Source: Sycon ciliatum (taxonomy: Eukaryota; Porifera; Calcarea; Leucosolenida; Sycettidae). From it: 64,000 nucleotides of DNA. Within the stretch, counting starts at the first letter, position 1, and every line of letters starts with the position of its first letter. The DNA lies in the NCBI RefSeq assembly GCF_964019385.1, contig NC_088645.1:26996863-27060862 (forward strand), in the 5' to 3' direction. Below, in pieces: positions 1-64,000 of the stretch. The translations under genes and the position numbers were made by a program. The notes beneath the pieces were generated by a model. It was not told the origin of the DNA, ran no database searches, and saw nothing but the letters and a program-made list of their open reading frames with translations.

Positions 1-1196
1 TGCGACGCCAATGGCCCGGAAGTGCTGCACACGCTGTATATGACTGGAAACAGGTTGTCCTTCTAAAGCTGATGATCAGCAGGACTGCTGCTGGCTTGGC
101 CTGGCTGAAACTTACATTTTGCTGCAATGGTGCAGCACACCTGTTAATTGGCTGCATGCATCCTGTCCTGCGGCGCAACATGCCCGGGTGCGGGTGCCGT
201 CTGGCCTGAGTGCATAGGTCATTTTCATAGATGCTTCACAGTAGATAACTGTAATCTGTAATCTCCTCCTGGTGATGTATTTTCGTAGTACCCGTACTCC
301 AGTCAGCTTCAGCCTGTGAAAGGTTACATCTTTCGCATCCATTCCGACTAATTTGTATGCGTTGCTATGGTGGTTGCTATGGGTGTAATTTAAATTTGGC
401 TTGATGGAATACCAAAAGTATTGGTCAAGTGACAGAAGCTCTCTATTGGCTATCATCTGTGAAAATTTGAAAGACCCTGAGCGAAAATGATTTTCACCTT
501 TTTCTAGTTGGTTTTGAATTTCCCGGTTTTGTGCCACGGGCCTGCATCAAAACTGTTCCAGCAAAAGTGCCAAAAAACGACCATAGCTTTTGAACGTCTC
601 GTCGGATTTAGGCAAACCTGATAAATGTCCTGGCTAGTTTATCCTACTCCTTCCAATGAGACTAAAATCGAAGAGATCGGACCAACTTTCAAAAACGTCA
701 GAACACCCAACTATGAGCTCATGCTCGTAAAGGAAATCCATAGTTGTCAAACACCTTACACCAGGAAAGCAGCTTCACGACAATCTTGGGAAGCGAGGAA
801 TCGATTCCAACACCGTATATTATTGACATTCACTCCAAGGAAATCAAATTATTGGTGGAGATGCAGAAATTCGCTCAACACGACCCCGGCACTCATTTGT
901 TTGTCCGTGAAGTGGAGAAGTTCAGATCAAGGATATTCATCTGGTGAAAGAGCGTAACGTGTTCATTATTTTTTTAGCCGTATACTCTCTATTGCCCAGA
1001 CTCAGACTTGATGGGGTCAGAGTGACGAGTATTCTCCTCATAAACCCGCAAAGGGTTGACCATTTCCGAGTTTATGACGAGTATACTCTTTTCTCGTCTG
1101 GGCAATGGAGAGTTCACGCTTCGCGTCTTTTCAAAATAAAACGTGAGAAAACATGCTTTAAACTGCATTGTGGAAGCCTCGGAGTTGCTTGAGCCC
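1..1196. other. No gene recognised
   Basis: No coding signal was recognised here. A small inverted repeat pairs about 985-1001 (CTCTATTGCCCAGAC) with about 1097-1113 (GTCTGGGCAATGGAG), so the stretch near 980-1115 could fold into a hairpin; it may be a MITE remnant. Short open frames on both strands show no domain. Confidence 0.4.
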
Positions 1197-1243
1197 AATA
1201 GACCATTTGCGCAAATAATAGTAGGGGGCCGAAAGGGGGCAAG
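1197..1243 (+). repeat. Left terminal inverted repeat of SAP/SWIM/THAP element
   Basis: About 47 bp matching the inverse of 2707-2753 with small indels; starts AATAGACCATTTG. Confidence 0.75.
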
Positions 1244-1396
1244 CGTACGCGTAGGGGGGGGGGGGGGCGTCAGGTGACCCAGGGCTGCAGCAGCGCGCAT
1301 GCAGCAGCGCTGGGTCAAGCAGACAAAGTACACACTTTCTTGCTGGTTTTGTTTTTTCGAGTAGACAGAGCTGGTGCACAGTCGAGTCACACGGTC

Positions 1397-2120
1397 ATGG
1401 AGGGTGAGGACGGCAGAGTCGGTACGAGTAGTGTCGGAGAGTTGGTAGAGGAGGTTCCTCAGCCTTCTTGGAAGCAGCTGAGAGATTTTCTACGAAAGCA
1501 GGGTGGTTTGTTGACAGGACGGAAAGCGGAGCTACTTACGAGGTACGTTCATACGGGGCTTCGTCGACTGATTTTTTTTACCTACACTCACTCACGAACT
1601 GGGCGTGACATTTGTTCTACATCCAGGGCGTTATTCTACAAATCCAATCCCGAAGCACCATGAAGCAAGCGGTCGACCCGTGATGCAGCTCCCGTCGCCA
1701 CGCACACTCCAGCACCAGTATTTCCTGACTCTGGCTGGACCCAAGACAGATCGAAACTTCCTCGTGTAACAGCATCCACGATCTTGTCGCATTTGCTGCT
1801 TACTGGAAAGCCAGTTCGCACCAGTGAGAGCCATGTACTCATCATCAGGAAGCCTCTAGATCGGGGACACGAGCTGTATTTTGGTGGATACATTCACGAT
1901 GTTAGTGTGTGCTGTGTGGAGGCCGAGATTTTTATCGAAGCCAAGTGCTGGGCAACCCAGAAGAAGTCTACCAAGTACAGCTTGCGACTTGTGTTCACAG
2001 ATGACGCCAAAAATGATAGCGCTGTGCTGGATTTTGCTGTGTGTGTGACGGCTGTGTTGCTGGTGGAGATGGTGGGCTCTGCTCTCATGTGTTTGCTCTG
2101 TTACTCGTGCTTAGATTTTG
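1397..2120 (+). pseudogene. SAP and SWIM zinc-finger protein (YqaJ-type family), broken
   Basis: From ATG 1397 the frame encodes an acidic leader and a SAP-like helix pair (SWKQLRDFLRKQ, then GRKAELLTR). It runs to a splice donor after 1542 (AG|GTACGT); an 84-base intron ends at an acceptor at 1626. The next exon is open except for an in-frame TGA at 1661-1663, then reads LPRVTASTILSHLL and GYIHDVSVC with AKC..QKK. A one-base frameshift follows near 2031-2040, inside a GT run, after which the SWIM motif appears (CVCDGC, then LCSHVFALL). In family members known from invertebrate genomes a YqaJ-like nuclease domain follows; it is absent here. Stop, frameshift and truncation make this a pseudogene. 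Confidence 0.7.
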
Positions 2121-2513
2121 GATTTCAGTTTCGGCAGCCTCCAGAGCAACACGATACTCAAACTCACTCTCACTTTCTCCTCGCCGCGGCTTCTTGGAGG
2201 GTCTCTCGGCTGGTGGTCGCCGAAAGGAGAAAACACTGGGGATGCTTTCCTGCTTCAAACGACGATGCGGCTTCCCAGAAGGTAATGCAGGCAGCCCGGG
2301 TAGATCTGGATGGAAGTCTTTTTCCCTGAAATGTTCACTGCAAACAACAGTGCTGGATGAGATCGTGAAATGCGCTCCCTCTTCGCGCTTACATGCCTGC
2401 ACCCATCTCGCCCTTAGGTCGGAATCTGTGGGACACTTATGAAAAGACAGATCTCGTTGATCTGATCGACGATTTGAGCAGCCAAACACAGAGCAGTGGT
2501 CGTGCGATGGCAT
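2085..2513 (-). CDS. THAP-domain protein
   Basis: A 142-residue frame starting at ATG 2513-2511. The first 65 or so residues form a THAP zinc finger: CSVFGC near residue 7, a conserved W (ARWVQAC), then VCSEHF as the C-x2-H end of the C2CH set. After it comes PSVFSF and a basic, Ser/Glu-rich tail. THAP domains bind DNA site-specifically and form the N-terminus of P-element-type transposases and several host regulators. The frame is intact, lies inside the TIRs of the surrounding element and converges with the SWIM gene, so a transposon function (end recognition) is inferred. An upstream in-frame ATG at 2552 would add 13 residues, but the THAP start at MPSHDHC fits the family better. Confidence 0.75.
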   Translation of the reverse strand: MPSHDHCSVFGCSNRRSDQRDLSFHKCPTDSDLRARWVQACKREEGAHFTISSSTVVCSEHFREKDFHPDLPGLPALPSGKPHRRLKQESIPSVFSFRRPPAERPSKKPRRGESESEFEYRVALEAAETEIQNLSTSNRANT

Positions 2514-2706
2514 CGCAAGGCGAAGGAAAACTACCGACAGAACTACAACCAAATTTCAAAAAACAAAAACAAGAAACGGCCACCGGCACCAATAAGCACA
2601 CGAAATCTCTGTGCAGTACACCGCGTACACACTGTGCTTGTGCACGCTGTGCAGTCTGCGCGGTCCACGCGCGATCTCATGCACGATGGGGCCCCCATAG
2701 ACCATG

Positions 2707-2753
2707 CCTTGCCCCCTTACGCCCCCCTACTTTATTTTGTCAAATGGTCTATT
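2707..2753 (-). repeat. Right terminal inverted repeat of SAP/SWIM/THAP element
   Basis: Inverse of 1197-1243; ends AAATGGTCTATT. Confidence 0.75.
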
Positions 2754-3066
2754 CTGAGCGTATTTGCTACCATCTACATGTAAGTAGGTATTTCGATTAT
2801 TCTGAGAATTGACCGTGTTGAAATCCTTTAAACAAAACCTGGATGACAATGAAAGTATTGGTTTCGAGCGGTCGAAACCGAAATAGTAAAAATAGGTTAA
2901 AGTTCAGTGTCCAGGTGGATGGTTTATAAAATCATTCTCTACTGTTAGATAGTGACTGTGCTGTTTACGTGTGAAATTTGCCAAACCCCTAGATAGGTAT
3001 TTGGTGCTAAGAATACTGCCCGCGTTACTTGTATTCTCCCAGCACTAGAGAATTTGTTACCTACAT

Positions 3067-3245
3067 CAGAGGGGTTAAAATGCACGTTATTTCCGACGTG
3101 CATGACGCGCAGTTTCACGTCAAATTTGGCGTAAAACGTCGATGTGAGCTTCAGGTCTTTGGCGTTATTCTTCGACGCACGAGCCAAATAACGCGAGGTG
3201 AACTTTCACGTCAAGTCAGAAATACCGTGCATCTTAACCTCTCCG
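3067..3245. mobile_element. MITE-like element, 179 bp
   Basis: Inverted termini of about 27 bp: left CAGAGGGGTTAAAATGCACG then TTATTTC, right the inverse with 4-5 mismatches. The interior is rich in imperfect palindromes (ACGTC, GCGTCG). Related partial copies lie at 30830-30870 and 31195-31283, so it is a repeat family and not a unique hairpin. No coding capacity. Confidence 0.65.
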
Positions 3246-3415
3246 TTGTATGTACCCCAACTGTCATGAGGGCAACGTGTCTTAGAGTACACGACTGGGC
3301 TGGCAACACTGCTGTCCAAAGTGACAGTTACAGGTTAAACATCTGGAATTGTCAGTGTTCACATCACACTTCGTATTCACTCAAACCAAGTAATTCTGAA
3401 CAAAATAATACCAAC

Positions 3416-3805
3416 CTCGGATTGTGACAGAGACAGTGGTATGTATTGTCTTGGAAGCATTTACACATGTGTCAATCACACTTTGTGGACGCGGAGGATT
3501 TGAGCCCATTCCAATACAATCAAAGTGTGTAGTATACGATGTCGTACATGTTACAATGAAGGTAACACCTGATGTATCACTTTCTGTAAACACAATCTGG
3601 GAATCATTCCGCTGGAAGGTGAACGTTGAGTTCACAATATTCGTAGGTGTCACCGTCTGTATCATCTGTGTGTCCAGAGTTAATGTTGAGCTCCAATATG
3701 AGTTGAGAGGAAAGTTTCCACTTGACATACATGGTATTTTGTGAGTAGCACCCGTGTTGGTCAATGTCAGTGATGTAGGGAATGGTCCAGACTGAACTTG
3801 TTGAG
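3416..3805 (-). CDS. Ig-like extracellular exon of a minus-strand gene
   Basis: A 390-base exon read on the minus strand, bounded by an acceptor (TTTGTACAG, exon from 3805) and a donor GAG|GTTGGT at 3416. The donor is weak, but both boundaries are phase 1 and the length is a multiple of three. It encodes about 130 residues rich in Ser, Thr and Asn, with spaced cysteines (IPCMSS, FIVTCTT, FDCIG, DTCVN), several N-glycosylation sequons, and a beta-strand-like end TTVSVTIR typical of Ig or fibronectin-like modules. It is probably the exon following that at 7512-7832. Exact domain class is uncertain. Confidence 0.55.
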
Positions 3806-4126
3806 CTGTACAAACGGACACATGGAAATAGTAATGAAATGTATGAAAAGACTGTCCAGGCCAGCACAGTCTATAATGGACCCAGGAAGACCAAATACAC
3901 AACTGGTCATGCAGTGACGGGAAAAGCCATTTCCTGCAAGAAAAAGGAGTGTTTGCAGAAGTAGCCTCAGCCAGTGGCGTATACAGATGGGGTGAGCTTG
4001 CAAGCCCTCACGCCTGAAAAAGACTCTCTGAGACAAAGACTTGGAGGGCAGAAACCTCGATCATTAATGTGTCGAGGATATTATTACAAGTCAGTTGGAA
4101 CACAATTTTCATTGGAAATCAGAGTT

Positions 4127-4756
4127 TCACGCTTGCCTCGTCATTAGGAAAACACGTTTCTGGTATGAAACGGGGAATACGGTCAAGGAATACAGTGAAC
4201 AACGCATATACATGCTCTCGTATCCGCACATACACACACACGGACCCGTGCACGCGTACATTAAACAACAACACACAAACCTATACACTATGTCGTCGCA
4301 GATATTGTTGCCTGCGATTCCTCTCGCCGTACGCACAGCAAGACCTTCCCTCGCTGTTGGTCCCTTGCCACGCTCGCAATTGCGCCGTTTAAATCCACCA
4401 GCAGACCTAAAACACCGATCACTTGACGGGCAGTGGAATGAGCAATGAGCAACTAGGCGAGGTGCAGGATCGATAGAGTGCGATGGCTGTTGGGAGGGAC
4501 CTGCGAAAGGGCACTTATGTACCTTCAGCCCACCAGCACTCTTGAACCACCTACCACAACGTTGACAAGACTTTGCAACAGGCTGTTGGATGACAGGAAG
4601 TTGACGGGCCGCACTGCACTTACGCCGCTTGTACCCAGACGCCGTAAGATGGCGGTCGCAAAGTCGCTTGGAAGGTGGTGGAGGAGGCACTACATCAACG
4701 ACACTGGATCTCCACGAAGGTCGACCTGGGTTGTTGCGAAGCCCTGGCGTATTCAA
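4127..4756 (-). pseudogene. Zinc-finger repeat fragment of retroelement type
   Basis: A minus-strand open frame of 209 codons contains three degenerate copies of a module with the pattern C-x2-C-x4-F(K/R)SAGG(L/F)K...C: CQRCGRWFKSAGG, then SSDRCFRSAGGFKRR, and an upstream partial TASGYKRRKC. The SAGG finger is familiar from invertebrate LINE-type proteins. No reverse transcriptase is seen next to it. The C-terminal 70 residues cover a CA-rich low-complexity stretch and look non-coding. The assignment as a retroelement remnant is from recognition of the motif only. Confidence 0.45.
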
Positions 4757-5929
4757 GCAGCGTAGGTCGTGCTGTTACGGAGGTAGCCTTAATTGAAGTA
4801 TTATTCGTTCTCGTTTTGCTTCTTTGAATGTTGCTGAACAGTTTTCCTCTCCATGCTCTGCTAAATCGTTGCCTGTACGCGCCACGTCTAGCGCCTTGTT
4901 TCTACGCTAGCACTTTGCACCTTATTCGTCATCACGCGCTCTTCTTCTCAGTTACAATAGAAATATGCAGTTTCAGAGCAGCAGTCAGTAGATATTGATG
5001 TGCAGACTGACTGGTGAGCATTTGTTCATGAATAGAGAAAAGTGACCGCCAATCGGTTCAGCCAGGGCTGTATAACGGTGATCCTTGGTGTGCAATCTTT
5101 AGGAGTTTAAGACTACTTGAATACTCGAATGTTCGACTGGAGAAAATCAAAGTACCCGAACTCTTGATTTCAGCGCCAACTTTCACCCCTGGAATCAAGA
5201 GTTGCACACTCTTGGGGGGGGGGGGGGGTTATAATACTCTTGACGTATGCTCAAACTCGTGTTCTTCAATGTTCTTTCTCACGTTTATACAGTGCATGTA
5301 GCAGAAGATGGGAGTGAATCAGACTTTATCAGGTATCCTGGGGCGGACGAGATGATGACGGGTAGTGCGCAAACCTCCGCGTGCATGTAAATTAATTTAT
5401 GCGTGTTACGAAGTCATGACCTCTGGATTTTAGCAGCCATCACCGCAGGCTATGGATATTGCTCTAATAATGAAAAAAACTTTAAGAGGTATTGTTGATG
5501 TTCGGTCATGATTGAAGGAGAGGTGAAGCTACGGGAGAGATGAGCTGATTATTGGTCCGGTGAGGGTGAACTCAGTTTGGCGATTATGGTGACCACGAAG
5601 ACAGTTCAACATGATATTTGAACGGTAACTCAAACGTATTTGGCAATGTAAAAACGTTTGAAAAGAAGTCAACTAATGAACGGGGGAAGTAATGTTTTCT
5701 CTTTTCCATGGCGACCTCTAGCATGCATGGACACCTTGGTATGGGGATACTCTTGTTACACTTTGTTGTACACTTGGAAGTACGAAAAAATCTTTATTTT
5801 CCGAATTTTGAGGCTCCAAAAATACAACAAAGTGAATATGTATCCCCACGTGCCAAAGTATAATAATTATGAGAATTTTGCGAGCATAATGCGAGAATCC
5901 ATGAAAGCATAATTCAATGATTTCGCGAG
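4757..5929. other. No gene recognised; poly-G tract
   Basis: Contains a run of about 16 G at 5213-5228 and AT-rich sequence. No domain or repeat match to the rest of the window was noticed. Confidence 0.4.
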
Positions 5930-6125
5930 CATATGTGTGTGTGTGGGAGGGGGGAGGGGGTGAGAGAGTGTACGTGTTTGCGTTATTGTGGAGGTGTTGG
6001 TGTTGAAGTGAGTGTTAGCATATGTTTTTGTGTTGTTGATTATTGCTCGGGCATACGCGGGTGTGTGTGTGTGGGGGTGAGGGCGGGGGGATGAGAGTGG
6101 GTGCGGGTGTGAGTGCACATATAAG
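5930..6125. repeat. GT/GGGTG low-complexity tract
   Basis: Purine-rich GTGTGTG, GGGAGGGG and GGTGAGGGCGGGGGG runs. The long minus-strand frame across it (Pro/His/Thr-rich) is an artefact of composition. Confidence 0.8.
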
Positions 6126-6650
6126 CAAGGTTCCCACTGTATCCTCAACGCAATGATCCTTGAGTTACTTTCCTCTGCATATTATACATTTGTAACTGAA
6201 CCTTTTTCCCCGTTTCAGACCAGTAAATATATAGCCTGATGATCTCGCAAGTGTGAAACTCTGAGATGTAACACATGTTCCACCTTACTTGTAAGAAGGC
6301 TCTGTCCTTCCGGATATTTATGGTAGGAGGGGAATTATCCTGTTTTGTAATATGTTAATATGTCGTTGTGTAACTTACTACAAAAAGCATCTGCATGCAC
6401 TGTGCGTAGTTGTTGTTTGTTTTGTCGAGAAAGTATCCCTTTGGTGCCTTTCTCACGCAGCGGGCCGCGACGGCGCAGCACGGAAACTGGTTTATTGAAT
6501 TCATTTCTTGGACGATTTTGACAACCAATACGTCGTTGTTGTTCTTTTTGCACTGGCTATCCTTTCTCCGCTTCCGAATTGCGATACCGTCCACCTGGAA
6601 AGCCTTGAAGTGAAACGAGTGGAGGCCGGTTTCGGAGGTAATTTTCGGCC

Positions 6651-6662
6651 AAACTGCAATCA
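6651..6662. repeat. 12-bp target-site duplication, left copy
   Basis: AAACTGCAATCA, identical to 7181-7192 on the other side of the retrozyme-like insertion. Confidence 0.85.
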
Positions 6663-7180
6663 GTACGAAGTAGTGGTTGCGACTTCGGCGATAATTTGTA
6701 AGAAAGGGTTTGCTCCCCACACCGGAGCTCGCGCTATTCCGCCGACTTTACTTGACACTTGACTGACTCACGACTGCCATCCAGAGCACACGAGAAGTCC
6801 ATCGAACCTTCGACTCGGCAAACCTGCAAGAAAGCACCACTCCCTGCTCAATACACAGTGTTTCGGGGAATTCACCCCTCATCAGTTGAGCTTGAGTAGG
6901 CTGAGGAAGATTGTGCCTGAAGAGCACCACTTATATAGTGCTCTCCAGGCACAAACATCACCAGGGATACAAACTTAGAGAGACGCTCCGTTTCCAGCGC
7001 GACAAACACCTCGTGAACACCAGATAGCAGCGTGAGTCAGTGTCGCTCCTGGACGGTGAGACAGACGTCGAGGACCCTCGGTCATTCGCAACGCTGTCAC
7101 CTCCAAACCTACTAGTCGCAAGCCCGCGCTGCGCACAACAGTACGAAGTAGTGGTTGCGACTTCGGCGATAATTTGTAAG
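6663..7180 (-). mobile_element. Single hammerhead-ribozyme retroelement (retrozyme-like) copy
   Basis: Inverse copy of the approximately 478-bp unit that is tandemly repeated at 38.9-44.1 kb. It is 518 bp long because its two ends carry the same 40 bp (6663-6702 and 7141-7180), so it is a little more than one unit. It is flanked by a perfect 12-bp direct repeat AAACTGCAATCA (6651-6662 and 7181-7192), the expected trace of insertion by target-primed reverse transcription. The sense strand holds a TATA motif and a canonical hammerhead ribozyme. Confidence 0.85.
6837..6900 (-). ncRNA. Type I hammerhead ribozyme, canonical core
   Basis: On the minus strand: stem I 5' side CUACUC-AA-GCUCAA, core CUGAUGA, stem II GGGG / CCCC closing a UGAAUU loop, GAAA, a 2-bp stem III (CA / UG, loop CUG), cleavage triplet GUA, then stem I 3' side UUGAGC-AGG-GAGUGG. 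GCUCAA pairs perfectly with UUGAGC, and CUACUC with GAGUGG through one G-U. All invariant core bases are present. Short stem III hammerheads like this are known from metazoan retrozymes and Penelope-like elements. Self-cleavage is predicted after the GUA. Confidence 0.88.
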
Positions 7181-7192
7181 AAACTGCAATCA

Positions 7193-7511
7193 AATCGAAA
7201 AATTCGAAGCGGATGATCTGTTAGTATCTATCGAAAGAAGACGTTGGTCCATTAAAAAATCTTTGAACACTCCAACGTACCGTATGAACCAAGGAATTAC
7301 GGTAAGTTTGACAATTTTGGTACATTAACTGTACGCTGATTGGTCCATTAGCGCGACCGTTGACAAACGGGCCAGGGATGTTTTGTACAGCGTCGGTGAG
7401 GGCTAAACCTCGTGCTCATGCTCGGGCGCCTCGTACGGTATTAAACCACTGCTATAATTATTTCTCTTCACCTTGCATGCATTAGAAAGAAAGAAGTCGG
7501 TTTGTACTTAC
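7193..7511. other. No gene recognised
   Basis: Intronic or intergenic sequence with a repeated TTGGTCCATTA motif (about 7243 and 7340). No coding signal. Confidence 0.4.
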
Positions 7512-7832
7512 CTACAATGTTGAGTTGATATGTCTGCGAAGAGTTGCGATCCGCTGTTCTGCAATGGTACAGTCCAGTGTATGATGTGTCCAGTGTAGGA
7601 TGTGCTGTGGTGTTCACCTGTACAGTAGTAACTCCTGAGAAGGTACCTGTCTCAGCCAACACTAGACTACCCTCAGTCTTCTCTAGTCGAATGAATGGTC
7701 CTGATCCACTGAGCACAACACACGTAGGTAAGTAGTTGGTAACATCGGCTGTAGGTTGTCCATCACCAAAGGTCACTTCGAATGCTGTTGTTGCTTGTCC
7801 TGTACCACTAGCACTGAGAGTGACACCTCGAC
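7512..7832 (-). CDS. Ig-like domain exon
   Basis: A 321-base minus-strand exon. The acceptor is a pyrimidine-rich GTGTGTGCTCATGCAG (exon from 7832) and the donor is a consensus GTAAGT after 7512. Phase 1-1. The 107 residues carry the Ig hallmark: a first cysteine in PTCVVLSG, then DTSYTGLYHCRTA, matching the D-x-G-x-Y-x-C strand-F motif, and a final strand TYQLNIV. It belongs to a cell-surface or secreted protein. The downstream exon of the same gene is probably 3416-3805; no start, stop or membrane segment is visible for this gene in the window. Confidence 0.75.
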
Positions 7833-8290
7833 CTGCATGAGCACACACAACAGTACAGTGTTACAATACTAGCTCATTACATCACTAACACTGAGACTAG
7901 GTACACTCTACTGGGAAAACAATCCTTCCTTTACCGCTATACAACCACTGGCGAAGGAAATAAAAGATACTTTACAAACAAAACCGCAGAGAACTGGTGC
8001 TTAAACCATACCTGACTGTCGAGACGGCGTATACGCCTTTCTAAAACCACTCTCTGAGCGGGAAAATTCAGAAACAGAATGCTTTTTTATTCACCATGTG
8101 TGTCAGTTTGCTCATGTCGCACCGCCGATGCACGCCAGGCGATATACACATACACATACTTCAGCGCAGTTAGTGCATAAGTCAGTGCCCAGCAAATGGC
8201 TATGTCACAGCGACTGTTCTCACCATCACATCTCCACTGTAAATGAATCTGCTCTGGACCTTTCACATCATCAACACGTCTTTGATTTTC
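7833..8290. other. Intron, no feature recognised
   Basis: Upstream of the Ig exon on the minus strand; no repeat or coding motif noticed. Confidence 0.35.
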
Positions 8291-9085
8291 TTTTAAGTTA
8301 AAGATAGCATGTCAGAGAGCACCAAACTATGTGTGCAAGTGGATCTCTACGATTTCGCGTAAAAATTGCAGGTATGTTCCCTTTGGGGCGTAGATCGATT
8401 GTGCAAATCCCTTGAAAACGTTTCTGAACGGAACCTTGAAACTTGAAGACCCCTCAAAATGGTCGAAATATCTCATCATTAATTTTATAGGTCTAAAAAC
8501 GAGTAACGCCGCATCATATGCCAACAAGCTAGGAACAAACTCCATCAAGCCAACATTCCCTCACCTTAGAAGAGATCCTGGAGCAGTACCGCTCAGCCAC
8601 GCCAGGATCCCAGAAGACGAGGGCCATCATCCCCTGACGCCACAAATGATCGTCTTAAAAATAGCCAATTTACAAACGCTGGCAAAACAGGCAGCTACGT
8701 CCTCAATTGCCAAGAGCTAAACACCGACAGATAGTAGAACACCTCTTCTAGCGCTTAGGGCATGCCCCCAATCTTTTTTTTGGGTTTACTTGAATCAAAA
8801 TTTTTTTGCAATTTTCTCCACTCCACGATGCTGGAATATGGCCAATATCATACCTGTGCAAGAAATCTCGCCCCTCCGCGCCGTCTCCTCAGCAATTTCT
8901 ACTCGAACACTACTCCCAACGCTGGAGAACACACTCTATTCTTGACTCCGACAAGGAAAAGCAGCTGTGATCACTTATTACTCCCAACGACAAGCTTCAC
9001 CTTGCGCCACGAACACTTTGTTTGAGCGACTGTTGATGCAAAAGTGACTTAAGTCCTGAGCGCGATTCTTGATTTTTAATGCAAG
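8291..9085 (+). repeat. 800-bp dispersed repeat, copy 1
   Basis: Matches 61620-62462 in the opposite orientation over nearly its whole length with scattered substitutions and small indels. Shared landmarks are GAGCACCAAACTATGTGTGC or its relative, CTTTGGGG(C/T)GT, CTTAGAAGAG, GACGCCACAAATGATCGTC and AAGCTTC(A/T)CCTTGCGCC. A conserved short frame (in the other copy LTLEEFLEQYR, then STPASQKTR) suggests an ancient coding origin, but this copy is shifted and stopped. No known family recognised. Confidence 0.65.
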
Positions 9086-9205
9086 AGGCACGGTGGTTCG
9101 ATTTGACTCCAAATTGTCCTTCCTTAGTCACCTCGGGACCGTGACTATCAGAAACCAGGAGCGCCTGAGCTTTCTCCGACGGCTCACATTCTAACGCCGG
9201 CTGGC

Positions 9206-10295
9206 CAAAGGGCTGTCTGCAAGGCTTTCGACAGGTCCCTGATGGAGTATGCCCAGCTTGTGTGGATGGGCTCCCCAGCTAGCCACATTCAACACCTGGA
9301 TAATGTTCCACGATGGGCACTGTGGATCATTGGCCCTGGAGCAATTCTCCCTAGTCTGGCTGTCCGCCGGCCTTTTGCTGCTCTCTCGTGCATGTAACAT
9401 TGCATTTCATCGCTGATCCTCCTCAGCTACTTGCTGTATTGCGACCACATAGCGTTTCTCCAGCCAACCCCAGAAAAAGGAACCGCCACAGTAATGCCAG
9501 TAGCCACGGCTATCAAATTTGTCAGACACGCTCCATGTCTCCACTCCATCCGTCTTGAAGTAGTCTTTCTCGAAACTGCTGCTGTTTTAGTGCATGGAAC
9601 TCCCTTCCTGAAACGCAGCGTGCTGTCGCTATGCCCACACTAAAAAACCTTTTTTGTCAATGAAGGCAAAAGTATACAGACACTTGAGAGACCGCAACTG
9701 GCACTGGGCAACATATTTCCTGTAATTGTCGAGCTCCTTGCTTGCCAGACGTAGGGAGTTGTTCGAGTTGCTGCTGATAGTTCTGCTACCCCTCCCCGTG
9801 CAGTTCAGTACTCCTCACGTAGTATCACAGATAGTATCACAGATACATCGTATTCGCTCCCCCCCCCGTTTACTCGCCGTTATTAGTATCTTTCTCTCTT
9901 ACTATGTGCTTCCATAGCCTTTACTGTGTTCTTCGATAGCCACTTCTTTGCGTCTGATTTATCTTTTTCTAAACATATACCGGTATACCGACACTTTTAC
10001 CTTCGCTGTGCCCATTCTACCTCTCCATAACTAGATCTAGCTTCGCTTTACATTTCTGTTTCCTTTTATCCTCTTGCGTGCTCGTGGCATTGAAACGGAG
10101 ACCTTTGGTCGGTGGAGCTCCTTGCACCTCACCATCACTGCTGCCCAATACAGCACCTACTCGGTAGCTGCTTGTTTTTTTGTCCACATATATAATGTAT
10201 ATTTATGGTCTAGAAAGAATACTTTTTGGATTCATATGTATACTACGAGCTGGGTTTGTGTTGTGTATAATACTAAAATAATAAATAAATAAATG
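9206..10295 (+). mobile_element. LINE 3'-end fragment
   Basis: From 9215 the frame reads VCKAFDRSLMEYAQLVW, then MGSPASHIQHLDNV and IIGPGAILPSLAVRR. This is the conserved C-terminal thumb region of non-LTR reverse transcriptases (single-ORF LINE type). A TAA lies at 9394. Out-of-frame remnants continue to about 9680 (TLKNLF, then KAKVYRHL), after which a 3' UTR-like region ends in an (AATA)n tail at 10268-10295. The catalytic part is missing. The motif GGAGACCTTTGGTCGG near 10098 recurs near 15560 and, diverged, near 13470, so the same LINE 3' UTR family occurs elsewhere. Confidence 0.7.
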
Positions 10296-12466
10296 GTTAC
10301 CTTTCACAGCTTGGTTCTCCAACAAGATACATACTGCCATGAGCCAGCTCGCTGTACATTGAATATACCGAAGATAAGAACATTAACCATCAATTAGTCA
10401 CATTCAGTATTCCATACTATACTTGTAATAATTATGTTGCCTTCACGTGAACGCAAACAGTGAATGCCGGTACTTTGTTTATAGAGTATAAAAAGGTAGA
10501 AAAGATGTGCCACACAGCTTCTATGAAAATAGACAACATACATCTAGTAAAAAAGTAATTATCGTGTTCGTTTCCAAAGGGAGCTCACGACAGCTGCTAA
10601 CACCCGGTAAACCCTAGCGGCAGATGCAGCGCCTAACTGTGGTGGTGAGTGGATAAGTCTCACAACCACTGACACAAGTGCCGAAAAAGACCCCATTAGC
10701 CGCAGCCATGTATCCCTTGTGCCTGGCCACAAGTTCCCAGTCGACTGTGGGTAGCAGCATGCCTGGAAAAACCGCTCCCAGGCAGGACTTGAACCAGGTA
10801 CCTCTCGTCTCAAGTCTCAAGTCTCAATCATGGTCTTTGGCCAACCCACTTTGCCTGCCTTCGGCGCGTAGATCAGACTCAGGATATCTACATGTGCCTG
10901 TGTAAAGGTAATCAGTACTAATCAAATATCGTTACAGTATATCTTGTTCTTTGGACACGCAGAACGCACCTGCTTTTCATTTTCAGCTTTCCAGCAAGTT
11001 AGATTCAGGCCTAATATTAATCTGGCTTTGGAAACATCATTGTCAATGTCATTGATATCAGATTCGGCCTCATTGTCAGTGCGATGCTCTGATGATATCG
11101 ATATGTTTGCGTATCATTCTTTTCACAATGATGTGCGAGTACATACCGGTATTATCATTTTTTTCCATTTCTGGAAAACTATTCTGTCCCTTCACCTACT
11201 TGCATGCTTGCATAGTCATATGGTTTCGTCTATCCTGTGGCATATATGTTCTAATGAATATGTCACAAACTAGTTTATGGTAAGATCAGGATTCGTTCAG
11301 TTTTCGAAATGCATTGTCCACCTCCTCTTTCCATGCCCATCAGTCGTGCAGCGGCCTCCAACAAATCATCCAATTGCACCCACAGGAATTAATGACTCAC
11401 CTCTAAAGCCGGTATGCACGCCAATGGCATTGCGTCTCCATTTCATTCTGTACGCCATATACACAACAAAGCTGAAACTGGATACATGCAGCTGCAAGGC
11501 ATTACAGAAATCGGGTTCTTTTTAAATTTCATTCTGCGGCAGGGCATTTCTTTCCAAGGCGTCCAGAAGCAGTCCAGCTTTTTCCCAAACACATTGAACG
11601 CCAGTCACAGTCTGTCTGAGTGCTGTGTATGTTCATGTCAGCTGGTTAACAACTGGATTCCATCTGTCACTGACACCTCCAGGGCCTACTAGGCTGCTGC
11701 CTGACAGTTTTGTGCGAGGCACTAGCCGCGCGGGTACATTCCACACAAATCTCCTGTAGAGATACTATTACTGCAGAAGGAGTTTGAAAGCTATCCAGCA
11801 CTACTGGTGTACTTGCGTACAGTGTTCTTAGTATGTATATTCCATAATTATGAAAAGGCAGAGTACACATCACTTGGATGATGGGAGTAGCTCAACTTGG
11901 CTCTCGTGCCGATTACCCATACATGGCAACAGTCACATCAGCGATAAAGTCTGCTCTGGGGAACAGCAGTACCCTAATGTATCAAAACTCTGAATGGTAG
12001 ATCACTAGCCACAGGGAAGCCCATTATACACTCGTAAGATGTTCATGATCCTTAGTTCACTCCACTGGGTCAACTTCACTCATATCACCTGATTAGTCTG
12101 TATATTGACGAACGAGTTGGCTGTCCTCACATTGGACATGAACATTTACATGTTTGTGTAGTGTTGTAGCGATGTGGCTAGAATTTACGGATACCTGGAT
12201 CGTGTCTCATGGCCGATCATAAACTTTGACAGTAGGTCTGGAACTCAACTTGTTCAAGTCTAGAAATAGATGAGAGCAGTCAGCTCATGCAGCTAGTGCA
12301 ACCACATGACATATAGTACCCAGCCCTGTTGTCAGTTATTCACACACAAGTCATGGATAACTACGGCAACACCGTTGTCTGTCAAAAAAAGCGCCATTGT
12401 TACAATGGAGAAAGAATCATGAAATATGGAGCTCCTTGCCGCTGGGTTGCATGTGCATATACTTAC
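10296..12466. other. Intergenic or intronic, no gene recognised
   Basis: About 2.2 kb without convincing coding sequence. Near 10780-10800 the minus strand has a box-B-like GGTTCAAGTCC followed by a conserved-looking region; it could be an old tRNA-derived SINE, but no A box was found. Confidence 0.4.
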
Positions 12467-12610
12467 AGGTGGGGAAGGTTTTGAAAAAAAGCATGTTCCC
12501 TGGTCCAAACACATCAAATACAGCTCCAGATAATGAGCGCTTGACGTGAACAGAGTAAGCAAACCAATAATGCAAGAGTGTATTGTTTTGTCGGGTACTA
12601 TCTCTTACTA
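12467..12610 (-). CDS. Possible small exon
   Basis: A 144-base minus-strand candidate exon with a consensus donor GTAAGTATATG at 12467 and a possible acceptor CATGCACAG at 12610. Both are phase 1 and the length is a multiple of three, as in the other surface-protein exons here. It encodes 48 residues including LHYWFAYSVHV and GPGNMLFFKTFPT. No domain is recognised and the acceptor has a poor pyrimidine tract, so this is tentative. Confidence 0.3.
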
Positions 12611-12828
12611 CTGTGCATGCTGGTATCAAAGTGAAAATTCCACACGGTTTTGCGTTATGCCTAGAACACGCTCCACAAACTCTTCCACCAAATTGTTTAA
12701 TAGTGTCTAGTAGTAGTAGTATAATTTATTATTGTAATAGGGAACACCCAACAGGCGTTGCCTTTTACTGGGAACCCTAATCTCCTGCTCTTTCTCTACT
12801 CGCAGGCTTATTACTTTATTTTTAGTTG

Positions 12829-12850
12829 TTAAAGGGGAAGTGCACCCTCA
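12829..12850 (+). repeat. Possible TTAA-type transposon end
   Basis: TTAA followed by AGGGGAAGTGCACCC, the style of end seen in Kolobok-like elements that use TTAA targets. It lies 150 bp upstream of the P2X7-like pseudogene. No matching inverted end was found downstream, so this is only suggestive. Confidence 0.35.
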
Positions 12851-12980
12851 AATCAACATCAGATATGTTATTAGGAAATATCAGCCTGTCAAATGGTGCC
12901 TGTCTCGTCTTCATCCGGTGACTGCGACCGAAGATATACGCAACTGAAATATCCCTTGGATCCATGTTTTTGGCGCCGCC

Positions 12981-13899
12981 ATGGCGTCGCGGAGCTGTGA
13001 CGTCAAAGAGATAGAGCAGCTCCTGGAGCTCCGAAGTTTTACTTCGACTTGGACGGAGAAGAAAGTGAAGTCGTGAATGTCGAAGGCGGAAACAGTATGA
13101 GCGGCGACGATTCAGACAGTAGGCCTAGCTCCTTGTCAGGAGATGACAGTGAATCTGAGGAGAGCGAGATGGACGCCAGTGATATCCTCGCGTACGCGAA
13201 GGAACTTGAATAAACGAACTGGCACTGGGCCACTCATAGCATAGGCGAGTAAGAGGGTACAGTGTCCTACCCTGCTTGGACATACATGTAATCTCTCCTC
13301 GCAGACAGTCTCCTCTTGAATTTAAAAGTCTAGCAGCGTTCACATCAATACTCAACTTATTCTTTTGCTCACTGAGCACACAATCTCTCCATTTTCTTTC
13401 TTCTGTTTTCTTTGTCAATTTTATCCTCCCTACCCAATCTCCCTTTGGTGCGTCCATGGAGCTATGAAGCTGAGACATCTGGTCGGCGGAGCTTAATGGG
13501 CCCCACCACCACACTCCATCATTCACCCCAGTGTCTGGAGATATGTGGATTTTGTAGAGAAAAAAATAAATAATACTAATTCCGAGGATGAGATCATGCA
13601 GATGTCGAGTGCGAAGCCAGTGGATGTAAATGCTGACGAAGCTGCAGCGGCTGCTGCCGACACTGACCTTCCTGTTTGCTTAGAGAACTGCTGGCCACCT
13701 GGCGATAGCGTTCGCATTACATCCTGGTGTGAATGTGGCAAATGCGTAGTTCAATTATTGCGGAACGACTGCAGTTGCTGCAAAGATGTTCAAGAATCGG
13801 CTGCGATTAGCGAATCTGGCTGCATTACTTGGACCTGACAGTTCGAAGAAAGCTGCAGAAACCAGCACGCACTCTACATTTGTATTGCACTGCGCGGCT
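12981..13899 (+). pseudogene. P2X7 cytoplasmic-domain-like (zinc-cysteine) protein, interrupted
   Basis: The start is an ATG in strong context (GCCGCCATGG) giving MASRSCDVKEIEQLLELR. A frameshift then leads into an acidic, Ser-rich segment (FYFDLDGEESEV to DILAYAKELE) that stops at 13211. After an inserted LINE 3' UTR fragment (about 13214-13583) coding resumes: an acidic/Ala-rich linker, then SWCECGKCVVQLL, DCSCCKDVQE and SGCIT. This is the C-x-C-G-x-C and C-x-C-C cysteine pattern of the P2X7 intracellular 'ballast' domain, which also occurs in many stand-alone invertebrate proteins. A TGA at 13836-13838 breaks it, but homologous sequence (FEESCRNQHALYI) continues. Frameshift, insertion and stop make it a pseudogene. 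Confidence 0.65.
13214..13583 (+). mobile_element. LINE 3' UTR fragment inserted in the P2X7-like gene
   Basis: Begins near CTGGCACTGGGC, a string also found at 9695 after the LINE C-terminus. It includes a diverged form of the GAGACCTTTGGTCGG motif near 13470 and ends in an A-rich AAAAAAATAAATAATA tail. Confidence 0.55.
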
Positions 13900-14127
13900 A
13901 TTTAGACACGATCCATCAGCCGGCTGGATCGAAGCCATCTGAATTTGAAAACCAGTACGTGCTAATATTGTAATACTGTCCTCGATGTTGCATTGGAGAA
14001 TGTATTTTTCATCAAAATAAATACTGCTCCCTGGCGCGAAAATATAGTCAGGACACTGGCTTGTATACTTCGTCAAAAATAATTTTGTTGTAGTGTGCTG
14101 CTGTTGCACTGAAATGTACGTTGACAT

Positions 14128-15483
14128 GTGAGATTAACAACAGGAAGATCTACTCTCCTGTTCCCCACCGAATTGTTATTGAATTATATACAGATGCAAT
14201 TACTCAAGTCTGTGGACAACAACTGTTTCGCTCTGTTAGAGCTCATCAGCACAGCTGAGAGGACCGAAGCGCAGCTCTTCGCAATGAAATACGTTTCCGT
14301 AAAGCAAAGCATTTTTATAAAGAGCTGCAAACCCCGCCAAGAGTGCTCGAAATGCTCAAAGAGCAGTGAGCGCTGCACAAGGCGAGCGGCAAGGATTCGC
14401 GCTAAGGTAAGAGTGCTCAACCTGACGACATTGCTGACGCTAGGGAGCATAATACTCAAATCTGTGGACAGCATCTGTTTCGTTCTGTTAGAGCTCATCA
14501 GCACAGCTCAGAGGACCGAAGCGCAGCTCTTCGCAATGAAATACGTTTCCGTAAAGCAAAGCATTTTTATAGAGAGCTGCAAACCCCGCCAAGAGTGCTC
14601 GAAATGCTCCAAGAGCAGTGAGCGTTGCACAGGGCGAGCGGCAAGGGCTCCTAAGGTAAGAGTGCTCAACCTGACGACAGTGCTGACGCTAGGGAGCATA
14701 ATAATAAAGTCTGTGGACAGCAACTGTTTCGCTTTGTTAGAGCTCATCAGCACAGCTCAGAGGACCGAAGCGCAGCTCTTCCCAAGGAAATACGTTTCCG
14801 CAAAGCAAAGCATTTTTATAAAGAGCTGCAAACCCCGTCAAGAGTGCTCGAAATGCCCCAAGAGCAGTGAGCGTTGCACAAGGCGAGCGGCAAGGGTTCG
14901 CGCTAAGGTAAGAGTGCTCAACCTGACGACATTGCTGACGCTAGGGAGCATAATACTCAAGTCTGTGGACAGCAACTGTTTCGCTCTGTTAGAGCACATC
15001 AGCACAGCTCAGAGGACCGAAGCGCAGCTCTTCGCAATGAAATACGTTTCCGCAAAGCAAAGCATTTTTATAAAGAGCTGCAAACCCCGTCAAGAGTGCT
15101 CGAAATGCTCCAAGAGCAGTGAGCGTTGCACAAGGCGAGCGGCAAGGGTTCGCGCTAAGGTAAGAGTGCTCAACCTGACGACATTGCTGACGCTAGGGAG
15201 CATAATACTCAAGTCTGTACAGATGCAATTAGACACAAATTACATTGGCGAAAGCTCATTGCTACAAATCTCCGTGGGTTTATATTTTCAGGTGAACTAT
15301 ACCATGGATTGGCAGAAGCAACAGATGAAAGCCAACCACACTGGCCTGGATGAGGGAAGCTCCTCCATCCAAGGCAGCGCTGCAACGCTTCAAAGTAGCA
15401 GTGTACAAGTACCTCCTGGTGCAAACTTGTGGCACTGCTGGCGACATGCACACTACAGACTAGCATATTGCCTGATGGCCTAA
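14128..15483 (+). CDS. Open frame built on a 252-bp tandem repeat
   Basis: A 451-codon frame, four-fifths of it four 84-residue repeats (KSVD.NCFALLELIS, RTEAQLFAMKYVS, then SCKPRQECSKCSKSSERC and LTTLLTLGSII). The unit length is a multiple of three (one unit has lost one codon), so the frame stays open through all four. Each copy also contains AAG|GTAAGAG, a good splice-donor sequence, at the same place. That leaves two readings: a real repetitive Cys-containing protein, or duplicated exons with donors that happen to remain open. No known domain. The flanks after 15215 are unique. The first Met is the frame's own start and has no support. Confidence 0.35.
   Translation: MRLTTGRSTLLFPTELLLNYIQMQLLKSVDNNCFALLELISTAERTEAQLFAMKYVSVKQSIFIKSCKPRQECSKCSKSSERCTRRAARIRAKVRVLNLTTLLTLGSIILKSVDSICFVLLELISTAQRTEAQLFAMKYVSVKQSIFIESCKPRQECSKCSKSSERCTGRAARAPKVRVLNLTTVLTLGSIIIKSVDSNCFALLELISTAQRTEAQLFPRKYVSAKQSIFIKSCKPRQECSKCPKSSERCTRRAARVRAKVRVLNLTTLLTLGSIILKSVDSNCFALLEHISTAQRTEAQLFAMKYVSAKQSIFIKSCKPRQECSKCSKSSERCTRRAARVRAKVRVLNLTTLLTLGSIILKSVQMQLDTNYIGESSLLQISVGLYFQVNYTMDWQKQQMKANHTGLDEGSSSIQGSAATLQSSSVQVPPGANLWHCWRHAHYRLAYCLMA
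14195..15231. repeat. Tandem repeat, 4 units of about 252 bp
   Basis: Unit starts (TCTGTGGAC) at 14209, 14461, 14710 and 14962, with a partial fifth at 15214; spacings 252, 249, 252, 252. Copies differ at only a few positions each. The array is bounded on both sides by TACAGATGCAATTA (about 14189 and 15218), so it sits between short direct repeats. Confidence 0.9.
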
Positions 15484-15971
15484 CTCATTCTTCTTTCTTT
15501 CTTTCTTTTTTTAATCCCCCCCCCCCTGGTGCGCCTGGAGAGCCATTATACGGAGACCTTTGGTCGGAGGATTCCACAACGCCCCACCTACACAGCTGAG
15601 CTAGTAGATACTATTAATCAGCCCCGACTCAATAGTAAATTTAAAAATGATTTTTTATTAATTTATTTTAACTGTTGTTAGTTCTGTCAACCCTCAACTT
15701 CTGTGTTCTAGTCATTTCTTCGTTCTCCCTGCATGCAACTTTGTTATCTTTCTTGCTCTTTTTTTTGTCTCGAGCCGGCTTTGTGTTCTTTCAAAAAAAA
15801 ATAAGAAAAGCCAGTCATAAGTTCTCGTTATTCGTAGCGCATACGACCTTTTCTGTTTAACAATGATAGGAGCGATGAGCAATATAAGAATTCATCGAAC
15901 TAGCCTTCGTACAACGCTCTTCAGGAAGCATCGTTGTCCTGATTAACAAATTTCAAAACAGACCGTTATAA
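15484..15971. other. No gene recognised; LINE 3' UTR remnant
   Basis: Near 15555-15580 the LINE-tail motif GGAGACCTTTGGTCGG occurs, followed by T-rich sequence. Otherwise unassigned. Confidence 0.4.
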
Positions 15972-16026
15972 AGCATCACACGACGTAAGTTTCGCTGTAT
16001 GGTTCATGACGGCTCATCAGGTGTGC
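15972..16026 (-). ncRNA. Hammerhead ribozyme motif, second family
   Basis: On the minus strand: stem I CACAC / GUGUG, core CUGAUGA, stem II GCCGU / ACAGC (one mismatch from GCCGU/ACGGC), GAAA, minimal stem III (C-G) with loop UUAC, and cleavage triplet GUC. A relative with complementary differences lies at 31961-32011. The stem I pairing is perfect over 5 bp. The core is complete, so it may still cleave weakly. Confidence 0.65.
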
Positions 16027-16067
16027 AATTTGAAACTCCGGTATTGAGCCAATAATAAAAGTAGAAA

Positions 16068-16160
16068 GGAAAAGAACATATGGAAACGAGTTAAGATTAA
16101 CTTTCCACCACTGTAACTAGATACTATATACAGTCAGAAAGTGCAACAACTAGGCACAAA
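16068..16160 (+). repeat. Foldback element, left arm
   Basis: Inverse of 17258-17342 continued at 18986-18996. Landmarks: AGAAAGGAAAAG, CATATGGAAACGAGTTA, ACTAGATACTATATA and AACAACTAGGCA. Arm identity is high with scattered changes. Confidence 0.7.
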
Positions 16161-16204
16161 ACTGAAATCTTGTTTTGTAGTCAACTAGTCCATCACAATT
16201 TCAT

Positions 16205-16520
16205 GCATGAGGAGTAGTGTAGGAGTTTGGCTTTCGGCTTGTACAATTCGTTTTCGCCAAGCTCCCCTTTTTTTACTTATCTTTGATATAATATGACCCA
16301 CTCAAGTTGGGTGGTGTGCTGCTTTGCTGCTTCGACTTGTAGTTAGACCACTTTGTCAAATATCCTACTGGTCTTTTCATCGTCCGATAACAATAGACCA
16401 TCTTTGTTCCGTTGGGACTGTAGCTTGTGCTCGTTTTCGTTGCGCTTGCCTTCCCCTCTTTGGTCTTTCCATAACCTTGAACCTTCCTAGTTGGAAGGCT
16501 GTCGGTTAGCGCTAGGGAGA
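16205..16520 (+). repeat. Dispersed repeat related to 32070-32385
   Basis: Shares CTTTCGG(C/T)TTGT, CCAAGTTGGGTGG, CATCGTC or relative, GTTGGAAGG or AAAGGTTGTTGG along its length with the segment that follows the hammerhead at 31.96 kb, at roughly 70 percent similarity by eye. Here the associated hammerhead is inverted and just upstream. Confidence 0.5.
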
Positions 16521-16656
16521 TGTGTTGTTGTTATGTTTATTTTAATTCTCAAACCAAACGGGCAGATCTGTACATTGAAAAGGTGGCGAGTGCAGATAGA
16601 AAGCAGTAATTAATAAAATTGGGGAGGGATGTAATAAGGATAGAGGTGGAGAAATA

Positions 16657-17231
16657 CTAAGCCAGCGGATCATCAAACAAGACGTTTGGTACTCTAGGTA
16701 CTAAGGGTGTGCGAGATCTTGCTGGCGCGGAACTTGCGGAGCGTGAAGATGGCACGTATATGGATTGGCAAGGTGTTCCACAGCTGGGCGCCCCAGAACG
16801 CGAGTCGACCTTTGCCGAACCAGGTGCAAACTGGTGGTTGGCGCAGACCCATGGTGGAGTGCAACCTAGTTGGGCCAGCTGACAAAGGAACTGGGAGGGC
16901 TTGCAGATCGGAGCTTGCTTGCCCATTCCGAGACGTCCAGACAAGAACGATGAACTTCTGTCTGAATATCTCGGATACTCTGTAGGTGTCCAATTTCAGT
17001 AGGAGGGTTCGCGGAGGTGTGATAGGAGAGTCCGAAAACCGCCCTTGCCGCCCCGATTTTGCATGACTTGTAGCCGATCCAATTGGTTGGCAGTAAGAAG
17101 CGGGGGAAACGCATTGGATCCGTGCATCAGGTCTGACATGATGGTCGCTTTAAAGTAGAGAATTCGGCTCTGATGAGTCAAGCAGCGACGCAACCTCCAT
17201 AGTGCTCCGATGTTGAAGCTTGGTGTCAGGA
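16657..17231 (-). mobile_element. LINE 3'-end fragment
   Basis: Minus-strand reading gives LRRCLTHQSRILYFKATI, then GSNAFPPLLTANQLDRLQVMQ, the thumb/C-terminal region of a LINE reverse transcriptase. A frame change follows, and the typical C-terminus GAQLWNTLPIHIR and FRASKISHTL lies at about 16710-16790. The catalytic domain is missing (5' truncation), and frame changes show it is dead. It sits inside the foldback element, next to its right arm. Confidence 0.65.
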
Positions 17232-17257
17232 CGTCGAATGTCTCAGTACTCTGCCAG

Positions 17258-17342
17258 TTTTTTGCCTAGTTGTTTCACTTTCTGACTATATATAGTATCT
17301 AGTTACCGTGGTGGAGATTTACTCATAACTCGTTTCCATATG
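17258..17342 (-). repeat. Foldback element, right arm (interrupted)
   Basis: Inverse of the left arm up to CATATG at 17337-17342. The missing outer part of the arm (TCCTTTTCCTTTCT) resumes at 18986 after the nested 1.64-kb element. Confidence 0.7.
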
Positions 17343-18979
17343 ACCCGCGCTCTGCGAAAACCGACCTTAGGTGCTTCGTAATTTTTTCGAGAAAAAGAAC
17401 AAAACGTCACGGTCTGTCGATTTTTGAAGATCACAAGGTGAGAGTCATGGCGGAACGAAGCAGAAGACAGTCGCTAGCTCAAATAATTGCTGTGGGCTTC
17501 TCCCAGAGGTTTCATCCGAACTCCTTTACGATGAATAGTCATTTTTGGCCTGGTCCAATCGCAGTTCTGATAACAGCAGTGCCAAGGAGAGTTGCATGTG
17601 GAATAGCAGGACGCAACGCTGATCGAGCTGGACGGCCATGCGGAGGAGAATTTCGAACAGGCGTCAGTTTTGCCACCAGCCCAGCCCCTCAATGCCGGCA
17701 ATAAACAGAGTGCAGACCAAGAAAAATCGGTTCAAGTACTGTCTACAATCCAGGAGGCGCGCGACAAGTTTGACAAGGGCTGTAGTTGTTCCGCACTGGT
17801 GCTGTTTGAAGAGCGTGACACTTGGAACCTTGCTTTACATTTACAGCGCACACAGCGCACGTCCTGACCAAGTCAGAGCGCTGCTTGTGTTTAGGCGGAA
17901 AGCTAGACGTGCTCAGGAGACGTGGTGAGGCTACCCAGCGCGTCCAGCATGCTGGGAGATGTGATAGATGGGGCTCAACAATACTACTCTGAACTACTGA
18001 AGACTTCAGTCAGTGGCTGGTGTGGAAGTCATGTACATGCTTGTCAGGAAGTCTTTGTGTATGCCTCCAGCCCAGGATCAAGCCCTGGGTGCTGAAATCT
18101 GTGCAGGCTGCTGTCAGCGCAAGTCAGTGAAATCAGCCCAACACAGGAATTGAATGAACTCTGGAATGCACTGCCTGTGGAAGATGTTGTGGAGCTGAAG
18201 CATGTTATACTTTATAGAGCATTATGCTATAGCTCATGGCTTCCCTTAAACTGCAGATCCACATGGGCACAACAAGCCAGTACCAACCTACATGTATTTG
18301 CCCAGTATCACTACGAAGAAGCTTGTTCACCAGGCGTTCACAAAGCCTGGTGGCAAAGCTGCATACAGTACGTTTGGCAAGATTTGGAAAAGAGACTGCC
18401 ATGATATCACCGATTATGAAACAATGTGTGCGGCAGATGTAGACATAACTACAGTAGATGTTCTACTACCAGTACCAGATAAAACTATCAATATCCTTTA
18501 ACCTGGCATTGATCCGAGCTTCTTCACTGCTTTGCACCTGCCTCTACCCATCACTCTGGCTGGCATATCCTCATACAGAGCCAAATACCTCTTCCAGCAG
18601 ATTCGTGAGCAACACCATCCACAGAAGAGAGAAAGAATGTGTCTATCTCCACAACAGGAAGATCTAATGCCATCATAAACCTTTCCTTTTGAAGATTATG
18701 ACATACAGATTTATTCTGCAAAGTTTGGTTGCAATCATGCTGCTTGAATTCTCACAGCATTGGCTCCAAAATGTAGCATAAAATCCAGGATTTTTTGCTA
18801 CTTGTCCTCAAAATATTGTAGGAAAAGTGCAAAGAAATTGTCATTGTATCTAACCGAATATGTATGCAATCCACCTAAAACTTCACCAGAAGTTGAAGAA
18901 AGGGTCATGGGTCAACAATCCAGCACAAACTCAATTTCGCCAAAATAGCACCTAAGGTCGGTTTTCGCAGAGCGCTGGT
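17343..18979. mobile_element. 1.64-kb TIR transposon nested in the foldback arm
   Basis: Perfect-looking inverted ends of 33 bp with one mismatch: ACC(C/A)GCGCTCTGCG, then AAAACCGACCTTAGGTGC. It is flanked on both sides by CATATG (17337-17342 and 18980-18985), while the uninterrupted arm has one CATATG. Because CATATG is a palindrome, the true duplication could be TA, ATAT or CATATG. The interior has remnants of a transposase-like gene (see 17660-18500). Confidence 0.8.
17660..18500 (+). pseudogene. Transposase-family remnant
   Basis: Frame at 17670-17867: AGNKQSADQEKSVQ and IQEARDKFDKGCSCSA...FEERDTWNLAL, resembling the Cys-containing N-terminal region of a transposase-like family common in cnidarian and mollusc genomes (KGC-x-C pattern). 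Frame at 18230-18500: IAHGF, then GHNKPVPTYMYLPS, TTKKLVHQAF and YSTFGKIWKRDC, which matches that family's later region (S/T-F-x-x-I-W-x-R). Between them the frame is broken several times, and no DDE core is visible. The family is recognised from memory only. It lies wholly inside the TIRs, supporting a transposase origin. Confidence 0.5.
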
Positions 18980-18996
18980 CATATGTCCTTTTCCTT

Positions 18997-19469
18997 TCTG
19001 CATACAAATGTTTTCATTTTTTGGTGTTGTGTTTTAATCATTCACCATGCCACCGTGATATTAAGTAGTCGGGTCAGGGGTGTTAGTCAACAACTTGAGA
19101 GATATTACATCTTGCTTTTTTACGCAACGGTACCTGGGTACCATCCATTGCTTTTTGCCTCCCTGGTGAATTTCCATCTCGCTGTTTCTGGCTAATACCA
19201 GTTCTATCGCATTTATCAATCGTCCGTATTGGCGGCACGCCATCGTGGAATAAAAGAATAATACTAATACCATTTAAATAGTTTCTAACAGGTTCAGATG
19301 GGCGAGACCCCGAGCACGGTGTCGCCCATAGCTTGAGATTTGTAGTTCTTATTTCTTTCTTAAGTTTCCTGTCTCGAAGAACTTATACTTTACACGCGAT
19401 ATGTACCGTACCCGCCTGATTAATACCCATTGGGCAGAATTTATTCAATGTGCATCACAGGTGGGGCTC
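18997..19469. other. No gene recognised
   Basis: T-rich sequence with no domain or repeat noticed. Confidence 0.35.
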
Positions 19470-19605
19470 TAAAAGAGGGCACTATTCAAGAGAGGGCGCT
19501 ATTTAAGGGACGGCACTATTCAAGAAAGGGCACTATTCAAGATAGGGCACTATTCGAGAGAGGGCACTATTCGAGAGAGGGCACAATTCAAGAGAGAGCA
19601 TTTTC
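19470..19605 (+). repeat. 17-bp tandem repeat, about 7 copies
   Basis: Imperfect copies of AGAGGGCACTATTCAAG. Isolated copies recur near 19750-19795 and 20010-20030, so the satellite is scattered over 550 bp. Confidence 0.85.
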
Positions 19606-19945
19606 AATGCTGGTTAATGTAGGTCATACAGCATAAAAAACAAACACAGAAAAAAGAGCCTGAAGTTTACTTTACACTATCCCGACTATCTAGGACTGAC
19701 AACAAGAACTGTGATTAGTGACCCTGTGGCACACTTTGCAGTTAGATACAGATGGGGCACTATTTAACTTGGGAGAGGGTACTACAAGAGAGGGCACTTT
19801 TCAATGCTGGTAAATGTAGGTCATCCAGCATAAAAACAAAGGCAGAAAAGAACAACAAAGCCAAACGTTCACTATACACTATCCCGACTCAACAGGAACG
19901 GCAACAAGAACTGTCATCTTGATCCTGAAACCACCAGTACAATGG
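19570..19945 (+). repeat. Diverged direct duplication, about 205 bp
   Basis: 19575-19735 (TTTTCAATGCTGG, GTAGGTCAT, CACTATCCCGACT, CAACAAGAACTGT) recurs at 19787-19940 with changes. It follows the 17-bp repeat both times. Confidence 0.65.
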
Positions 19946-21022
19946 TAAGGACAAGAACAACAGCAAACGAACATCAAACGTGCACTTGCTCATGGTTACA
20001 AGCTCTGGGGGCACTATTCAAGAGAGGGCTAACGATCGCGTGAGAACGGTAAGATATTTCTCATCGTTCCTATTATTGTTCTTCACATTACATTCCCATC
20101 ACATTCGTTTTATTTCTGTGTCCATCACCACTTTCTCTAGAATATGTTCGTGACATCATCTCAATAAAACCCTTCGTGAAATGAGGCTTCAGCTGGTTCT
20201 GTTTATTGCAATCCCAAAAGCCCTATGCATCAATCATATTCTTTTTCCAATGGAGTTTGATATTTATTTAGCAACCTACATGTACTTGGAAAAACACATC
20301 TTGAAAACGTAAAGAAACATGCACCAGTTTTATAGGAGAAAAGTGAGAAATAATCGCGGAATAGGAATTGAGAAGAAAGGACGAGGTGAAGTGTGTGTAT
20401 GCATATGGAGTAGGTCAGAGAATATTAGAAAAGAAGAAACAACATTACAAGTTACTTGATGGAAAACAATCTACATATTAAGTGCCTCCAATAACCCTGG
20501 AAAAAAGATTAACGAGATTAATGGCAAGTTTTGCTTGGGGGAAGTTGTTGAAGTGTGTGATTAGCCTACCTATAGATGAGTTGTTTGCTGCGCTGAGGAC
20601 AACGTGAGTTAAAGGAATCGATTTTGAAATGAACTCTTTTGAGCAGCAAGAAAAAGAGCGACGGCCCTTAAGTCAATCCCTGAATTCCCTGGGACCACGA
20701 TAGGAGAGCAACATAATCCAAAGATAGAATGAGAATAGAGGATGCGATGGAGAGTACGCTGTGGTTGGCTATAAAATAACCTGCAATCGCCACGAAAAGT
20801 GGTCATTGGCTGCCCCAGCCACGTATTTCTTGGAATAAAACTATTAAAAACTAAACACCAAACTGAGGAATTGTCAAAAAACGTATTAGGAAAATCGATG
20901 CAACGGGGTAAAAATGCAAGAATTTATACTGAGATGAATTGTGCTGAGGAAAAACAATAGGCAAAGAACACAGAGAAGCAAACCAAATTACAGAAAATGA
21001 TGAAATGCACCCAATCAGTGAG
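19946..21022. other. No gene recognised
   Basis: Presumed downstream region of the receptor gene ending at 21023. No coding signal. Confidence 0.35.
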
Positions 21023-21297
21023 TTACTGCGGGCAAACAAATTCATACTGTGGTTGCGGGGCGGATTCTACGACACCATAAGCATCACTTTTGGTAAGGGA
21101 ACTCTCCGCAACATCAGCGTTTTCATAGGCTGCATTTTGTGTCTGACTCGGAACTTCAGGCTGAATCAGTTTGCTTTGTTTCTTCCGATTTGTTATTGTG
21201 GCCACCACCATCGTCGCTATTACCCCGAAAAAGATCCCGCCGACAACACCGCCGATCACACTGCCAAGTGTGTATAACGTCTGGGTTTGATTTTCTT
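21023..21297 (-). CDS. Last exon of a transmembrane receptor: membrane segment and cytoplasmic tail
   Basis: Minus-strand exon from an acceptor with a good pyrimidine tract (TTCTCTCACCTACAG, exon from 21297) to a TGA at 21023-21025. It begins in phase 1. The encoded 91 residues are a short extracellular ENQTQT, a Gly-rich hydrophobic membrane helix (LGSVIGGVVGGIFF then GVIATMVVATI), a basic stop-transfer NRKKQSK, and a tail with tyrosines in acidic or small contexts (AAYENADV, SDAYGVVE, QYEFV). These could be phosphorylation sites. The upstream exons are inferred to be the Ser/Thr stalk at 26461-26532 and the CCP exons at 58.7-59.9 kb, all with matching phase. Type I membrane orientation is inferred. 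Confidence 0.75.
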
Positions 21298-22024
21298 CTG
21301 TAGGTGAGAGAACACAGCACATTGTACGTTCTAACATCTACAGACATAGTGCATGCGTTTTAAACTCAATTTTTTGGATACCTGAACAGAGTTGTTTTTA
21401 TTTTTTATGGCTTTCCATCACAATGCACAGCTTTGGAAGAAAAAAATAATGTCATGAGAACTGAATGGAAAATCTGAACGTGCTGTATTCATATTTTTCA
21501 CGCAAATTGTATGGAACTGTTGGAAACACACCTGGCCAAATGACAATGCATACACGCCTTTCTGCGGAACCTATTATTACATTGTTCTATATTTCTACGG
21601 TGGCCCATGGCCAATAATGAAGATTATAATCAATTATTATGATCGGTTTCCCCAGAATGTTGACAGATTTCTGAGAACCCTACAAAAATGGCTATGGATG
21701 GGCGCTTGCCTGATGTGAAATGTTCCAGGCTGCCTCATTGTGTTGACTGACCGCATAGTGAAGGCCCTACTAATGGGTCGGATAATGCACCTGTCTCAAT
21801 GCCCTCAAAGGAAGGCATACCCTCCAGGCCTACTATGCGATACTGTCATATGTACCTTTTACAAGGTTACTTGATGGCAACAAAATCTTTTTGTTCTGCG
21901 CAATGGGGCCTCCGGCAATACTTTTGTTCGGTGCTCGCTATAGAACTACGAAAAACCAATATATCTCAGAGTGTGGATAGTGCTTCCTTGTATAGAGTCT
22001 TCAAGCTACCCTCTTTATTACTAC

Positions 22025-22140
22025 AACGCGTGGGGCGTGCCACTGCAGCCAAGAAGTGCGCCAAACACTTGGCGCGTCGTCTTGGGTTATGGAAAGGTGG
22101 AAATCTTACTGAGCTCCTCGACGAGAGCGACACTATCCAA
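22025..22140 (+). pseudogene. Retroelement ORF fragment (N-side)
   Basis: The frame reads RVGRATAAKKCAKHLARR, then LGLWKGGNLTELLDE and TIQ, which resembles the segment before the RT domain in a retroelement family of invertebrates (RRL.LWK.GN...LL.E..TIQ). It is about 0.8 kb upstream of a C-terminal fragment of what I believe is the same family at 22927-23340. The stretch between is not recognisable. Recognition is from memory. Confidence 0.4.
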
Positions 22141-22926
22141 CCTGGGTGTACGGGTAGGTCTGGTCATAGGGGATTGCTTTGATGATGATCGACCACGCCA
22201 GTTTGGTAAACGTAGGGACCAGGGCAGAGTTACAGCAGCCGTTCATATACTCAGTTTGTAACCGTTCAGCGCACACAGAAGGACAGAGTTGGTAGATTCG
22301 ACACTGTTCTTAGAACAATAATGCTATTGTATAGATGAATTGCAGGTGCACATCGGGCTAACAGACCGTAGCCTAGTAAGAGTAAGCTGGCACGTAACAG
22401 CTGTTATTCAGCACTCGCATTCATGCTGTTACACAGCTATTGCGGGAAAGAGCAGTTCTTTGCCAGTGGGCGGCACTGATTGCGGGGTTGGTGATATTCT
22501 GCGTCAGAAACACCTCGCGCCTGTTGTGCCAAGTCCGGATGTGTTGTTTCCAGGACTTGATAAAGAAAAACAGCCCTGGCGGTCCGTGGATCGACTGGAC
22601 AGTTTGGTTTGGACTCGGGCGCATGGCGCAGAAGTGTACTTACTGTAAGGGTGCGTCGACCGACTTATGTGCCGCTACCTCCAGCGAGATACAGGTGCCT
22701 GAGAGCTAAAGCCTCTGAGAAACTTGAAAATACAAACTAATTTTGAAAGGTGCTTGGATCGAGTTTCACCTGTTTTATCAGTATTTTACAGTTGCTGCAA
22801 AAAAACTATTCATTCTACCTACATAATAATTTTACATTATAATAAACTATTCGTTTGTTATGGCCGAACAATAATTCATTGTAACCCACACACTTCACGT
22901 ACAAACTAAGACGCGGGGAGCCGTGG

Positions 22927-23340
22927 TTGTGGGGCAGTCGATTTGAGCGAACCCGTATTGATGTCCGGGTTTTTAATCCTTATGCTCGCTCAAATCAGTG
23001 TGCACCACGTACTACTCTGTATCATCGACACGAACGAGAGAAAAGAAGGCACTACGAAAATAGAGTGAGACAAGTGGAGTATGCCGCTTTTGTCCCGGCT
23101 GTGATGTCTGCGAGCGGAGGCATGGGCAAGGCAGCAACGGCCCTCTACAAACGAGTGGCCTCTCTGTTGGCGACGAAAAGAGGGAGCAGTACTCTCATGT
23201 GATGGCTTTAATCAGGTGCAGGATCGCTTTTTCCTTCTTGCAGTCCTGCATCATGTGCCTCCCAGGGTGCAGAAGGCTCTCTAGCCAGTCTTCCGTGGCT
23301 GTGGGTGATACCTCTGCTGCGGTGGCAGTGGTAGAGGCCC
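22927..23340 (+). pseudogene. Retroelement ORF C-terminal fragment
   Basis: Frame from 22927: GSRFERTRIDVRVFNPYA, then RHEREKRRHYENRVRQVE and SASGGMGKAATALYKR. This matches a conserved C-terminal region (DVRVFNP, KR..Y..R.R.VE, TGGMG..A...YKRLA.LL) seen next to reverse transcriptases in many invertebrate retroelements. After the stop at 23200 the family's tail (ALIRCRIAFSFLQSCIM) continues one frame over, so there is a frameshift near 23195. Non-functional. Confidence 0.5.
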
Positions 23341-23415
23341 AGGTAAGGGCTTAGCGTGCACGAGCGGTATCAGTGAGTGGAATATTGACTTGAAGTTGAA
23401 CTTGCTTCTGTTTAC

Positions 23416-23419
23416 TTAA
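23416..23419. repeat. TTAA target-site duplication, left
   Basis: TTAA directly before the piggyBac end; the second copy is at 25942-25945. Confidence 0.9.
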
Positions 23420-25941
23420 CCCTTTGTGCGCTCAACGAGCGATTTCGCTCGTTTCAAATGCGCGTCACATTTTTGATCGTCGCGCTTGACTGGTTTACCG
23501 CATCGCGCCGAGACTTCACCACCGCGTACCTGAGAAAATTTCCGTGACGTAGGTACTAAACATGATGTAGGTCGCCACTAAATTTTTTTTGATAGCACGC
23601 TTTGAAAGAGCCTTTGCAATTATGTCAAAATTAGAATTTGGACTTATCCAGCGATGGATGCAGACGAGGCGCTTCGCCTAATACAAGACGCGGACCAAGC
23701 AGATCTCCCAGTAGAGGATATCGCTTGCTCTTCAGGCGACGAGGTAGGCGACTCGGACAACGATTTTATTTCGTCTGACGAGGAAGATCGCCTGAATGAC
23801 GATCTCTTTTCCGACTTGGAGCAAATAGGATCCGATTCGGCTGACGATATCGCTATTCCTGTTCCCGTCGCTGCTCGTGGACGTGGCCCTGGACGAGGCA
23901 GAGGCCAAGCAGTAGGTGTCCCCGCGCGTGGAAGAGGGCGAGGACGTGGAGCTGCGACAGGGCGAGGACATTGAGTTGCGACAGGGCGAGGACGTGGAGC
24001 TGCAAGAGGGCGAGGACGCGGAGCTGCAAGAGGGCAAGGACGAGGACGTGGTATACAGTACGAAAATTGTAGTGGCTATGATGATGTTGACCAGCTGCAA
24101 ACCAATACACCTGAGTTCAACATAACTGGCACTGGTTTGAACCTACCTGATAATTTCGCTCCAACATGTGAACTTGATTTCTTCAAACTATATTTCCCGG
24201 ACGAAGTTGTGGATTCAATTGTCAAGTTTACAAATTTGTATGCGCACGAGCATATCGCTGAAAAAAAGACGTACCAGACGGATGGTGTGTGGAAGGAGAC
24301 CAACCGTAATGAGTTTTACGGCCTCCTTGCATTTCTCTTCTTCCAGGGATTTCATCCTCTGCCTGCGACGAGGGACTACTGGCGCGTTACGTCGTTGTAC
24401 AACGGAAACTATGCACGCTGCATGATTCGAACCTACCGGAGGTACTTAGCGCTGATGTGCTTCATCAAGATTGTGGACTTCAGGGCAGAGGATATAAATG
24501 ATCGACTTCGTAAGGTGCGATACCTTCACGACCATCTGCAGGCGGCCTGCAAGCGTTTGTTCATCCCTGGCAAGTGCGTTAGTGTTGACGAGCGCATGGT
24601 CAAGTGCAAGGGACGCGCTCCTTTTACGCAGTATATGCCCAAAAAGCCCGTCAAATGGGGCTTCAAGGTCTTCGCTGCCTGCGACGCCCAAAGCTCCATT
24701 GTTGTAAACTTTGAAGTTTACACAGGCCAGCAACCTGGAGGTGAAAATGGCCTGACTCATGCTGTGGTGATGCGGCTGGTCAGTGACGTGCGCGCCGGAA
24801 GTGTGATCTACACGGACAATTTTTACACTTCCGAAACCCTGGCCACATCTCTTCGTACCAAGCAAATATCGTTGGTTGGCACCGTCCGCGCGAACCGCAC
24901 TGGATTTCCAGCCGTATTGCGGACCGACATGAAACAGTTCGAGAAACATGCAGAGCGAGGTGCAACACGCTATGTTCGCAACGGAGATCACCTGTACCAG
25001 CAATGGAAGGACAAGCGGTGTGTGTCAATGTACAGCAACATACATCAGGGCCATGAGCATGACACAGTAACAAGAAATGTCAAGATTGATGGTGCACACC
25101 AGCAAATGGAAGTGCAGAGGCCAATGTGCATCAGAGACTACAACAGCAGCATGGGTGGAGTCGACACGTTCGATCAGCTGATCGAAACGCACCGTGTGCT
25201 TCGCAAAACGAAGAAATACTGGAAGAGTCTCTTCTTGGATATGGTCGACGTGTGCGCTGTCAATGCATACCGCCTCTTTCACTTGTGGCAGAGCCAGCAT
25301 CCAGGGGTGATAAGTCGACGATGCAACTTGCAGCACTCGGATTTCCGCTGTAACCTCATCCGGCAGCTGTCATCGATTGATGAGCATGCACCGCCACCGA
25401 AGCGCTCGTATCGCCCAGTGCCTGTTCCGCAGGATGTCCAGGTTCCTGTTGCTCAGCTTCACATACCTGGAGTGAGGAAAAGGAAGAACTGCAGAAACTG
25501 CACAGAAGTGGGTAACAAGCAGCACCAGTGTGTAACCTACTGCACTACGTGCGATGTTCACCTCCACATCACGAGCGACCACGACTGCTACGCCGCTTAC
25601 CATGCACGCCACTTCCCGTGAAGGATATCTTATCTCAGTGCTGTGAGTTTCTATCTTGTCTACTGTATATTTGTACATAAAAGTATGGTTTCATTTCCTT
25701 CCTATGGTGCGCTCTGTAAATAACGCGGCTATACACTTGATTATGACAATATGTGCCTAATATGGCAACATTGGTAACCATGGCAACATTCTAACATAGT
25801 TTTTTGGATTCAGCCGAACGATTCCATTCAGAAAAACACAACTTCTAATTACATATTCTCAAAAACTGTGGAGTTACAGGGGATTATTGTCGGAATGGAA
25901 AATTTGGTCATTTTCTCCGAAACCAGTGGACTCACAAAGGG
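23420..25941 (+). mobile_element. Full-length piggyBac transposon, 2.52 kb
   Basis: The ends are CCCTTTGTG on the left (23420-23428) and the inverse CACAAAGGG on the right (25933-25941), with scattered further matches. Both are flanked by TTAA, as required for piggyBac. A hairpin-forming GAGCGATTTCGCTC lies just inside the left end (about 23439-23452). The element has one transposase frame and nothing else. Intact ends and a nearly open gene suggest recent mobility. Confidence 0.95.
23654..25621 (+). pseudogene. piggyBac transposase with one premature stop
   Basis: From ATG 23654 a single frame of 655 codons runs to TGA 25619-25621, broken only by TGA 23972-23974. N-terminal acidic region (SSGDEVGDSDNDF) is followed by an Arg-Gly repeat (RGRGPGRGRG) in which the stop lies; the neighbouring repeat has CGTGGA where this has CATTGA. 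The DDE/D catalytic domain follows, with the first Asp in SVDERMVKCKGR, the second in VIYTDNFYTS and the third in NSSMGGVDTFDQ. It ends in a Cys/His-rich finger (CRNCTEVGNKQHQC, CTTCDVHLH, HDCYAAYH). All are standard piggyBac features. The catalytic part from about 24040 on is intact. Confidence 0.92.
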
Positions 25942-25945
25942 TTAA

Positions 25946-26190
25946 GTAGGTGTATACATTATGATGCTGTTTTTTTTGCATGTTTTTTTCTTTTTTCTTT
26001 CTTTCTTGAACTTTGAGTTGAAATTTTTGGAACACTTGGGAAAAATATTCATTGTGTTTATTTTGCCCGTAAAAGAGGCTGTAAAGACGCGGGGAGTCCC
26101 AAGTTACAGTGTCCCACCCGCCAGTTAGGATTCACAGGAAGTGTGAGTTACGTAGTCTGAAGAAAGTGGTCAACGGTCTCTGTTCTGATG
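25946..26190. other. No feature recognised
   Basis: T-rich flank between the piggyBac and the SINE. Confidence 0.4.
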
Positions 26191-26194
26191 ACGT

Positions 26195-26340
26195 CTACAT
26201 CTTAGCTCAGTGGTTAGAGCATCACTGGCTTCAAGCGAAGATTCATGGTTCGAATCTTGGTGGTCCCCTTGTCTGGTGGCAGTCAATTTTGGCTTCAGAC
26301 TTTTCCTGTTTGTGTCTTTCCCTTAAAGCATTGAATAGTT
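26195..26340 (+). mobile_element. tRNA-derived SINE, copy A
   Basis: Polymerase III boxes: A box TAGCTCAGTGGTTAGAGCA from 26203 and B box GGTTCGAATCT from 26247. A SINE body follows (GTCAATTTTGGCTTCAGAC, TTTTCC, TTGTGTCTTTCCCT) that is shared with copy B at 47315-47445. The shared body after the tRNA-like part shows it is a SINE and not a tRNA gene. Confidence 0.8.
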
Positions 26341-26460
26341 GATTTTCAATACTTGTTTTCATTTCAATACTACGGCTTTTGTTTCCTCCAAGATGTTTTA
26401 AAATAATAGAGTGCTACTTCTACAACTTGATTTCCTCAACTCATTTGAGATTGTACATAC

Positions 26461-26532
26461 CGCTAGTTGTCGTGCAGGATTCACGTGTTGATCCTGTTGT
26501 TGATCCAGGTGTTGATCCGGGTGTTGAGTTGA
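26461..26532 (-). CDS. Ser/Thr-rich stalk exon of the receptor gene
   Basis: A 72-base minus-strand exon between an acceptor (TTTAATCTTTCAG, exon from 26532) and a donor GTATGT after 26461; phase 1-1. It encodes 24 residues with the repeat STPGSTPGSTTGST and SCTTTS, a typical O-glycosylated mucin-like stalk. In phase and order it fits directly before the transmembrane exon at 21297 on the same strand. GATCC-containing repeats inside suggest it grew by slippage. Confidence 0.6.
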
Positions 26533-28084
26533 CTGAAAGATTAAAACAAACATGAGCAGTGAAACAAGAAAGAGAATGGCATAACATCAGATCTGTGGAG
26601 AAATATTCACGGTTCACAAAAGAGCCAGAGAGACTAACTGGTCCGCCAGCGGTTGTAAAGCCATTCCTAAGTCATTCAGTACACATGCACATGAATTTGC
26701 TCTGCGAACTATCGACTAAGTTACTGGCCGATCAAAGTCGCAACAAGAACCTCAGGCATCGTTCGACAACCTCAGCACAAGGTCCGGCTAAGTCGTGACG
26801 GACCACAAGTCCTCTTAAGGGTATTCTCCGCTTACAATCATTTACCCCAGCCCAAGTAAACAAGCTGCTCGCTCAGGGTAGCGCAAGCTAAGTACGGGGA
26901 GTGACGGTCTTCCGGAATTGGCCCTTAAAATGACCTCTTACACATTTGCCCTTTCCTTCAGTGACTTCTTTACGAGTCCTTGTGACCTGGGAAAGTGCCA
27001 GCTGCATTCAAGCTCTCTTATGTTTCTCCCCTTTTCAAAGTGGGGACACTGACCGTTGCCATAACGGTAGTCCCGGCGATACCTCTGGTTTCGATCGTGT
27101 CCCGCCTAGTTCACACTCGACGGGGCGGGACGGGACGCAACGTAAGAATCGACTGGAAGGGACAGGACTGTCTGACAGCGTCCAATGTGAACACCAGGAT
27201 CGGGAACGCAGCGTACTAACGTACTGATCTTGAAGTGGAGGGAAAAGTTGGATCAGTTCATCTTTTCATACCCTAGACGTAGACGAGGAAGTAAGCATAC
27301 AAAACGGCTGCTTTTGAGTGTGTACAGGAGACGGCGTCGTGCGCTAACTACTATCGATTCGTACCTAGACATTTTGAACTTTTCGAACGCTATCCATGAT
27401 AACTCGCAGAATGGCTAACCGTTCAAGAGCGTGACAGACACACTGTATTATCACTTACTGGGGCTATATTTTGAATGGCAAAACCTTCAGGCTACGTTTT
27501 TGGTTTCCATGAAACACTGGTACTGCGAACTTGATTCCGTTTCATTTTAAAGAGAAATAATAGAAAAGAGATTAGAAGCGGTGAGGCCTCTTGCAGTTTC
27601 ATACAGAATTACAGATGGAGCGGACTCGCTCCCTTCTATTTACACTGCAACGTTCGAACACATTTTCGTAGTTAAAACAACGTTTCGGTATATAGCCCTC
27701 ATCAGGTTTGCAATGATGTGCACTCTACAAAGGAGCAGCAAATATACTGTGCTGTGCTGTGTTTGCGCCAAATGTGTCAGCTACAAAGGTGGCGAAAGGG
27801 ATTGGTGATATATTAATATCCAGATACGATATATTCACAGTAGTGCCCAGCCAGCATTAGTGTTTACTTGCGGCCGCAAGTTGCGGATTTCAACAGATTT
27901 CAATAGAAAAGAAGTATTAAAAAAATTAGAAATTAGGTACAAATGTCACCCTGTCACTCATCGTGACTTGTGACTCGCGCAGTTTGCTGTTGAACATCAC
28001 AACGACTGCAGCGTGCTGTGTCCTAAGAATCGTACAAGATTTTACCGCTCGCCTCAGCCGTCCCAACAGGCCCGTAAGTCCTGC
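26533..28084. other. Intron of the receptor gene; mostly unassigned
   Basis: No coding signal recognised. The minus strand at 27671-27712 reads CCUGAUGA, a possible stem, GAAACGUUG, resembling a hammerhead core, but no stem III or cleavage triplet could be placed. Confidence 0.35.
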
Positions 28085-28939
28085 ACCGTCACCGTTGCGT
28101 CGACTGTGAACTATGCTTAAGAGAAAATTGTCAAGGACCAACTGAACAAATACCTCAACGAGAAAGGCTTGCTCCCTACCACGCAATATGCATACCGCTT
28201 CGGTCGCTCGACGGAGGATGCGCTTGTGCGAGCAGTGGACCTATGGAAGGACGCACAGATCCAGACGTGAACTACTGACAATGTCAGGATTGATATGTCG
28301 AAAGCAATCGACCAAGTCCAACATCAATGCCTCATCATAAAGCAGCATTCACTGGGTTTTTGAACTTTTCATGGTATCATCTTTGACTGTTTCATCAGCT
28401 ACTTGACGGGTAGTCACCAACGGATAAAAGTTGGCAGAAAGCTGTCTGCTGGAGTGTCCAGCAGCAGATGTGTGCCACAAGGAACTGTCATCTGTCCGCT
28501 TCTGTTTGTTTTGTACATACACGCTAAAAATGAAGTCCTGCTCACCATAATCCACCAGGAGTTTGCAGACGACATCATCATTGACTTTTCACACTCAGAC
28601 CCATTGTTCTCTGTTCAGACTCTCTTGGAGGGCATCACCAAGCTCGCTAAATGGCTGGAGGAAATCGAGCTCCTCCTTAGTAAGAGAAAAGCCCACTTCA
28701 TGTTCGTAAAGCCACGAGCGCAGCCAAACCCACTTTGTCTCGTCCGCTGTAATAGGGATGAATCTGCTACGGTGTCCTCAGCAAGTTACCTGAGTGTTAC
28801 CATCTACGACGACCTGAGCTGGCGTTCCCATATCCCGTAGATACTCTCAGAAGGCACTGAGCCGGCTGTCGCGGCATGGGGATACGCTGAGTCTTCAGGC
28901 TCGGCTGACGTGGTACCTTGCCATGATCCGTGCGAAACA
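28085..28939 (+). pseudogene. LINE reverse-transcriptase fragment A
   Basis: Reading through several stops: KDQLNKYLNEKGLL and YRFGRSTEDAL (RT finger), DMSKAIDQVQHQCL, then RCVPQGTVICPLLFVLYI and HQEFADDIIIDF (catalytic FADD), followed by KLAKWLEEIELLLS and the thumb to about 28939 (KALSRLSRHG). Stops at about 28269 and 28360 disable it. It is cut off at 28939 by LINE B, which differs in family. 28403-28840 is the longest open piece (145 codons). Confidence 0.7.
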
Positions 28940-30050
28940 ACCTTTCCGCAGCTGTGTCGGCTATCTCTCTTCTTCCCTGCGTGTCCAAAGTATGTGAACG
29001 CATCTTTTATGATCACTTATACAGACATGTTTCGCCGTTTCTGAGTCCCGCACAATCTGGGTTTCGTAAAGGCGACTCCACCTCCCTTCAACTGACCCGC
29101 ATCGTGCAGGAGGTGTGCCAGCATAGGGATAACAGAGCGCTTGCTGGTATTTGCTTCTTTGACTTGGCCAAGGCGCTTGATACCGTCTGGCATCGAGGAC
29201 TTTTGGCCAAGCTCGAGCATGCATGCAGATTACGCAAACAACCACTCTCCTGGCTGAAATCTTATCTCTCTGGGCATTATCAGTACGTAACTGTGCTTGG
29301 CATATCCTCGGCTGCAGAGCCAGTATTGTCAGGCGTTCCTCAAGGATCAATTCTTGGTCGCCTACTATTTATAATTTACGTAAACGATTTACCTGAAGTC
29401 TGCCCTGGAACGTCTCTGTTTGCTAACGACACGATCCTTTTCACCTCATCAGCTTCTCTCACTGGCCTGAAAAACAACTTGCGTACTGGCATTCAGGAAG
29501 TTCTTTCCTGGATGTCGTCCTGGAGATTGTCCCCAAATCTATCAAAAACAAAGATCATGCTCTTCCCGCCCCAGCCAGAGTTCACAACCCTCAGCCATGC
29601 CAACTTTCCAAATCCAATTGATATAGTGTCTTCTCACAAACGCCTTGGCATTGTGATTGACTCTGCACTCTCTTGGGTACCCCAAATCGAATATATCTGT
29701 AAAAAATCAAGTAAATCCTTAGGACTTCTCCCCCCCCCCCCCCCCCACTGCTCCTACCTACCACTTTCTTGCAAGCTTCATTTTTATTTAGCCTGCCTTC
29801 GCCCAAAATTTGATTATGCCGATACGTCTTGGGTTAGATGATCCTCTTCCGCTGCAGCAAAGCTTGAAATACACCACAAGAAAATCCTTAAAATTCTCCT
29901 CCGTCAACCCCAGATGCTCTCATCATCCGCCCTTTATAAAATCGCTCACACAACCCCGTTATCACATGGACGCAGTGCACACCTTGCTTCTCTTGTCCAT
30001 TCCATTAAGCTTGAGTTGTGCCCACCTCATCTCATGTGTTTTAATTCCCG
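28940..30050 (+). pseudogene. LINE reverse-transcriptase fragment B
   Basis: Starts within the RT domain (SAISLLPCVSKVCERIF), continues PAQSGFRKGDST, CFFDLAKALDTVWHRG, SGVPQGSILGRLLF and the active-site box LFANDTIL, where the usual FADD has become FAND, removing a catalytic aspartate. TGA at 29839-29841 interrupts it; the same frame then carries the C-terminus (KLEIHHKKILKILL, ALYKIAHTTPLS). A C-run of about 18 bases (29730-29747) lies in the thumb. It is of the same family as the LINE at 50.5-53.5 kb (both have FDLAKA.DTVWHRGLLAKL), of the CR1/Jockey kind. Confidence 0.8.
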
Positions 30051-30190
30051 TAGCTATGCAGAAGACGTGACTTCAGTAACGTCTGGCGCTAGCCAGCGTC
30101 CACACAGCTGTAATTTGGTGTTTGTGTGTTTGTTTGTTTGTTTGTGTCACGGCTGGAGCTATCCCGTATCTGTCCCGTATCTGTCCCGTA
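30044..30190 (+). repeat. Repeat with (GTTT)n, second copy inverted at 54330-54470
   Basis: CCGTAGCTATGCAGAAGACG, AACGTCTGGCGCTAGCCAG, CCACACAGCTGTAATTTGGT, then GTTT repeats and TGTCACGGCTGG. The inverse occurs within the nested insertion of the LTR element. It is followed by three copies of an 11-bp CCCGTATCTGT repeat. Confidence 0.7.
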
Positions 30191-30412
30191 TCTGTGACTA
30201 CAAAGGCTCTACAGGATTGTACATAACAGCTGGCCACAATATTTGCGGGCTCCTGTATCTGTCCCGTACTGTACCAATATTCGTCGTATTATGTATACGA
30301 CTCCCTGATGTAGAGGGAGATTTGGAAAGAAATAGGGAGAAGAGGAGGAAATTAAATAAGAATAGACGCCGAATAGGTGATAGGATGCGTCCGCATTAAC
30401 ATACATGTACTT

Positions 30413-30690
30413 TGGAAGAGAGATCCCGTCATCTCCAGAATAAGCGTGAAAGAGCGATTCAGCGCCGGTCACAGGAAACGTCGGAAGAGAGATCCCGTCG
30501 ACTCCAGAACCCCCGTGATCGGCAGAGTCCGCCGGTCCCAGGCAACGTCAGGACAGACATCCCGTTGAGTCCAGAACGCCCGTGATCGGCAGAGTCTGAG
30601 CCGGTCCCAGGAAACGTCAGGACAGACATCCCGTCGAGTCCAGAACGCCCGTGATCGGCAGAGTCAGCGCTGATCCCTGTGAACGTCAGG
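30413..30690. repeat. 69-bp tandem repeat, four units
   Basis: Units begin near 30414, 30483, 30550 and 30619 (GAC or GAGATCCCGTCGA, CCAGAACGCCCGTGATCGGC, CCGGTCCCAGGAAACGTC). The period of 67-69 bases keeps a minus-strand frame open, but the peptide looks non-biological. Confidence 0.85.
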
Positions 30691-30965
30691 ACAGACATCC
30701 CGTCGACGCGCAGAAAAACTAAATCTGCAGCCTCTTTTGCCGTCGGACAGAATACGTAATTAGGAGACTGTAAAGTTATGTAATGTCCAAATTTCCACGT
30801 GAGCAGCAGGTCACTCGCGTTGATTTTTTGAAGTGCGAGCCAAATAACGGGAGCTGAACTTTCGCGTCGCGGACATCCGGTCGACGCGCAGAAAAACTAA
30901 ATCTGCAGACTCTTTTGCCGTCGGACAGGATACGTATTTTAGGAGACTGCTAAGCTATGTAATGT
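30688..30965. repeat. Direct repeat, about 95 bp, period 178
   Basis: GTCGACGCGCAGAAAAACTA then AATCTGCAG, CTCTTTTGCCGTCGGACAG occurs at about 30690-30785 and 30868-30963. The spacer at 30830-30870 contains the MITE-type AGCCAAATAACG..G...GAACTTTC also seen at 3181-3210. Confidence 0.75.
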
Positions 30966-31194
30966 GCTCCACAGGCAACCATGCATTCGGCGTCGTCATT
31001 GGCTCAACAGGTCAATGTACATGTATTTCTACAAAAATGCCAGAAAATCAGATTACTGTATTAAAATCAACTAATTTTCGCTGGCGATTTAATTTCGCTG
31101 ATTTCGCCGCTTGGTACCAACCGGCCAAAGTAAATCGCAAACCAAAGTTTGTCATATAGGCAAATGATGCATGATTGAGCAATGGATGCATGTG

Positions 31195-31283
31195 AGAGCA
31201 AAAATACCGATCGATTTCAAATTTGACGTGAAATTGCGCGCCACGAATAACGTGCATCTTAACCTCTCTGATAGAGAGGTTTC
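31195..31283 (-). repeat. Partial copy of the 3.1-kb MITE family
   Basis: The inverse reads TCAGAGAGGTTAAGATGCAC, GTTATT and TTTCACGTCAAATTTG, matching 3067-3130. Confidence 0.6.
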
Positions 31284-31435
31284 TATTTTTCATCGGCCAA
31301 AATTTGTTGATTTACAGTATAAGGAGATAAAAAGAAAAGAAGGAGCAAACCAAAAGTAGATGATTATTAGAGAAATAACAATCCGCAATAAATTCTGCAA
31401 ATACTTTTGCCTCAGTTCTTATAACATGTACGATG

Positions 31436-31900
31436 AGCTAGGCAAAAAAAGTATAAAAGCATAGCGTAGGGCCCTGAGCTTCCAAGCTCTCTCGTTGGTT
31501 CTCTTCTCTAAGAACTAGAAACTCGATCTTACTCCCTAAGTGTAACTCATCCACTCTTTTGCGCTCCCCTCTCTTTGTTGCTTATTCTGTTTTGCTCACT
31601 CTACCCAGAGAAGTTAGGGATCTGACCTCACTCCGCCTGTTTAAGATCCTTGCTGCCCCTTATTTCCTACGACATAAATAGCTCATTATCCACATGTCCT
31701 TTGCGTCTCTGTGTTTTTCAGTGTTTTTATTATACATCATCTTTCTTTACGGAGTTGTTGTTGCTGTTCTTTTTCCTACTCTTTCTTTTCCCTCCCCTTA
31801 CTTTTATTTATCGCCGTTGTAGGCAAACACCCACTCTCTTCACATTGGCCGGTGTTTCCACCGAGTCTTGAGATGTTGTAATAAATATAAATATGAATAT
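31436..31900. other. Repeat-derived, no gene
   Basis: 31455-31497 (AAGCATAGCGTAGGGCCC then TGAGCTTCCAAGCTC) is the inverse of 53809-53850. The rest is T/C-rich and ends near AATAAATATAAATATG, possibly a LINE 3' tail. Confidence 0.45.
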
Positions 31901-31960
31901 ACTTATAGGTGGTTTTCTCTTTACATATTACTCTTGGCTCAAAATCCCATTTTTTATTAG

Positions 31961-32011
31961 GCACACCTGATGAGCCATTACCGGCAATACGGCGAAATGT
32001 ACGTCATGTGG
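31961..32011 (+). ncRNA. Hammerhead ribozyme motif, second family
   Basis: Core CUGAUGA, stem II GCC / GGC (GCCAU/ACGGC; relative at 15.97 kb has GCCGU/ACAGC, implying an original 5-bp GCCGU/ACGGC), GAAA, minimal stem III closing a GUAC loop, cleavage triplet GUC, and stem I CACA / UGUG with the first pair lost (C-A). Followed by the repeat at 32070-32385. Confidence 0.6.
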
Positions 32012-32069
32012 AACGACTTGGTATTGCACCAAACCCGGCCAACATCGTTACATAAACATGGCGTTTTAT

Positions 32070-32385
32070 AGGATAAGGACTTTCGGTTTGTGACAATTCG
32101 CCTTCGCTTGGCTTCCCCTCTTGATATATTTTGCATACTATTGAGCCTCCCAAGTTGGGTGGGCTCTTGCCTTGCATCGCCGAGTTGAAGTAAGACAGGT
32201 ATGTCGGATGGTGCTTCTGGTCTCGTCATCATCAACCAATAACTTCTGACATCCTTTGTTTCCGAGGGACGTAGTTCGTGCATATCTTCGTGGCGTATAA
32301 CCCTCATTGGATATTTCCGCACCTGAGCCTTCTTACTTGAAAGGTTGTTGGGTTGCGCTTCGTAGGTGTGTTAGAGCTAGGTATC
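32070..32385 (+). repeat. Dispersed repeat related to 16205-16520
   Basis: Same order of motifs as the copy at 16.2 kb; both have a family-2 hammerhead nearby, though in different relative orientation. Function unknown. Confidence 0.5.
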
Positions 32386-33047
32386 AGGTCGCTGAATTAC
32401 TCAATATCCATGTAGAGGTTGTACAATTTCGTCGCACTATCTGATTGTATAGCATCTTGGTCCTTTCGTGGACTGTTAGTCATGACTCGTAACTTATCAC
32501 ATTTTGTATTTCCTTCTTCATTGGCTAGTCAATTGACAACCGCTCTTCAAAACACACCTACAAAATATGTAAGTGTTTACTTTGACGTTACGGAAAGACA
32601 AAATTAATAAATAAGGTGGTCACACGGCTGACAGCAAAGCCAGATGACGCAGCTCACCAGATCAAGGCGTGGGTCCTCTTCACTCAGTAGATACAGAGTC
32701 GAGTGAGTTGTATTCCTGGTGCCGAAAAACGCGCTCAACACCCCTGTATGGCAACTTTGCAATGTCTAACCCCCGAGGCGAAGTAAGTACTGTGGTAGTT
32801 ATACTGGCAGAAGTTAAGAAGTTAAAAAGTAAAAGAAGTTAAAAATGTTGTCATCATAATCCCTGACCTTGGCAAGTTGGTAGAAAGGTGAGAAAGGTTC
32901 ATTCACACAGTATCACATTCATCTGCCACTACCTTTCTCACATACACTATATTCACACCTTGCAAAGGTGCAAAACGTCGCTTTTTGCACTTGTTAGCTG
33001 CTGTATTTCTACCTGAAACCATATTAGCTACATGTATATAAGTGTGA
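32386..33047. other. No gene recognised
   Basis: AT-rich; nothing noticed. Confidence 0.35.
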
Positions 33048-33475
33048 CGACCCTGCCGCAGGCATTGGTGGGAGATCTGCGCCAAACCAGAGCCGGATTG
33101 CTCGGGAACTTAGACGCTCTGCAGAGCCTGCGAGCCATTGCCCATGACCGACCCGCATGGCGAGATCTATGTATGAAGATCTGTGCATCGTGATATTCCG
33201 ACAGGTCCTGAAACAGTCAAACTCAGGAAATAGCACTATTATTATCACTCAGGCTGCAATATTCAATGACATAATTAAAGACATATTCATAAATGACATA
33301 TCTTCAATACCCATGAGCTATATTGTATATGATAATTATATCATTGTATCATCGTTCTAGCTCAATTTCTTTCCCCTGTCATAGTCCTGTTTATCATGTT
33401 CAGCATAAGCGAAGTTGTGGATCATGCTTGCATAGTTGACTCCAACGCGTACATGCAAGTAATAATAATAATATA
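33048..33475 (+). mobile_element. LINE 3' end with (TAA)n tail
   Basis: The frame reads TLQSLRAIAHDRPAWRDLC (near 33107-33169) and ends soon after, the usual C-terminus of a LINE ORF2 (AxDRxxWRxL). Then comes a 3' UTR of about 270 bp ending in AATAATAATAAT. The UTR from 33170 is over 85 percent similar by eye to 46985-47310, so at least two copies of this family are present. Confidence 0.7.
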
Positions 33476-35399
33476 AGTGTGTGTTTTAGTTATTAAATTT
33501 TTATGTGACGGCGTTCCACTGATGACAGTCACAAGAAAACGTTATGGAACTGGACTTTCTTCATTTTTGCTGTTGTTATGAGTGCACAATTTATCTTATT
33601 TATTGCCATTTTACGACTTTTGTCTCCTCGTCGATTGTTTAAATGCTATAGATTCTGTTTCAGAATTTCGGATACAATTTCGCGCTCATTATAAACAGCC
33701 TAAATTGGCCTGCACAAGTCGGTTCACTAGTATAATTATAAAGCAAGGATCATTTTTACTGTTAGGAGTTCCCCCGATAGGCTATGCCTTTGGGAAATCC
33801 TTTAAATAAAACATTGCAAATACAGTACTGCTATTCCTATTCTACCTGTTCTCCGCAAAACCTGTGCAATTATAGGGATCATGGATTATTGAGCTTCGAA
33901 ACGTCAGCAAACCAACTCGGTAGAATGCTAGTGGAACACGGCGCCATTTATAATTACCTTCTTACACTCATCAGCTGTCCAAGTGAATCTGCTATTTTAG
34001 GTTTTTAGAGCCTTCACACAGTTTCCGAATTTTACACCGATTTCTGCGAACTTCTATTGAGACCTATTCTCCGGACCTGAGCAGAGTTTTCATTGATCTA
34101 AAATAAACAAAATGGGACGCACATTGGTGGGGGGGGATTTGTGCCGCAAGGTGGAATGTTCCCGAGGTGCAGATCAAAATCCTCCAAAAAAAATACGTTT
34201 CATCGCAACAGGTCAGCCGAGAACATCATTCTGAAAAGTTCCCTGCTTGCTGGAGCAGTCCTCTAAAAACGAGCGAGTGGCCTGAAAAGATCTTCAACAG
34301 CTCTAATTTTCGGTTTCTCTCTCTCAAACCATTGATTTGTAGTATGGTTAAAACGGTCACGGTTTTTCCCCTAACGGTTAACTGCTAGGCTAACGGTCGG
34401 TTTAACGGTTATAACTTATAACCTATAAGCCACGGCAATCCTGCGGACTCTTTTTTAACCGTATATTTGACTATACTCATTCAAAAAATGTAACCTATTC
34501 AGTACACCTCACACATGCATGCTCATTCATACATACTCTCACACCAAGAGACCAGATATAACGGACTTGACAGCCCAGAAATTGCGTACGCGTGCAACAG
34601 CCTGCGAAAGTGCATACTTTGCAACGACCTGATACTTGAAAAATCGACTGGAAAGTTACTGCATAAGCGTTATCTTTATCGGCTAACTGTTCATTGTTCG
34701 TAACCAGTCTGCAACCGGTTTATCGGACTAACCGTTTGAGCCCTAATTAATAGTACATGTACTTCTAGGCAAAATTAAAAAACGGAGGACTTGAACCAGT
34801 GGCACATCAGTTACCACTCTCTGTGTTGTTAGGATCTAAATATGAGGCAGAAATAGAAAAAAGATGAAATATGTGGCCTTGAGTGTATACTTGTGGAGTA
34901 GACTCGTACGCCCAAGAAGGCAGTTTCAGAGGGCCAGCCTAGCAAAGTTCTTATTTTTCAGCGCCCCAGGCTACGTTCTTATTTCGCGTTCTTGCACGTC
35001 CAACATGACCCGTGACGCTCATGTACAATTCCCTTTCGCTTTGTTTAAATTTGGCCTTGGGAGTTGGTGCTGGCGCCAAACGGGCACTAAGCGCCGGTTT
35101 TCGAATATGTGAGCAGCCAGGAGCACTTTATCTCGAAGACAAGCAATAAATGAGCGCTACATTTTGGACAGTCGACGTATAGACAAAAGTCGTAAAATCA
35201 GGAAAAATTCGTGCAGAATGTGCAGTCAGTAGTAGAAGTATACTAGGAACAGCCAGAATGGGACGGAGAGGTTAACTTTTTCTTCCTCAGCATTTTGAAA
35301 CCAATGCACCGTATTTCCTTGAACACCTCTCGTCCCTTCTTCACCAGCCGCCCTTGCTTGAGCGCCGTCAGTTCTTGGGATGGGGGTTATTTATACTAT
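33476..35399. other. No gene recognised
   Basis: A decayed hammerhead-like string lies at 33513-33550: a perfect 6-bp stem I GUUCCA / UGGAAC around CUGAUGA...GAAAACGUUA, but no stem II. Around 34340-34740, AACGGTTA-rich inverted motifs suggest an old hAT-like element. No gene found. Confidence 0.35.
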
Positions 35400-36071
35400 T
35401 GTTGAAATGAGCGTATCTATAACAAACGAGCGATCGGTTCTACTAACGAGCAAGCTATCGAGCGAGCTAACGAGTTTCATTGATGTGGCAAATATGTTTT
35501 TTTGAATATTTTTTTTCTAAGTTAGATTTTATTCAGCTGGTTCAAATCATCACCGCCGGCATTTGGGAGTGCTGCTGCTTCACTTCATTCTGCTGTTTGG
35601 TGTAGAGATGTCTTTTCAGCGCCGTCGATGAGTAGCCTTTGTAAGAATAGACCGTTTTGCAAAGATTGCAAAGAGCCCTGGTCTTCGCTGCTTAGCGGGA
35701 GAAAATTTCCAAACGACTGAGCGTAACTTTCACTCGAATGGAGAGGTGACCGAAGCATATCCTGCGACAGGTCAGCAGATGCGGAACAAGACATCAGTAG
35801 AGTCCACCAAAGCTGCAACGGCAACTGAAACAACTCAAGTGTCGTGCAGACATACAGTCACCGTAACTGCGAGTGATTTTCACTTTGCGCGGGACTGGAC
35901 TCTCGATCGACCAGGGAGTCGTAAAATATTTTACGAATCCCCAGTCAACATGTACTGTCATGTGTACGGAGTACGGTGTACGGTGTTCGTTAGTGCAAAC
36001 GAGCTGGCCGCACAAACGAGCCGAGTTTCTGGCGAGCGAGCTAACGAGTATCCGGTGAGATCGTTTCAACA
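35400..36071. mobile_element. 672-bp repeat element, copy 1
   Basis: Begins TGTTGAAATGAGCG and ends CGTTTCAACA, giving an 8-bp perfect terminal inversion TGTTGAAA. Flanked by CTAT on both sides (35396-35399 and 36072-36075). No coding capacity. The TG...CA ends would also fit a solo LTR. Copy 2 (36663-38588) is the same length once its insertion is removed. Confidence 0.75.
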
Positions 36072-36440
36072 CTATCATACAGTGTTTTCAAAACCCATTG
36101 CAGTGCTTGATGCACTCACTGAAAGTACAAGGCAAGGAGAAACAGAATAGAACGTACCACTGGTAAAAGGACTTGTAGGAGAGACTACTAAATAGAACAC
36201 AGCAAAATACACACACATAGATACCAGCGCATTTAGGGTAACAAAAGGACATAAACGAAAACGAGGAATTCAGTACCAGAGGTCGAGCAGCAACTACCTA
36301 CTTCTAACATGTTCTGTGGTGTGATACAGACAAACTGGTTGTATACAGAGCACACACTGAGACTCCCAAGAAAGACACATACATCTTAGCACGGCTAGTC
36401 GTATACGGAGTACACACCGAGCCTACCATGAAACACACAT

Positions 36441-36532
36441 CAGTGGCGGATCCAGGATTTGGCCGAAGAGGGGGCCCAAGGTATCCGTTCCGGATGCCCC
36501 CTGCCCCCCCCCCCCCCCTGGATCCGCCACTG
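36441..36532. mobile_element. 92-bp hAT-type MITE
   Basis: Perfect inverted ends CAGTGGCGGATCCAGG. CAGTGGCGGATCCAGG-type ends are common on hAT-derived MITEs in animals. CACAT flanks both sides. It contains a C-run of about 16. Confidence 0.85.
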
Positions 36533-36662
36533 CACATACATCTTTGCACGGCTAGAAACAATTCTGCCACAAGTCTTTCTAGTACACGTTGCAGAAAGTT
36601 GTTGTCACTGCTCTAATGGCCATTTCTGCACCAGTAGATGCAACACAGTGGTCATACAGTAT

Positions 36663-38588
36663 TGTTGAAATGAGCGTATCTATAACAAACGAGCGATCGG
36701 TTCCACTAACGAGCAAGCTATCGAGCGAGCTAACGAGTTTCATTGATGTGGCAAATATGTTTTTTTGAATATTTTTTTTCTAAGTTAGATTTGATTCAGC
36801 TGGTTCAAATCATCACCGCCGGCATTTGGGATTGCTGCTGCTTCACTTCATTCTGCTGTTTGGTGTCGAGATGTCTTTTCAGCGCCGTCGTTGAGTAGCC
36901 TTTGTAAGAATAGACCGTTTTGCAAAGATCGCAAAGAGCCCTGGTCTTCGCTGCTTAGCGGGAGAAAATTTCCAAACGACTGAGCGTAACTTTCACTCGA
37001 ATGGAGAGGTGACCGAAGCATATCCTGCGACAGGTCAGCAGATGCGGAACAAGACATCAGTAGAGTCCACCAAAGCTGCAACGGCAACTGAAACAACTCA
37101 AGTGTCGTGCAGACATACAGTCACCGTAACTGCGAGTGATTTTCACTTTGCGCGGGACTGGACTCTCGATCGACCAGGGAGTCGTAAAATATTTTACGAC
37201 TCCCCAGTCAACATGTGAGCCAGAGCACGCTAAAATATGACCACAGACCAAAAATTCGATTTTCAGTTTTTTGTTCAAAAATGATCAAACACACCTAATG
37301 TTCACTGTCTGACAGTTTTGGATTGATCTGACATGTCTAAGTGGTGCTACAATGGTATTATATGCAGCACTGTTGAAATGGTGAAATTCTATGTACAGCA
37401 ATGGGATTGTTATTTTTGCACACAGTTGATATGTCCATTGGTTCATCCTTTCTGGGTCAGTTCCTCTGTCCAGGGTCTTATAGCATGAGCTGACAGGTAC
37501 TGCGCCACATCCAAAATTTCTATAGGCACTGAGCTGGGTGTCCGAAATACCTCCTGTGTGGAGCACCATTGGAGAACCCCCAGCGAAAATACGGTCAACA
37601 TCTGTAGATGGCTGAAGAAGTTGGCACTCCGTGTCCTCTCCATCACACTCCACCTGTACTTTCAGATATACAGTATACACTGCTACACACAGTCTTCCTC
37701 AACATACTTGACGTCGCACTCATATTCCCCACACCAAAGCCCATCTGCACACAGTTTTCTCCGCTCGCCAGAGAGTACTGCTTTCGCTGCCTACTGCTCG
37801 TGCTAGCGATGTTCCGCATAACTGGTTACTCAAATTATCGATTTGAGCAAGTAATTAGTTGAGGGAGCAGCAGAGTCCATCGATTGTTTTTGCACTTGCA
37901 ACCAATACTGGCATTGTCCCGGATATGTGCAGCTATGTCCGTTCTGGCCAAATCATCGGCCGACTCACCTCCCAAGTCAGTGTTGATGCCAATCGCTTGC
38001 CAGGTTGTCATCAGAGTAGAATTCCTCGTCACTGCAGATCGTGGGACTACCAGCATCAATTCTTTTACAGTCGATGAAAGTGTCACCCTCAAATGACTCG
38101 TCGCTATAGCCATCATCGTCTTCCTTCTGTTTCCGACCCGAATCCTCAAAATATTTTATCCTGCGCATGGAGTGCGAGGATGTCGTCTTCTTCCACTCCG
38201 CAGTACATTACTACTACTAGGCTCTTCCGTCGATACATCGATGACGATCAGTTTTAGGCGACTCAGCGCAACATGGAATACAAACTCAAACAAATAAACT
38301 TACTTGTAACAAAGAAATGCATCCGGAACAGTCCAGTCGACCGAGGAGAACAACAACAGCGACTCGTGTTGCATTGCACTTCGTATTTTTTGCCGCGGAA
38401 CTCAAATCACGATTTTCTCGACTTTTTCCAAAAAAGCTGTGGTCATGTTTTAGCGCGCTTGGGCTCATGTACTGTCATGTGTACGGAGTACGGTGTACGG
38501 TGTTCGTTAGTGCAAACGAGCTGGCCGCACAAACGAGCCGGGTTTTTGGCGAGCGAGCTAACGAGTATCCGGTGAGATCGTTTCAACA
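36663..38588. mobile_element. 672-bp repeat element, copy 2, split by a transposon
   Basis: 36663-37216 and 38467-38588 together equal copy 1 (554 + 118 = 672 bases after removing the 4-base duplication). The two copies differ at only a handful of positions over 672 bp. Together with the 591 bp between them, they could be the two LTRs of a short element. Confidence 0.8.
37217..38466. mobile_element. 1250-bp TIR transposon nested in the 672-bp element
   Basis: Inverted ends of about 30 bp with mismatches: GAGCCAGAGCACGCTAAAA then TATGACCACAG on the left, and the inverse of GAGCCCAAGCGCGCTAAAA, CATGACCACAG on the right. Flanked by a 4-bp duplication ATGT (37213-37216, 38467-38470), whose single copy in the undisrupted element confirms it. 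Minus-strand frames inside encode an acidic peptide (RRIKYFEDSGRK, then SDESFEGDTF, SDEEFYSDD), as in the N-terminus of some transposase genes, but no catalytic core. Superfamily not assigned. Confidence 0.8.
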
Positions 38589-38740
38589 CTAATTTATACA
38601 CAAGTGCAGGGCAGTTCACAGTTTATCCACAATCACAGCTACCAACTAGATGTTATGCTCCTTCACATGCAGCTAGTGCTGCTGTCACTCCGGACAAAGC
38701 ACTTTTTATTTATGTATTTATTTTTTAAACTACTGTAAAT

Positions 38741-38905
38741 ATGAAGTAGTGGTTGCCACTTCGGCGATGATTTGTAAGAAAGGGTTTGCTCCCCACACCG
38801 GAGCTCGCGCTATTCCGCCGACTTTACTTGACACTTGACTGACTCACGACTGCCATCCAGAGCACACGAGAAGTCCATCGAACCTTCGACTCGGCAAACC
38901 ACTAC
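38741..38905 (-). repeat. Inverted partial retrozyme-like unit at the array edge
   Basis: Matches 6663-6830 in the same orientation, so it is head-to-head with the array that starts at 38906. Confidence 0.8.
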
Positions 38906-39115
38906 TTCGTACTGATGTGCCCTGCGCAGGCTTGCGACTAGTTGGTTTGGAGGTGACAGCGTTGCGAATGACCGAGGGTCTTCGACGTCTGTCGCACCGT
39001 CCAGGAGCGACACTGACTCACGCTGCTCTCTGGTGTTTACGAGGTGTTTGTCGCGCTGGAAACGGAGCGTCTCTGTAAGTTTGTATCCCTGGTGATGTTT
39101 GTGCATGGAGAGCAC

Positions 39116-39122
39116 TATAAAA
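39116..39122 (+). promoter_or_regulatory. TATA box in palindrome loop, first of the array
   Basis: TATAAAAG between AGAGCAC and GTGCTCT; the same arrangement at 39594, 40065 (TATATAAG), 40543, 43576 and, on the minus strand, near 6933. Promoter activity is inferred. Confidence 0.5.
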
Positions 39123-39153
39123 GTGGTGCTCTTCAGTCACAATCTTCCTCAGC

Positions 39154-39216
39154 CTACTCAAGCTCTACTGATGAGGGGTGAATTCCCCGAAACACTGTGT
39201 ATTAAGCAGGGAGTGG
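39154..39216 (+). ncRNA. Hammerhead ribozyme, unit a (stem I damaged)
   Basis: Core CUGAUGA, GGGG/CCCC, GAAA and GUA present; stem I GCUCUA / UUAAGC has two mismatches. Confidence 0.75.
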
Positions 39217-39630
39217 TGCTTTCTTGCAGTTTTGCCGAATCGAAGGTTCGATGGACTTCTCGTGTGCTCTGGATGGCAGTCGTGAGTCAGTCAAGTGTCA
39301 AGTAAAGTCGGCGGAATAGCGCGAGCTCCAGTGTGGAGAGCAAACCCTTTCTTACAAATCATCGCCGAAGTCGCAACCACTACTTCGTACTGTTGTGCCA
39401 AACGCGGGCTTGCGACTAGTTGGTTTGGAGGTGACAGCGTTGCGAATGACTGAGGGACCTCGACGTCTGTCTCACCGTCCAGGAGCGACACTGACTCACG
39501 CTGCTATCTGGTGTTTACGAGGTGTTTGTCGCGCTGGAAACGGAGCGTCTCTGTAAGTTGGTATCCCTGGTGATGTTTGTGCCTGGAGAGCACTATAAAA
39601 GTGGTGCTCTTCAGGCACAATCTTCCTCAG

Positions 39631-39694
39631 CCTACTCAAGCACAACTGATGAGGGGTGTATTCCCCGAAACACTGTGTATTGAGCAGGGAGTGG
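39631..39694 (+). ncRNA. Hammerhead ribozyme, unit b
   Basis: All core bases present; stem I GCACAA / UUGAGC has one mismatch; stem II loop is UGUAUU. Confidence 0.82.
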
Positions 39695-40101
39695 TGCTTC
39701 CTTGCAGGTTTGCCGAGTCGAAGGTTCGATGGACTTCTCGTGTGCTCTGGATGGCAGTCGTGAGTCAGTCAAGTAAAGTCGTCGGAATAGCGCGAGCTCC
39801 GGTGTGGGGAGCAAACCCTTTCTTACAAATCATCGCCGAAATCGCAACCACTACTTCGTACCGTTGTGCCCAGCGCGGGCTTGCGACTAGTTGGTTTGGA
39901 GGTGACAGCGTTGCGAATGACCAAGGGTCCTCGACGTCTGTCTCACCGTCCACTATCGACACTGACTCACGCTGCTATCAGGTGTTGACGAGGTATTTGT
40001 CGCGCTGGAAACGGAGCGTCTGTGTAAGTTTGTATCCCTGATGATGTTTGTGCCTGGAGAGCACTATATAAGTGGTGCTCTTCATCCACAATCTTCCTCA
40101 G

Positions 40102-40165
40102 CCTACTCAAGCTCAATTGATGAGGGGTGAATTCACCGAAACACTGTGTATTGAGCAGGGAGTGG
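40102..40165 (+). ncRNA. Hammerhead ribozyme, unit c (core mutated)
   Basis: UUGAUGA replaces CUGAUGA and stem II reads GGGG / CACC, so it should be inactive. Confidence 0.75.
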
Positions 40166-40579
40166 TGCTTTCTTGCAGGTTTGCCGAGTTGAAAGTTCGA
40201 TGGACTTCTCGTGTGCTCTGGATGGCAGTCGTGAGTCAATCAAGTGTCAAGTAAAGTCGGCGGAATAGCGCGAGCTCCAGTGTCGGGAGCAAACCCTTTC
40301 TTACAAATCATCGCCGAAGTCGCAACCACCACTTCGTACTGTTGTGCCCAGCGCGGGCTTGCGACTAGTTGGTTTGGAGGTGACAGCGTTGCGAATGACC
40401 GAGGGTCCTCGACGTCTGTCTCACCGTTCAGGAGCGACACTGACTCACGCTGCTATCTGGTGTTTACGAGGTGTTTGTCGCGCTGGAAACGGAGCGTCTC
40501 TGTAAGTTTGTATCCCTGGTGATGTTTGTGCCTGGAGAGCTCTATATAAGTGGTGCTCTTCAGTCACAATCTTCCTCAG

Positions 40580-40643
40580 CCTACTCAAGCTCAACTGATG
40601 AGGGGTCAATTCCCCGAAACATTGTGTATTGAGCAGGGAGTGG
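40580..40643 (+). ncRNA. Hammerhead ribozyme, unit d (intact)
   Basis: CUGAUGA, GGGG-UCAAUU-CCCC, GAAA, stem III CA/UG with loop UUG, GUA triplet, stem I GCUCAA / UUGAGC all present. Confidence 0.87.
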
Positions 40644-41040
40644 TGCTTTCTTGCATGTTCTCGAATCGAAAGTTCGATGGACTTCTCGTGTGCTCTGGAT
40701 GGCACACGTCAGTCAAGTGTCAAGTAAAGTCGGCGAAATAGCGCGAGCTCCAGTGTGGAGAGCAGTATGGAGAGGAAACCCTTTCTTACAAATCATCGCT
40801 GAAGTCGCAACCACTACTTCGTACTGTTGTGCCCAGCGCGGGCTTGCGACTAGTTGGTTTGGAGGCGACAGCGTTGCGAATGACCGAGGGTGCTCGACGT
40901 CTGTCTCACCGTCCAGGAGCGACGCTGACTCACGCTGCTATCTGGTGTTTACGAGGTGTTCGTCGCGCTGGAAATGGAGCGTCTCTGTAAGTTTGTATCC
41001 CTAGTGATGTTTGTGCCTGGAGTGCACTAGCATATGTACG

Positions 41041-41658
41041 CAGGGCGCGAAATAACGGTCGGACATCGGACAATTTCCGACCGTTTACGGTCAGTTTCCG
41101 GATGTTTTGTACATATCCGGACAAAGTGTCCGCGCACCTTTTTGCAAAGCACAAAAAAGAAAAGGCACTTCAATATTTTGTCACATAGTCATTAGTGATG
41201 TCGTCTGGCAAGAGAAAGCCAAGCACCGCTGATGCGGGTGCTCCTCTTGGAAAGAAGCCCAGAGGAGTCAAGACGACCACTTGTGACAACTGGGTCGCCG
41301 AGTATGATAGGGAGCTTTCAACTACTTCTGTTTGGCTGAGCTATGAGCGCAGTCCCTCAGATCGTAGCGTTGTCGAAAATTTGAAGTGTAAGATGTGTTC
41401 CCGTTTTGTTGATAAAATTCGCAGCAGCAAGAATTTTTCTGACTCCTTCGTCGTTGGCTCAAGGAACCTGAAAACGTCAGCCTTCAAAGATCATGCTGCT
41501 TCTGAAATGCATCGTCGTGATAACATTTCGATGGTATTAATTCTACACTGAACATTGTGTGATTTGATGTGAAAGTTGCATGTCCGGACATGTCCGGCCA
41601 TTTTTGCAACGGCAGGTCATTGTGTCAGAGCATATTTTAATCCTTAGCGCATGCCCTG
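41041..41658. mobile_element. Small hAT-like element
   Basis: Left end CAGGGCGCGAAATAACGG, a typical hAT terminus; right end GCATGCCCTG. Only CAGGGC is shared inversely. Flanked by GTACG on both sides (41036-41040, 41659-41663). It holds one exon-like gene part (41198-41551) and inverted GTCCGGACA motifs. hAT elements usually make 8-bp duplications, so the 5-bp flank is a reservation. Confidence 0.6.
41198..41551 (+). CDS. BED-type zinc-finger fragment of a hAT-derived protein
   Basis: ATG 41198; a GTG three bases earlier is in frame. 117 residues: basic, Ser-rich start (GKRKPST, KKPRGVK), then WVAEYDRE, VWLSYERS, and LKCKMCSRFVDKIR, with FVVGSRNLKTSAFKDHAAS and MHRR. This is the finger arrangement C-x2-C...H-x5-H of the hAT-derived proteins related to ZNF862/C17orf113. 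The frame ends shortly after the finger. A possible splice donor (ATG|GTATTA) lies where homology ends, so it may be a first exon whose later exons are lost. Confidence 0.6.
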   Translation: MSSGKRKPSTADAGAPLGKKPRGVKTTTCDNWVAEYDRELSTTSVWLSYERSPSDRSVVENLKCKMCSRFVDKIRSSKNFSDSFVVGSRNLKTSAFKDHAASEMHRRDNISMVLILH

Positions 41659-42879
41659 GTACGCAACAAGTCTGTAACGGACCAACGTATCTTGCTAACC
41701 CAATCAATGGCTGTGAATATTGATAATGGCACTAATTTTGACCTGATATCTTTAGATTTCAGGAAAGCTTTCCACCGGGTCGACCACTCTATACTCCTAA
41801 AGAAATTCGGTAAGATTGCTAAAGCTTTGTCAGTAAAATGGCTGAAGAGCTTCTTAGGGGATCGACAAATTGAAGTGAAGGTACATACCACTAAATCGAA
41901 GAAGCAGAGCATCAACTGCGGAGTGCCGCAAGGTTCCCACCTTTCACCACTCCTATTCCTACTCTATATAAATGACCTGCCCAACGCTATGCAACATTGC
42001 ACGCAATATCTATTTGCAGATGATGCCACCCTCCTACTGGCGTACAAACCTGAAGACACCCTCGCCAATAGAGCGAACATGCAGTCTGATCTCGATGCAT
42101 GTCAAACATGGGGCAGGAACAATGGAGGTGAATTCTCAGCAAGCAAGACATCCGTGCTGTGCCATAGAGCTATCAATGATACACCTACTGCAGGAATCCA
42201 ATACCAAATGTACAATGAGCCATTAACGGTGGTTTCTGAACTGCAACATCTTGGCATCACCTTGACCGACAACCTGGATTTCCACAAACATGTCGCCTCA
42301 ATAACTTCGAAGTTCAGATATCGAGGGCACCTACGGTCAATTATGTCCCAGCAACTTACGCCTTCGGCAATGATCATACTGTACAAAGGGTTCGTAAGAC
42401 CTGTGATCGAATATAGCTGTACGGTGTGGTCGTTTGGATCTAATAAGAAACCCATGACCACTCTTGATCACTTACAGGCAAGGTTTGCTAGAGCTCTACT
42501 GAAAAAGAAAAAAATTGCATTTGATTACACTTCTTCCAAATCTGTCTTAAATTCTAAATGCTCCCTAGAGTCACTAGCCTATCGTCGTCAAATCATCAGT
42601 CTCACTACTTTTCACAGATATGTTTTCCATCATCGTGATTACCTTGCTGATTTCCATTTCAAGATTACGAATAGTGAGCGACGACCAAATAAAATCATTC
42701 TTCCCAAATTTAAATCATTGTCTAAGTCTCTCTTCATGTTCCGAACTGCTATTCTATGGAACTGTTCACCCCCCAGTCTAACATCGGAAGCCTCGCTCTA
42801 TAAGTTCAAAGCTGCCCTCAGGAAATTTACAGCTGACTATGCTTATGCAATCAACGGAATTCCGCCACCTTGCAGTTGA
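41659..42879 (+). CDS. LINE reverse transcriptase, 5'-truncated but open
   Basis: The frame is open from the truncation point to TGA 42877-42879 (about 406 codons). It starts VRNKSVTDQRILLTQSM, then ISLDFRKAFHRVDHSIL (RT motif A with catalytic Asp), INCGVPQGSHLSPLLF (motif B region), YLFADDATLLL (active-site FADD), LQHLGITLTDNLDF, and the thumb and C-terminal FRTAILWNCSPPSL. The 5' endonuclease and first RT motifs are missing, so it cannot act alone. Different in detail from LINE B and D; CR1/L2-like clade by general look. Confidence 0.85.
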   Translation, partial: VRNKSVTDQRILLTQSMAVNIDNGTNFDLISLDFRKAFHRVDHSILLKKFGKIAKALSVKWLKSFLGDRQIEVKVHTTKSKKQSINCGVPQGSHLSPLLFLLYINDLPNAMQHCTQYLFADDATLLLAYKPEDTLANRANMQSDLDACQTWGRNNGGEFSASKTSVLCHRAINDTPTAGIQYQMYNEPLTVVSELQHLGITLTDNLDFHKHVASITSKFRYRGHLRSIMSQQLTPSAMIILYKGFVRPVIEYSCTVWSFGSNKKPMTTLDHLQARFARALLKKKKIAFDYTSSKSVLNSKCSLESLAYRRQIISLTTFHRYVFHHRDYLADFHFKITNSERRPNKIILPKFKSLSKSLFMFRTAILWNCSPPSLTSEASLYKFKAALRKFTADYAYAINGIPPPCS

Positions 42880-42995
42880 TTTTCCCCATTTCTCTCCTCA
42901 TCAATCCCTACTTCTCTTTGTACATACATCTACATCTACTGTTCTTTCAATCAAATGAACCCCTCGATAGGCACATTGCCTTTGGGTCATTTCAT

Positions 42996-43017
42996 AATAA
43001 TAATAATAATAATAATA
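42996..43017 (+). repeat. (TAA)n tail of the LINE
   Basis: Seven TAA-type units directly after the 3' UTR. Confidence 0.9.
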
Positions 43018-43134
43018 TAAGTATGGCAATAAGTAACACGAGCTGAAGCGACATGTGGACATATTAAAATTATTGTCTCCTCGTCGAATTTTTAAATAAT
43101 ATAAGTGGTGCTCTTCAGGCACAATCTTCCTCAG

Positions 43135-43198
43135 CCTACTCAAGCTCAACTGATGAGGGGTGAATTCGCTGAAACACTGTGTATTGAGCACGGAGTGG
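43135..43198 (+). ncRNA. Hammerhead ribozyme, unit e (stem II damaged)
   Basis: Core intact, but the stem II 3' side reads CGCU instead of CCCC. Confidence 0.75.
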
Positions 43199-43613
43199 TG
43201 CTTTCTTGCAGGTTTGCCGAGTCGAAGGTTCGATGGACTTCTCGTGTGCTCTGGATGGCAGTCGTGAGTCAGTCAAGTGTCAAGTAAAGTCGGCGGAATA
43301 GCGCGAGCTCCGGTGTGGGAAGCAAACCCTTTCTTACAAATCATCGCCGAAGTCGCAACCACTACTTCGTACTGTTGTGCCCAGCGCGGGCTTGCGACTA
43401 GTTGGTTTGGAGGTGACAGCGTTGCGAATGACCGAGGATCCTCGACGTCTGTCTCACCGTCCAGGAGCGACACTGACTCACGCTGCTATCTGATGTTTAC
43501 GAGGTGTTTGTCGCGCTGGAAACGGAGCGTCTCTGTAAGTTTGTATCCCTGGTGATGTTTCTGCATGGAGAGCACTATAAAAGTGGTGCTCTTCAGGCAC
43601 AATCTTCCTCAGA

Positions 43614-43676
43614 CTACTCAAGCTCAACCGAGGAGGGGTGAGTTCCCCGAAACACTGTGTATAGAGCAGGGCGTGG
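43614..43676 (+). ncRNA. Hammerhead ribozyme, unit f (core mutated)
   Basis: CCGAGGA replaces CUGAUGA; other parts recognisable. Predicted inactive. Confidence 0.7.
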
Positions 43677-44111
43677 TGCTTTCTTGCAGGTTTGCCGAGT
43701 CGAAGGTTCGATGGACTTCTCGTGTGCTCTGGATGGCAGTCGTGAGTCAGTCAAGTGTCAAGTAAAGTCGTCGGAATAGCTCGAGCTCCGGTGTGGGGAG
43801 CAAACCCTTTCTTACAAATCATCGCCGAAGTCGCAACCACTACTTCGTACTGTTGTACCCAGCGCGGGCTTGCGACTAGTTGGTTTGGAGGTGACAGCGT
43901 TGCGAATGACCGAGGGGCCTGGACGTCTGTCTCACCGTCCAGGAGCGACACTGACTCACGCTGCTATCTGGTGTTTACGAGGTGTTTGTCGCGCTGGAAA
44001 CGGAGCGTCTCTGTAAGTTTGTATCCCTGGTGAGGTTTGTGCCTAGAGAGCACTATATATTCCTGAAGAGCACCACTTAACGTGGTGCTCTTCAGGAACA
44101 ATCTTCCTCAG

Positions 44112-44141
44112 CCTACTCAAGCACAACTGACGAGGGGTGAA
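44112..44141 (+). ncRNA. Hammerhead 5' half, unit g (truncated)
   Basis: CUGACGA (allowed variation at the seventh core base), GGGG/UCCC and GAAA, after which the unit ends. Confidence 0.6.
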
Positions 44142-44530
44142 TTTCCCGAAATGCTACAGGATCCGAAGCTCAAAAATAAAATTGGGTTTGCCACTTTACT
44201 CCGAGTATTTGCCGCTTTCAGGGCTGATAGGTGATAGTTATAGAAGGTCAATTTTGTTTGTTGGCCCTTCTGAATCCGGGAAGGAGACGAGCGGCGAGAG
44301 GGTTTTCGTCGACGATTTCGCTAGCCTTCTCAAGCGTTCTCAAGAAGGTCGCAAATTTATTTTTGTCGTGCGTCCGTACGCGCATGGCTTGAGCATGTAC
44401 ACATTGCGCACCTACGACAAACATTTGAAAAATTTAGAAAATTACGACGCCGTAGAAAATGACGACGATGGCCGGGGAACTTATTTGAGGAAGCACGAGG
44501 TCTTTCAATTTCATTCCCACGCGAGTAAGC

Positions 44531-45906
44531 ATGGAGGAAGACGAGAATTGTGCCTCCTGTGCACAAAGTCCAGGTAGTGTTGGGCATTTAGTTGCTTAAG
44601 CCAGTACTCAGGTTTCGGAAACTTCGTGGAGCTCATGTTTGTGCCACTGTGTGAAGATCGAAGGAAGCGAAAAGGAGGAGAAAGTAAATTTCACGAACAC
44701 CAGCTGGTCTCGAGTGGTATCTGCTGCCAAAATTCGCCAGGACAGCACATGGGCCTTTCTCTGCCAGGAGCAGTGTAGCACGGATGAGAGCACCCCGCGT
44801 GGCTGGTACCATAGGCGCTGGTATGCAGCCTACACCCACAAGAAGACTCTGAGTCGTTTTGAGGGAGAGGAGAGTGGTGGCCTTGCCAGCAATGTTGACG
44901 CAGAGGAGGTGGGTGACGCAGATGCCTGTGAGGATGAACCTCCCAAGAAGCGTGTTATGACACGAAGCAAAGTGACAACCATCGACATCACTCTGTGTAT
45001 AATATGTCAACAAAAACAAACAAAAAAGAACCGGAAAGCTGAACCGCTTGCCCTCTGTTCAGAAATCCGTGCTGGCGAAAGCCTGATCCGTGCGGCAAAT
45101 GCACGTGGAGATGAAGCAGGCCAGCGGATTTTACTTACCCTCCAGGAGGGCAGTCCCGATTTTGTAGCATCGAACATATGCTACCATTTCTGCTGCTACC
45201 GTAACTACACTCATTCTAGTACGGTGGCAGCACTGGAGGCAAGGAAGACGACGGCAGTTGCAGACGACAATGTGTACGATAGAGCCTTTGAGTGGCCGGC
45301 TGTATGCATGGAGAAGGAGCTCTTCAGTGAGACAGAAATACGAGCGATGCGTATGGACAGCCTGACGTCCAAGTACAGCGCCAAGCTGGCGGAGCTCGGA
45401 GCTGCAAGTCAATACAGACAATGGCTGCTGAAGAAGCGCCTGTTTGAGCATTTTGGAAAACGCATCAACTTAGTCCGTCCTGGTCCATTGTCATCCGAGA
45501 GCGTTGTAAGCAGCTCCTTGACAGAATCACAACTGCTACAAGTAGTTGGTGCAGCAGTAGCCAAGGCTGAGGCAGCCCAGCTGTGCGCCGACGAATATGC
45601 TGGAGATGATATGGCGGATGAAGATGCACCTGCAAGACAAGGCACTGCGTACGTCAGCACTGTTCGTGCAAGAAGGCGTCCTTGGCTTGCACGGACATCT
45701 GCTCGTGCTGCTCATGCGCCAATCCGTTTGGGGCCGTACTCGAACAGAACGACAGCTCCGGTGCCGCAGATGTGGGAAAAACTGCATGTGAAGGCGACCA
45801 AAACAGTGAGAGCGAGAAACGTACTGGTGCTGACGACTTTGAAGAGTCTGACTCCAGCTCAGATCCTGATGAGGATCCAGATCAAGAGTTGGACGACTCG
45901 CTGTAG
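44531..45906 (+). pseudogene. Cys-rich transposon-associated protein, broken
   Basis: ATG 44531 gives MEEDENCASC, then a TAA at 44597-44599; the same frame continues to about 45620. Two similar modules are visible: an N-terminal one (CASC; then TSWSRVVSAAKIRQDS; RGWYHRRWYAAYTHKK, where the usual Cys of YH..CY is Trp) and a second (ITLCIICQQKQTKK; SNICYHFCCYRNYT), both of the form C-x2-C...YH-x3-C-Y. A later frame (from about 45660) holds CSCKKASLACTDICSCCSC and an acidic tail (SDSSSDPDEDPD) ending at TAG 45904-45906. Such an end is typical of this invertebrate family, so there is a frameshift near 45620-45660. The family is usually longer; the middle appears deleted. Function unknown. Confidence 0.55.
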
Positions 45907-46084
45907 ACACTGGCAACTGCACCGTTTTCCCCTGGTCCAAGCCACCCATTGTGTTTGTGAATTATGGCTATGGCTGTCAACATACCTAACCTGTTCACAC
46001 ATTGTATATAAACTGCTTGTACATAGCTTGGCTTCTAAAGCGATGACGCTATCATCCTACATTTTATTCCAATGTACATATTAA

Positions 46085-46830
46085 ACTGGGCATATTGTCC
46101 ATGAATTGCACAGCACTGCACATGTCTTCCTAACTACAGTTGTAGTATTTATTTATTTCATTTTCGATTGAGTAGTGACTACAATGCGTTTATTATCATT
46201 TCTACTCTAACTCTAATTTAATCGAGTGCTATTGAAGGTGTGTGTGCCTGAGAGAGAAGCAGGGAAAGGGTCCAAGCTTACCTTCGCAGAATGATAGGTG
46301 TCCCTCGTATCGATCGTATCAACGAAATTCCAATCAAGAAAACATTTGAGATCACTCACGAAGCGGCATCAAACTACACGACACGACGGGTAGTATGTTG
46401 GCTGCCATTGCGAGTGGGTAGTGGAAGGACCAAACGATATCTAGGCTAGGCTTACGAAGTCCCTGTGCTTTACTTCTACAAGAGCGAGAGTAAACTTCTT
46501 GACCAAGAATATGATCAACAACAAGTGAAGTCGCCGACCAGATCAGACACTCGCTTTGAGTTTTCAAATTTGACTGCATTTGGTTGTCATGTGCGTACTC
46601 TACGAAACTCAGAATCGGCCCGAGACGAAAGGTGAGCAGTTCAAGTGACCGACGAAGCTGAACGAAAATTGCCTCTCGCGGAGCTTCTTCCCCGATCTAG
46701 ACGGGCCAACAACTACCATTCGACTCCACAACAGGTACTCTTTCCACCTGTACAGTTCGATTTTACTCGGATTCTAGTGGCAGACCACTTTCAGATTTAA
46801 GCACTTTTTTTTGTCTTGGATCCCCGGCTA
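46085..46830. other. No gene recognised
   Basis: Nothing noticed except a short retrozyme-unit fragment (AACACTGTGTATTGAGCAGG) at about 46832-46852 at its right edge. Confidence 0.4.
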
Positions 46831-46974
46831 CAACACTGTGTATTGAGCAGGGAGTTTGTACGCATTTTCGTTTTTCAGAACCTCTCTAGTGACTCATTTG
46901 TTTCATACGGGACGAGTCAATGAGCTGGTGTGGCTTAGAATCTTTCGCTGTAGAAGAAATCTATTTGTATGTGT

Positions 46975-47282
46975 ATTGGAGATCTATGCATGAGGGTCTG
47001 TGCAATGTGCATGTGATATTCCGACAGATCCTGAAACAGTCAAACTCAGGAAATAGCACTATCATTATCACTCAGGCTGCATTATTCATAATTATAGACA
47101 TATTCACAAATGACATATCTTCAATACCCATGAGCTACATTGTATATATTATGATATAAGTATCATAATTATTATTATCATCGTTCTAGCTCATTTTTTC
47201 GCGTCATAGTCCTGTTTACCATGTTCAGCATAAGCGAAGTTGTGGATCATGCTTGCATGGTTGACTCCAACGCGTACATGCA

Positions 47283-47310
<28 letters not shown>
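46975..47310 (+). mobile_element. LINE 3' UTR copy with (TAA)n tail
   Basis: Matches 33170-33475: ATTCCGACAG, CTGAAACAGTCAAACTCAGG, GCATAAGCGAAGTTGTGG, CAACGCGTACATGCAAG, ending in nine TAA-type units. Confidence 0.75.
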
Positions 47311-47314
<4 letters not shown>

Positions 47315-47445
47315 CATAGCACCATAGCTCAGCGGTTAGAGCATCGCTGGCTACAAGCGAGGGTCCCTGGTTCGAGTCCTGGTGGTGACAGTCAATTTTT
47401 TCTTCAGACTTTTCCCGTTTGTCTCTTTCCCTCAAACCAGTTAAC
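47315..47445 (+). mobile_element. tRNA-derived SINE, copy B
   Basis: A box TAGCTCAGCGGTTAGAGCA (from about 47327), B box GGTTCGAGTCC (about 47371), then the body GTCAATTTTTTCTTCAGAC and TCTCTTTCCCTCAAACC as in copy A, and a (TAA)n tail (47445-47470). It lies directly after the (TAA)n tail of a LINE. Confidence 0.8.
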
Positions 47446-47740
47446 AATAATAATAATAATAATAATAATTGGAGAAATAATTATGCGTTGATTATTATTT
47501 CGTAATAAGTATTCGCATGCAACGACGCAAATCCACACAATTCAGTAGACACTTCTTTTCTATCAAACGTTTTCTTTCCCTTCTCTTCAGGATTGTACAG
47601 GGAATGTTGGAAATTTGGAAAAACATAACTATAAAGAAAAATAGAGAAAAAGTCAACACTTCAACATAGGCGATAAAATGACTAAAGTGTGAAAAAAACT
47701 GGAAAACAAAAGCAGAAAGTTGTAGACAAACACGTTGAAC

Positions 47741-47985
47741 ACATCAAGAAGCACTTGTCACACTTTCACGAGGTGTGACACCAAACAACTGCAACGATAA
47801 CACATTCTCCTTCTGTACACATAGTTCTGGATCTAGTTTACGAATATACAGCGCTTCTAACACAGCAAGATGTAACTTAGACCTTCCACGAGTTAAAACC
47901 GAAAAGACATCATCACTATACAACTCACGACAATTAGCACTTCCCGACAAATAACGCTTTGTTTAAGACAAACTCACAGAATAAA
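47741..47985 (-). pseudogene. Penelope-like element C-terminal fragment
   Basis: Minus-strand frame: NCRELYSDDVFSVLTRGR, then SKLHLAVLEALYIRKLDP and ELCVQKENVLSLQLFG. The LEALYI.KL.P.LC.QK...L.LF block is the region following the GIY-YIG endonuclease in Penelope-like retroelements. No GIY-YIG or RT part lies upstream, so this is a 3' fragment. Recognition is by motif only. Confidence 0.55.
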
Positions 47986-48245
47986 TACCATCGGTCCCTT
48001 GGTGTTCGTCCTAAAGAGGTTCGACTGGATATCATTCAAACTCACCAAAAGATGTGTAAGATTTTATTATTATGGAGTGCCTTGTTTATCTCTCAGTACC
48101 TCCAACCATAGCCTTGCCCCTGTTATCCTCGGGATCAGTGTAGTTGTTGGAACGAGGTGTCGGACTCAGCAATGTATTTGTTTACATTTTAATACATGTT
48201 TATTGTTCCTCCTTTGCTGTATTGTTTTAGAAAATCGTGGACTAA

Positions 48246-49055
48246 GGGCCTGTCCAGACTAGGTAGAAAACCACGTAAAAACGCCGTAAACATGCTTGTT
48301 GCCAAGGTGAGCGACGAAAAATGGCCGTTTTCGCAGTGTTTGTTGTGTGGGAGTCGATGGAGTTTGCTTATCTCGTTTTTTTCTTGCTGTTTCCAGCTGC
48401 CGCTAGTTTTCGCTTTGGAGTTGCCACACGTCCGTTTCAGCGACCACTCGGACGCGACATTGATACAGTCATGGCTGGACATGCAGAGAAATCCCGGGGG
48501 TCTGATGAAGAGGAAGGTGTAGTAGCGAGACTCGGAGGATTCACTGAAAATTTGATCTAGTACTGATTTGAAAGAATTGTTTGGAGAGGAAACAGAACCC
48601 TCTTGTGACCAAAATTGACAACATGAAGGCTAATACCAGGGACTTTTACTGGAAGTACATGGCGGCAACCAACACTGGTTCGTCAAGCGATACTACAGCC
48701 GGCCTCGACCTTGGCGCTGCGCTGCCGCGAGAGTCACACGGTGGCCAAATTTCCGCACCTGGAACAGAGTTCAGGGTGATATTCCTTGAGCTCGGCGTCA
48801 GTGCTGCCATCGCTGGGCCGCCACTTGTTTTATAGCTAGCTGGGTAGGTCTAGACCAAGCCAAGGAGTCCTTTCCTGGTCTACTAGTACGCGCTACAAAC
48901 ATTGTGCAATCGCGGCATCTAGAGAAAATATTGAACAGGTACTCGACGTAGTTACACTGTTGACAGGGTGCAGTGCTAGTGTGGACAGAACATCGCGTGT
49001 ACGTCACGTACACTGAAACGGCACGCCGTTTTTATTACATAGTGTGGATAGGCCC
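48246..49055. mobile_element. Harbinger-like MITE 1, 810 bp
   Basis: Inverted ends GGGCCT(G/A)TCCA(G/C)ACTA, flanked by TAA (48243-48245 and 49056-49058), the TWA-type duplication of PIF/Harbinger elements. The interior has no transposase. Confidence 0.7.
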
Positions 49056-49058
49056 TAA

Positions 49059-49593
49059 GGCTGTGTTTACACGACAACGCTAGGGGCGCAAACGCAATGA
49101 AATCCTTTCGGATCCATGGTTCTGTTGCACGGTACGCGGAGCAAAACGTAAAAGTTGTACACCAAAACGGAAGAAAACCAAAACGCTGGCCAAGGTGGAA
49201 GAATTTGAAAACGGAAATGTTCTGCCAGATAAATTTGGGTGTGTAAACAGTCGAAATGGTGTGCTGGCCTCGTTTTCCGTCACGTTTGTTTCGTTTTCGG
49301 CCGTTTACACGGATCCGACAATCCCAAAAAATTGTTTTTACAATTTTCGTCATGTGACGTGTGTTGTCGTGTGCCTGTTTTCAACCATTACTTGAGTGTG
49401 ATTGGTGCTTCCACGGCAACACTTGGCACATGACGAACTTTGGCGGATCCTTTGCTCTTGTGTAGACGCTTGAAAACGATACAAAAGGAGACCACCTCGG
49501 ATCGGCTTTGATCGTGTAAACGTACGAAAACGAAAAAAGAAATGCGAGACTGAAAACGGAAAACTGGCCGTGCGTTGTCGTGTAAACGCAGCC
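49059..49593. mobile_element. Harbinger-like MITE 2, 535 bp
   Basis: Inverted ends GGCTG(T/C)GTTTACACGACA then ACGC, flanked by TAA (49056-49058 and 49594-49596). It shares its left TAA with the right TAA of MITE 1. Non-coding. Confidence 0.75.
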
Positions 49594-50068
49594 TAACAGT
49601 TTGAAGTCATTAAACTACTTCCAAAAGTTGTATCGACATCAACAGGATTACGATTTCAGTGCAATATGATGCAGGATGACCTTATCACGATAACCCATGA
49701 TTATATACCATTATAAACACCGGATCAACAAAAACATCTGCGACACGCACCTGGTTACATTTCTCAAATAAATCTGATCGAGGGTGGGAAAATCTGAAAT
49801 ATCTGAAAGGCCAGTCAATTTTATGACAAAGTCATGAAATTCTGCTACAGCAACATGCACAGAATGCCCTCCGTATAATACAAAAGTATCACCACGGTCC
49901 ACCACTACTCACATGTTTCCCCGCAGAAGAATATGCTAGTGCCATTTTCTGCAAGAAAAGGCTTGCACATCAATGCGTATAATACGGTATTGATATGATG
50001 TGAAGGCCATCATTTACATATTGATATAGGGCATTCCATTGATTGGTGACAGAAAAAAACAAAAGAAA
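49594..50068. other. Intron; one doubtful exon
   Basis: Minus strand 49730-49905 encodes GDTFVLYGGHSVHVAVAEF and LTGLSDISDFPTLDQIYL with a possible donor GTGCGT near 49751, but the phase does not match the neighbouring receptor exons and no domain is recognised. Confidence 0.3.
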
Positions 50069-50482
50069 TTATAGCAATAAAAACTGCTTTATTGCAGTTT
50101 TCTAAACAAGTTATTGTGTTCTAGTCCATGGGCCGGACCCCGTCTAAAAAGTAAGAAATTCACGAAATGTGATAGCCGAAAATTAAAATTTCACACAAAA
50201 CCTCACAATAATCACACACAGAATGAAAAGCTACATGTAGAAGACCGTTTCCCCTCGTGATCCTCTCTCCTATGCATGCATGACTGCATGTTGCCAATTG
50301 TTGGTGCAGTACAAGTTTAGTGTTGAAAGCAGCATTTCAAGTGTTGTGATTTTGTGTGAAATTTTAATTTTCGGCTATCACATTTCGTTATTTTCTTACT
50401 TTTTAGACGGGGTACGGTCCATGGACTAGAACACAATAATTTTTTTTAGAAAACTGCAATGAAGCATTTTTTATTGCTATAA
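50069..50482. mobile_element. Foldback element with 132-bp arms
   Basis: 50069-50200 and 50350-50482 are inverse copies, e.g. CGTCTAAAAAGTAAGAAA and GTGATAGCCGAAAATTAAAA on the left. They are separated by 149 bases and end in TTATAGCAATAA on both sides. Non-coding; 26 bp from the LTR element that follows. Confidence 0.85.
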
Positions 50483-50538
50483 TGCAAAGTGTATCGAGGG
50501 AATGCATGTGTAGTATCCCTGCCCGACCAATACGGAAG

Positions 50539-53500
50539 CCCTCTCACTGTCAGGCTATATCTGCATCCGCAGAGATCGACCTCCGGAAGACAATCGGTCA
50601 GCACATTGTAGCCGTGGGTATGGGGGTGTTGCCGTACTTGTCCGTTCGGACTCCTTTCCGTACGTCTCCCCTCGTGCCGACCTTCAACGCCCTGGCTGCG
50701 AGTCTGTGTGGCTTGAACTTGGCTCCCCCTCTACTCAATCTCAGAATCCCATCTTACTATGCTGCATGTATCGACCACCCTCACAGAGCACAATGCAATT
50801 GTCGTACTTTTGTGACATGTTTGTTGAGGCATTACAGTCAGTCTGTTTAGATTCTTATGATCTGCTAGTGACTGGCGATTTCAACGCCCACAACTCAAGC
50901 TGGTGTCCCACCGATTCTACCTCGAAGGCTGGTGATCTCCTTAGCACAGTATTTGCTGCTCTTGGGCTCCACCAGATGGTTGACTTCCCCACTCATTCCT
51001 CGCCTAATGGCTCTGTTTCGTGTCTGGACTTGGTGATCACCAACCGACCACGCCTCGTGCGCTCAATTGATCAAGCACCTCCCTTGGGTATGTCTGACCA
51101 TATACAGATTGTTTGCACTTTATGTTACGCCCCTATTTCGAACTACTTCCCCAACTCTGCCACTGGTCCTCCCTCTTCACTGTATCGCTTCAAACAAGTA
51201 CCTTCGCACCTTTGGCAATTCATCAACGCTGATTTAGCTGGCTACAACTGGTCCTCTCTGAACTCGTACACTGATGTTAATGACGCACTTCATCACTTTG
51301 ATTGTGAGCTCCAGTCCGCCTTCCGTCGGCACCTCACTTCATTCGGAGCCACCTACACTGTGACATCTCCACGACCCCGCATGCAATCTCCACCATGGGT
51401 TACTGCTGAGCTCAGGTCTGCTGTAAAACGCAAGCGTGATCTATATAGTGTGTACAAAAAATATCCGACAGCAGTAAATCATGCAGCTTATAACCGACAA
51501 AGGAATGCTGTAAAGCACCTGTCTCGGCAAGCACATCGTCAATATATACGCTCCATCCAAGCATCACTAACGTCACCGAATCGACCTACACTCTTTCAGT
51601 TTGTGCGAGCACAGCGGCACACTTCCGGCCGTGTCATGCCCCAAACGATGATAGCATCCGACGGTACGGTCGCCACGTCCCCCAAGAGCATAGCTGATGT
51701 TCTGAACACTCAGTTCACCTCATTTGGGCTACCTGATGATCCTTCGTGGCGCATTCCCCCTTTGTCCCAATCGCCTTTCATATCTGTTCGGTTCCGTACA
51801 ATCACTGTCACTACGTTTCAAGTTCGGAAATATCTGAAGCGCCTGAAATGTGGAAAGTCTCCCGGCTCGGATGGGATCCCGAATGAAGTGCTGCAGTCTC
51901 TTGCACCATCAATAGCCTATCCTCTCGCCATTATTTTTAATATGTCATTTCGAACTGGTACATTCCCACAGGATTGGAAATCCGCCATCGTGACACCGCT
52001 TTACAAGAATAAAGGCTCCCGTGCTTGCCCGGCAAACTACCGCCCCATCTCTCTGCTGCGCACAGTTTCCAAACTTTGTGAGCGTATTGTATTCGATTCC
52101 CTCTACCTGCACATCGCTCCGGCTCTCTCACCAGCTCAGTCGGGATTCTGCCGTGGTGACTCGACTCAATACCAGGTGACTCGACTTGTCCAAGACATAG
52201 CGACAAAGAGGAACTGTGGGAGCACGTGGGAATGGTGTTTTTCGACTTGGCTAAGGCATTCGACACCGTTTGGCATCGTGGCTTACTTGCCAAGTTGAAG
52301 GTCACCTTCCGGGTGGAGGATGCTGCCTTGCGTTGGATATCCTCGTATCTGTCTGCTCATTCTCAGGCTGTTCGCTTGTTCTATTTCTTGTCTGATCCCC
52401 TCCCTGTAACGTCTGGAGTGCCCCAAGGTTCCATTCTGGGTCCTTTGTTATTCTTGCTTTACGTTAATGACCTACCTTCAGTTGTCCCCGATGTTAGTTT
52501 GTATGCGGATGACACTGGCCTTATCTGTTCTGATTCCTCCCCTGCACAATTACTCCTTACCATGCAGCATCGCATCAACAGCACTGTCATGTGGATGCAA
52601 ACGTGGAAACTCCAGCCCAATTTAGACAAGACAGAAGCCATGTATATTTCTTCATCCCCTCCTGATCAACCATTATTCTTCCCTGACTCGACTATGCCTA
52701 TCCGTGTTGTTACTCAGCACAAACATCTAGGTGTGATGTTTGACTGCAAACTCTCTTGGGCTGCACATGTCAACTGTGTATGCAAGCGAACCAGTTCAGC
52801 CTTAGGGGTACTACAATCACATTGCACTCATTTGCCCATCCAGTGTAAACTATTATTTTATCAGTGCTATATTCTCCCTATATTCGACTATTGCGATACC
52901 GCTTGGTGTGGCCTTTCTGACACAACTCTGAGCCAATTAGAAGTCCACCATAGATTTATACTTAAAATTCTTTACAACAAGGATCGATGTTTTCCTTCGG
53001 ATGCCCTTTATCGACTTGCACACACTTCTCCTCTCTCCGTTCGTCATAAGCACCATCTCTGTACACTGGTTCATAAGATATTTCTTCATAAAACCCCTTC
53101 ACACATGATGAAGTACAATTGGTTTTCGACAAGCTCAACCCGTAACGCGCTCACCCTGCCTTTTGTTAAGTCAGCCCAGTATCTAAAGTCCCCTTTGTTT
53201 TCCGGCTACTCTCATTGGTTATCATTACCATACGGTCTGAAAACTTGTTCTTCTATTGGTCAGTTTAAAGATCTACTATCACAACTGAACTAGACGCAAT
53301 AATTATCATCGAAGAACATTCTCGAATACCTGGGTGATGCACGAATTTTGATAGTGCTCACTTCCGTGAATCGTTTTTCTTTTTAATTTTCCATTCATTT
53401 TCTGCTTTAATTCATATTATTTTTGCTTTGTTTTCCTAGCTTACTATTGCCGTGGCTGGCTCAAAGCCCTTGTCTCAGGGGATTCTGTCCCTGCACTAGC

Positions 53501-53543
53501 TATGCTTGTCACATGCTATGAGATTGTGTCTAATAATAATAAG
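50539..53543 (+). mobile_element. LINE (CR1/Jockey type) inserted in the 5' LTR
   Basis: Interrupts the LTR after ...ATACGGAAG (50538), which resumes after a (TAA)n tail at 53541 (AAG repeated on both sides). 5'-truncated in the endonuclease domain. Confidence 0.85.
50560..53293 (+). pseudogene. LINE endonuclease-reverse transcriptase, truncated and frameshifted
   Basis: The frame begins inside the APE-type endonuclease (YGGVAVLVRSDSFP; LLCCMYRPPS; LLVTGDFNAHNSSW; LDLVITN; then LGMSDHIQIV, the conserved SDH). A linker follows, then RT: KCGKSPGSDGIPNEVL, NYRPISLLRTVSKLCERI, PAQSGFCRGDST. A frameshift near 52215-52226 moves to the frame with VFFDLAKAFDTVWHRG (catalytic Asp), SGVPQGSILGPLLFLLYV, SLYADDTGLIC (active-site YADD) and the C-terminal thumb to TAG 53291-53293. 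Only the 5' truncation and one frameshift are seen, so it is fairly young. Same family as LINE B at 28.9 kb. Confidence 0.85.
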
Positions 53544-53549
53544 CAGTAC

Positions 53550-53564
53550 AAACAAACAAAGTAC
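53550..53564. repeat. Tiny (AAAC)n insertion with AGTAC duplication
   Basis: AGTAC, AAACAAACAA, AGTAC at 53545-53564; other LTR copies have a single copy here. Confidence 0.5.
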
Positions 53565-53808
53565 GGAACTAATACGGAGCTTTGCCTGATGTATATTTAG
53601 TGTATCTCCGTATGTAAGCGTACGGAGTCTGCTGCATAAAAGCGGCTGCGCTTTCTGTTTCAATTAGATTAGATTAGATAGCAACGAAAGCTTACTCGAA
53701 GAAGAAGTAGTCAACCTCTAGGTGAACACCGGAGAGAAAGTTATTTATTTTGCCGCTTCTTCTTTCACTAATAATTATATCTCAGGTGTGTACCTGAGAG
53801 AAGTAGAA

Positions 53809-54459
53809 CGAGAGAGCTTGGAAGCTCAGGGCCCTACGCTATGCTTTTTTGCCTTGATGACCTAGACAAAAAAAAGCATAGGGATGTTATAAATTATTTA
53901 AAAAAATCCTTTTTTTAAGACATAACCTGGGATTCGAACCCGCACTATCGCGCGCCCTGCATGCATCCCCCGATACACTTCGCATACATACTAATTCTTC
54001 CAAGTTGTTTCACATTGTGATCTTGCATTTGAAAGCCCTATTTGAATATGCATTGTGGCCAGCCGTCTTTGATGGCACGGTACGGTAGGGGATAGGTACG
54101 GGACAGGTACGATCGAGGGTAATACGACACCATCTTGCTGCCCGCAATATTCAAATAGGGCTTTCAAACGCAAGATAATAACATGAAGCAACTTGGAAGA
54201 ATGGGTTTGAATGCGGAGTGTATGGGGGAATGCATGTAGGGCGATAGTGCGGGTTCGAATCCCAGGATATGCCTAAAAAAAAAAGGAGAATTGAAAAATT
54301 TATAACATCCTATGCTTTTTTGCCGTCAGATACGGATAGCGCCAGGCGTGACACAAACAAACAAAGAAACACACAAACAAACAAATACCAAATTACAGCT
54401 GTGTGGACCCTGGCTAGCGCCAGACGTTACTGAAGTAACGTCTTCTGCATAGCTACGGG
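53809..54459. mobile_element. Nested insertion in the 5' LTR: foldback plus repeat
   Basis: Splits the LTR after GTAGAA; the LTR resumes with GAATAAAAC at 54459. Contents: 53809-53850 (inverse of 31455-31497), a foldback (53868-54321) and an inverse copy of the repeat at 30044-30190. Confidence 0.7.
53868..54321. mobile_element. Foldback with tRNA-like B-box arms
   Basis: Arms 53868-54049 and 54147-54321 are inverse copies, separated by 97 bp of GGTACGG/GGGACAGGTACGA sequence. Each arm contains CCTGGGATTCGAACCCGCAC, which on the other strand is a box-B/T-arm-like GGGTTCGAATCCCA. A diverged third copy is at about 55980-56030. A tRNA-like arm in both ends suggests two SINE-like units joined head to head. 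Confidence 0.75.
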
Positions 54460-54514
54460 AATAAAACTAATTCTTGTTGATTTCACCGCGCCTACCACTC
54501 GGCTACCATTACAT

Positions 54515-54559
54515 TGGTGGCAGCGGTGGGATTCGAACCCACACCTCCGGAGAGACTGG
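54515..54559 (+). other. Primer-binding site with long tRNA-Leu match
   Basis: Two bases after the LTR end: TGGTGGCAGCGGTGGGATTC, GAACCCACACCTCCGGAGAG, ACTGG. Its inverse is ...CCAGTCTC, GGTGTGGGTTCGAATCCC, ACCGCTGCCACCA, i.e. the 3' 42 bases plus CCA of an animal tRNA-Leu, including the variable arm. Normal primer-binding sites are 8-18 bases. Confidence 0.8.
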
Positions 54560-54572
54560 AAAATAAATAAAA

Positions 54573-54756
54573 CGGGTCGCTTGGAATCGCCATCGGAGTC
54601 TCCAGTGGAAACCATGCGGAGGGAAGGGTGATCCACGCTAGCACCCTGGCTTGGCCCTGCTTATTAGCTTGCAGCACAGCCAGGGTGCTAGCGTGGATCA
54701 CCCTTCCCTCCGCATGGTATCCACTGGAGACTACGATGGCGATTCCAAGCGACCCG
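54573..54756. repeat. Perfect-looking 79-bp inverted repeat (hairpin)
   Basis: Arms 54573-54651 and 54678-54756 with 26-base loop and only two or three mismatches (e.g. CATCGGAGT/CATCGTAGT). Lies between the primer-binding site and the polyubiquitin fragment of the LTR element. Confidence 0.9.
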
Positions 54757-54819
54757 CTACCTACATGTATACTACCGGTGGTGATGGCGAAGCTGATGAG
54801 GACGACAACAGGCAGGTTT

Positions 54820-55033
54820 CTGCCCAAGACGAGGGGGTATTCCCCAAGACCATCAGCGTTTGATTTTCGCCGGCACGCAGTCGGAAGCAGGAGTCCACTC
54901 TTCACTTGGTACTTCGCCTCCGTGGTGGGATGCAGATTTTCGTCAACACTCTTCCTGGCTAGACCATCACTCTTTACGTCGCGCAAAGCGATGCTATCGA
55001 CAATGTGAAGACCACGATTCAAGACAAGGAGTG
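54820..55033 (+). pseudogene. Polyubiquitin fragment captured in the LTR element
   Basis: From 54822, CAAGACGAGGGGGTATTCCCC recalls the QDKEGIPP part of ubiquitin; then [12 protein letters not shown]; after a deletion and frame change [13 protein letters not shown] is followed without a break by [10 protein letters not shown], a TAG at 54960-54962, then TITLYVAQSDAIDNVKTTIQ and DKE. The RGG-MQIF junction between two repeats shows it came from a polyubiquitin gene, not a ubiquitin-ribosomal fusion. Stop, deletion and frameshift make it non-functional. It sits between the primer-binding site and polypurine tract, so it is carried by the retrotransposon. Confidence 0.88.
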
Positions 55034-55633
55034 AGTTGATTTGTTTGACGCCGAGCTAGCCGCTCTGAGCCGCACAACCAAGATGAAGATAAAACCTGGC
55101 TTGCTCTTCGCCGTAGCTCCAGCTGCCGCCGTGGTTACTAACGCTGATTCCAGGTATGGCATTTTCTTTCCTGACTTCCTTCAGTCTCCCTATTCTCTTC
55201 AGTCTTCCTTTATGCGAGTGTGTGAATCCAGTTTAGTTTGGTAGGCGTCTGATCATGGTGAGCCACGTCTTACCTAAGTAACCTGGTGAGAGAAGTGTAA
55301 GAGAATCCCCTTTTACACTCCAGGTGTGTACCGGAGTAAGTTCCCACGATGCAGTGCATTTTTTGGAAATTGTGAATTTCCTGGCAGTTTGAGCCCGCGA
55401 TGTGCAGAAATTTGGCTGTCTTTCACGTCCTGTTTGGAGGACCATTCTTTCCCTTTTGACTCCGTGAGATCGTGTGAACCTGGTGTGCTTCTACTTTATG
55501 ATTTGTTATCAGTTCATTTCGTTTGTCTACTCTAAACGTTATCATTTCCGGTATAATTTGCCATCTTCCGCTTGACGCTGCGTTCGTAACTCTTCACTAA
55601 TTTTTTGAAAATCACGAGGGCGTGATTATCTGT
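55034..55633. other. Internal region of the LTR element, no gene recognised
   Basis: No gag or pol motif. Possibly captured host sequence following the ubiquitin fragment (a donor-like CCAG|GTATGG at about 55152). Confidence 0.4.
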
Positions 55634-55645
55634 AGAAAGGGAGGG
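55634..55645 (+). other. Polypurine tract
   Basis: AGAAAGGGAGGG directly before the 3' LTR start TGTAGTATCC, as expected for plus-strand priming. Confidence 0.75.
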
Positions 55646-55978
55646 TGTAGTATCCCTGCCCGACCAATACGGAAGCAGCACGGAACTAATACGGAGCTTT
55701 GCCTGATGTATATTTAGTGTATCTCCGTATGTAAGCGTGCGGAGTCTGCTGCATAAAAGCGGCTGCGCATTTCGGTTTTAATTAGATTAGATTAGATAGC
55801 AACGAAAGCTAACTCGAAGAGGAAGTAGTCAACCTCTAGGTGAGCACCGGAGAGAAAGTTATTTATTTTGCCGCTTCTTCTTTCACTAATAATTATATCT
55901 CAGGTGTGTACCTGAGAGAAGTAGAATAAAACTAATTCTTGTTGATTTCACCGCGCCTACCACTCGGCTACCATAACA
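55646..55978 (+). repeat. 3' LTR
   Basis: 333 bp, TGTAGTATCCC...CCATAACA; includes a TATA-like GCATAAAAGCGG. Followed by CATG. Confidence 0.85.
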
Positions 55979-57879
55979 CATGTAAGGCTATAGTGCGCGT
56001 TCGAATCCCATGTTATAGTTATCTTTTTAAGAGTAGGAGAAATGAAAAAGAAACATCAGTTGCAGGGTAAATGGAGCCGAAAGCCACGGGCAACAAAGTT
56101 TCACGACAGCGCTAGATGATCCTGCAGCATCCGTCACCCTGAAGCGCGCAGCTTTCTCCAAACCCCGCCACTAGGCCTATGTCGCCCCACAGCTAACACA
56201 GATGTTTCTTCAACGAAGCCTAGCCCATCCCGCCTCAATAAAGTACCCCATGGATGCAGCCGCAGACAGCAGGATTGGGCAATACGGCGTCAAGGACAAT
56301 GATTGAGCAATACGTCGTCAAGAACGGTTTCTAGTTGATTGCAACAACAACATCTGGAACACTAGCGCAATCGTCCTGTCTAATGAGTCTAGTTGTTTTT
56401 GGCAAAAAAACACTCGGATGTTGTTGAGGCAATAATATTAATTAACAAAGAAGAAAGGACCACTAAGTTAGGAGTTATGACTAAGAGTGCATCAAAGTAA
56501 CGAGAAAATATCCAGTCAGCTAGTGCGACAACAAGGGGTTTGGCACTTTCTATAATATTAGATTGGACCAAATGTTTAAATACAGAAGTTGTTTCCCCAC
56601 ACGACACCATTTCGCCAAGATATGTCCGCAATGATCCTTGACAAGGAAAGCATACTATGGCTTCAGAACCACTCGGATGTTGAGCCAATTGAGAAAGGAC
56701 GAATACTTTCGGGTTATGACTAACAGCCTGCAAAAGCAATGAGATATTATACAGTCAGATAGTGCGATACCAAGTAATTACGCTGACAGGGATATTCAGA
56801 CAGGTACCCAATTCCAACGAAAGCCACGTGCACCTTAGCACTCTAGTATATCTTGCAGAAAGGTGTTGTCATTGATGGCATGGTCATGTCTATTCCATTA
56901 GTTGCTTTGCAAACTGCTGCTTGCAGTCTCCCCACGTTCTTTTCAGTGCTACGGAATTGACTGTTGCGTTTGCATGCCACGGCCCACAGGCAAATCTATG
57001 CATTTTTAGTATTGTGCCCCATCTGAGAGAATTTCGAGATAAATATCAAACTCACTGGAAACCATTCCATGCATGAACGCGACCATGCTGTGTATTCAAA
57101 TACTCAGTGCTTGGGGCATTTACTTCATATGCAGAGTAAAGCAGTAAACGAAATACAACTTGCCCACGGTAGTCGTTGGATTCGTAGGATTGACTTCACA
57201 TAGCCAGTATCGCCACCACGCACATGGATTATACACACAAGGACACGCACAGATACAAACACTTCACTCAAAACCTAGAGCACAGCAACATGTGGACCTT
57301 GGAAAACACATAATAACTTTGACCGAACACTGATAGCAATTATCAAGCTGAAATCTAATGTTGTTTCAAAATAAATTATTACATATTTTGTTTCAGAATT
57401 TTTGCACTATTACTTCTGTGAACAAATTTAATTGAAAAGGAGCAAGAAAAAGCGTCAGTTGAGTTTTTACGCTTTGCACACTGGATTCGTACATTCGCGC
57501 AACAACAGTATACCCTGATTTCCTGATGCCGAATAAATGCATGGAGCAAATGTGCAAGATATCTGTAAGGTACCTCCTCCCGTACGTCTACAACCATATC
57601 CAAGTTGGCCTGCATGCACTCTCATACGTTTTTGTTTCCTTTTGTTCCGTTGGCCTGGGAAGCTACTCGCGCGCCCATAATTGCCATAGCTACCCAGGCC
57701 CTTTATCTTGCCGTTCACACTTGCTCTCTACCTCTTCTTTCTCTCTTACACAATGACGTCGTTCCGTTTGTCTTGGTCTCTGTCTCTTCGTCCCCTGTAA
57801 TAAATGTTCCACCTACCAGTTTTCGTTGTCCATTATTGTGCTTGGAGAGTATGACTTCCTCCTGTTGGAACCCAACATA
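55979..57879. other. Mostly unassigned; faint 265-bp direct repeat
   Basis: A foldback-arm fragment lies at 55980-56030. 56408-56530 and 56670-56760 are imperfect direct repeats (CACTCGGATGTTG, GAAAGGAC, GGTTATGACTAA or relative, CAGTCAG.TAGTGCGA). No gene recognised. Confidence 0.4.
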
Positions 57880-58214
57880 TGTAGTATCCCTGCCCGACCA
57901 ATACGGAAGTAGTACGGAACTAATACGGAGCTTTGGCTGATGTATATTTAGTGTATCTCTGTATGTAAGCGTACGGCGTCTGCTGCATTAAAGCGGCTGC
58001 GCATTTCTGTTTTGAGGAAGATTAGATTAGATAGCAACGAAAGCTAACTCGAAGAAGAAGAAATCAACCTCTAGGTGAGCACCGGAGAGAAAGTTATCTA
58101 TTTTGCCGCTTCTTCTTTCACTAATAATTATATCTCAGGTGTGTACCTGAAAGAAGTAGAATAAAACTAATTCTTGTTGATTTCACCGCGCCTACCACTC
58201 GGCTACCTGTTACA
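57880..58214 (+). mobile_element. Solo LTR of the same retrotransposon
   Basis: 335 bp, TGTAGTATCCC...CTGTTACA, flanked by CATA on both sides (57876-57879, 58215-58218). About 96 percent like 55646-55978 by eye. A solo LTR arises by LTR-LTR recombination. Confidence 0.9.
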
Positions 58215-58326
58215 CATATCCTTAGTGATAATTGGACTTGGAAAACACTACATAATTCAGTCCTCTCGGAGCAGAACGTTAAAAGGCCTACACAAGCCGA
58301 GCCGATGATTGGTCAATTCCCTCTAT

Positions 58327-58455
58327 ATTAAAGAGGGAGGGCTTTCTTGCAAGTTTGCCCAGTGGAAGGTGCGACAGGCTGTTCATGTGCTCTGAATAGC
58401 AGCCGTAAGTCATGCAAGTGTCAAGCCTATCAGCAGGAAGCGCAAGCTTCCACGT
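58327..58455 (+). repeat. Diverged retrozyme-unit fragment
   Basis: GGAGGGCTTTCTTGCAAGTT, GCCCAGTGGAAGGTGCGA, TGTGCTCTGAATAGCAG, GTGTCAAG follow the order of the array unit from just after its hammerhead. Confidence 0.6.
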
Positions 58456-58731
58456 TTAATGCAGCCACACAATAATTGCTGTCTAAATTATTTTGCCCTA
58501 TTCCCTGCATGAGCCCAATGATAAGAAAGAGACAAACACGAGATACCTTTTAAGTTAGACATGATGTGTAGTCTGCGTAGACACATAAAATATAGGTGGC
58601 AGTAATACGGTTCATCGCCAACAGATTTTTAGTATGCTCTCCTAGCCATGATTCTTCCAAACATTCTCTAGCTAGATCAACACTGCAGTGGACAAATTCT
58701 TAAAGATAAACCTCAACTACAGAATTCTTAC

Positions 58732-58902
58732 CTGTGCAATTTGGTAGGTTAGACAGGGTCCCGTTCAGCATACATGTGACGTTCCTCCCATTTTCCGTTG
58801 AAGTGTAGTTATCATTGCAAGCCACATACATTGAATTATTCACTCCCAATCTCGGAATATCATCCAAGAGGGAGTTTCCTTCTTGAGTGGGGCAATGGGT
58901 TG
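58732..58902 (-). CDS. CCP/sushi domain exon of the receptor gene
   Basis: 171-base minus-strand exon; acceptor CATTCCCTTCTTCAG (exon from 58902), donor GTAAGAATTC after 58732; phase 1-1. 57 residues: THCPTQEGNS, NNSMYVACNDNYTS, RNVTCMLNGTLSNLPNCTG. Four cysteines in the CCP spacing with the last pair spaced as C-x(n)-W/L..P.C (here SNLPNC, lacking the usual Trp). N-glycosylation sequons are present. CCP modules act in complement-like and adhesion proteins. Confidence 0.8.
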
Positions 58903-59675
58903 CTGAAGAAGGGAATGGTATAGAAGAAAAAAGGTAAAGGCACACTCTGCAGACAGTGAAAAGGAGTTATACAAATGATATTACATGGACTCATGAGACG
59001 TTCACCAAAACAGGTGGATATATCAATGTGGAGAAAGGAACGGACTTTTACAGCACCAAACAGTTGTACATAATTACGTACGCACACAGTCCTGAGCAGA
59101 CCTTGTCCAGATTTCATCAATACTGTTACATGGGCAATTTATGCCTTGTATGTTTGACACAGTGATCCTGGCACAGCTGGTAACACTGGCATTATTGCAA
59201 ACCATAGAGCAGCCTAGAATGCAGCATATAGAACACAAACAATATTCCAATGAAAATGATTCATCTCTTGATGACAGCTATTCTTACATACCTTTTTTTG
59301 GATTTTTTTTGGATTTCCCTGTACTTGGCCTTACTGCCTGACCCGTGCCCTCTCATGAACATTATATAAAATAGCAGAAATAAACCACACACTAACAAGA
59401 TGAAACACCAATGTGCAACTGCCAGTAGCTACAACTGTATGAAAGAAAGAACTGGTCAAACTCATATCAAATTCCACAGAAGCCTCTTAGTGCTCATTGT
59501 GTTAATACTGTATGAGATAAACATTGCGATGTCTTTTATAATACTGTACCACCATATTGTTCATCTGACTAATGAGGGAAACCTAAATGAAAATATCAGT
59601 ATGCTGTGAACAGACCCTGGACGGAATATTTCTTCAGAATTGGAAATTCCTTGGACCACTGGGATACAGACTTAC
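58903..59675. other. Intron of the receptor gene
   Basis: 773 bp between the two CCP exons; no repeat recognised. Confidence 0.6.
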
Positions 59676-59864
59676 TTTCACACAATGGTGGACTTGGTTG
59701 CCACCTTCCATTGCCCTGGCATGTAGACTGGGTTATTTCCATACTATTGTTAGACAGAAAACCTGTTCTGCACTCGATGGGTACTGGGGTACCCGCCGGT
59801 TGTCTGCTGAAACCGGGAATAGGTTTGTAATTAAAACCACTGTCAGTGAGATCTGGACATAGTG
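59676..59864 (-). CDS. CCP/sushi domain exon of the receptor gene
   Basis: 189-base minus-strand exon; acceptor CTCTTTGTTCCCAG (exon from 59864), donor GTAAGTCTG after 59676; phase 1-1. 63 residues: LCPDLTDSGF, GTPVPIECRTGFLS, QSTCQGNGRWQPSPPLCE. All four CCP cysteines and the conserved Trp and Pro (GRWQPSPPLC) are present. The next exon downstream is 58732-58902; upstream exons would lie beyond 60 kb or out of the window. Confidence 0.85.
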
Positions 59865-60189
59865 CTGGGAACAAAGAGGTAAAATACACGGCCATTACTC
59901 ACAGTAAGTGAAAACCTCACCCAATAAAAGTGCTATTATGGTCCATAAAGATAGAAGCAGACAATGTTTTAGTGGTCCAATTACAACAAGTGTACATCCA
60001 GACCGGCGGCACTTGTCCGTGTTCTGTTGAAAAACATTTTTTTCACATATTGAAATTGGGCAAAAATGAATGAAATTTGATGGAAGCTTGAAAAAGAACA
60101 GCAACCATTGTTGACCGGACAGAAAAATAACAACGTTTAGACAGGATGAGCATGCGATTATATACAGGACACGTTCCCCACAAAAAAAT

Positions 60190-60300
60190 GAGTCGACAAC
60201 ATCAGAGAAGACCTCGAACCTCTGAATGTGCCGATTCAGGAATGCCTCAACCTCGCCACCAACAAGCAACTCAGGTTAACGATCATTGACAGATGCATGA
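60190..60300 (+). pseudogene. LINE C-terminal fragment
   Basis: The frame reads DNIREDLEPLNVPIQECLN, then LATNKQLR and IIDRC, like the C-terminus of LINE ORF2 proteins (IREDL..L.....AL.LA.....W). Short and isolated. Confidence 0.45.
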
Positions 60301-60479
60301 CCCCGTATGATTATTCATGCGGGCAATGTGCGACCTGTTCATATTTTTATTATGCATGTTTGAAACGAAGCATGTGATGAGTACTTGGGTACAAGCCAAA
60401 TAGAGATGACCATCACTATAGTGATAGGTAAGTGCATAGCTGGGAGGACATCATGGTGTGTTAAGTTATGCCCGCAGGG

Positions 60480-60785
60480 TATCCCAAGGGTCATCGATGT
60501 GATGGAAGGGGAGCTGATGTGCCTGCAAGACCATCCAGACCTCTTTGCCCTCGTGCTGCCTCGCCAGGAAGCTAGCCTCACCTCACGCAGCTCCGTGTGC
60601 ACGGGGCCAGCTACAAACAGTATCCCCCCCCTCCCATACCGCCCCAACTTTCTTCAGCGTTCGATCCCATATGGTGTGGCTAATGAATGGATCAGGCTGC
60701 CGCAAGACATGTGCCCTGAACCTACCTGTACGCCCTGCCTGCTTTTTCTCCAATCTTTCCAGACGAAAGTCCACCGCCACTTGCT
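60480..60785 (+). pseudogene. LINE C-terminal fragment
   Basis: The frame reads RPNFLQRSIPYGVANEWIRL, then PQDMCPE and FLQSFQTKVHRHLL, the usual LINE ending (S....LWN.LP......S...FK.....L). It ends where retrozyme-unit sequence begins. Confidence 0.5.
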
Positions 60786-60880
60786 TCAAATTGAGCAGGG
60801 AGTAGTGGGTTCTTGCAAGTTTGACCAGTGCAAGGTACGACTTGCTCCTCATGCGCTCTGGATACCAGTCGTAATTCATT
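60786..60880 (+). repeat. Retrozyme-unit fragment starting at the predicted cleavage site
   Basis: ATTGAGCAGGGAGTAGTGGG, TTCTTGCAAGTTTGACCAG, GCGCTCTGGATACCAGTCGT: matches the array unit from one base before the predicted hammerhead cleavage point for about 95 bp, then changes to another repeat. Confidence 0.65.
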
Positions 60881-60881
60881 C

Positions 60882-61749
60882 AACGACAAGCTTCTCCTTG
60901 CGCCACCAATAATTTTTTGTGCGACTGTTGATGCAAAAGTGACTGAAGGCCTGAGCGCAGTTTTTGAATTTTATTGCAAGATGCACGGTGAAATCACGTG
61001 CCTTGTGACGCAAGAATGCCAAGTCGCGTGGCCCACGGCTCACGAGATTTCAGAGTCACCTTTGTCAAGTGCGCTTGTTACTCGCCTTGAACGCCCGTTG
61101 GTCTGGAAGTGATCACACTTGTGTTGTTACTGCGCTCAAGAACACGCTGAGCGTGTTGTAGGCCTACGAACCGGTACTTTCCCTGACCATGTAGGTCGAA
61201 GACCAGTGAAATGATGATGAAATCACATTCTTTATGACGTAAGAAATCTCTCATGCAGTTCACGCGACAAGTGCGTGCAGCCAGTGCTGCTCGCGTGCCA
61301 GTCAACACAAAGGGACCGAGCTAGCCGCTTTTGTCGAGCATCGACATGAAAACAAGGGACTTTTACTGTTGGACTATGTTCGGGATTGCAGGAGGTAAGT
61401 GTGAAAGACGAATAACTCTCCATGCCGTACGGGGCATATTTCAACGGCATGCTGCCATTGCAACACTCCTAGGACAGTTTGTGGGGGTTCTCAGCAGTTC
61501 AAGCAGGAAACGAAGCTCATCTTACCTCTGCCATCATGATTCATGGTCTGTTCCGAGTAGCGTTCCAGGCACATTCGCGATCGATGGCCGCGTATCGTGA
61601 TGCAGGAAGCGTCATCCTACGTCACAGAGCACGCGATCTCACCGTGCATCTTGCAATAAAATTCAAAAACTGCGATCAGGCCTTCAGTCACTTTTGCATC
61701 AACAGTCGCACAAAAAATTATTGGTGGCGCAAGGAGAAGCTTGTCGTTT
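60882..61749. repeat. Inverted repeat with 130-bp arms
   Basis: 60882-61010 and 61620-61749 are inverse copies (AACGACAAGCTTCTCCTTGC, GCACAAAAAATTATTGG on the right arm) separated by 609 bp. The right arm is also the end of the 800-bp repeat copy 2, so the left arm is an inverted partial copy of the same family. Confidence 0.8.
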
Positions 61750-62462
61750 GGAGTGACAAGTGATCACCGCTGCTTTTCCTTGTCAGAGTCAACACTACAC
61801 TTTGTTCTGCGGCCTTCGGAGTAGTGTTGGAGTAGAAATTGCTGAGGAGACGTCGCGGAGGGGCGAGCTTTCCTGCGCAGGTATGACTTTGGCCGTATTT
61901 CAGCATGGTCGAGTAGAAAAATTCAAAAAAGTTTATTTCAAGAAAACCCCAAAAGGAAGATGGGGGACATGTCCTCAGCGCTAGAAGAGGTGTTCTACTA
62001 TCTGCCGGTGTATAGTTCTGGCCAATTGAGGACGTAGCTGGCTGTTTTGCCAGCGCTTGTAAATTGGCTATTTTCAAGACGATCATTTGTGGCGTCAGGG
62101 GGTGATGGACCTCGTCTTCTGGGATGCTGGCGTGGATAAGCGGTACTGCTCCAGGAACTCTTCTAAGGTGAGGCAATGTTGGCTTGATGAAGTTTTGTTC
62201 ATAGCTTGTTCGTATACGCTGTGGCGTGACTCGTTTCTAGACCCATAAATAATGTGATATTTTGGCCATTTTTGAGGGGTATGCAAATTTCAAGGTTCCC
62301 TTCAGAAACTTTTTCAAGGGCTTTGCACAATCGATCCACACCCCAAAGGGAACCTACCTGCAAATTTTGAGCGAAATCGGAGAGATCCACTTGCACACAT
62401 ACTTTGGTATTCTCAGACATGCTCTCTTTAAAAGGAACTTCAGCAAGCAAGATGTAGCTCAT
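61620..62462 (-). repeat. 800-bp dispersed repeat, copy 2
   Basis: Inverse of 8291-9085. On the minus strand a 73-residue open piece (MSENTKVCVQVDLSDFA, GSLWGVDRLCKALEKVS, GNLEICIP) and a second (SSSQHCLTLEEFLEQYR) look more coding-like than in copy 1. No domain recognised. Confidence 0.65.
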
Positions 62463-64000
62463 GGTAGGTGTATCCTGCTCATTTCACCACCATGCCCAAG
62501 TTTACAAACTTAACGTACCACTGTTGCTAATTTGTATTACGACTATGATTTACGCTTGTCGTTGTATTTGGTTCTTGTCTTGTGGAGTCCAGTGTCTGAT
62601 GTCATATATGGTCTTAGTGTACGTGCGAGTATGGTGTGATGTGTGACGTTTATGGTATCTGGTGCATGCAACAGTACGCGTTGTCAGAGTGTGAGGATGT
62701 GCTTCCGTCTGTGTGAGAGTGACTGTCAAGTGAATGCTGTACATGCGCAGTGCTAGTTTGGTCTGGGAATGAGAGTCGTGTGGGTGATTCGTCCGTGGTC
62801 GGGTTGTCTTGGTCTTGGTCATGTGTTCTGTATGTGTTGGTCCCTGATTGGTCGTCTCGATTTGTCGCCGGTTTATTACTGCTTGTTCTTTGTTGTTTCC
62901 GGAGAGTCTTTTCCAGGGAGTCTTTTCGGTCGTCGTTTTGTCCTCACAAAGTTTGTCTCTCTCCTCCTGCGCCCTCACCATTTGTTGATAGAATATAAGT
63001 ACTGAAGATATAACCAAGAGTTTTCGTTGTTGTGTGGCGGGGGCCAGGGAGAGAAGACTACTTCACCACGGCGTCAGTGGGTGGAATGCACGGGACATGA
63101 CATACGTCTTATACATGTAATGATGTCCTCAGAGGCAAACGGTTTTAACCTCAACGCTATGGGCCTACCCTGGAATGAACGCAAGAAGCACATTGCTGAA
63201 TTTCGAGGTGCACCATTCTATCTCAAATCACAACATTGATTCTATTTGACCATTTCTGATAATTTTTACTTTTTGACATTTGTCGGCTCCTTGGATACGC
63301 CTTGAAGAGAAAATCACTATGAGCAGGGTGTTCGCTGCCTCGAACCCAGATCCATTTTGAGTGGAAACAGGTTTGTACGGGGTCCGTACCACAACCGTAC
63401 TTCACTGTGTTTTCTGCCTTGGCCAGGCAAAATTTTAGCAGCTCAGGACGAGTTGGTTTCTTTGTTGGAAAGAGGAGATGTCTCTGCTGCTGAGACCGTA
63501 AGTCCCGTTTTCACACGACGAATTTTAGCAATGTTCCGCCCTGCGCAATTAATCTGTATCGATTTCGGCCTGTTCTGGGCCGTTCGCCACGCCGGTGACC
63601 ATTCCATTGTCTTCAGCGTCGAATAACTACGCGGTGTGTGAGATTGGAGGCTGTACGATGCTGTCTTCTTGTTCTATGAGCGATCGATTTTGTCCCAGAT
63701 ACCAAATGTATGGAGTACATGTACATGTCCATTGTACATGGAGTTGACATGGTCGATGGACTTTGCTGTAGTGCTGTCTGTTTGTAGTTTCGCTGAGGTA
63801 CCACATCAGATAAACCTCTGGTAGCTGTATCTGAAAAGTGGAGAAAGCCATTGTCAAGAACAGATTTCCGGCCCATACTGCGTTTAATATGTACCTGGGA
63901 ATCTGCACAGAAATGACACTCTGAGAATTTTCAAAATTGCAGCGCGCTAACGCAGTGCAGCTACGCAATGCCGTATGTACCATGTATGGAGTACATTTTC
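62463..64000. other. No gene recognised
   Basis: GT-rich at 62600-62850 (long minus frames rich in Thr/His are compositional). TACATGTACATGT palindromes near 63715-63740. Nothing else supported. Confidence 0.4.

What the first reader, a model, noticed from the sequence alone, without database searches (positions are those of the whole stretch)
38906..44150. Tandem array in which each 478-bp unit carries a type I hammerhead ribozyme: a retrozyme-like element
Seven unit copies (four full left of a LINE insertion, three right of it) plus an inverted single copy at 6.7-7.2 kb contain the same motif: CUGAUGA, GGGG/CCCC stem II, GAAA, 2-bp stem III, GUA cleavage triplet and stem I GCUCAA/UUGAGC with a second helix CUACUC/GAGUGG. 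The consensus is canonical in the 6.8-kb copy and unit d; other units have single damaging changes, as expected of decaying copies of an active consensus. Metazoan retrozymes are described as tandem repeats with type I hammerheads giving circular RNAs; at 478 bp this unit is longer than most that I know of, and it has a TATA box and splice-like signals.
Basis: partly seen in the sequence, partly recalled or inferred. Interest (0 to 1): 0.92.

Follow-up and report, generated by a model that had tools for sequence, protein, structure and literature searches.

The report
Ribozyme repeat with Penelope-type insertion marks
A 478-letter repeat that carries a self-cutting RNA, present in thousands of places in this genome, bears the insertion marks of Penelope-like retrotransposons, which suggests that their enzyme copies it, probably from a small RNA circle.

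Summary
The array (really 38740-44151) is built of 478-bp units, each with a type I hammerhead ribozyme; a single inverted copy lies at 6663-7183. A strict descriptor finds intact hammerheads at unit d (40595) and at the 6.9-kb copy, and none in 150 shuffles. The core has 5,171 places in the genome.

'Retrozyme-like' is partly right. Fetched elements are mostly not plain tandems but head-to-head inverted arms whose outer ends lie at two fixed unit positions about 32 nt apart (A, B). Of 19 closed elements, 12 have both ends at such sites; all 12 have one A and one B end, with 11-29-bp direct repeats around them. Four of four Penelope-like elements (PLEs) with both ends resolved look the same. 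The A terminus matches a PLE tail at 12 of 13 letters (0 of 20,000 shuffles). In three elements all compared pieces, in both arms, are identical, as if one monomer was the template.

Best reading: a non-autonomous ribozyme satellite of PLEs. PLE mobilisation of animal retrozymes is a published proposal; this is sequence evidence for one family. That the unit is the pseudo-LTR of an unseen autonomous PLE is not excluded. No RNA was tested.

The parts
38740..38900 (-). Inverted partial unit (unit positions 222 to 62), head to head with the direct units; outer end at site A
38897..39167 (+). First, partial direct unit (positions 208-478)
39168..39645 (+). Unit a; hammerhead with two broken stem I pairs
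39646..40116 (+). Unit b; 7-bp deletion, one broken stem I pair
40117..40594 (+). Unit c; one core change and one broken stem II pair
40595..41029 (+). Unit d, cut off at unit position 428 by the insertion
40581..40643 (+). Intact type I hammerhead of unit d (both stem I helices, stems II and III, core)
41030..43098 (.). Insertion that splits the array: zinc-finger-like fragment and reverse transcriptase fragment
43099..43149 (+). Remnant of the split unit (positions 428-478)
43150..43627 (+). Unit e; one broken stem II pair
43628..44126 (+). Unit f; hammerhead with two core changes and two broken pairs
44127..44151 (+). Truncated hammerhead at the right end
6663..7183 (-). Single direct copy of 521 nt, more than one unit; sense 3' end at site A
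6837..6899 (-). Intact hammerhead of the single copy
6651..6662 (.). 12-bp direct repeat, left of the single copy
7181..7192 (.). 12-bp direct repeat, right of the single copy (overlaps the element end by up to 3 bases)
6712..6728 (-). Hairpin with TGT in its loop (unit 158-174) before site B
6696..6700 (-). Site B (unit about 186-190), inferred reverse transcription start
6665..6677 (-). Terminus at site A (unit 209-221), 12 of 13 letters as in PLE family 1

Best explanation
The 478-bp unit is a non-autonomous hammerhead element mobilised in trans by the reverse transcriptase/GIY-YIG endonuclease of Penelope-like elements (PLEs) of the same genome. Shown from sequence: a hammerhead in each unit; head-to-head arms; outer ends at two fixed unit positions (B about 188, A about 221), one of each in every element with both ends at such sites; direct repeats around the insertions; frequent (ATT)n targets; a start module that resembles that of the genome's PLEs. 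Inferred: transcripts are cut by the hammerhead into 478-nt monomers that are ligated into circles; a PLE protein binds the start module and cuts both strands of AT-rich DNA; each DNA end primes reverse transcription, one at A and one at B; each arm runs up to several laps on the same monomer; the two cDNA arms are then joined, which gives an inverted array.
For: 12 of 12 elements with both ends at start sites are A+B, and direct repeats of 11-29 bp flank all 12, while 99% of 500 random pairs of window sites share 8 bp or less. 4 of 4 PLEs with both ends resolved (L052, L053, L056, L058) are one tail end plus one short end with 11-14-bp repeats. A terminus 12 of 13 letters as in PLE family 1, 0 of 20,000 shuffles; hairpin before B in the unit (49 of 20,000 shuffles) and in 8 of 9 PLE segments. 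A end followed by ATTATTATT: 428 matches, some counted twice, reversed control 0. L021, L026, L028: 11, 13 and 4 comparisons of pieces, all identical, both arms included. The single window copy is longer than one unit. Intact-looking PLE frames exist: at least 33 of the 57 rows have an open frame of 800 or more residues without a stop. Published PLE behaviour fits: two adjacent internal start sites, both strands cut, ATT preference (PMC11167929); inverted pLTRs, tail on one of them, trans-mobilisation by pLTRs (PMC3846280).
Against: No RNA evidence of any kind. Rfam does not recognise the hammerhead. 7 of 19 closed elements have only one end at A or B; L016, L023 and L031 have no direct repeat. 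16 private variants sit in some but not all pieces of an element, and pieces of L037 (4.0%) and L036 (5.6%, one comparison) differ more than the mean between elements (2.4%), which a single monomer template does not explain without age or repair. PLE family 1 shows its A end before ATTATTATT only twice in the genome. The hairpin was noticed after looking; L057 and the PLE copy in the window (loop AGTC) lack the TGT loop. Beyond the short start module no sequence is shared with the fetched PLEs. The fetched elements are the best matches to one window unit, not a random sample.
Confidence: 0.7

Rival explanations
1. The unit is the pseudo-LTR of an autonomous PLE family that was not fetched here; the arrays are its ORF-less or solo-pLTR copies rather than an independent ribozyme satellite. 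The mobilising enzyme would be the same.
For: pLTR-like layout: TATATAA 52 bases before the hammerhead inside a 44-base inverted repeat, hammerhead, then start module. Among the first 100 places listed two same-strand pairs lie 2,893 and 2,902 bp apart, close to the 2,935-2,938-bp period of PLE arrays.
Against: No PLE hit lies in those two gaps (only 56 of 3,573 candidates were scored). The one gap I could read, 4.9 kb on C1, holds LINE-like sequence. Of 13 GIY-YIG loci none has the 478 unit as its pLTR; 11 carry a different, minimal hammerhead.
Confidence: 0.22
2. A classical metazoan non-LTR retrozyme moved by a LINE; inverted arms come from twin priming.
For: Type I hammerhead, tandem units, direct repeats at insertions; LINE-like reverse transcriptases abound in the window.
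Against: Two fixed ends used one each, no poly-A seen, PLE-like start module; the classical retrozymes of the same genome (L002-L004, 252-bp array) end about 11-13 nt after the cut and show no inverted arm.
Confidence: 0.06
3. Satellite DNA spread by unequal crossing-over, with a fossil hammerhead.
For: The window array is old (mean 5.2% between its pieces) and lies in a segment repeated on the same contig.
Against: Thousands of dispersed places, direct repeats and fixed ends, elements without internal divergence.
Confidence: 0.02

Closest known systems
Penelope-like elements, Penelope/Poseidon clade (PMC11167929, PMC3846280)
   Same: Head-to-head inverted repeats, two adjacent start sites (tail of about 30-40 bp on one end), direct repeats, AT-rich/ATT targets, hammerhead and TATA box near the start module
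   Different: No ORF in the unit; unit is 478 bp and non-coding; hammerhead with a 3-bp, loop-closed stem III instead of the minimal form
Metazoan non-LTR retrozymes (PMC7229834)
   Same: Type I hammerhead, tandem units of a few hundred bp, thousands of copies, direct repeats longer than 4 bp
   Different: Inverted arms, two fixed ends, higher GC (53.8%), longer unit (478 bp); RNA circles not tested here
Sequences moved in trans by Penelope pLTRs in Adineta vaga (PMC3846280)
   Same: pLTR sequences suffice to move unrelated DNA, with direct repeats and an inverted pLTR
   Different: A few single events there, an abundant self-contained family here

Membership tests
Metazoan non-LTR retrozyme | Type I hammerhead in each unit | tested here: met
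   not recognised by Rfam
Metazoan non-LTR retrozyme | Tandem units of 150-450 bp | tested here: not met
   478 bp, slightly above
Metazoan non-LTR retrozyme | GC below 50% | tested here: not met
   53.8%; the 252-bp unit beside it has 50.4%
Metazoan non-LTR retrozyme | Direct repeats larger than 4 bp | tested here: met
Metazoan non-LTR retrozyme | Expressed as linear and circular RNA | not testable with these tools
   no RNA data
Metazoan non-LTR retrozyme | No LTR, primer-binding site or polypurine tract | not tested
   not searched for
Penelope-like element | ORF with reverse transcriptase and GIY-YIG endonuclease | tested here: not met
   unit frames match no PLE ORF; hence non-autonomous at best
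Penelope-like element | Inverted repeats, head to head, with a tail at one end only | tested here: met
   12 of 12 elements with both ends at start sites; 7 of 19 closed elements not scorable for this
Penelope-like element | Direct repeats at the target | tested here: met
   11-29 bp in 12 of 12, length uncertain in microsatellites
Penelope-like element | Minimal hammerhead (stem III lacking its loop) | tested here: not met
   unit has ACA-CUG-UGU; most PLEs here have GAAACGTTG
Penelope-like element | Reverse transcription starts at the two sites | not testable with these tools
   inferred from ends only

The most novel reading that the evidence does not exclude
A ribozyme satellite of PLEs: an RNA circle made by its own hammerhead that carries a copy or mimic of the PLE start module and is copied from both cut DNA ends at an obligate pair of start sites. 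This would tell who moves at least one class of animal retrozyme-like elements and would show that the PLE tail is a two-site device, one site per DNA end.
Probability: 0.48. Interest if true: 0.78.

Novelty: new variant of a known kind. Interest (0 to 1): 0.64.

Why it matters
Which enzyme moves animal retrozymes is open: PMC7229834 and PMC7761336 name PLEs as likely candidates, mainly because both kinds occur together and carry type I hammerheads. Here one hammerhead family shares ends, start module, inverted arms and target choice with PLEs of its own genome, while classical retrozymes beside it do not. That makes the question testable in vitro with a PLE protein and a 478-nt RNA, and gives a large natural set of insertions for working out how PLEs start and join two cDNA arms.

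Tried and rejected
Rfam models for the hammerhead: no match in the 478 units. RF00163 in the whole genome: 21 matches among 74 scored candidates; the 10 loci fetched carry another hammerhead family. Autonomous element in a 4.9-kb gap between two unit copies on C1: LINE-like sequence and a diverged (79%) unit piece, rejected. Unit frames against the PLE loci: matches only to unit copies lying in those loci, plus chance-level hits. Conservation of the hammerhead: its 26-mer has 5,171 places and a control 26-mer of the unit 7,010; copies may be truncated away from the start sites, so this says nothing for selection. Substitutions per site over 89 copies are 0.0094 in pairs and core against 0.0151 in the rest: weak, not used. 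Copies are too alike for a covariation test, and none was run. The circle folds to -197.6 kcal/mol against -161.5 (sd 5.8) for 40 mononucleotide shuffles: compatible with a structured circle, not proof.

Papers seen: PMC7229834, parts 1-3 of 6 and passages; PMC11167929, parts 1-2 of 4; PMC3846280, passages and one section; PMC7761336, passages; the rest only as search listings. Cervera 2014 and Lunse 2017 on PLE hammerheads are not held; I know them from citations and recall.

Full report
What is there. The window lies on contig C3 of an unnamed 538-Mb genome of 313 contigs; introns, LINEs and PLEs make it eukaryotic, most likely animal (inference). The array first seen at 38906-44150 runs from 38740 to 44151. 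It starts with an inverted partial unit (38740-38900) joined head to head to direct units of 478 bp, is split by an insertion with a reverse transcriptase fragment, and ends inside a hammerhead. A single direct copy of 521 nt, more than one unit, lies at 6663-7183 on the minus strand between 12-bp direct repeats.

The ribozyme. Each unit holds CTGATGA, a 4-bp stem II, GAAA, a short stem III with a CTG loop, GTA, and a stem I of 6 bp followed by an internal loop and a second 6-bp helix. A strict descriptor hits unit d (40595) and the single copy (6885), plus two units of another array at 14 kb, with 0 hits in 150 shuffles. Of 89 copies aligned from the window and fetched loci, 68 keep all 19 pairs and 12 core letters. 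Rfam reports no hammerhead in these units, so the identification rests on the descriptor and on the copies. The hammerhead fold of 72 bases has -19.5 kcal/mol; the predicted minimum, -22.1, keeps stems I and II but pairs the core and stem III differently.

The family. The 26-base core has 2,637 forward and 2,534 reverse places with up to two mismatches; the reversed pattern has none. The unit search listed 136 matches from 40 scored of 714 candidates. Thirty loci were given; merged they are 22 regions, one of them the window itself. They are the best matches to one window unit, not a random sample.

The ends. Counted by hand, there are 24 elements: 22 in the other regions and two in the window (one extra fragment in L034, the short pieces in L052, L056 and L064, and short weak matches in the window were left out). 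Five are open or run into N (L013b, L032, L034, L037, L040). Of 19 closed ones, 12 have both outer ends at one of two places: A after ..CACTACTTCGT (about unit 221) or B after ..CCCTTTCTTA (about unit 188), give or take a few bases. All 12 (L013a, L018, L021, L024, L025, L026, L028, L029, L033, L035, L036, L039) have one A and one B, in opposite arms; independent choice would give that with probability 1 in 4,096. The other seven (L012, L015, L016, L023, L031 and both window elements) have one end at A or B and the other elsewhere; L012 is a near-copy of the window array (97.6% over 2,460 columns) and L015 shares its flank with L018. Direct repeats of 11-29 bp flank all 12; 99% of 500 random pairs of window sites share 8 bp or less, though AT-rich repeats would share more. 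In (ATT)n targets, 7 of the 12, the length is uncertain. L016, L023 and L031 have none. Genome-wide, the A end followed within 4 bases by ATTATTATT has 428 matches, some ends counted twice, against 0 for the reversed pattern.

One template per insertion. In L021, L026 and L028 all compared pieces, both arms included, are identical (11, 13 and 4 comparisons). Between 18 elements the mean difference is 2.4%, the smallest 0.9% (unit positions 180-230 left out). In these 18, private variants are in all pieces 25 times (15 of them across both arms), in some but not all 16 times, in one piece 113 times. This fits one monomer as template, best a circle, followed by independent decay. Against it stand the 16 intermediate variants (L016, L031, L033, L034, L037, L039) and the high internal divergence of L037 (4.0%) and L036 (5.6%, one comparison). 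A transcript of a uniform young array would also give identical units, so the circle is inferred, not shown.

The PLEs beside it. Thirteen loci with a GIY-YIG match were fetched. Eleven carry a minimal hammerhead-like motif, mostly ..GCCGAAACGTTG; L051 and L062 do not. Four have both ends resolved (L052, L053, L056, L058): all four have one tail end and one short end, and direct repeats of 11-14 bp. In 9 of the 12 loci L052-L063 a sequence ATGAARCTG.. like the start of an ORF (MKLQDAS and variants) follows the short end. In family 1 the tail ends ..CACCGCTACTTCGT, in the 478 unit ..AACCACTACTTCGT: 12 of the last 13 letters agree, the next best place in the unit has 8, and none of 20,000 shuffles reaches 12 near A. 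The family 1 tail pattern has 69 places, reversed control 0, but only 2 run into ATTATTATT. A hairpin with TGT in its loop stands 11-16 nt before B in the 478 unit (49 of 20,000 shuffles) and a like hairpin in 8 of 9 PLE segments. I noticed it after looking; L057 lacks it, and the PLE copy in the window has AGTC in that loop. A PLE protein search lists 57 matches from 56 scored of 3,573 candidates; at least 33 rows have an open frame of 800 or more residues without a stop in the match, some in arrays of 2,935-2,938-bp period and in head-to-head pairs.

How it most likely works. Transcription from a promoter near TATATAA (letters only) gives multimers; hammerheads cut them; monomers are closed to circles (inferred from published retrozymes). 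A PLE protein cuts both strands of AT-rich DNA and starts at A on one end and at B on the other; each arm runs round the same RNA; the arms are joined head to head. The start and end geometry is read from the genome; enzyme, circle and order of steps are inferred.

Comparison. PMC11167929 (parts 1-2) shows for an Anolis PLE internal starts at two adjacent sites that explain the tail, cutting of both strands and an ATT preference; there no difference of start site between strands was seen, and hammerhead mutants did not affect insertion in vitro. PMC3846280 (passages, one section) describes inverted pLTRs, a 31-bp tail on one of them, direct repeats of 8-10 bp, a TATA box, palindromes at pLTR 5' ends and trans-mobilisation. 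PMC7229834 and PMC7761336 propose PLEs as likely movers of animal retrozymes. In the library I found no paper that shows it. Classical retrozymes in the same genome (226/228-bp in L002-L004; 252-bp array in the window) have direct arrays ending about 11-13 nt past the cut.

Verdict. The finding is real. Its best name is a non-autonomous, hammerhead-bearing PLE satellite rather than a plain retrozyme; by tested features it is a strict member of neither published family. The main open point is whether an autonomous PLE with this unit as its pLTR exists; two 2.9-kb gaps between unit copies on C1 would tell and could not be read.

Noticed in passing
window 14199-15218, minus strand: A second, unrelated hammerhead array: 252-bp units, canonical type I hammerhead (best Rfam hit Hammerhead_HH9 31.6 bits, below its cut-off of 52), with a 14-bp direct repeat at both ends; its core has 311 places in the genome.
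   Followed up: partly
window 27540-27720, minus strand: End of a PLE: minimal hammerhead at 27705, hairpin, then ATGAAACTGCAAGAGGCCTCACC like PLE tails elsewhere in the genome.
   Followed up: partly
window 16020 (minus) and 31967 (plus): Two further hammerhead-like motifs, CTGATGAGCC..GCGAAA/GGCGAAA..CGTC, of a sort different from the others.
   Followed up: no
window 54611-54720, plus strand: Near-perfect inverted repeat of some 46-bp arms; Rfam microRNA matches are all below their cut-offs, so more likely a foldback element.
   Followed up: no
C3 about 26.47-26.50, 27.01-27.04 (window) and 28.47-28.50 Mb: 478-bp and 252-bp arrays recur together about 25-34 kb apart at three places of the contig, suggesting a segment present three times.
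   Followed up: partly
L005 (C1:44379916-44382962) near 1507: A stretch little longer than a hammerhead of the 226-bp family, inserted within ATT repeats.
   Followed up: no
L051 (C291:1000-10999): The best GIY-YIG match lies on a 17.5-kb contig with long frames; its end looks like bacterial UvrC (recalled, not tested), perhaps a contaminant.
   Followed up: no
window 23975-25618, plus strand: Open frame of 548 residues with a DDE_Tnp_1_7 transposase domain (PF13843, E 1.3e-74; piggyBac-like by recall).
   Followed up: no
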